Part shown: piece by piece, positions 1-32,559 of the stretch
Layout of the letters: the number at the start of each line of letters is the position of its first letter
Position numbering within the stretch: the stretch's first letter is position 1
Assembly: GCF_002735695.1 (NCBI RefSeq)
Contig: NZ_PDZH01000049.1
Location: forward strand, 1 to 32,559
Length of the DNA stretch: 32,559 bases
Direction: 5' to 3'
DNA from: Chitinimonas sp. BJB300
GTDB lineage: Bacteria; Pseudomonadota; Gammaproteobacteria; Burkholderiales; Chitinimonadaceae
Notes under the pieces: model-generated
What the model was told of the DNA's origin: nothing
What the model saw: the letters and a program-made list of their open reading frames with translations, nothing else
Databases searched by the model: none
Program-made: the position numbers and the translations under genes

Positions 1-90
1 ACCTACCATCGCCGACAAGCCCGTTGCTGTCGCCGCACCAAACGTGCTCAGCAAATAGTCGGTGTACAAATCGAGTTCTTTGTTCTTCAT
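1..90 (-). mobile_element. 5' part of a DDE transposase gene (insertion sequence, cut by the window edge)
   Basis: The reverse complement of bases 1-90 is 30 uninterrupted codons from ATG (88-90), beginning MKNKELDLYTDYLLSTFG and continuing through an ATATGLS motif. I recognise this as the typical N-terminus of a DDE transposase family (IS4/IS701-like) common in proteobacteria. The family assignment is from memory, and only about 30 residues are visible. The rest lies outside the window, so I cannot say whether the gene is intact. The IS end must lie between base 91 and the glnE start or slightly inside glnE, and I could not identify its terminal repeat. The insertion is head-to-head with glnE and may have replaced or altered its native promoter. 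Confidence 0.7.
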
Positions 91-139
91 GGCGACAGGT
101 TATCGTATGCACTGCGTAACATCAGAAATTAATTGCGCC

Positions 140-2842
140 ATGCCACCTACACTTGCCGCCTCCTTGAAGCATAGTCGCTATCTACAACGACTATTTGCCG
201 CTCAACCGGAATTACACACCGCTACCGAAGCAGCATTACACAGGGCCTTCAGCCGTGCCGACATGGAGTCCCTGTTGCCGTCAGGGCTCGACGAGCCTGC
301 GCTCAAGGTGGCCGTGCGCAAACTGCGCCAAGCCGTCATGGCACGTATCTTCTGTCGGGATTTGCTGGGACTTGCCCATCTGGATGAGGTGATCGCCACC
401 GTCAGCGATTTGGCCGAAGTGACGATTCTGGCTGCCCTGGAATGCGTCACCCGTCCTGATGAAAGCCGCGGCATGCCAATCGGCGCAGAAAGCGGTGAAA
501 TACAGCAGCTGATCGTAGTCGGCATGGGAAAGCTGGGCGGGCGTGAGTTGAATGTTTCCAGTGATATCGACCTGATCTTTGTCTATCCCGAGGATGGCGA
601 TACCAATGGCCCGCGGCCTATTTCCAATCAGGAATGGTTCAGCCGTGCCGGCAAGCGGCTGATCGCCCTCATCCATGACGTCACTGCCGATGGCTTTGTG
701 TTCCGGGTCGATATGCGGTTGCGACCCTACGGGGATAGCGGGCCGCTGGTGTCGAGCTTCGCTTCGCTGGAAAACTACCTGCTGACCCAGGGGCGCGAAT
801 GGGAACGCTATGCCTGGATCAAGGGGCGTGCCATTACCGACGAAGACGGGCGCTACGCAGTGGCAGGCCCGCATCCTTTGGGTGGCGATGCAGCCGGACT
901 GATGCAGCTGGTAACGCCCTTCGTCTATCGCAAATACCTCGATTACGGCGCCTATGCCTCGATGCGCGACCTACACGGCCAAATCCAGCGTGAAGTCGCC
1001 CGTCGCGACATGGCCGACAATATCAAGCTCGGGCCCGGCGGTATCCGCGAAGTGGAATTCATCGCGCAGGTCTTTCAGTTGATCCGGGGCGGTCGCCGCC
1101 CTGCCCTGCGCATCCGCCCCACCCGCCAGGTACTGGGGGAGTTGACAAGCATGGGACAGCTGGAAGCCCTGACGGTGGTGGAACTGAGCGCTGCCTATGT
1201 GTTTTTGCGTGATCTGGAACACCGCCTGCAATACCAGGACGACAACCAGACCCAGATGTTGCCCACCAACGAGGCGGACCAGGCGCTCATTGCCCAGAGC
1301 ATGGGTTACGCCAGCTGGCCGATATTCATAGCAGCGCTGGATGCACACCGCACGACGGTTGCTCGTCACTTCGAACTGGTCTTTGCCCTACCGCAAGCCG
1401 AAGGGGAAGCGGTGCATCCACTCGCCGGCGTTTGGTTGGGCATTGCAGATGGTCAGACCGTCAGTGAGCGGCTGGCGACGCTGGGCTATCAGTCCCCTAT
1501 CGAAATCGAACGACAACTGGCCGCCATTGCCCAAGGCGGGCGCTATCAAAGTCTGGCAGACAAGAGTCGTCGCCGGCTTGATGCCCTGATTCCTCCGCTG
1601 ATCGAGGTCGCCGCCCATCAGCGCAACCCCGACGCCACGCTGGCGCGTATTCTACGTTTTCTTGAAACCATCAGTCGGCGCGAGTCTTATCTGGCTTTGT
1701 TGGCCGAACACCCGCAAACCCTCAACCGGCTGGCAACTCTGCACAGTGCCAGCGCCTGGGTTGCCGACTACCTGCATCGCCATCCGATTCTGCTTGATGA
1801 GTTGCTTGACGCGCGCATGCTGTACAGCCCGCCCGACTGGCCTCGCCTGGGCCAGCAACTGCGCGACGACCTTGCCGCCGTGGGCGACGACCAGGAAGCC
1901 GAGATGGATGTGCTACGCCATTTCCAGCACCAGCAGGTCTTCCGTCTTTGCGCGCAGGACCTCGCCGGCCAATACAGCCTGACCACCCTTTCTGACCATC
2001 TATCAGACCTGGCCGACTTGATTCTGGCTGTGACTATAGAACGCGCCTGGGCCGAGCTGCCCGGCAAGCACAAGCAACAAGCGACCTTCGCCGCCATCGG
2101 CTACGGCAAGCTGGGCGGTAAGGAACTCGGTTACGCCTCTGACCTCGACCTCATCTTCGTCTATGAGGATGAAGACCCGGAAGCCGGAGAAAAATACGCC
2201 AAGCTGGCCCGCCGCATCATCAGTTGGCTGAATACCGCTACAGCAGCAGGCACCCTATACGAAGTCGACCTGCGCTTACGCCCCAACGGTGCCTCAGGCT
2301 TATTGGTATCGAGCGTGGAAGGGCTGGCGCAGTATCAGCAGACCCATGCCTGGGTATGGGAACACCAGGCGCTGACCCGCGCGCGCTTTGCCGCAGGCGA
2401 CGCAGATATTGGCGCCAAGTTTGAAACCGTACGGCGCGACATCCTCAGCCAACAGCGTAGCCCCACCAAACTGGCGGAGGACGTCGTCGCCATGCGCGAC
2501 AAGATGTTAGCCACGCATCCAGCCAAGCCAAACGACGTGAAATACCTGCGCGGCGGCTTGGTTGATGTGGAATTCATCGTCCAATATCTAGTCTTGGCCT
2601 ACGCAAACCCCCATCCCGCCCTACTTGCCAATAGCGGTAATATCGCACTACTTCGGGTAGCGGCCGAGGCTGGGCTGGTGCCATCGAACCTCGCAGGCGA
2701 TGCACAAGAAGCCTACCGCCGCCTGCGCGAGTTACAGCATAAAGAACGGCTGGATGGCACCGCACCCAGTGAAGCCGCCCTGGCTGCCGTAGCACCCTAT
2801 TGCGAAGCCGTGCGCAGCCTCTGGCACGTGGTATTTGGTTAG
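140..2842 (+). CDS. glnE: Bifunctional glutamine synthetase adenylyltransferase / adenylyl-removing enzyme
   Basis: This cytoplasmic enzyme adds AMP to glutamine synthetase and removes it again according to nitrogen status, under control of PII (established for the family). Two homologous nucleotidyltransferase halves are visible: GMGKLGG near residue 128 with SSDIDLIFVY (D142, D144), and GYGKLGG near residue 654 with SDLDLIFVY (D668, D670). In the family the N-terminal half removes and the C-terminal half adds AMP. From ATG 140 the protein is 900 aa, close to the usual 900-950. The frame is open from base 62, but the first 26 codons overlap the antisense transposase start and are probably IS-derived. 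The family-like sequence starts at MPPTLAASLKHSRYL. There is no strong ribosome binding site before 140. The TAG stop is embedded in the end of a repeat element. Confidence 0.95.
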   Translation: MPPTLAASLKHSRYLQRLFAAQPELHTATEAALHRAFSRADMESLLPSGLDEPALKVAVRKLRQAVMARIFCRDLLGLAHLDEVIATVSDLAEVTILAALECVTRPDESRGMPIGAESGEIQQLIVVGMGKLGGRELNVSSDIDLIFVYPEDGDTNGPRPISNQEWFSRAGKRLIALIHDVTADGFVFRVDMRLRPYGDSGPLVSSFASLENYLLTQGREWERYAWIKGRAITDEDGRYAVAGPHPLGGDAAGLMQLVTPFVYRKYLDYGAYASMRDLHGQIQREVARRDMADNIKLGPGGIREVEFIAQVFQLIRGGRRPALRIRPTRQVLGELTSMGQLEALTVVELSAAYVFLRDLEHRLQYQDDNQTQMLPTNEADQALIAQSMGYASWPIFIAALDAHRTTVARHFELVFALPQAEGEAVHPLAGVWLGIADGQTVSERLATLGYQSPIEIERQLAAIAQGGRYQSLADKSRRRLDALIPPLIEVAAHQRNPDATLARILRFLETISRRESYLALLAEHPQTLNRLATLHSASAWVADYLHRHPILLDELLDARMLYSPPDWPRLGQQLRDDLAAVGDDQEAEMDVLRHFQHQQVFRLCAQDLAGQYSLTTLSDHLSDLADLILAVTIERAWAELPGKHKQQATFAAIGYGKLGGKELGYASDLDLIFVYEDEDPEAGEKYAKLARRIISWLNTATAAGTLYEVDLRLRPNGASGLLVSSVEGLAQYQQTHAWVWEHQALTRARFAAGDADIGAKFETVRRDILSQQRSPTKLAEDVVAMRDKMLATHPAKPNDVKYLRGGLVDVEFIVQYLVLAYANPHPALLANSGNIALLRVAAEAGLVPSNLAGDAQEAYRRLRELQHKERLDGTAPSEAALAAVAPYCEAVRSLWHVVFG

Positions 2843-2971
2843 AACCGGTCTGAAGTCTTGCAAGCCAGGGCAAGACAAGGCAAAAACAACAGGGGAAGTG
2901 GCGTTTACGCGTGGTAAATGCGCATTTCAAGCGTGATTTCAAACTCGTATTGCTGGCGCACAGCAGACTTT
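2839..2971 (-). repeat. Palindromic MITE-like repeat, copy A (right end decayed)
   Basis: This segment aligns over about 130 bases with the reverse complement of 12830-12978. Shared blocks include the end TTAGAACC followed by GTCT, a central GTTTACG..TGGTAAATG, and GCGCA/CAGCAGACTTT at the far side. The centre forms a small stem TTTAC-loop-GTAAA in both copies, with different loop bases. The right end in this copy (after base 2971) no longer matches the terminal repeat, so it is degenerate or truncated. The left end includes the glnE stop codon. The strand is arbitrary: copy B is taken as the + reference. The rest of the gap to 3043 holds nothing else I can name. Confidence 0.75.
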
Positions 2972-3043
2972 CATTAACTGGACTTGCCGCCTTCACACCT
3001 TGTGGCGATAGACCATCAAGTAATCATTTAGGAACGCAGATAG

Positions 3044-5179
3044 ATGAACAAGATTGTCAAATACACACTCTACGGCACCGGCGGTGTATTGGCCCTGGGT
3101 GGGGTCGCTGTTGCCTATATCGCCGCGACCTTCGATCCCAATTCACTCAAGCCGCAGCTTGAACAACTGGTCAAGAAGGAAAAACAGCGCACCCTGAAAC
3201 TCAATGGCCCGATCAAACTCTCGATCTTCCCCAGCATCGGCGCCACGCTTTCCGATGTCAGCCTGTCCGAACGGAATGCCGATGCGCAGTTCCTCCAGGT
3301 CAGCGATGCGCGCGTGTCGCTGCAGTTCTGGCCGCTTTTGAGTAAAAAGGTCATTGTCGACGCCATCGAACTGCATGGGGCATCCGTCAAGCTGCTGCGC
3401 GAAGCCGATGGTCAATTCAACTTTGCCGACCTGCTCAGCAAAAACGAGCCGCCTGACGAAAGCTCACCGGTGGATTTCGATGTATCGCGTATCCGCATCG
3501 ACAAGGTAACCGTGGATTTCGATGACAAGCAGAACCACCGCAAGATCAGCCTGCACGATCTGGCCCTCGCAGCCGATGGGTTGACCATCAAAGGTGCACG
3601 CAATGTCGACTTCAGCACCCATGCGGTGCTCAGCGCACCAAAACTGGATGTACAGCTTGCCGCCAAATTGAACCAGCTTGATATGGACACCGACGCCAAG
3701 CGCTTCCAGCTTGATGACTTCAAGGCCAGCGTCGATGGCAAATTGGCTGCCGATACCATCAAGCTGAATCTGAGCTCACCAAAGCTCAACCTCGCCAGCC
3801 AGGCCGCCAGCGCCGAGGCAGTTGTCTTAGACGCGGTGCTAACCGGTGCGGCCCGGCAGATAGATGCCAAGGTCAGACTCGAAGGCTTGTCGGGCGACAC
3901 CAAGCTGATCGCAGCCCATTCGCTGGCGCTTGATCTGGACGCCAAACAAGCGGGCACTGAAGCCAAACTGTCCATCAGCAGCCCACTGGGTTTGGATGTG
4001 GAAACCTTGGCGCTGAGCCTGTCTCGCCTGGCGATCAAGGGCGACATCACCGCTGGCCCAGCCAAAGCCGCGCCGGTGGATTTGACGGGGCACTTGACTA
4101 TTGGCCTCAAGTCGCAAGCCATCGATACCGCGTTGGCCGGGAAGCTTGATGGCAATGGCCTGACCTTGAATGCTGCCGTCAAAGACTTCAACCAACCGTC
4201 TGTGCGCTTCGATTTGAAGGCAGACGCTATCGATCTGGACCGCTATATCGTTCCGCCCAAGCCTACCAGTGTCGCCGCAGCCGGCGCACCACCGGCAAAG
4301 ATTGATCTGTCGCCACTCAAGACTCTGAATATCGACGGTCGCATCAGCATCGGCCAATTGAAGAAGGCGCCGATTGATGCACGCGATGTGCGCGTCGCCG
4401 TCAGCGCAAAAAACGGTCTGCTGGTCATCCCCACCGCCAGCATGAAGGCATTTGGCGGCGACATCGACGCCAGCGCCACGGCAACCGCCAGCGCCAGCCC
4501 GCGCATCACCATCAAACCCAAGCTGACCGGCGTGGATATTCATACCGTACTCAAGCAGTTTGCCAATTTCGACCGCCTGGAAGGCCGTGGTTTCGTTGAG
4601 GGCAACCTTGCGGTGGAAGGCAGTGATGCCGTGGCGATGAAAAACAGCCTTAGCGGCAGCCTGAACGCCAAGCTGACTGACGGCGCACTCAAAGGCATCA
4701 ACATCGGCAAGACCCTGCGCGATGTCAAAGCCAGCCTGGCCAGTTTCCAGGGCGGAGAAAAAACCATCGCCAGCAGCCAAAGTGAGAAGACTGATTTCAC
4801 GGAACTCACTGCTTCTTTGATGCTGAACAATGGCGTCGCCAGCAACAAAGACCTGAGCATCAAGTCACCATTGGTGCGGGTAAGCGGCGAAGGCGAAGCC
4901 GACCTGAAGAGCGAAACCGTCAATTATCTGATCAAGGCTGCCCTGGTGGCCACCAGCAAGGGCCAGGACGGCGCCAACCGCGAAGACCTACGCGGGCTGA
5001 CCATTCCGGTACGCATCAAGGGCAGTTTCGCCGCCCCCAGCTATTCACTCGACCTGAGCGCCGCACTGAAAGAAAATGCCGGTGCGAAACTGGAAGAGAA
5101 AAAAGCCGAAGTGAAGCAAGAACTGAAGGAAAAGGCCAACGACGCCATCAAGAAGGGCTTGAAGAGTCTCTTCAAATAA
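3044..5179 (+). CDS. AsmA-family inner-membrane/periplasmic protein
   Basis: The 711-aa protein has one N-terminal membrane anchor (about residues 5-27), then a [20 protein letters not shown] segment and a [17 protein letters not shown] segment typical of the AsmA N-terminal domain. A long region of repetitive beta-strand character follows. The AsmA-like C-terminal part (about 470-660) includes the [20 protein letters not shown] stretch. The tail is Lys/Glu-rich and likely helical. AsmA-family proteins are tethered to the inner membrane and are linked to phospholipid traffic and outer-membrane assembly, but the role of this member is inferred from family only. AGGA at 3030-3033 lies about 10 bases before ATG. 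It follows glnE by about 200 bases that contain a repeat, and a terminator follows, so it may be expressed alone. Confidence 0.9.
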
Positions 5180-5190
5180 AGTGCTTAACC

Positions 5191-5222
5191 AGGGCGGGCA
5201 TACAGTCCGCCCTGCGGCTTTT
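5191..5222 (+). terminator. Probable intrinsic terminator after the AsmA-family gene
   Basis: AGGGCGG (5191-5197) pairs perfectly with CCGCCCT (5207-5213) across a 9-base loop. It is followed after five bases by a short T run (5219-5222). It starts 11 bases after the AsmA-family stop. The T tract is short, so termination may be partial. Confidence 0.6.
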
Positions 5223-5306
5223 CGCGCACGGCAGCTTCCAGCATGGTCCCGCAGCAGCTACACTCACAGACCACCCATCGCAGTGCAACATTACGCTTGG
5301 CCACAC

Positions 5307-6617
5307 ATGGAACACCTCGACCTTTCCCCTTGCAGCACCGCCGCCGGCACCATTCGGCTCCCTGGCTCCAAGAGCATCTCCAACCGTACCCTTTTGCTGG
5401 CCGCGCTTGCGCATGGCACCACCGAGGTGCGTGGCCTGCTGGATTCCGACGACACTCGCCGTATGCTGGAAGCCTTGCAGGCGTTGGGCGTGGAGTGGGA
5501 AGAAGTAACGGAGCGCGACTATGTCGTGCATGGCGTCGGCGGCGCTTTCCCGGTGAAGTCGGGCGAGCTGTTCCTGGGCAATGCCGGCACCGCTTTTCGC
5601 CCCTTGACTGCGGCCCTGGCGCTGATGGACGGCAACTACACGCTTAAGGGCGTTGCCCGCATGCACGAGCGGCCCATCGGCGATTTGGTCGATGCCTTGC
5701 GCAAACTGGGTGCACAAATTGATTACCTGGGCCAGGAAGGTTACCCGCCCCTGCGCATCCGCCCCTGGCAGAACCCACACGATGTCACACCCGGGTTGCA
5801 TACCCAGGTGCGCGGTGATGTATCGAGCCAGTTCCTTACAGCTCTGTTGATGGCCCTGCCGCTCGGTGGCGAGGACGCCCGCATCGAAGTGGTCGGCGAA
5901 CTGATTTCCAAACCTTATATCGAGATCACCCTCAATCTATTACGCCGATTTGGCGTGCATGTGGACCGTCGCGGCTGGAACGAATTCCACCTGCCTGCCC
6001 GCCAGAGCTACCACAGTCCCAAGACCATCCGGGTAGAAGGCGATGCCAGCTCGGCGTCGTACTTCCTGGCGGCAGGGGCGATTGGCGGTGGCCCAGTGCG
6101 GGTTGAAGGCGTCGGCAACAGCAGCATCCAGGGCGATGTGAAGTTTGCCGAGACCCTCGCCCAGATGGGCGCGTTGATCGCCATGGGTGAGGATTGGATT
6201 GAGGCTACCGGCCCCATCGTGGCGCGTGGCAAGAAGCTCACGGCCATCGATGCCGACCTGAACCATATCCCTGATGCTGCCATGACCATTGCCGTACTGG
6301 CGCTATTCGCCGATGGCACGACCACCATCCGCAATGTCGCCAGCTGGCGCGTCAAGGAAACCGACCGCCTCAGCGCCATGGCCATCGAGTTGCGCAAGGT
6401 GGGCGCGGCGGTCGAGGAAGGCACAGATTACATCCGCATCACCCCGCCTGCCGCCCTCGTACCCAATGCCGTGATCGACACCTACGACGACCACCGCATG
6501 GCCATGTGCTTCTCGCTGGTAGCCGTCGCAGGCACGCCGATTCGTGTCAACGACCCCAAATGCGTCGCCAAAACCTTTCCAGAGTACTTCGAGGTATTGG
6601 CCCGGGTTGCGCGTTGA
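5307..6617 (+). CDS. aroA: 3-phosphoshikimate 1-carboxyvinyltransferase (EPSP synthase)
   Basis: This enzyme transfers enolpyruvate from PEP to shikimate-3-phosphate, the sixth step of the shikimate pathway, in the cytoplasm. From ATG 5307 it is 436 aa. [10 protein letters not shown] (K22, S23, R27) binds substrate, [15 protein letters not shown] is the class I glycine-rich loop, and PDAAMT contains D323. [11 protein letters not shown] contains K350 and E351, and DDHRMAM lies near the C-terminus. D323 and E351 keep the same offset (10) from E. coli D313 and E341. The frame is open back to 5181, but that part crosses the upstream terminator and does not resemble the family, so the later start is chosen. 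GNAG-T-AFRP is the ordinary glyphosate-sensitive class I pattern. Confidence 0.97.
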
Positions 6618-6675
6618 TTTGGCCCAACACGGTCCGCAACGGTAGAATTGCCGATTAATCCGTTGCGGCTCGTCT

Positions 6676-6710
6676 CCTCTCCCCTCGGGAGAGGGCTAGG
6701 GTGAGGGGAC
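6676..6710. repeat. GGGAGAGG hairpin repeat in the aroA-argS gap
   Basis: CCTCTCCC (6676-6683), a 3-base loop and GGGAGAGG (6687-6694) form a perfect hairpin. It continues as GCTAGGGTGAGGGG. This purine-rich hairpin, ending in a GGTGAGGGG-type tail, is a widely dispersed intergenic sequence in proteobacterial genomes (from memory). There is no T run, so I do not call it a terminator. It occupies most of what is notable in the 180-base gap. Confidence 0.55.
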
Positions 6711-6719
6711 GCCGCCTGA

Positions 6720-8513
<1,794 letters not shown>

Positions 8514-8552
8514 GCCCTACAGTTAGCGGATTTTGTCTGATCAATACGTTAT

Positions 8553-8580
8553 AAAACGGTCGAGATAACTCGGCCGTTTT
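8553..8580. terminator. Bidirectional intrinsic terminator between argS and the oxidoreductase
   Basis: AAAACGG-T-CGAG (8553-8564), loop ATAA, then CTCG-G-CCGTTTT (8569-8580) forms a 12-pair stem with one T-G wobble. It has an A run on one side and a T run on the other. It serves argS (+) and the convergent oxidoreductase gene (-, stop at 8591). It is nearly identical to the terminator at 10653-10685. Confidence 0.85.
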
Positions 8581-8590
8581 ACTGAGTGGA

Positions 8591-9628
8591 TCACGCCATC
8601 TGGCTCAACCTGACCAGCGATTTGCCAAAACTCTTACCGCTATTGAGATCAATCAGCGCTTGCGGCGCTGCTGCAAGGCCGGTCGCAATGGTATGCCGCC
8701 ATTTGAGCTTGCCTGCACGCACCAGATCAGCCGCAGCCCGCTGGAAGCGTTCGGTCAGATCAAAGTGATCCATCACGATAAAGCCTTCCATATGCAACTT
8801 GCGCGTCACAATATTGTACAAGTTGGCAGGTCCCGACTTGGGAACAGTATCGTTGTACTGGTCGATCATGCCGCAACAGGCAATACGCCCAAATTCGCGC
8901 ATGTGATCAAGCGCAACGCGTAACTGTTCGCCGCCTGCATTATCCAGATAGACATCGATGCCATCGGGAAAAGCACGGGCGACTGCGCTGTCGAAATCCG
9001 GCGCGCGGTAATTGATGGCGGCATCAATACCCAACACCCGTTCCGTCCACGCACGCTTTTCCTCGCTGCCGGCTGTTCCTACAACATAACAACCCATCGC
9101 CTTAGCGAAAGCACAAGCAGCAGCGCCAACCGCACCCGTGGCACCGGAAATAAACACGCGCTCTCCGGGTTTCAAGTTGGCGATGCGAAACAATGCCACG
9201 TATGCCGTCAAGCCAGGGACGCCAAGTGCGCCAAGATGAGATTCAAGTGGAACTTGCAAAGAAGGCGTAACGTCGAGGCGTTGGACACTGGTCGCTGCTG
9301 CCACATAGGCTTCACGCCACCCAAACATGCTGGTCACATAATCACCCGCTTGCAGCTCGGGGACATTTGACGTGACAATTTGCCCGATTGCGCTACCTTC
9401 AAGCACACGGCCCAACTCAAATGGCGGGATATAACTCTGCCCTTCGTTCATGCGGCCACGCATATAAGGGTCCACCGACATCCAGAGATTACGCACCAGT
9501 ACCTCACCCGCTTTGGGCGCAGGGACCGGTACCTTGACCAACTCGAAATTCTCCAAGGTTGGCAGCCCGCTTGGGCGGGACTTCAATCGGATTTCACTGG
9601 AAACAACTGCTGAAGATTCGCGCTGCAT
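8591..9628 (-). CDS. CurA-like NADP-dependent oxidoreductase (medium-chain reductase, zinc-independent)
   Basis: The 345-aa protein belongs to the curcumin/prostaglandin-reductase branch of medium-chain dehydrogenases/reductases. The N-terminal GroES-like part contains LWMSVDPYMRGRM, typical of the group. The Rossmann part has SGATGAVG at 161-168 for NADPH binding. No structural zinc cysteine cluster is seen. The enzymes reduce activated C=C bonds of alkenals and enones, and the true substrate here is unknown. It is divergent from a LysR regulator 102 bases away, which suggests, but does not prove, control by it. ATG is at 9626-9628. It resembles YncB/CurA, but I do not assign the symbol. Confidence 0.88.
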   Translation of the reverse strand: MQRESSAVVSSEIRLKSRPSGLPTLENFELVKVPVPAPKAGEVLVRNLWMSVDPYMRGRMNEGQSYIPPFELGRVLEGSAIGQIVTSNVPELQAGDYVTSMFGWREAYVAAATSVQRLDVTPSLQVPLESHLGALGVPGLTAYVALFRIANLKPGERVFISGATGAVGAAACAFAKAMGCYVVGTAGSEEKRAWTERVLGIDAAINYRAPDFDSAVARAFPDGIDVYLDNAGGEQLRVALDHMREFGRIACCGMIDQYNDTVPKSGPANLYNIVTRKLHMEGFIVMDHFDLTERFQRAAADLVRAGKLKWRHTIATGLAAAPQALIDLNSGKSFGKSLVRLSQMA

Positions 9629-9694
9629 GGGTTATTACTCCGTCGTTTAAGTACGGTGCCCAGTCTAGTTTTGTGTGCGGTATCCTGACAGTCG

Positions 9695-9720
9695 TTGGCA
9701 TCTCAATAGATTGTTGCCAA
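9695..9720. promoter_or_regulatory. Candidate LysR-type operator in the divergent promoter region
   Basis: TTGGCA (9695-9700) and TGCCAA (9715-9720) form a perfect 6-base inverted repeat separated by 14 bases. It lies 10 bases before the LysR-family start and about 67 bases from the divergent oxidoreductase start. A dyad in the shared gap is the usual site for LysR autoregulation and target control. Overlap with the translation start region of the regulator would fit autorepression. Assignment is inference from position and symmetry only. Confidence 0.4.
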
Positions 9721-9730
9721 ACTGACAACG

Positions 9731-10630
9731 ATGATCGACCCACAGTTACTCAAGATCTTTTCTCGCGTCGCGCAGCTTGGCAGTTTCAGCCGCGCCGCTG
9801 CCCATTTGAAAATCGATAAATCGGCAGTCAGCCGCGCCATTGCCAAGCTTGAACAACAACTCGGCATGCGCCTGCTCTACCGCAATACACGCAAGCTGCA
9901 CCTGACCGATGCCGGTGCGATGGTGTGGTTTGAGGCACAGAAGATCGATGAGTCGCTCGATATGCTGGAAAATTACGCCGAGACCTACACCGGCGAGGTC
10001 ATGGGGGTATTACGCGTATCGTGCTCATCGGGGTTTGGCCGCGTAGCGTTGTTGCCCGTCATTGATGCATTTTTACGCAGCCATCCCAAAGTTGAACTGG
10101 AACTGGAATTTGAGGACCGCTTTATTGATTTGGTTGCAGAGAATATCGACGTGGCGCTGCGCCACTCGCATTTCCTGCCGGACTCAAGCCTTATCGCGCG
10201 TCCCTTGCGCGAAAACCCCCGCATACTCGCCGCCGCACCAACCTATCTGGCGCAAGCCAGTGCGCTAGCCTCCCCTGCCGACCTGATCACGCATACATGC
10301 TTAGCCTACGGCAAGGCAGCGGTACGAATGGATAAATGGGCATTCGATATAGATTCGCAGCAGATTGAGGTCCAGATTCAGCCCCATATCACTCTCAACG
10401 ATACCGAAGCGCTGGTGCGCCTTGCCGTCCGTGGCATAGGCGTCGTCTTGCTCGACCGATTCCTGCTCGAATCAGAGATAGCCTGCGGCTCGCTGGTGGA
10501 AGTGTTGCCACAGTACCGTCCCACTCCCGGCTTCCCCATCTACGCGGTCTATCCTGCCCGCAAATGGCTACCCCGCAAAACAGCAGCCTTCATTGAGTTC
10601 ATTGATGAGCACCTGAGCGTTAACGGATGA
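9731..10630 (+). CDS. LysR-family transcriptional regulator
   Basis: The 299-aa protein has the normal LysR length. The N-terminal winged helix-turn-helix (about 1-60) reads FSRVAQLGSFSRAAAHLKID then KSAVSRAIAKLEQQLGMRLL. An effector-binding domain follows from about residue 88 (TGEVMGVLRVSCSSGFGR), with the usual LARPL/NDTEALVRLAVRGIGV features of the AaeR/DsdC-like substrate fold. It lies divergent to the CurA-like gene, so that gene is its likely target. Almost no Shine-Dalgarno sequence precedes ATG 9731 (the upstream bases are CTGACAACG), so initiation may be weak. It ends just before an intrinsic terminator. Confidence 0.93.
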   Translation: MIDPQLLKIFSRVAQLGSFSRAAAHLKIDKSAVSRAIAKLEQQLGMRLLYRNTRKLHLTDAGAMVWFEAQKIDESLDMLENYAETYTGEVMGVLRVSCSSGFGRVALLPVIDAFLRSHPKVELELEFEDRFIDLVAENIDVALRHSHFLPDSSLIARPLRENPRILAAAPTYLAQASALASPADLITHTCLAYGKAAVRMDKWAFDIDSQQIEVQIQPHITLNDTEALVRLAVRGIGVVLLDRFLLESEIACGSLVEVLPQYRPTPGFPIYAVYPARKWLPRKTAAFIEFIDEHLSVNG

Positions 10631-10652
10631 ACTGATACCGTCTGCTGACAAT

Positions 10653-10685
10653 AAAAAACGGCCGAGATAATTCGACCGTTTTTTT
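10653..10685. terminator. Bidirectional intrinsic terminator between lysR and the potF-like gene
   Basis: AAAAAACGG (10653-10661) pairs with CCG plus a T run (10676-10685). The inner CGA/TCG pairs surround an ATAA loop. It ends transcription from lysR (+) and from the convergent PotF-like gene (-). Its core differs from the 8553-8580 terminator at only three of 27 positions. Confidence 0.85.
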
Positions 10686-10698
10686 GGAGGAACCTGAC

Positions 10699-11799
10699 TT
10701 ACTTGGCTGTCTTGAACTGATTGAACGCCTTGGTCAACGTCATTTGCGTCGGCTGATCTATCACTGCCAAGGGTTGCAGTTTCTGTAATGCCTCAGCAGC
10801 GGGGTAGATTTTGGTGTCACTGCTAATCTTCTTATCCACCAGCGACGTAGCCTTGGCATTCGGATTGGCGTAACTCACCGTATTCGAAATCGCAGCCACC
10901 ACCTTCGGGTCGAGAATGTTGTTGATCCACTTGTGGGCGTTGTCTGCATTCTTACTGTCCTTCGGAATCGCCATCACATCCAGCCACATGATGGTGCCCT
11001 TGGCCGGCACCATATACTCCACATTCTGCGGCTTCTTGGCGGCGGCAGCACGATCACGCGCAATGTAAACGTCACCGTTGTAAGCCATGGCCACGCACAC
11101 ATCGCCATTGGCCAGCAAGTCAATGGGCGAGTCGTTAAACACGCGTACGTCCTTACGCACTGCCTTCAGGGTTTCCAACGAGGCAGCCACATTGGCCTTG
11201 GAAAAGTCATTCGCCGGCTTGCCGTTGTAGATGTTGGCCATGGCGAACAGATTCTTCGTCATAGTGATAAACGAAATGCCACAGCTTTTAAGCTTGCTGG
11301 TGTATTTGGGGTTGAACACCAACTCCCACTGGTCAGCCGGCATCGGCTCACTACCCAATGCCTTCTTGACCTTATCGACATTGATGCCAAACGCCATGGT
11401 GCCCCACATATAAGGCACCAAGAACTTATTGCCAGGGTCCACCGTCTCCAACTTCTTCAAGAACTCCGGGTTCAGGTTGCCCAAATTAGGTAGTTTGGTC
11501 TTGTCGATAGGTTGGAAAATCTGGGCTTGTATCCACTTGCCCGCATAATCCGCTGACGGGTAAACCACGTCATAGCCCGACTTGCCCGTCAACAACTTCG
11601 ACTGCAGCGTTTCCACACTTTCAAACAAGTCGTACTTTACTTTCAGCCCCGATGCCTTTTCGAAATTGGCTATCGTATCCGGGGCGATGTAGTCGTTATA
11701 GTTGTACACATTCACCGTACCTGCAGCATGCGCAGCAACAACAGACGACAGAGCAATCACGGTGCCGAGCAAGGTCGGCTTGATGCGGAACTGAGCCAT
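10699..11799 (-). CDS. PotF-like periplasmic polyamine-binding protein
   Basis: This is a 366-aa substrate-binding protein of a spermidine/putrescine-type ABC importer. The signal peptide is MAQFRIKPTLLGTVIALSSV followed by VAAHA-A, with cleavage expected after about residue 24. The mature protein starts with the family hallmark VNVYNYNDYIAPDTIANFEKA and continues with LTGKSGYDVVYPS and PYMWGTMAFGINVDKV. ATG 11797-11799 is preferred because it directly precedes the signal peptide. The 26 codons upstream are not signal-like. No ATPase or permease genes (PotG/H/I type) are adjacent, so it is an orphan binding protein. It could feed a transporter elsewhere or act as a sensor. Putrescine versus spermidine specificity cannot be decided by eye. 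Confidence 0.9.
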   Translation of the reverse strand: MAQFRIKPTLLGTVIALSSVVAAHAAGTVNVYNYNDYIAPDTIANFEKASGLKVKYDLFESVETLQSKLLTGKSGYDVVYPSADYAGKWIQAQIFQPIDKTKLPNLGNLNPEFLKKLETVDPGNKFLVPYMWGTMAFGINVDKVKKALGSEPMPADQWELVFNPKYTSKLKSCGISFITMTKNLFAMANIYNGKPANDFSKANVAASLETLKAVRKDVRVFNDSPIDLLANGDVCVAMAYNGDVYIARDRAAAAKKPQNVEYMVPAKGTIMWLDVMAIPKDSKNADNAHKWINNILDPKVVAAISNTVSYANPNAKATSLVDKKISSDTKIYPAAEALQKLQPLAVIDQPTQMTLTKAFNQFKTAK

Positions 11800-12038
11800 G
11801 AGAACTTGAACTCCGGAAGAGCGTTGAACGATAGTGGATAAACTGCCCCACCCATCTTTTATTATTAGCGGTTCCAAGCGCTTGAGCGCTAGATTTATCG
11901 GCTCGTATTACACCATGCAAAAAGCTTGGAATGGGAATATTTTCGCCCGTTTTGCGGCACTTTTTGTAGCTTGCCGCAGCCTAAGTCACCCTGACATTTT
12001 TAAGATAAGATAGCGGGCTTTTCCCGGTAACTATTCTC
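11800..12038. promoter_or_regulatory. Divergent promoter region between the potF-like gene and thyA
   Basis: This 239-base gap separates two divergent starts and must hold both promoters. The best + strand candidate is TTGAGC (from about 11883), 18 bases, TATTAC, with four of six matches in each box. It is weak. A doubled AGCGCT pair (AGCGCT-TG-AGCGCT) and a short CGGG/CCCG hairpin just before thyA are visible. I see no gene, riboswitch or strong operator. Confidence 0.35.
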
Positions 12039-12833
12039 ATGCGCGCCTACCTAGACCTACTGCAGCACGTCATTGACCACGGTACCGAGAAAACCGACCG
12101 TACCGGCACCGGCACGCAATCGGTGTTTGGGCACCAACTGCGCTTTGATCTATCGCAAGGCTTTCCGCTGGTCACCACCAAGAAAGTCCATCTCAAATCC
12201 ATCATCCATGAACTTCTGTGGTTTTTGCGGGGCGATAGCAATATCGCCTATTTGAAAGAACATGGCGTACGCATCTGGGACGAATGGGCTGACGCCAATG
12301 GCGACCTCGGGCCCGTCTATGGTGTGCAATGGCGCAGCTGGCCCACGGCGGACGGGCGGCATATCGACCAGATTTCCCAGGTCATCGAGCAAATCAAACG
12401 CACGCCGGACTCACGCCGGCTGATTGTCTCGGCCTGGAATGTGGGTGAAATCGACCACATGGCATTGCCACCTTGCCACGCCTTTTTCCAGTTCTATGTC
12501 GCCAATGGGAAACTGAGCTGCCAGCTTTACCAGCGCTCGGCCGACCTCTTCCTTGGCGTACCCTTCAATATCGCTTCCTATGCTTTGCTGACGCTAATGG
12601 TGGCCCAGGTCTGCGGCCTTGCGCCTGGTGAGTTTGTCTGGACGGGGGGCGATTGCCATATCTATTCCAACCACAGGGAACAGGTGCAATTGCAGCTGTC
12701 GCGCCAGCCCTTGGCATTGCCAACCATGAAGCTAAATCCAGCAGTGAAAGATATCTTCAGCTTCAAATACGAAGACTTTGTGCTCGAGGGGTATGAAAGC
12801 CATCCGGCCATCAAGGGCGTTGTGGCCGTCTAA
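12039..12833 (+). CDS. thyA: Thymidylate synthase
   Basis: This cytoplasmic enzyme makes dTMP from dUMP using methylenetetrahydrofolate. At 264 aa it has exactly the E. coli length, and the catalytic cysteine in [13 protein letters not shown] falls at C146, the same number as in E. coli. [15 protein letters not shown] (here [10 protein letters not shown]), [29 protein letters not shown] and GDCHIYSNH are all present. It begins at ATG 12039 after about 240 bases of divergent promoter region. No folA follows. Instead the TAA stop merges with the terminal repeat of a palindromic element, which may form the 3' end of the mRNA. Confidence 0.98.
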
Positions 12834-12978
12834 GAACCTGTCTAAAGTCTGCTGCGCGTCGGCAATATGGCGTTGAAAACACCCTCGGAATGCTCATTTA
12901 CCATTCGTAAACTCCGCTTCCTCAGCTGTTTCCGCCTGATGTTGCCTTAGCTCGCGAGAATTTAGACGAGGTTCTAAG
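12830..12978 (+). repeat. Palindromic MITE-like repeat, copy B (complete)
   Basis: This is a 149-base element with near-perfect inverted ends. The left end is CTAAGAACC then TGTCTAAA. The right end, read in reverse complement, is CTTAGAACC then TCGTCTAAA. The inside is also palindromic (CGCG, GGCAA/TTGCC and GGCG/CGCC pairs) and closes on TTTAC-CATTC-GTAAA, so the whole RNA could fold into one long hairpin. It has no coding capacity. It begins inside the thyA stop codon. Copy A (2839-2971) is in the opposite orientation and also begins at a stop codon. Confidence 0.8.
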
Positions 12979-13116
12979 CTGGTTTTGAACAGGCTATCGC
13001 CTCCAAACTACTTTTCTCTCGATTCCCTTGGCAGCAATAGCCATCAGGAAGTCACCCGTCCCTACCGTGTCGCCCGCCCGAAACCAACCAATAACAACCC
13101 AGGGGAGTCTGCGACG

Positions 13117-16100
13117 ATGACATTATCCCGCCTTATAACCGGCCTGATGGGTCTGCTGTTCTCCGTCCATACGCTAGCCGCCGGCAGTGGATATTTCCGC
13201 TTTCCCACCATCCACCAGGACAACCTGGTCTTTACCGCCGAAGGCGACCTGTGGACTGCCAAATTGGCAGGCGGCGCTGCGCAACGGCTCACCACCCATA
13301 TGGCCGAGGAAAGCCGCCCTGCCATCTCGCCCGACGGGCGTTGGCTGGCATTTTCAGCCAATTACGAGGGCACTACCGAGGTCTATGTCATGCCAGTATC
13401 CGGCGGGCTGCCCAAGCGGATCAGCTTTGAGAGCAGCCGCTCCATGGCGCTGGGCTGGACCCCGCGCGGCGAAGTACTGCTAAGTACGCATCACGATAGC
13501 GGGCCGGCATTATCACGTATTGTCGTAGCAGTGGACCCAAACACGCTGACACGCCACGTCTTTCCCCTGGCCGATGCCAATGATGCAGTACTCGATGAAC
13601 GTGGCGAGACCCTCTACTTCATACGCTTTGGCTTGGCAATAAAGGATGATAATGCCCGAGCCTATCGCGGCGGCGCCATGGCGCAACTCTGGCGTTACCG
13701 TCTCGATGGCAAAGGTGAGGCCGAACGTATTGGCCCGCTCGACAGCAACGTACGCCGCCCAATGTGGTGGCAGGGCAAGCTGGTCGTAATCAGCGACCGC
13801 AGTGGGCGTGACAATTTGTGGTCGATGGCGGCTGACGGCACCGATATGCAGCCGCTTACCCGGCACCAGGACTTTGATATCCGTACTGCCTCGCTGGGCC
13901 AAGGCAAGGTTGCTTACCAGCTGGGCGCAGATATTCGGGTGTTCGACCTGACCACCCAACAAGACCGGAGGGTGGATATCCAGTTGGTGTCCGACTTCGA
14001 CCAGCAAAGAACCCGCTGGCTGGATAAACCCCTAAAGTATCTGAGCAGCGCCCGCTTCGCACCCAATGGTGAACGGGTGGCAGTGACCGCACGCGGCCAG
14101 GTTGCATTGGCTGGAACTGGGTCTTTGCGCCGGGTAGAACTGGCACCGCCGGCAGGCAGCCGACTATGGCAAGCGACGCTCAGCCCCGATGGCAAGTGGG
14201 TGTACGCCATCAGTGACGCGAGTGGCGAGCAGGAGATCTGGCGCCTGCCCAGCGATGGCGGCACCAGCGCCGAGCAATTGACGCGGGACGGCACGACTCG
14301 CCGCTTGGCTCTCTCTCCCTCACCCAATGGCAAGCTAGTGGCCCACACTGATAAACGTGGGCGATTATGGTTATTGGACATCGCCACCCGCAAGAATCAG
14401 CTGATCGACGATGGCGGCGCTGATGGCAACGAGGAGTATGGCGACATGGTCTGGTCGCCTGACAGCCAGAACCTGGCGTTTGTCCGCAGTAATAACCCAC
14501 GTGGGCTATCGCAGCTGGCGTTGTACTCGCTCTCCCGCAGACAAGCCGTCTGGCTGACCAGTGACAAGTACGAATCCAGTTCGCCTGCTTTCAGCCCGGA
14601 TGGGCACTGGCTGTATTTTTTGTCAGATCGCACTTTCAACGTGGTCAATCAAGACCCATGGGGTGATCGTAACCTGGGGCCCTATTTCGATGAGCGCAGC
14701 AAGGTGTATGCGCTGGCACTCCAGCCGGGTAACCGCTTTCCCTTCCAGCCTAAGGACGAGCTGACAACCGACAAAACGCAAGACAATGACGATGAACACG
14801 AAGCGTCCAAAGGCGCCAAGGACAAATATAAGAACCAACAGCCCAAACCGCTGGAAATAACCTGGACGAATCTGCCTGACAGGCTGTATGAAGTGCCGCT
14901 ACTTGCCGGTAACTACCATGCGTTGAGCGCGAACAGCAAACATCTGTATTTCCTCGAGGCGCATGAGGACAAAGCCAATCTGAAGTCGGTAAGCATTGAC
15001 AACAGCGGTCACGGACCGGAAATCGTCGCTCATGAAGTGGCAGAGTACGCTTTGTCACAGGATGGCAAGAAATTGTTCTACCGCCAGGAGAGCGAAGATA
15101 ACGGTGAGATGCTGATTGTGCCCGCCAGCGCGGAAATGCCGCATGACTTGTCCAAGGCGGTGGTAAGGCTAAGCGACTGGCGTCTGCAAATAGCGCCACG
15201 CCAAGAGTGGCGGCAAATGTTTATCGATGCCTGGCGCACGCATCGCGACCTCCTGTTCGACCGCAATATGCGCGGGGTGAATTGGCTGGCAGTACGGGAA
15301 AAGTACGCACCTTTGCTGGCGCGTGTAGCAGACCGGACCGATTTGGATGACCTGTTGGCGCAAATGGTGGGCGAAGTCAGCACCCTGCATTCGGCAGTTA
15401 TTCCTGGTGACATACGCCGCCTTGACGATATGGTGACACCCGCCGGGCTTGGGGCATTGATGCAACGCGTTCCGCAAGGCTGGAAGGTGGCGCACATCTA
15501 CCGTAGCGAGGCGGAGTTGCCCTCGGAGCGCTCGCCATTGCAAGCGCCCGGCGTTGACGTACACGAAGGGGACGTGATTGTTAGCGTCAATGGCCGCGCC
15601 ACTGCCGACAGCCGGGATTTTTCCGACTTGCTGCGCAACCAGGCCGGTCAACAAGTTCTGCTGGGCATACAGCGCGCCAAAGCTGCTGTCCGCCAAGTGG
15701 TTGTAACGCCCATGAATCCTCGCCAGCAGGCATCCCTGCGCTATACCGATTGGGAGCAAAGTCGCTTGGCCGCTGTGCAACAGGCGTCCAAAGGCCGCAT
15801 AGGCTATCTGCATCTACGCGCCATGGGGTCCAACGACATCGCCAGCTTCGCACGGGAGTTTTACGCCCAGTACGACCGTGAAGGGCTGATCATCGATGTA
15901 CGCCGCAATAATGGCGGCAACATCGATAGCTGGATAATTGAAAAACTGCTACGCCGCACCTGGGCATTCTGGGCACCACCGGGTGCCGCAGCCTACACCA
16001 ATATGCAGCAGACATTTCGCGGCCACCTTGTGGTATTGACGGATGCGTTGACCTATTCGGACGGTGAGACCTTTGCTGCTGGTATCAAAGCCCTCAAACT

Positions 16101-16413
16101 GGGCCCGGTGTTGGGAAACCGGACAGCCGGGGCCGGGGTATGGCTATCAGACAAGCATAGGCTGGCAGATGAGGGTGGGCCACGTATTGCGGAAGATGCC
16201 CAGTTTGGTATTGATGGCCGCTGGTTGATCGAGGGTATCGGTGTACAGCCCGATATCGAAGTAGATAATCCACCACACGCAACCTTCCTGGGAGAAGATC
16301 GCCAACTGGACGCCGCCATCCGCTACCTTAGCGACAAGCTGAGAACTGAACCGATTGCCCCATTACGGGCACAAAGAGTTCCGCCTCTGACGCAACCCAA
16401 GCAAGCGGAGTAG
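13117..16413 (+). CDS. Secreted tricorn-like S41 protease with beta-propeller and PDZ domains
   Basis: The 1098-aa protein has a signal peptide (MTLSRLITGLMGLLFSVHTL-AA, cleavage near residue 22), so it is expected in the periplasm or outside. WD40/TolB-like propeller repeats cover about 25-640 (ISPDGRWLAFSAN, LSPDGKWVYAIS, FSPDGHWLYFLSD). A charged insert (about 548-575) is followed by the tricorn core segment, a PDZ domain (about 775-860) and an S41 peptidase domain. By comparison with tricorn, S981 (TYSDGE) is the nucleophile and H758 (TLHSAV) and E1039 (LIEGIGV) are other active-site residues. The residue before the histidine is Leu rather than the usual Ser. AGGGGAG at 13101-13107 fixes this start, and an in-frame TTG at 12985 is rejected. 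It heads an operon with tag and the esterase. Confidence 0.92.
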   Translation: MTLSRLITGLMGLLFSVHTLAAGSGYFRFPTIHQDNLVFTAEGDLWTAKLAGGAAQRLTTHMAEESRPAISPDGRWLAFSANYEGTTEVYVMPVSGGLPKRISFESSRSMALGWTPRGEVLLSTHHDSGPALSRIVVAVDPNTLTRHVFPLADANDAVLDERGETLYFIRFGLAIKDDNARAYRGGAMAQLWRYRLDGKGEAERIGPLDSNVRRPMWWQGKLVVISDRSGRDNLWSMAADGTDMQPLTRHQDFDIRTASLGQGKVAYQLGADIRVFDLTTQQDRRVDIQLVSDFDQQRTRWLDKPLKYLSSARFAPNGERVAVTARGQVALAGTGSLRRVELAPPAGSRLWQATLSPDGKWVYAISDASGEQEIWRLPSDGGTSAEQLTRDGTTRRLALSPSPNGKLVAHTDKRGRLWLLDIATRKNQLIDDGGADGNEEYGDMVWSPDSQNLAFVRSNNPRGLSQLALYSLSRRQAVWLTSDKYESSSPAFSPDGHWLYFLSDRTFNVVNQDPWGDRNLGPYFDERSKVYALALQPGNRFPFQPKDELTTDKTQDNDDEHEASKGAKDKYKNQQPKPLEITWTNLPDRLYEVPLLAGNYHALSANSKHLYFLEAHEDKANLKSVSIDNSGHGPEIVAHEVAEYALSQDGKKLFYRQESEDNGEMLIVPASAEMPHDLSKAVVRLSDWRLQIAPRQEWRQMFIDAWRTHRDLLFDRNMRGVNWLAVREKYAPLLARVADRTDLDDLLAQMVGEVSTLHSAVIPGDIRRLDDMVTPAGLGALMQRVPQGWKVAHIYRSEAELPSERSPLQAPGVDVHEGDVIVSVNGRATADSRDFSDLLRNQAGQQVLLGIQRAKAAVRQVVVTPMNPRQQASLRYTDWEQSRLAAVQQASKGRIGYLHLRAMGSNDIASFAREFYAQYDREGLIIDVRRNNGGNIDSWIIEKLLRRTWAFWAPPGAAAYTNMQQTFRGHLVVLTDALTYSDGETFAAGIKALKLGPVLGNRTAGAGVWLSDKHRLADEGGPRIAEDAQFGIDGRWLIEGIGVQPDIEVDNPPHATFLGEDRQLDAAIRYLSDKLRTEPIAPLRAQRVPPLTQPKQAE

Positions 16414-16418
16414 ACCCC

Positions 16419-17003
16419 ATGACCGAACCCTGTCGTTGCAGCTGGGCCAATCCAAAAAACCCGCTTTACATCACATACCATGACGAGGAATGGGGTGTGC
16501 CCAATCACGATGAAGTCCGCCTGTTCGAGATGCTTAATCTGGAGGGTGCACAAGCCGGCCTTTCCTGGGAAACCATCTTGAATAAGCGTGAAGGTTATCG
16601 GCAGGCTTTTTCCGGTTGGGATGCAGAGACTATTGCCCGTTATGACGAGACCAACGTGGCGGAGCTATTGACAAACCCGGCTATCGTACGCAACCGACTC
16701 AAGGTGGCTGCCGCCATTAACAATGCAAAAGCCTACCTGCGCCTGCGTGAAGGTGGACTAACACTGGATAGTTACCTGTGGGGGCATGTCGATGGCCAGC
16801 CCATTCAAAACCAGTTTGCCCACTACCGCCTAGCGCCCACCAAAACCGCCCTATCGGACCAGATTTCAAAGGATCTCGCCAAGCGGGGCTTCAAGTTTGT
16901 CGGCTCCACCATTATCTATGCCTATCTACAGGCCAGCGGCTTGGTCAACGACCATGCCCTCACCTGTTTTCGCTATCAACAAGTGAAGGACTTGCGTGCA
17001 TGA
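16419..17003 (+). CDS. tag: DNA-3-methyladenine glycosylase I
   Basis: This base-excision repair enzyme removes 3-methyladenine from alkylated DNA. It is 194 aa, close to E. coli Tag (187). The start RCSWANPKNPLYITYHDEEW carries the zinc-binding Cys (C7) and His (H21), and DHALTCF near the C-terminus gives H179 and C183. LEGAQAGLSWETIL holds the conserved glutamate of the active site. It starts 5 bases after the protease stop. GGAG at 16407-16410 lies within the last codons of that gene, so translation is probably coupled. It overlaps the following esterase gene by 4 bases (ATGA). Confidence 0.97.
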   Translation: MTEPCRCSWANPKNPLYITYHDEEWGVPNHDEVRLFEMLNLEGAQAGLSWETILNKREGYRQAFSGWDAETIARYDETNVAELLTNPAIVRNRLKVAAAINNAKAYLRLREGGLTLDSYLWGHVDGQPIQNQFAHYRLAPTKTALSDQISKDLAKRGFKFVGSTIIYAYLQASGLVNDHALTCFRYQQVKDLRA

Positions 17004-17674
17004 ACCCGTTATTGGAAGTGATTGAAGTCGAAACCAAACCCCACCCGGAATGGGCTGTTATCTGGATGCATGGCCTGGGCGCTGACGGCAATGACTTTGT
17101 GCCTGTCGTGTCGGAGTTAGGCTTGGCCGATGCGCCGGGTGTACGGTTTGTCTTTCCTCATGCGGAAATGATTCCAGTGACCTGCAATAACGGTTATGTC
17201 ATGCGGGCTTGGTATGACATCTTGGAATTGAATGCCATCAGTCGCAAGGTAGATGAAGCAGGCATTCGCAAAAGCCGCGATGCCGTGCGTGCATTGATTG
17301 AACGCGAAAATCAGCGGGGTATTCCCACCGAGCGCATCTTCCTGGCAGGCTTCTCGCAAGGTGGAGCCATGGTCTACAGCACCGGCCTCACCCATCCGGA
17401 TACACTGGCGGGTCTGATTGCGCTATCAACCTACATTCCGTCCGCTGCGCTGCTCAACGCGGAAACCCACCCCGCCAACAACACCACACCCGTGTTTGCC
17501 GCACATGGTCTGCAAGACCCTATCGTGCCCTTTGCATTGGGCGAAGCTGCCAAGAATCGGGTTACTCAAACTTCACGCACCGTAGACTGGCATAGCTACA
17601 AAATGCCCCATTCGGTTTGTATCGATGAGATCGAAGCTATTGGTGCGTGGTTGAAAGCGCGTATGCACGGGTAA
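17000..17674 (+). CDS. Alpha/beta-hydrolase carboxylesterase (phospholipase/carboxylesterase family)
   Basis: The 224-aa cytoplasmic serine hydrolase belongs to the acyl-protein-thioesterase-like family. The catalytic triad is visible: S119 in GFSQGG, D173 in LQDPIVP and H204 in MPHSV. WMHGLGADGNDF forms the oxyanion-hole loop. It resembles Pseudomonas EstB-type esterases. The natural substrate is unknown. ATG 17000 overlaps the tag stop by ATGA, which supports this start rather than the much longer open frame beginning at 16778. A bidirectional terminator follows 26 bases downstream and ends the operon. Confidence 0.93.
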   Translation: MNPLLEVIEVETKPHPEWAVIWMHGLGADGNDFVPVVSELGLADAPGVRFVFPHAEMIPVTCNNGYVMRAWYDILELNAISRKVDEAGIRKSRDAVRALIERENQRGIPTERIFLAGFSQGGAMVYSTGLTHPDTLAGLIALSTYIPSAALLNAETHPANNTTPVFAAHGLQDPIVPFALGEAAKNRVTQTSRTVDWHSYKMPHSVCIDEIEAIGAWLKARMHG

Positions 17675-17690
17675 TCAACCCTCTCAGCAC

Positions 17691-17728
17691 AAAAAAATAC
17701 GGGCCGATTGTTATCGGCCCATTTTGTT
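17691..17728. terminator. Bidirectional intrinsic terminator between the esterase and PilZ-like genes
   Basis: GGGCCGAT (17701-17708), loop TGTT, and ATCGGCCC (17713-17720) form a perfect 8-pair stem. A run of seven A precedes it (17691-17697) and ATTTTGTT follows it. It serves the + strand esterase operon and the convergent - strand gene ending at 17745. Confidence 0.9.
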
Positions 17729-17744
17729 CTAGATGAGATGGCAT

Positions 17745-19466
17745 TCAAACATCCCGTCGCAACACTTCCACTGCGGCCCATACCCAATCCGGCCCCTTTT
17801 CCAGGGTCTCGCTGATACGCACCATGAACACCTTATCGCGGGCCACAACCTGATAAACCTTGCCTGGGGCATAGTCCGAAGCATGGATTAGCAAGCTGTT
17901 TACACGCTTCCCATCTCCAATATAAGGCACATACAACGCACTCTTCGGCGCAGTCAGCCCCAATGTGTCAACACCACCATCAATAGACATAGTTGATTGG
18001 CGCTCCCCATCCATTGACTTCAAACTGGCTGCAACAGGCGTAGGAGTAAGTATCTGGACACCCGCATATAGGTGCTCCGCATCAATTCGATTCAAGCGAC
18101 GCGTTACGGCTAGCATCCAATTGCTGTTTGCGTCATTACGCACTGCCAGCAAAACACCCAACCGCACCCAATCATGGCCATTCAAGGGCAACACCGCACC
18201 GAAGCCACCCGTAGATTGGTTTTCCACCACCCACTCGCCATGCTCGATTTCCTTGACCTTGCTGCCATAGGCGTAATGACGCGATTGCATCGCGGCGACC
18301 TTCTGCTTGGTCCGCTCAGTGATATAGCCGTATAACTTCATATCCATCACTTCATCAGAGTCCGGCGTAGAGCGGGCGCTGGCGCGCGCCATGGCACGCT
18401 CATCATCAAAGCGTATCGCAGAGAAGATATGGTCCAGCCCAGATACCACCTGCACCAACTTGCTGACCTGCGTACGCTCATCACGGCTCAGCTGCTGATT
18501 CCGTTCGCGCGACCAAAGAATCTCCAGCTGACGCATGAAATCTAGGCAAGCCGGCATGCGGGCATCATCCCCCAACCCCAAGCGTGCGGGTGAATCGCCA
18601 CCTTCCAATTGGTGCATGGTGCGGCCCATTTCGGCCAATAACTCACCTACCCCCCAAAAACGCAACATCTCGCCTTCGATAAAACCATGAATCTTGGCGG
18701 GCCCCGTTGGCTCGGCCAAATCGACACAGAACTGATGGACGTGTTCGCGGCACTTGCGTTCAACCTGAACGTGACGGGACCAATTTGTCAGCCAACGATC
18801 CGCCCAATCAAATTGACGCAAGCTGAAGTTGCCATTGTTGAGGGTTGCCAGCATCTGGATACGAATAAACTCATCAGCACACGAGGTCGGATTTGCATCC
18901 TGGCTGGGATAGAGCGGGAAGGGGTCTGAATCAACCCCGCTAATTTCCGCCAAACGAAAAAGATGGTTGGTGGCCGACCACAGTTGCGACGGGGGTGTCT
19001 GGAATCGGAAAAAATGCCATTTCACCTGAATGCCGACATAGTGCAGTGCCCTAGCAAGCATCAGCGCCGTCACTTGGCGAAAGCCATTTGCTTCCTCAGG
19101 CGCCAAATCTTCATTCACAACGAAGGGCTGGTACGCAGCCAACATATCGCGCGAAAACCCGATAATATCGTTCCAAAGCTTTTCTTCGATGGCCTTGCCA
19201 GCGCGGGGATTCTGCACATACTGTTGGCAAACTTGCAGATAAGTAAGCTGAATCTTCTCGTCAATGACGAAAAGCGCCTGCAGATTTTCCAGACGATAGG
19301 CCGGACGCCCAACTAGCGTAACCAACTGAGTACGCACGGCAGCAAGGCGGCCACCCAGATCTTCATGGCTGATATCCTTGATCCACTGATTAGCAGCGCG
19401 CGCATCAGCGAGCGGATCAGCGTCACGCTTCACCAAGCCTGAAATGGATTCGAACAATTTCAGCAT
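17745..19466 (-). CDS. Uncharacterised 573-aa protein with a C-terminal PilZ-like domain
   Basis: I do not recognise a named function. No signal peptide or membrane segment is seen, so it is probably cytoplasmic. The first 370 residues look mainly helical. At about 374-480 the sequence resembles a PilZ domain: ENQSTGGFG (415-423) fits the D/N-x-S-x-x-G signature, and strands such as VRLGVLLAVR and HLYAGVQIL follow. The RxxxR arginine motif that normally binds cyclic di-GMP is not clear (only RTKQK at 385-389), so ligand binding is doubtful. The start ATG overlaps the stop of the upstream STAS-like gene by one base (TAATG), implying translational coupling. It could be a cyclic di-GMP effector or a degenerate, non-binding PilZ scaffold. 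Confidence 0.75.
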   Translation of the reverse strand: MLKLFESISGLVKRDADPLADARAANQWIKDISHEDLGGRLAAVRTQLVTLVGRPAYRLENLQALFVIDEKIQLTYLQVCQQYVQNPRAGKAIEEKLWNDIIGFSRDMLAAYQPFVVNEDLAPEEANGFRQVTALMLARALHYVGIQVKWHFFRFQTPPSQLWSATNHLFRLAEISGVDSDPFPLYPSQDANPTSCADEFIRIQMLATLNNGNFSLRQFDWADRWLTNWSRHVQVERKCREHVHQFCVDLAEPTGPAKIHGFIEGEMLRFWGVGELLAEMGRTMHQLEGGDSPARLGLGDDARMPACLDFMRQLEILWSRERNQQLSRDERTQVSKLVQVVSGLDHIFSAIRFDDERAMARASARSTPDSDEVMDMKLYGYITERTKQKVAAMQSRHYAYGSKVKEIEHGEWVVENQSTGGFGAVLPLNGHDWVRLGVLLAVRNDANSNWMLAVTRRLNRIDAEHLYAGVQILTPTPVAASLKSMDGERQSTMSIDGGVDTLGLTAPKSALYVPYIGDGKRVNSLLIHASDYAPGKVYQVVARDKVFMVRISETLEKGPDWVWAAVEVLRRDV

Positions 19467-19828
19467 TAGTTGACCACCACTATCGATTCACGCAGCCAAG
19501 CCTCTGCATGCGCTGAATCATCAAATACACGCACTTCGCTATCGACAAACAAGCGTGCAACCCAGGTTGCCCAAGTCACCCACTGATCCACGGTAACCAC
19601 TGCTACCCGGCCAAACTGATGGCCGTGGGCTCGCGAAAAACGCACCTCTTCCCAAACTACGTCCAGCGTATAGCCCAGCATTTCAGTTAAATCGAAGAGT
19701 AGATTGGGCTGCCCATGAAACCTTACCTCGTAGAGAACGTTCTCTTCGAACTCCCGGTAATCTGCCAAGGTGAATTCACCCGCCACGCTAGCAAGCACGC
19801 CTAACGAATTATGCTCAATGGCAATCAT
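19466..19828 (-). CDS. Small SpoIIAA/STAS-like domain protein
   Basis: The 120-aa single-domain protein has no signal or membrane segment. The pattern of short strands and helices fits the SpoIIAA-like (STAS/SEC14-type) fold: MIAIEHNSLGVLASVAGEF, the NLLFDLTEMLGYTLDVVWEE core, GRVAVVTV and the closing VRVFDDSAHAEAWLRE. Members are often of unknown function, and some act as partner-switch or lipid-binding modules. GGAG (CTCC at 19836-19839) lies 7 bases before ATG, so it is well translated and likely drives its coupled downstream partner, the PilZ-like gene. It is separated from acpS by 145 bases, so it probably has its own promoter. Confidence 0.75.
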   Translation of the reverse strand: MIAIEHNSLGVLASVAGEFTLADYREFEENVLYEVRFHGQPNLLFDLTEMLGYTLDVVWEEVRFSRAHGHQFGRVAVVTVDQWVTWATWVARLFVDSEVRVFDDSAHAEAWLRESIVVVN

Positions 19829-19973
19829 GAACTTTCTCCAGTTTGAACCACTGCTACGGTAGCCCGGCCAATCAACCTTACCCGCCCCCGATGAATAGAA
19901 CCATCGACATAGATAATCCAGGTTCTACACAGTTCTTTATACGCAAGCTAGCGCCCATCCGCCATGACAGCGC

Positions 19974-20357
19974 TTAAACCGTAATTTCTAGCACAACAAA
20001 TGCAAGCACATGTTCACGTTCATCTGATAAAGATAAATGCGTTCGGCTAATCGCTCGCTGCGCAAGATAAGCACTAATGGCTGGATCAAAATACAGATTG
20101 GGCTTACCCATACCATTGTGAGCAATCTGTATGCCCGCCAACGTTATCGGTGGGCGTATACCTGTCCCCAGCGCCTTTGCAAAAGCCTCTTTCGCCGCCC
20201 AACGCTTAGCAAGAAAACGCCCGCTGTTGCTGTCTGCCACAAAGGTCGACCGCTCATCTGGCCCCAATACACGCGCAAGGAAGCGCTCGCCGTGCCGTTG
20301 ATAGGCTTGCTCGATACGCACTACCTCAACCAAATCCGTGCCAATGCCAAAAATCAT
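19974..20357 (-). CDS. acpS: Holo-[acyl-carrier-protein] synthase
   Basis: This enzyme transfers 4'-phosphopantetheine from CoA to apo-ACP, activating fatty-acid synthesis. At 127 aa it matches the family. MIFGIGTDLVEV carries the Mg-binding D8, and RFLAKRWAAKEAFAKALGTG carries E57. SLSDEREHVLAFVVLE ends the protein. The ATG overlaps the recO stop by ATGA, so it is translated from the same mRNA. In many betaproteobacteria pdxJ lies between recO and acpS, but it is absent here. Confidence 0.97.
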   Translation of the reverse strand: MIFGIGTDLVEVVRIEQAYQRHGERFLARVLGPDERSTFVADSNSGRFLAKRWAAKEAFAKALGTGIRPPITLAGIQIAHNGMGKPNLYFDPAISAYLAQRAISRTHLSLSDEREHVLAFVVLEITV

Positions 20358-21097
20358 AGCTTGTGCAGATCGCGCAAAATATTTCGAGTGTGCAGTGGCG
20401 TATCGCCCAGCAAATCGCCAATCAACACCCGCATCAATTGCTTGGCTTGCTGCGCTACTTGCATGTCGGCGAAGTTCCCAGCCATCATCGCAATGAGGGT
20501 ACGCCCTGACAGAATCAACCCTGCGTCAAAGCCTGCATCCTTTGTGCGCACCACACCGCGGCCGCTAAGAAAACGATAGTTCGACTCTCTATGTACCGGC
20601 TGTCCATCCACATCGAAATCCAATGCAACACCATAACCAATCTCGCGCAACAACGTTAGTTCAAACTTACGCAAGATAGGTTCTACCTCAATACGGTCTG
20701 GACCAGCGAGCTTACGAATAGCCAAATCGTAGGCTGCAAACAGGCCAGGATGGGCATCTTCGCGCGGCAGCAACTTAATCAGTAATTCGTTTAGATAAAA
20801 ACCACAGATCAATGGCAAGCCGGCCAGCTGAGCCACCCCACCCTGCCATTCAGCCGCATGCAATGTTTTCAGGTCGCTCGCGCCAAACCACGACAAGGCC
20901 AGAGGCTGAAAAGCCATCAAACTGCCACGCAATGCCGAAGCCGGCCTGCGCGCACCACGGGCCACCAAGGCAACGCGACCCTGCTCGCGGCTGAATACCT
21001 CGACAATAAGGCTGGTTTCTTTGTAGGGATAGCTATGAAGTAACCAACTATAGCTGGCTTCAACTCTTTCCTTGCTACGTGCAAAGGTTGCTGCCAT
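20354..21097 (-). CDS. recO: DNA repair protein RecO
   Basis: RecO works with RecF and RecR to load RecA on SSB-coated gaps. The 247-aa protein starts with the OB-fold region (SYSWLLHSYPYKETSLIVEV, then FSREQGRVALVARGARRP). The helical C-terminal part contains LPLICGFYLNELLIKLLPRE and the LRKFELTLLREIGYG motif. ATG at 21095-21097 is the family start. It overlaps acpS by 4 bases. A 147-base gap separates it from era. That gap holds no gene, and I see no convincing promoter or terminator in it. Confidence 0.95.
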   Translation of the reverse strand: MAATFARSKERVEASYSWLLHSYPYKETSLIVEVFSREQGRVALVARGARRPASALRGSLMAFQPLALSWFGASDLKTLHAAEWQGGVAQLAGLPLICGFYLNELLIKLLPREDAHPGLFAAYDLAIRKLAGPDRIEVEPILRKFELTLLREIGYGVALDFDVDGQPVHRESNYRFLSGRGVVRTKDAGFDAGLILSGRTLIAMMAGNFADMQVAQQAKQLMRVLIGDLLGDTPLHTRNILRDLHKL

Positions 21098-21244
21098 TCG
21101 ACGTGTATATAGTAGTTTGATTCACAGAGAGGTGGTCCTATCACCCTCGTCAGCTGCCGCTACCCCGGGGGACATCAGCAACGCTCACAACTGGCAAGGC
21201 ATTCTAATAAAGGCAGCGCGCCAGCCTATCTGCCTTGACAACGT

Positions 21245-22138
21245 TTACTCATAGCCAAACTGACGTACCAAGCGAGTATCGTCAGCCCAGCCGCTCTTTA
21301 CCTTTACAAAGACTTCTAAATAAACCCGGCAATCAAACATTTTTTCCATATCAGTGCGGGCTTGAGTAGAAATCTCCTTCAGCTTCTCACCCTCATGACC
21401 AATCACAATTGCTTTCTGCGCATCACGGTCCACCAATATGGCGGCGAAGATTCGACGAAGATTGCCCTCTTCTTCCCACCGTTCAATTTCAACAGTGGTT
21501 GAATAAGGTAATTCGTCGCCCACCAAACGGAAAATTTTCTCACGAATCAACTCAGATGCCAGGAAGCGCTCGCTACGATCGGTAACTTGATCTTCCTCGT
21601 ACATCGGCTCACCCTCGGGCAGAAGTGGCTTGATGGCGTCGACCAATACATCAACCTTCATTACCTTCTTGGCCGAGACTGGCACAATGGCATGGAAAGG
21701 AAATTGAGTAGACATGCGTTGGATAAATGGCAGTAGCTGGCCTTTATCTTTAAGTAAATCCGCCTTGTTCAGCACCAAAATTACCGGTCGATGCTTTGGC
21801 AACAGTTTCATTACTTCAACATCGCGCTCATCAAACTTACTGGCCTCAATGACAAACAACACTACGTCGACATCAGACAAGGTAGTCGTGACACCACGGT
21901 TCATTGCGTCATTGAGTGCACTTCTGTATTTCGTTTGAAAGCCAGGAGTGTCAACGAAAATGAACTGCGCATTAGCATCCGTACGAATGCCGGTAATCCG
22001 ATGTCGAGTAGTCTGAGCTTTACGAGAAACAATGCTGATCTTTTGCCCGATCAACCGATTCAGCAATGTGGACTTACCAACATTGGGACGACCAACGATG
22101 GCGATAAAGCCAGTGTGAAATGCAGTGGCTTCGCTCAC
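21245..22138 (-). CDS. era: GTPase Era
   Basis: Era is an essential GTPase that binds the 3' end of 16S rRNA and assists 30S assembly. The 297-aa protein has G1 [10 protein letters not shown]3 DTPG, G4 NKAD and G5 SAK in order, then a C-terminal KH domain with [12 protein letters not shown] and the terminal VRQFGYE. The start codon is GTG (22136-22138), overlapping the rnc stop as GTGA. This implies coupled translation with rnc, a common arrangement. The coding DNA is noticeably less GC-rich than aroA or argS. Confidence 0.98.
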
Positions 22139-22830
22139 GGTTTCTTCCCTTTATTGACCGCCGGCAACTGTGCCAGGGCGCGCGTTGCCGCGACTTGTTC
22201 TGCAGCACGACGGCTGCCTCCTTCTCCCTGACAAGTCACATCAAGGGCAGGAATTCGGCATGCAATCACAAAGTGCTGATCATGCGCTTCACCATGCTGG
22301 CTGACGATTAAATACTCAGGCAACGCCAATCTTTGCGCCTGCAGCCACTCCTGTAGGCGGGTCTTGCTGTCCTTGCCATGGGTTTCCGGATCAATCGCGG
22401 CAATCCGCGGCGCAATCAAACGGGCGACAGACTTTTTGGCTGTTTCAAAATCCGCATCGAGACAAATGGCGGCGAACAACGCTTCCAATGTATCCGCCAA
22501 AATAGAAGGACGCTGATAACCACCACTGCGCGCTTCTCCATCGCCCAAGCGTAAGTACTCGCTTAACCCCAGGTCAGCTGCAAACTCAGCCAAGGTCTCT
22601 TTCTTGACCAAACTAGCACGCAAGCGAGACAACTCACCTTCGCTGCGCTCGGGAAAGGCATCAAACAATAGCCAAGCGGTCACCGCATTCAAAATGCTGT
22701 CGCCCAGAAATTCCAACCGCTCGTTATGCGGCATACCAAAACTGCGGTGCGTCAGTGCCTGACGCAACAGCGCCTGTTCACGAAAACGGTGACCAAGCGC
22801 TGTTTCAAGGCGGGAAGTATCACCACTCAC
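22135..22830 (-). CDS. rnc: Ribonuclease III
   Basis: This dsRNA endonuclease processes rRNA precursors and many mRNAs. [11 protein letters not shown] is the signature, with metal-binding E40 and D44 (E41 and D45 in E. coli). [13 protein letters not shown] supplies the second acidic pair. A dsRNA-binding domain occupies about residues 153-225 ([12 protein letters not shown], then [17 protein letters not shown]). I choose GTG 22828-22830 (231 aa, family about 226), which starts two bases after the DUF4845 stop. The frame is open to an ATG at 22872, but that would overlap the upstream gene by 41 bases and add a non-family tail. Confidence 0.96.
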
Positions 22831-22831
22831 C

Positions 22832-23200
22832 TTATTGCGCCGCCCCAGGGGCTGACTTTTCTTCCACCTCAAAATGAAGCACTAACGTCGCATTGGCTAT
22901 CAGTGGTACGTTGGCATCGTAGGTAACCCCTATCGTAGTACTCCCATCACCTTGAACAATATCCAGATCATCAGGCCTGACTGATTTGATGTATTCAATT
23001 TCCGCACGCTTCATAAAAGATTCCCGAATATCACCAACAGGGGCGCCAGCCTTTTCCTTCACCAAAGCTTTAAGTGTTGACTTAACGCCAAAATATTCCG
23101 AATACACTGGAATCAGCTTCATGGTAAGTACGAAACATAAGCCCAATACAATGGCAAGCAACACCATCGTGATAAGAGTAAGACCTGCCTGTTTACGCAT
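22832..23200 (-). CDS. DUF4845 small membrane protein
   Basis: The 122-aa protein has one N-terminal membrane helix (about residues 6-27, LTLITMVLLAIVLGLCFVLT) and a short periplasmic-type domain. Residue 1 to the helix looks like a type-IV-pilin-style N-terminus, but no prepilin peptidase motif is evident. Proteins of this domain family sit between lepB and rnc in many beta- and gammaproteobacteria, and their role is unknown. It is separated from lepB by 103 bases and almost touches rnc, so the two are likely co-translated. Confidence 0.85.
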   Translation of the reverse strand: MRKQAGLTLITMVLLAIVLGLCFVLTMKLIPVYSEYFGVKSTLKALVKEKAGAPVGDIRESFMKRAEIEYIKSVRPDDLDIVQGDGSTTIGVTYDANVPLIANATLVLHFEVEEKSAPGAAQ

Positions 23201-23303
23201 ATTTTCCTCGCTTTGTCTGCCCGGTGCGCCAACCGTACCGGCCTCGCGCTATTTTAGTGGTGTTTGCACTTATTTCACACATTCGAAAATAAGCACCGCC
23301 AAT

Positions 23304-24278
23304 TCAATTAATTTTAGTACCGATACGGCCTAATTCACCCAGATTCATCCAGATCAAAAAAGCCTTTCCTGCCAAATGGTTATCAGGCACAAAACCCCAA
23401 TAGCGCCCATCATTGCTGTTATCTCGATTATCTCCCAGCATCATGTATTTACCAGCTGGTACGGTACAACTGAAGCCTGTTTCATCATGTTTACAAAACT
23501 CTTCACGACCAGGGAAGTCCTGCACCCCCGGTGGAACCAAGGTAGGGGCGCCCGGCACATTCAACGTATCATGTCCTTTGCCATCCAAGGTCTCGCGCAT
23601 ACGCACCGCTTGTATACTACCTTCAGCACCATCTGAATATCGGTACTCAGCAACCGGTACGCTATCGACTTTCACGCCATTGATTGTCAATAATTTATTA
23701 TGATATTCCACACTATCGCCAGGAATACCAATCACCCGCTTGATGTAATTAAGCCGCGTATCCATGGGGTAGCGAAATACCACGACATCGCCTCGCTGTG
23801 GCTTGCCGACCGGCACAACCGCCTCATTCAGGAAAGGAATGCGCACGCCATAAGCGAATTTATTGATCAGGATAAAATCCCCCACCACCAAACCTGGGCG
23901 CATTGAACTGGAAGGAATCTGCATCGGTTCAATGACGAAGGTTTTACCCAGACCAATGGCGGCAAGCACTAAGGCATTAGAAAATCCAAATGCCGCCCAA
24001 TCCGGCAAAGGGCGCTCGTTACCCTTGGCTTTGTAACCCCTTAATTTGGCGAATAACGCCAATACTGCAGCAACCATCATCACCAAAAAAAACAAGTCGC
24101 TTGGATTGGCGAATAAGGACAATAAACCCCAAGCCCCTACCAAAATCAGGAAATAACCCCACAGAGCGCTTTCGCTCATCTGCTCGGCATCAAATACCGG
24201 TTGAGCGTTACGTCGCGCACGCCAGATCAGGAAGGGGCCGATAAACAGTGCGGCAATCGCTAGCAGTGTCCAGTTCAT
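23304..24278 (-). CDS. lepB: Signal peptidase I
   Basis: This inner-membrane enzyme cleaves signal peptides from exported proteins. The 324-aa protein has N-terminal membrane segments (about 3-20, 39-57, 62-78), a cytoplasmic loop, and another hydrophobic stretch near 96-115. QIPSSSMRPGL has nucleophile S125, and YIKRVIGIPGD has general base K180. The 55-residue separation equals that of E. coli S90/K145. GDNRDNSNDGRYWGFVP is the third signature. A terminator-like hairpin follows lepA 5 bases after its stop, so lepB may have its own promoter in the 143-base gap. Confidence 0.97.
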   Translation of the reverse strand: MNWTLLAIAALFIGPFLIWRARRNAQPVFDAEQMSESALWGYFLILVGAWGLLSLFANPSDLFFLVMMVAAVLALFAKLRGYKAKGNERPLPDWAAFGFSNALVLAAIGLGKTFVIEPMQIPSSSMRPGLVVGDFILINKFAYGVRIPFLNEAVVPVGKPQRGDVVVFRYPMDTRLNYIKRVIGIPGDSVEYHNKLLTINGVKVDSVPVAEYRYSDGAEGSIQAVRMRETLDGKGHDTLNVPGAPTLVPPGVQDFPGREEFCKHDETGFSCTVPAGKYMMLGDNRDNSNDGRYWGFVPDNHLAGKAFLIWMNLGELGRIGTKIN

Positions 24279-24395
24279 GAGGGCTTTCGTTGCGTTGAAA
24301 GAAAGAATTTAACTTATTCATACTACCCACCAGCGTGGCCTGGAATGCGACCAAATGGTGATAGGGGAATGATGGCAATCTGGTGGAAAACTCAA

Positions 24396-24417
24396 ACGCC
24401 GGGTATTGCCCCGGCGT
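24396..24417 (-). terminator. Terminator-like hairpin after lepA
   Basis: On the - strand, ACGCCGGG (24417-24410) pairs perfectly with CCCGGCGT (24403-24396) across a 6-base loop. It starts 5 bases after the lepA stop and is followed by TTGAGTTTTCC, an imperfect T tract. Partial termination or attenuation before lepB is plausible. Confidence 0.6.
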
Positions 24418-24421
24418 CATC

Positions 24422-26215
24422 CTACTTATCGCTTACTTGCAAGATAGCCAGGAAGGCTTCCTGCGGAATTTCCACGTTACCGACCTGTTTCATGCGCTTT
24501 TTACCGGCCTTCTGTTTCTCCAGTAGTTTGCGTTTACGGGAGATATCTCCCCCATAACACTTTGCCAGCACATCCTTGCGCATGGCTTTTACCGTCTCCC
24601 GGGCGATGATATGCGCGCCAATCGCCGCTTGAATAGCAATGTCAAACATCTGACGCGGAATCAACTCTCGCATCTTACTCACCAGCTCACGCCCACGATA
24701 AGTGCTATTGGCACGGTGCACCATCAAACTCAGTGCATCGACCCGTTCGCCATTGACCAACACATCCAACTTGACCAAATCGTCAGCACGGAACTCCTTG
24801 AAGTCATAATCCAACGAGGCATAACCGCGCGACACTGACTTCAGCCGATCAAAAAAGTCCATCACCACTTCGGCCATAGGCAACTCATACGTCAGCATGA
24901 CTTGACGGCCCATGTACTGCATATTCTTCTGCACACCGCGCTTGAGATTACACAAGGTCATCACTGGGCCAACATAATCCTGCGGCATCAGGATGGTTGC
25001 GGTGATGATGGGCTCACGAATTTCTTCGATCTTGGCTAGCTCAGGCAGGCGGGAAGGATTTTCTATCTCAATCACCTCCCCACCTTTTAGCAAGAGCTGA
25101 TACACCACGGTCGGCGCCGTGGTGATGAGATCCATATCAAACTCACGCTCCAAGCGCTCCTGGACAATCTCCAGATGCAATAGGCCAAGGAAACCGCAAC
25201 GGAAACCAAAACCCAGCGCCTGCGAAACCTCAGGCTCGAAATGCAACGAGGCATCATTCAGCTTCAGCTTTTCCAACGAGTCCCGCAACGAATCATAGTC
25301 ATGGCTCTCTACTGGATAGAGACCGGCAAATACCTGCGACTTCACTTCCTTAAAACCTGGCAAGGCCTCAGTGGCCGCGGGCTTCACCAACGTAATGGTG
25401 TCCCCCACTTTAGCAGAGGCGATTTCCTTGATACCCGCGATAACAAAGCCTACCTCACCCGCCTTGAGTGAATCACGCTGAAGCGATTTAGGCGTAAACA
25501 CCCCCACCTGTTCGCATAAATGCTGCGCCTTAGTGGACATAAACAACAGCTTGTCCTTGGGCTTGACCTCGCCATCGACCACACGGACCAACATCACCAC
25601 GCCAACATAGTTGTCAAACCAGGAGTCAATGATCAATGCTTTGAGTGGGCCATCCGGGTTACCACTCGGCGCGGGAATCTTGGTGATTACCGCCTCGAGA
25701 ATATCTTCAATGCCAATACCGTTCTTTGCTGAAGCATGCACAGCGTCGGTCGCTTCGATACCGACGATATCCTCAATTTCTTCGATCACCCGCTCGGGTT
25801 CAGCCGCCGGCAAGTCAATCTTGTTCAAAACCGCAACTACTTCCACGCCTTGCTCGATCGCGGTGTAGCAATTTGCTACCGTCTGCGCCTCAACACCCTG
25901 CGAGGCATCCACCACCAACAACGCGCCTTCACAGGCCGCCAGCGAGCGCGATACCTCATAGCTGAAATCGACATGCCCGGGGGTATCGATCAGGTTCAAG
26001 TTGTAGATCTGGCCATTCCTGGCCTTATAGTGCAAGGCGGCGGTCTGAGCCTTGATAGTAATGCCACGCTCCTTCTCAATATCCATTGAATCAAGGACTT
26101 GCTCACTCATTTCGCGCAGCTCCAGGCCGCCGCAATATTGAATAAATCGGTCAGCCAGGGTGGATTTTCCGTGGTCGATATGAGCGATGATCGAGAAATT
26201 GCGAATGTGGTTCAT
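24422..26215 (-). CDS. lepA: Elongation factor 4 (LepA GTPase)
   Basis: This ribosome-associated GTPase is linked to back-translocation and to 30S biogenesis. ATG 26213-26215 gives 597 aa (E. coli 599). [20 protein letters not shown] holds G1, DTPGHVDF is G3 and NKIDLPAA is G4. The LepA-specific C-terminal domain contains [18 protein letters not shown] and ends [15 protein letters not shown]. The frame extends 16 codons upstream, but these do not match the family. Only a weak CAGAAG precedes ATG. A terminator upstream separates it from the glutaredoxin gene, so it has its own promoter within 26216-26263. Confidence 0.98.
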
Positions 26216-26264
26216 AAACTTCTGTAGGTACTTTTCCAGCCATGGGCAGCCGGAAGCCAGCATG

Positions 26265-26290
26265 AAAAATGGGCACGTTGCGACGTGCCC
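26265..26290 (-). terminator. Intrinsic terminator after the glutaredoxin-like gene
   Basis: On the - strand, GGGCACGT (26290-26283), loop CGCA, and ACGTGCCC (26278-26271) form a perfect 8-pair stem followed by ATTTTTC. It lies about 50 bases downstream of the glutaredoxin-like gene and ends the mucD transcript before lepA. Confidence 0.9.
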
Positions 26291-26340
26291 ACGTTGATTT
26301 TCGGGGATTTTACCGGATTAAGCCCCGCTTGGCTGCTACA

Positions 26341-26601
26341 TCAACCAAGTGACTGACGGGCGAGATACGCTTCCAGCTTGTAACGGTCCAGATGATAGAA
26401 GCAAATTACTTCATCCCCCAGCCCCGTCAATACCGGCACCATTTCGGTGTACCTGGCTTCCACCGCATCGTCATCATCAATATCGAACCAGATGACATCG
26501 AGATTCAAATCGGGTGCCAACAAATGCAGCTCTTCCCGCATTTGTTGGCACAGCCCACAGTACTCACGGCCAAAAAGCGTTAGCAGAACACGCTCAGTCA
26601 T
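26341..26601 (-). CDS. Glutaredoxin-family (thioredoxin-fold) small protein
   Basis: The 86-aa cytoplasmic protein has a CxxC redox motif in LFGREYCGLCQQMREEL, a cis-proline region EMVPVLTG and a C-terminal helix YKLEAYLARQ. These are typical of short glutaredoxin-like (DUF836-type) proteins of beta- and gammaproteobacteria. Substrate unknown. ATG 26599-26601 overlaps the end of mucD by 8 bases, and no other start fits the family better. It should be co-expressed with mucD under sigma-E control, which suggests a link to redox damage in envelope stress (inference). Confidence 0.87.
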   Translation of the reverse strand: MTERVLLTLFGREYCGLCQQMREELHLLAPDLNLDVIWFDIDDDDAVEARYTEMVPVLTGLGDEVICFYHLDRYKLEAYLARQSLG

Positions 26602-28108
26602 CCGCTGCATCGCCCTTTGCCGGCAGCTTGACACTGACGAAGAGTGATACCTCTCCGCGGCGCAAGCGCAGTGGAATAGAACTGCCAGGCTTTGCCTTGC
26701 TGATAACCTCCTCCAGCTGCTTGAAGGAAGTCAACTCTTCGCCACCAAAGCCCACGACGATATCCCCCGGCTGGATACCCGCACGGGCAGCCGCGCCCTG
26801 AGCATTGGTCACCTGCAAACCAAACTTCAAACCCAGTTGCTTGAGCATACGCGGGTCCACATCCCGCACAGTCAGGCCAGACTTGTTCAGCGAGTCCGCC
26901 TCACCCTTATCACGCTTGCGTTCACGTTGAGCAGAGCGCCCGTCAGCCAATTGATCCAGCTCGCCGATGGTGATCTTGACGGTTTTTGCAGCACGATCAC
27001 GCAACACCTCAACCGGTACGGTAGCGCCCGGCGCTGTCTCACCGACAATGCGTGGTAAATCAGATGACTGCTCTATCTCACGACCATTGAACTTGAGAAT
27101 CACATCTCCAGCCTTAAGGCCGGCTTTGGCAGCGGGCCCGTCTGCCTCTACATTACTGACCAGCGCACCTTTGTTACCCTTGAGACCAAAGTCTGCCGCC
27201 AACTCGTCGGTCATACCCTGAATGCCCACACCAATGCGTCCTCGAATGACCTTACCCCCGGACTTCAGTTGGCTGACAATCTTCATCGCCTCATCAACCG
27301 GGATAGCAAACGACAAGCCCATATAGCCACCAGATTGGCTGAAAATCTGGGAATTGATACCTACAACCTCACCGCGGACATTAAACAAGGGGCCGCCCGA
27401 GTTCCCAGGATTCACCGCCGCATCCGTCTGAATAAACGGTACAAAATTCTCATCGGGCAGATTCCGTCCCTTGGCGCTGACAATACCGGCAGTCACCGTA
27501 TTTTCCAGGCCGAATGGTGAGCCAATTGCCACCACCCACTCTCCCACCCGCAGCTTTTCACTGGAACCCAGATCAACCGTTGGCAAACCCTTGGCTTCAA
27601 TCTTCAACAACGCGACATCAGTACGAGCATCAGAGCCCACTACCTTGGCTTTGAATTCACGTTTGTCACCGAGCTTGACAGTAATCACATCGGCTTCAGC
27701 CACTACATGCGCATTGGTCAGTACATAACCATCCGCCTCAACAATGAAGCCGGAGCCCAACGACTGGGAACGCTCTTCTCGTGGTGGCGCTTGCCGCTGC
27801 CCTGGCGGCACCGGAAAACCAAAACGGCGGAAAAACTCGAACGGATCATCCCCATCGAAGCCTGGCATCTGTTGATTACGGACATTGCGGCGCAATTGCG
27901 TAGTGCTGATGTTGACAACCGCTTTTCCCTCACGCTCCACCAGCGCAGTAAAGTCTGGCAGCCCCGTCACCAACGGGGCATTCGCAGCCACAGCTGGGGC
28001 AACTGCAGCTACAACGGGTTGCGGCGCAGTCGCCACGCTGGCGGCTTCAGTACAGGCAATCAGACCACAGGCAATCAATGCGGCGGTCAACAGGCTGTTT
28101 TTCATCAT
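26594..28108 (-). CDS. mucD: DegP/MucD-type periplasmic serine protease, predicted lipoprotein
   Basis: This trypsin-fold protease degrades misfolded envelope proteins. The 504-aa protein has a short signal with two possible lipoboxes (LIAC ending at C14, LIAC ending at C19), so it is predicted to be lipid-anchored. Catalytic triad: H134 (TNAHVV), D164 (ARTDVALLKI) and S237 (NPGNSGGPL). Two PDZ domains follow (about 290-385 and 415-495). A disordered region with PPGQRQAPPREE corresponds to the LA loop of DegP. AAGGA lies just before ATGATG, so translation may start at 28108 or 28105. A sigma-E promoter is present upstream, and the downstream glutaredoxin gene overlaps. MucD versus DegP naming is by operon position. 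Confidence 0.95.
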   Translation of the reverse strand: MMKNSLLTAALIACGLIACTEAASVATAPQPVVAAVAPAVAANAPLVTGLPDFTALVEREGKAVVNISTTQLRRNVRNQQMPGFDGDDPFEFFRRFGFPVPPGQRQAPPREERSQSLGSGFIVEADGYVLTNAHVVAEADVITVKLGDKREFKAKVVGSDARTDVALLKIEAKGLPTVDLGSSEKLRVGEWVVAIGSPFGLENTVTAGIVSAKGRNLPDENFVPFIQTDAAVNPGNSGGPLFNVRGEVVGINSQIFSQSGGYMGLSFAIPVDEAMKIVSQLKSGGKVIRGRIGVGIQGMTDELAADFGLKGNKGALVSNVEADGPAAKAGLKAGDVILKFNGREIEQSSDLPRIVGETAPGATVPVEVLRDRAAKTVKITIGELDQLADGRSAQRERKRDKGEADSLNKSGLTVRDVDPRMLKQLGLKFGLQVTNAQGAAARAGIQPGDIVVGFGGEELTSFKQLEEVISKAKPGSSIPLRLRRGEVSLFVSVKLPAKGDAADD

Positions 28109-28190
28109 GACTTGATCCTTTTTCTATGTTGACGAGCAGGCTTATAAATTAAATTCGCTTTTACGTGCTTGCACATGCGCAATCGTTGAT

Positions 28191-28218
28191 TTCGAGCAAT
28201 GAGATCAAACTGAGTTCC
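28191..28218 (-). promoter_or_regulatory. Sigma-E (RpoE) type promoter for mucD
   Basis: On the - strand GGAACTC (28218-28212) is followed after exactly 16 bases by TCGAA (28195-28191). The RpoE consensus is GGAACTT, 16-17 bases, TCxxA. Transcription would start near 28184, giving a leader of about 75 bases before mucD. It lies in the 208-base gap between rseB and mucD and lets mucD be induced independently of the rpoE operon promoter. The rest of that gap shows no other feature. Confidence 0.75.
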
Positions 28219-28316
28219 ATGGAAAACAAACGAACGTGACAATGCTGGCGATAAGCGGACGAAATGCAATAGGGAGGGATGAACCGCTGCATGGCAAAGT
28301 AAGATATAGGGCAGAT

Positions 28317-29288
28317 TTAACGCTGGGAATACGCCTGGGTGAATAATTGCACCGTACGCAAGGGCACTTCGCCCAAAGCGGTAATTCGCCAGCCATCCAC
28401 CTGGCGAGAGAAGAAATTCACCGTACCCCGCGTCAATGGCAAGCTTACCGGCCCATTACCCGCGGGCTCGATAAACACCGAAACCGTCGCCATACCATCG
28501 CTATAGAGATAATGAAGCACCGGCAAGGCTTTACCCGGAAGTTGGCTGCGGGTCTCCGTCACCAACCGGAAGCCACCTGGCAGGTTTTCCGCCACAAATT
28601 GCACCGCATCCACATCCGGGCTAACTGGGGGGATACGTGGCGCAACCGGCACCTCCAACGGCAAAGACTTGGCAGCCAGGACCGACTTCAAAAGCTGCTT
28701 GCTGATTTGCCCGCCTATTTCCAACTGAGTAAAGGCGAACTGCTCCAGCGGCTCACGCCGACCGGTGGTGTACATGGTGGTTTTTAGCAGTAACCCGGAA
28801 CTGGGTTCGACACAGAGCTTATGCGGATGGCGCAGCTTATCGCGTGGTTCCATCAGGATGGATTGACATTCATAGCCCGCGACACGCTCCGGCTCCATCC
28901 GCTTAAAAGCATAATTGCTCAATACATCGGAGGCTTGATCCGGCATCACGCCGGGAAAGAACTTGTTTGCCGCACGCCGATCAAGTGTAAATGGCCTTGC
29001 ATCGGGCAGGTAACAGACTATCTGATCATTATTGCGGACAAATTCGCGGCGCAATCCATCCAGGGACTCGCGCCGCTCCTGCTCACCGCTCGCATCAAAG
29101 GCATGCACCAGACGAAATGTCTCAAGCATCTCAGCATGCTGGTAGACGTACACGCCGCTGTAATTCAGCGAGCGGGCTGCCATCCCCATCCGATGCAACA
29201 AATTAACCGACTCAGACGCAGTAAGTAGGTCTGCAGCCTGAGCTGACATGACCAGCAACAGGCTGCACAATCCGGAACGCAGCTTCAT
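28317..29288 (-). CDS. rseB: Sigma-E regulatory protein RseB/MucB
   Basis: This periplasmic protein binds the anti-sigma factor RseA and protects it from cleavage until lipid or LPS signals displace it. From ATG 29286-29288 it is 323 aa. The signal peptide is MKLRSGLCSLLLVMSAQA-A. The N-terminal lipoprotein-like domain contains LNYSGVYVYQHAEMLETFRL, then DRRAANKFFPGVM and ERVAGYECQSILMEPRD. The C-terminal RseA-binding domain contains WRITALGEVPLRTVQLFTQA. An in-frame TTG 6 codons earlier is less likely. No strong Shine-Dalgarno sequence is seen, so translation may depend on rseA 39 bases upstream. RseC/MucC does not follow. Confidence 0.95.
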   Translation of the reverse strand: MKLRSGLCSLLLVMSAQAADLLTASESVNLLHRMGMAARSLNYSGVYVYQHAEMLETFRLVHAFDASGEQERRESLDGLRREFVRNNDQIVCYLPDARPFTLDRRAANKFFPGVMPDQASDVLSNYAFKRMEPERVAGYECQSILMEPRDKLRHPHKLCVEPSSGLLLKTTMYTTGRREPLEQFAFTQLEIGGQISKQLLKSVLAAKSLPLEVPVAPRIPPVSPDVDAVQFVAENLPGGFRLVTETRSQLPGKALPVLHYLYSDGMATVSVFIEPAGNGPVSLPLTRGTVNFFSRQVDGWRITALGEVPLRTVQLFTQAYSQR

Positions 29289-29327
29289 GGCGTATCTAGC
29301 AGGCAAAAGGGTGGAGGTTCGGCAAAC

Positions 29328-29846
29328 TCAGCGGCCGGCAGTAACGCGTTCAGCTTCAGCGCCAGTCAACATGACCGGACGATGATTGAAACCCGGATTC
29401 CCAACCAAGGCTTGATGCGCCTGCAAATAGGGATTCACCGCATCGGCTTCGCGTGTAGAAACAACAGGCTGGTTGGCAGCGGCGTGCATGTCAGTAACCA
29501 CCATCGGCGCGGCCACACCCTGCCCACGATCCACATACCAAGCAGTTGCACTTACCAGCACAACAGAAGCCGCCACGGATAACGCCGCCCATTGCTTACG
29601 CGGCATAACAGATCGGCGTCGCATCGCGCTGGGCGCAAGGACGACCGGCTCCGCCTCCAGCCGTGCAGAAAAATTGGCCAGAAAGTTGTCGGACAATACA
29701 GGTTGCTGATTGAACGCATCCGAAATCAAGTGATAATCACGCCAAGCAGTGGCGCAATCCTCATCATCATCGATTGCAGCAATCAGTTTATCCAGCTCGT
29801 GGTCATCCCACTCGCCATCCACCATTGCAGAGAGCTTTTCCTGCAT
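29328..29846 (-). CDS. rseA: Anti-sigma-E factor RseA/MucA
   Basis: This single-pass inner-membrane protein holds RpoE inactive and is destroyed by stepwise proteolysis under envelope stress. It is 172 aa. The cytoplasmic N-terminal RseA domain (about 1-62) starts MQEKLSAMVDGEWDDHELDK and includes WRDYHLISDAF. A basic stretch RRRSVMPRKQ precedes one membrane helix (about 86-104, WAALSVAASVVLVSATAWYV). The periplasmic tail of about 68 residues is short. It is located 38 bases after rpoE and 39 bases before rseB in one operon. Confidence 0.94.
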   Translation of the reverse strand: MQEKLSAMVDGEWDDHELDKLIAAIDDDEDCATAWRDYHLISDAFNQQPVLSDNFLANFSARLEAEPVVLAPSAMRRRSVMPRKQWAALSVAASVVLVSATAWYVDRGQGVAAPMVVTDMHAAANQPVVSTREADAVNPYLQAHQALVGNPGFNHRPVMLTGAEAERVTAGR

Positions 29847-29884
29847 CTTCTACACCTGTCATCCCTGTTTGTTTACCTGTATGT

Positions 29885-30490
29885 TTACCAACGCCGGTCT
29901 TTGCCAGCCGATTCGATAAGCGGCCGCAACTGTACCGCTATGGCTTCCCGGGCGCGGAATATACGCGAACGCACGGTACCAATGGGACAGTTCATTACTG
30001 CGGCGATGTCTTCGTACGACAAACCTTCCATTTCCCGCAAGGTGATGGCGGTACGCAACTCTTCCGGCAGTGCCTCCACCGCCTGATTCACCGTGCTGAC
30101 GATCTGTCGATTCATCAGCGCGGTTTCCGGCGTATTCATATCAGGCAACTGTGTCGCTGTATCAAGCGTCTCACCGTCTTCGTCCTCATACTCGGTCGAC
30201 AATACCGGACGGCGGCCAAGTGAAGCCAAATAGTTTTTAGCCGTATTGATGGCAATACGGTAAAGCCAAGTATAGAACGCACTTTCGCCGCGAAAGGACG
30301 GCAACGCACGATAAGCCTTGATAAAGGCTTCCTGCGAGACGTCTTCAATCTCGGTTTGATCGCGGATCATGCGGCTCAGAAGCCGCGCAATCTTGCGATG
30401 ATATTTAGCGACCAACAGCTCAAAAGCTTTCTTGTCACCACGCTGTACGCGCAGCACCAATTCATGGTCTATGTCCCGCTCACTCGACAT
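29885..30490 (-). CDS. rpoE: RNA polymerase sigma factor RpoE (sigma-E / AlgU)
   Basis: This ECF sigma factor of the envelope-stress response is 201 aa from ATG 30488-30490. Region 2 is seen as DKKAFELLVAKYHRKIARLL, EDVSQEAFIKAYRALPSFRG and AFYTWLYRIAINTAKNYL. Region 4 is ALPEELRTAITLREMEGLSY then EDIAAVMNCPIGTVRSRIFR. GAGGGG lies about 13 bases before this ATG, and the protein from here matches the family. The frame stays open upstream to ATG 30667, adding 59 residues of unknown nature (MDTITLRPTDLLDIWDIG...). This could be an N-terminal extension or a translated leader. A consensus sigma-E promoter lies upstream of both starts, indicating autoregulation. Confidence 0.95.
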   Translation of the reverse strand: MSSERDIDHELVLRVQRGDKKAFELLVAKYHRKIARLLSRMIRDQTEIEDVSQEAFIKAYRALPSFRGESAFYTWLYRIAINTAKNYLASLGRRPVLSTEYEDEDGETLDTATQLPDMNTPETALMNRQIVSTVNQAVEALPEELRTAITLREMEGLSYEDIAAVMNCPIGTVRSRIFRAREAIAVQLRPLIESAGKDRRW

Positions 30491-30713
30491 AGTCGATGTT
30501 TTCCCCTCGGTCAGCGCGCCCGTAACTTGCGTCTGCGTCGCTGTAACCGGGTCAACATGCCTGTTCGTCGGCGCTTTTTCAAGCACCGCTGGCGTCTTAG
30601 ATGAAGATTTTGGCCCAATATCCCAAATATCGAGCAAATCCGTGGGGCGGAGTGTAATGGTATCCATATTTCGTAAAGCCTTTACCCAGTGTCCTCCCTT
30701 GCGGGCACATGCA

Positions 30714-30741
30714 ATGGACGAAGCCTTTTGAAAAAAGTTCC
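30714..30741 (-). promoter_or_regulatory. Autoregulatory sigma-E promoter of rpoE
   Basis: On the - strand the exact -35 consensus GGAACTT (30741-30735) is followed by a 16-base spacer and TCCAT (30718-30714). Transcription would begin near 30706, about 40 bases before the upstream ATG (30667) and about 215 bases before the RpoE start at 30490. A 13-base palindrome GTAAAG-C-CTTTAC at 30673-30685 lies between promoter and leader ORF. The promoter sits in the divergent gap shared with nadB. Confidence 0.85.
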
Positions 30742-30811
30742 CCTACCTACATCAGACCCCGTCAATCAGGGCTTTGGTATAGTAGGCAAACCTCATCTCC
30801 CCACGATTACC

Positions 30812-32392
30812 ATGCAACGCTACGATGTACTGATATTGGGCAGCGGCTTGGCCGGCATGACGCTGGCCCTGCAGCTTGCCGACACCCACCGTGTCGCCCT
30901 GGTCACCAAACGCCAACTGACAGACGGTGCCAGCCAATGGGCGCAAGGTGGTATTGCCGCTGTCTTGGATAGCGGCGACAGCATTGAAGAACATGTCCAG
31001 GACACACTGATTGCAGGCGCCGGACTTTGTGACAAAGCCGCCACCCGGCATATTCTGAGCAACGCCCGTGAAGCAATCGAATGGCTGATCGAATTGGGCG
31101 TCCCCTTTACACCGGACGCCAACCACGAAACCGGCTATCACCTTACGCGCGAGGGCGGCCATTCGCATCGCCGCATCATTCACGCCGCAGATGCCACCGG
31201 TGCAGCCGTCATCGCCACATTGGCTGCAAAAATACTGACACATCCGCGAATCACCGTGCTGGAAAACCATATCGGGCTCGACCTGATCACCGGCAAAAAG
31301 CTGGGGCAGCTCAGCGCCGGCTGCCTCGGGGCCTATGTGCTGGATCGCAATGCCGATAAAGTAGAGACCCTGCTGGCCAGCCAGACGGTGTTGGCGACGG
31401 GGGGTGCAGGGAAGGTCTACCTGTATACCACCAACCCTGACACAGCTACTGGTGACGGCATCGCCATGGGCTGGCGAGCCGGCTGCAGGGTGGCGAATAT
31501 GGAATTCGTACAATTTCATCCCACTTGTCTCTACCACCCCCACGCCATGAGCTTTCTGATATCGGAAGCAGTACGCGGCGAAGGTGGGCAGCTCAAGCTA
31601 CCAGACGGTAGCCGATTCATGCCCAAGCACGATGCCCGGGCCGAACTCGCACCACGCGACATCACGGCCCGCGCCATCGACTTTGAAATGAAGAAATATG
31701 GCTTTGATTGCGTTTATCTGGACATCAGCCACCAGCCCGCCGAATTCATCCGCGAACACTTCCCCAATATCCATCAGCGCTGCATGGATTTGGGCATCGA
31801 TATCACCAAACAACCCATCCCCGTCGTGCCCGCCGCCCACTACACCTGCGGCGGCATCGTCACCGACTTGGAGGGGCGCACCGATGTACCCAATTTGTTC
31901 GCCATCGGCGAAACGGCCTGTACGGGCTTACATGGGGCCAACCGCCTAGCCAGCAACTCATTACTAGAGACCCTGGTGCTAGGTCGCGCCACAGCCAAGG
32001 CGATTGCAGCTGTGCCAAAGACCGCACCACCGACAGCGCCCGCATGGGATGAAAGCCGCGTCAGCGATGCTGACGAACAAGTGGTCATTGCGCACAACTG
32101 GGATGAGCTGCGCCGCTTCATGTGGGATTACGTTGGGATCGTCCGCACCGACAAACGCCTGGAGCGCGCCGCCCACCGTATCGCGCTGCTGCGTAGCGAG
32201 ATTGATGAGTATTACAGCCACTTCCGCGTAAACAACGATCTGATCGAACTACGTAACCTGGTGGATACAGCCGACTTGATCGTCCGCTCCGCCTTACAAC
32301 GCAAAGAAAGCCGCGGCCTGCATTTCAGTCGTGACTATCCAGAAACGCTTGATGAACCGCAACCCACCATTCTTCCTCCTCGCGGCAGTTAA
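30812..32392 (+). CDS. nadB: L-aspartate oxidase
   Basis: This flavoenzyme oxidises aspartate to iminoaspartate, the first step of NAD synthesis, and passes it to quinolinate synthase. From ATG 30812 it is 526 aa (E. coli 540). [20 protein letters not shown] binds FAD, and [15 protein letters not shown] is the family signature. [26 protein letters not shown] and [19 protein letters not shown] follow, and the C-terminal helical domain ends [13 protein letters not shown]. The frame is open to 30689, but that part runs through the rpoE promoter. The divergent nadB-rpoE layout is also found in E. coli. nadA and nadC are not in the window. Confidence 0.97.
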
Positions 32393-32559
32393 TCGACATA
32401 GGGGCGGCTAGATTACCTGGCCGACCCCTGCTACACCACCCGGCATGCGGGTCCGCACCGGGCGGTTGGAGCAGTTGAGGTCAATCTGCCTCCAATTGAT
32501 GCACATCGCCCGGTTTCGCTGATCCAGACTCGCCACCACTATTTGTCTCGCTGCCAGGC
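32393..32559 (+). other. Structured non-coding sequence, possible group II intron fragment or dispersed element
   Basis: After nadB the last 167 bases hold no credible ORF. GGGG-C-GGC (from 32401) can pair with GCC-GA-CCCC (to about 32427), followed by a strong hairpin CCCGG-CA-TGCG / CGCA-CCGGG (32439-32462) and GGCGGTT. The pattern GGCATGCGG..CCGCACCGGGCGGTT resembles, from memory, the conserved GxxTGCGG..CCGCACGxxCGGTTC stem of group II introns and related dispersed elements. I cannot see enough to decide. It may also act as the nadB terminator, but no T run follows. Confidence 0.4.

Follow-up and report, generated by a model that had tools for sequence, protein, structure and literature searches.

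A 140-bp MITE at the stop codons of thyA and glnE in Chitinimonas, probably mobilized by IS5-family transposases

Introduction

YPAL/RU-2 repeats of yersiniae lie close to stop codons. In the accessible part of PMC2229807, they are described as 168-bp palindromic intergenic mobile repeats with dyad-symmetric insertion targets, reported to be expressed together with the genes upstream, whose transcripts they may influence. According to the accessible part of PMC3733652, the termini of GTAG-type REPs often supply a TAG stop codon. For Pseudomonas fluorescens, the portion of PMC2718517 available describes R178, a 101-bp intergenic repeat with internal 11-bp inverted repeats, and a tail-to-tail placement bias of the repeats.

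Here, we analyzed two hairpin repeats at gene ends in a window (the whole stretch of DNA under study, 32,559 nucleotides) of Chitinimonas sp. BJB300. The two segments are very probably copies of a 140-bp non-autonomous MITE that DUF4096-type transposases of the IS5 family mobilize in trans and whose copies at stop codons are tolerated or kept.

Results

Copy B (141 bp; positions 12834 to 12974, plus strand) agrees at 132 of 140 positions with a consensus built from 56 copies, and its core lies on the thyA strand. It opens with the terminal inverted repeat GAACCTGTCTAAAGTCT (12834 to 12850, plus strand), similar to the ends of IS5-family transposons, and carries the conserved hairpin core AATGCTCATTTAC-loop-GTAAACTCCGCTTC (12889 to 12920, plus strand). 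Copy A (2842 to 2971, minus strand) is more diverged, matching the family profile with an E value of 1.2e-30 over profile positions 11 to 140 and the family consensus at 106 of 140 positions. About 10 bp are missing at its decayed far end, and hence it has no second inverted end. A sequence-only reading of this DNA had proposed that the two segments are homologous in opposite orientation, that copy B is palindromic, and that copy A keeps the apex stem with other loop bases. All of this was borne out: 101 of 140 aligned bases are identical between the copies, and copy B forms a long, imperfect palindrome closing on the apex stem TTTAC-loop-GTAAA, a stem that copy A retains around a different loop. 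Both segments are real, but the limits first drawn around copy B were too wide. TAA at 12831 to 12833 and at 12975 to 12977 (both plus strand) is a target-site duplication, and thus CTAAG at 12830 to 12834 represents the target and not the element. No Rfam family matched above its gathering score in the window, and a terminator scan (GC stem followed by a T run) found no site in copy B and one weak 6-pair site on the plus strand at the far end of copy A.

The suggestion that the element end supplies part of both stop codons held for one gene of the two. In glnE (62 to 2842, plus strand, start codon provisional; NCBIfam NF008292), encoding glutamine synthetase adenylyltransferase/adenylyl-removing enzyme, the stop codon TAG (2840 to 2842) is composed of TA from the left target triplet TTA (2839 to 2841, plus strand) and the first G of the element, whereas the TAA of the thymidylate synthase gene thyA (12039 to 12833, plus strand; NCBIfam NF002497) is wholly the host target triplet. 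The thyA end has the same codon in four of six congeners, these being the four with a usable C-terminus reading, and two congeners (L269 and L270) keep an unoccupied ...GTC-TAA-G site. The glnE end has an equivalent codon in five of the six, the five that were read; in two of the congeners (G005 and G006), an element other than the MITE but with ends of its type lies next to the glnE stop. A stop at an element edge could, in some cases, be a product of the insertion; for thyA and glnE, the comparison was with element-free relatives.

The Chitinimonas genome (4.74 Mb) is estimated to hold 240 to 320 copies, as scaled from a 432,559-base sample in which a profile search found 29 copies, 22 of them full length. 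Genome-wide, 255 end matches with up to three mismatches were obtained, against none for a reversed control pattern. Identical 3-bp TNA repeats flank 51 of 61 paired copies, with C before the TNA in 48 and G after it in 49; the element duplicates TNA inside a C-TNA-G target. It is thus short (140 bp), non-coding, and multicopy, with terminal inverted repeats common with insertion sequences and a target-site duplication, as is typical of bacterial MITEs. None of six congeners matched the family, against hundreds of alike copies in this species.

Genomic context was examined for 63 copies: 59 from regions around perfect-end places, two others (L002 and L006), and the two window copies. Perfect-end places numbered 70 among the 100 listed of the 255 end-match places; apart from that of copy B, 69 remained, and the regions of 62 of them supplied the 59 copies; 13 partnerless ends were left out. 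No copy lay wholly within a called gene, and six read from a gene into the element. Neighbor gaps were tail to tail in 18, head to tail in 32, and head to head in 5, against 22, 108, and 52 for background sites (P = 0.0002), with 8 copies lacking a called neighbor on one side omitted. Stop codons held 11 of 57 copies as compared with 22 of 229 background sites, an enrichment that is circular as far as it includes the two window copies; without them, the share was 9 of 55 and significance was lost (P = 0.08). In the less biased 432.6-kb sample, 6 of 29 copies were at a stop (4 of 27 without the window). Orientation at stops was unbiased (4 same, 7 opposite). The stop-codon excess in this genome is weak.

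We also scanned named genomes for the hairpin core and obtained at least 116 stretches, mostly from Pseudomonas, which do not constitute a census. Among the matches listed, the inner hairpin is common to beta- and gammaproteobacteria and is joined to several end types, an IS5-like end being scored in 58 of 118 core copies. Those of the 118 that passed an end-plus-TNA test, with edges and repeats removed, formed a set of 47; the test allows three mismatches, and a few of the 47 (e.g., L135) really carry another end. Outside Chitinimonas, copies with such ends are at stops far above the target prediction and nearly one-way: among the matches listed, a stop is occupied by 26 of the 47, as compared with 90 of 487 CTNAG sites in non-coding DNA (18.5%; P = 2e-8; Fisher's test, 1e-7), and of these 26, 24 are in the same orientation as the gene, 1 is opposite, and 1 is both. 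With all end types taken together, the 107 flank-independent sites among the matches listed include 55 with a stop at about -20 to +6 relative to the boundary, in the same orientation in 41, the opposite in 7, and both in 7, and sites without an IS5-like end again favor the same orientation at stops (22 to 5). Two genomes of other families in the same order, G022 and G035, place 12 of 18 copies at a stop codon, with 9 in the same orientation, 2 in the opposite, and 1 in both. End type 2 (TAG-GGCTCTGTACGAAA), among the matches listed, showed no stop excess (4 of 25 versus 41 of 291 background sites; P = 0.48). In seven groups of copies with alike flanks among the matches listed, a boundary stop was present in every member of four, in one of two members of one, and in none of two. 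E. coli genomes gave no match with a Pseudomonas-like core and phages no core match, whereas two plasmid records gave partial core matches; no transposon-sized pair of type 2 or type 3 ends, as a source insertion sequence would have, was found in the at least 116 stretches.

The need for a transposase in trans, anticipated for a non-coding mobile element, agrees with all of these observations, and the ends and target now point to the type of partner. AAAGTCT-type ends occur on annotated IS5-family elements of Aromatoleum and X. hortorum plasmids and on an unannotated homolog in Tistrella, and an annotated IS5-family element on a Pandoraea plasmid has CGATCT-type ends, a type seen on other MITE copies; at each of the four, TTA, TGA, or TAA is duplicated. 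The Chitinimonas genome itself contains a 791-bp decayed element with these ends, TTA repeats, and a match to DUF4096; a 57-amino-acid piece of this element shares 81% identity with the transposase of X. hortorum. An end scan of all 33 loci gave one pair of ends, at a PF13340 locus, and none of the 19 PF01609 loci has a pair of flanking ends. In the 374-contig draft genome, the search for a partner transposase with these ends yielded no intact copy but one decayed copy, with fragments elsewhere; DUF4096 had no match in G022 or G035. The mover of the MITE is probably a DUF4096-type IS5 transposase, a class which we take to be the IS427/IS1031-like groups.

Covariation in the stems was strong, with 259 cells changed on both sides versus 92 in shuffles and none of 500 shuffles as high. 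For this test, we set aside 22 of 138 copies for indels, low identity of the arms, or edges, which left 114 distinct rows; a second alignment, A2, comprised 71 of the 116 kept copies, picked by hand, plus the two window copies. One-sided (G-U) changes numbered 7 against the 259 two-sided ones, G-U and A-C mispairs were both rare (35 and 62 of 2,052 cells), and C.T and T.C mismatches outside the search pattern each occurred in 109 of 114 rows. Of 78 copies near gene ends among the named-genome matches listed, 18 had the sense RNA as their more stable strand, which leaves strand stability unsupported as the cause of orientation; here, the figure was 26 of 42 copies (not significant). A T-tail score gave a small sense-strand excess in the named genomes among the matches listed (53 versus 24 copies; P = 0.008) and none here (17 versus 25). 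Hence, the proposed role as a 3' mRNA structure gains from the covariation, the test by which it was to be judged, whereas the few G-U intermediates and the seldom more stable sense strand offer no support for a plain RNA stabilizer; a 3'-end RNA role of the hairpin is possible.

Discussion

We propose that the transposase recognizes ends of the form GARCCTGTYYAAAGTCT, inserts into C-TNA-G, and duplicates the TNA. Stop codons in a CTNAG context would be natural targets, because TAA and TGA are themselves TNA and CTTAG contains TAG, and an insertion at such a stop would rebuild it and leave the protein unchanged. This would provide a mechanism for repeat edges inside stop codons, in which a CTNAG-targeting transposase meets self-rebuilding stops. 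The MITE encloses a foldback hairpin that is conserved in both beta- and gammaproteobacteria, with varying transposon-like ends around it. The idea of insertion targeted to stops is thus retained as insertion into CTNAG, which stops often supply, with a strong, orientation-biased association in the named-genome set, G022, and G035 and a weak excess in this genome. The family is neither confined to two copies nor devoid of covariation nor randomly placed, although in this one genome its distribution differs little from expectation based on the target alone. We infer that the stop and orientation bias stems from selection to retain such copies, perhaps for termination or protection of the upstream transcript by the hairpin; since the excess is weak and orientation unbiased here, the case for retention rests on a comparison of different organisms.

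It is possible, though we doubt it, that insertion is neutral to stops and that the association stems solely from the CTNAG target, together with the loss of insertions at other places. The near-background stop share in this genome and the avoidance of genes and head-to-head gaps (P = 0.0002) accord with this, but 26 of 47 against 18.5% and the 24:1 orientation bias among the matches listed do not, as a near-palindromic target leaves such one-way orientation unexplained. Another proposal, in which the hairpin works as RNA at 3' ends, as a bidirectional terminator or a barrier to exonucleases, and its mobility is only apparent, with site and orientation reflecting its task in the mRNA, would account for the 41:7 and 22:5 biases, the covariation, the small T-tail excess, and the four of seven alike-flank groups with a stop throughout, among the matches listed. 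We regard it as unlikely in view of the TNA duplications, the hundreds of similar copies in this species as opposed to none in six congeners, the 7 one-sided against 259 two-sided changes, the sense strand being more stable in 18 of 78, and, in this genome, the unbiased orientation, the missing T-tail excess, and a copy B without a terminator pattern.

The covariation itself may have arisen through palindrome repair rather than selection, with template switching inside the foldback copying one arm onto the other; this is a serious contender, if somewhat short of an even chance. Two-sided changes with almost no one-sided intermediates and the rarity of both G-U and A-C mispairs are what such repair would leave, whereas the C.T and T.C mismatches, in 109 of 114 rows each, have persisted unrepaired outside the search pattern. 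Insertion into dyad-symmetric, terminator-like gene-end targets in the manner of YPAL is highly improbable: copies do cluster near gene ends, but the folding of joined empty sites did not exceed that of background CTNAG sites (52 versus 204 sites; P = 0.18) or that of 60 such sites near gene ends (P = 0.57).

Returning to a MITE moved in trans, a rather speculative extension is that one conserved hairpin module has moved across beta- and gammaproteobacteria as it adopted the ends of different insertion sequences and is kept one-way on stops, where it would serve as a portable device for gene ends, gained by transposition. Set against the scattered and diverged copies elsewhere, the burst of similar copies here makes selection for transposon-borne gene ends directly testable.

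The element is a new form of a known type, the bacterial MITE, and no description of the family appeared among the literature matches listed, by topic or, as judged from titles, by core letters, in a collection with few subscription papers. YPAL/RU-2, as far as the available text of its source goes, is likewise a palindromic intergenic mobile repeat, but its duplications range from 3 to 26 bp, compared with 3 bp here; homology was rejected, as one RU-2 copy showed no similarity and 281 of 300 shuffles scored at least as high. GTAG-type REPs resemble our element in termini that often give a stop codon, in the portion of their source at hand, but are 20 to 40 bp long and are linked to RAYT tyrosine transposases, whereas the MITE has terminal inverted repeats and a TNA duplication. 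R178, compared by its partial description only, is alike in inner-hairpin size, and P. fluorescens repeats in general are alike in tail-biased placement. NEMIS/Correia, ERIC, and RUP MITEs are also short multicopy hairpin elements with terminal inverted repeats, but have TA-type termini (PMC2229807, accessible part) in place of TNA. IS5-family elements with a DUF4096 transposase are about 790 to 850 bp long and carry the transposase gene, unlike the gene-free 140-bp MITE, with which they have in common the ends GARCCTGTTCAAAGTCT or the CGATCT variant, the CTNAG target, and the TNA duplication.

Stop codons carrying an IS5-type MITE

Two segments of the window, copy A (2842-2971, at the glnE stop) and copy B (12834-12974, at the thyA stop), belong to one 140-bp MITE family, and the homology in opposite orientation noticed in the sequence-only reading was borne out (101 of 140 aligned bases identical). 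Copy A is the more diverged, as it agrees with the family consensus at 106/140 positions versus 132/140 for copy B; besides, approximately 10 bp have decayed at its far end. Family models confirmed the identities of thyA and glnE. Copy B is flanked by C-TAA on the left (12830-12834) and TAA-G on the right (12974-12978), the left TAA being the thyA stop codon, whereas the glnE stop TAG consists of TA from the target triplet and the first base of copy A. Thus, the earlier proposal that the element end supplies part of the stop codon holds for glnE but not for thyA, whose TAA is the target triplet. According to a codon-usage gene caller, the window holds 25 genes; a further likely gene (19974-20357), presumably acpS-like, escaped it.

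The search for further copies proposed in that reading, run on the strain's own draft genome and 40 relatives, gave an estimated 240 to 320 copies in the former and matches in 4 of the 41 genomes. Searching the strain's own genome at the DNA level returned at least 43 matches (best 40 of 274 candidates scored); among the matches listed, 40 had 92 to 100% identity and 3 were weak (70 to 75%). The 21-base MITE end occurred 255 times with up to 3 mismatches (127 forward and 128 reverse), and its reversed control pattern 0 times. The genome-wide estimate was scaled from a profile search of 432,559 bases (the window plus 20 stretches of 20 kb), which found 29 copies (22 full length). Besides the own genome, two genomes from other families of the same order (G022 and G035) matched at 74 to 84% identity and G024 weakly; six congeners and three further genomes of the same family gave no match. 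The distribution among relatives is patchy.

Target and presumed transposase partner

Identical 3-bp flanks were present in 51 of the 61 copies with both ends, all of the form TNA (TAA, 24; TTA, 21; TCA, 4; TGA, 2); C preceded in 48/61 and G followed in 49/61, so the target is CTNAG. A decayed 791-bp IS5-family element on contig C81 of the own genome (L118:1389-2179) carries the MITE's ends, a TTA duplication, and a match to DUF4096, and a 57-amino-acid piece of it matches plasmid-borne IS5-family transposases. AAAGTCT-type ends, together with the same target, occur on plasmid elements annotated as IS5 family in Aromatoleum and X. hortorum and on an unannotated one in Tistrella, and the ends of a Pandoraea plasmid element (...GCGATCT/...ACGATCT) equal a variant found on MITE copies of other genomes. 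We infer from these sequences that the MITE was mobilized in trans. No intact partner element was found in the own draft genome, and DUF4096 had no match in G022 or G035. Three contigs (C344, C148, and C95) share a start point inside a piece of the 791-bp relic, so further copies of that piece are possibly hidden in the draft. One MITE copy lies inside a relic of the presumed partner (L085:1325-1464, contig C296).

The thyA end falls at the same codon in 4/6 congeners (the others lie on the minus strand, unread), two of which (L269 and L270) have CTAAG without insertion at the stop. The glnE end is at the equivalent codon in 5/6 (the remaining one likewise on the minus strand, unread). The glnE stop TAA of two congeners, G005 and G006, is immediately followed by a different element of approximately 267 bp (L289:2104-2370 and L290:2104-2369) with ends GAGCCTGTTCAATGTCT (GAGCCTGTTCAATGTCTTTTC). 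Its inside is palindromic and, by eye, seemingly unrelated to the MITE, and TAA is not repeated at its right flank. Because these same-type ends sit at the stop codon of copy A, this codon appears to have been struck more than once by elements with this end type.

Core and ends in other genomes

The exact core AATGCTCATTTAC-N3-8-GTAAACTCCGCTTC was found in at least 116 stretches of named genomes. Among the 80 titles listed, 69 were Pseudomonas, and the others were Stutzerimonas, Billgrantia, Rahnella, Gallionella, Nitrosomonadales, unplaced gammaproteobacteria or Pseudomonadaceae, and one 6.7-kb MAG contig labeled Pedobacter (Bacteroidota; L133), which is possibly mis-binned. When genomes are sampled evenly over the class, the core is rare (5/229 genomes, own included). 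Arm termini differ between copies: among the 118 copies in the matches listed, 58 scored for the IS5-like end (4 also for another type), 24 GGCTCTGTACGAAA alone, 4 CAGGCCGTTGAAAAAC alone, 2 GGCTGTGTGAAAAC, and 30 none of the four types. In seven stretches (L131, L140, L160, L174, L179, L181, and L194), hairpins contain an extra insert within an arm, between core and end, as if more small elements nest there.

Placement and orientation at stop codons

None of 63 copies in the own genome lay wholly within a called gene; in 8 the duplication coincided exactly with a stop, 3 shared the stop's last base, and in 6 the gene reads into the element. Background CTNAG sites in the 432,559-base sample numbered 559 coding, 207 intergenic, and 22 at stops. 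Leaving out the read-ins, 11/57 copies were at stops versus 22/229 background sites (P = 0.019; Fisher, 0.040); without the two window copies, 9/55 were (P = 0.078; Fisher, 0.117). Gene gaps with copies were shifted to tail-to-tail (P = 0.0002).

In named genomes, among the matches listed, 47 copies passed a stricter test that required both TNA and the IS5-like end (3 mismatches allowed, so that a few in fact have another end), and the triplet was on a stop in 26 of them versus 90/487 noncoding CTNAG sites (P = 2e-8); relative to the gene, 24 of the 26 pointed the same way, 1 opposite, and 1 both. End type 2 had no stop excess among the matches listed (4/25 versus 41/291). In G022 and G035, 12/18 copies were on stops (9 same, 2 opposite, 1 both). 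When copies with alike flanks were pooled and the stop was accepted anywhere from roughly -20 to +6 relative to the boundary, a stop was present at 55 of 107 merged sites among the matches listed (same orientation at 41, opposite at 7, and both at 7); the same:opposite ratio was 19:2 with the IS5-like end (4 both, 21 none) and 22:5 without it (3 both, 32 none). That the stop existed before insertion was checked for thyA and glnE alone. At some gene ends, copies with alike flanks recur in different genomes, with the stop at the element boundary (L167 and L188; L154, L192, and L201; L143 and L218; L158 and L226), which suggests long retention or repeated insertion.

Copies at stops in the own genome were 4 same and 7 opposite, versus 33:3 in the pooled others (P = 0.0005). 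CTNAG reads almost the same on both strands, so the bias must have another cause. We infer that one-way placement elsewhere reflects retention, because the own genome's burst of alike copies has no such bias, although the bias could also vary with the transposase at work in each host.

Hairpin pairing

A covariation check of the stem, also proposed earlier, was made on an alignment of 73 sequences: 93.4% of cells were paired, falling to 34 to 48% in slid structures, and two-sided changes numbered 259 cells versus 92 in shuffles (0/500 as high); further pair types numbered 40 versus 34.7 (6/500 as high), both against shuffles that ignore relatedness. Because the search pattern dictates the core columns, these are uninformative, and the evidence comes from pairs outside it; a gap-free frame gave 86% Watson-Crick versus 61% shuffled and 23 to 36% slid. 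One-sided G-U states were nearly absent (7 cells) and A-C states no rarer than G-U in the gap-free frame (62 versus 35), which is unusual in an RNA helix. This fits DNA-level foldback or arm-to-arm repair, although two mismatches outside the search pattern, each kept in 109/114 rows, argue against simple repair. Near gene ends, the sense strand was the more stable in 18/78 copies in named genomes and 26/42 in the own genome, and its T-tail score was the better in 53 versus 24 and 17 versus 25, respectively. In a terminator scan, copy B had no site, and copy A had a single weak one at its far end. A role of the hairpin in RNA is thus possible.

Comparison with known repeats

YPAL elements reportedly cluster just 3' of stop codons. 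They are described as coexpressed with upstream genes, perhaps affecting their transcripts (PMC2229807). Mobile repeats that are short and palindromic and lie close to gene ends are a known kind: GTAG REPs provide TAG stops (PMC3733652), and Pseudomonas fluorescens repeats are placed tail-to-tail (PMC2718517). The term "stop codon" is absent from the main text of a 2024 review of prokaryotic MITEs by term search (PMC10969869), and no description of the 140-bp family was found in the literature searched. The window is explained by an ordinary kind of element, an IS5-type MITE; what is unusual is that a common core carries varying ends and that, in other genomes, copies at stop codons face one way.
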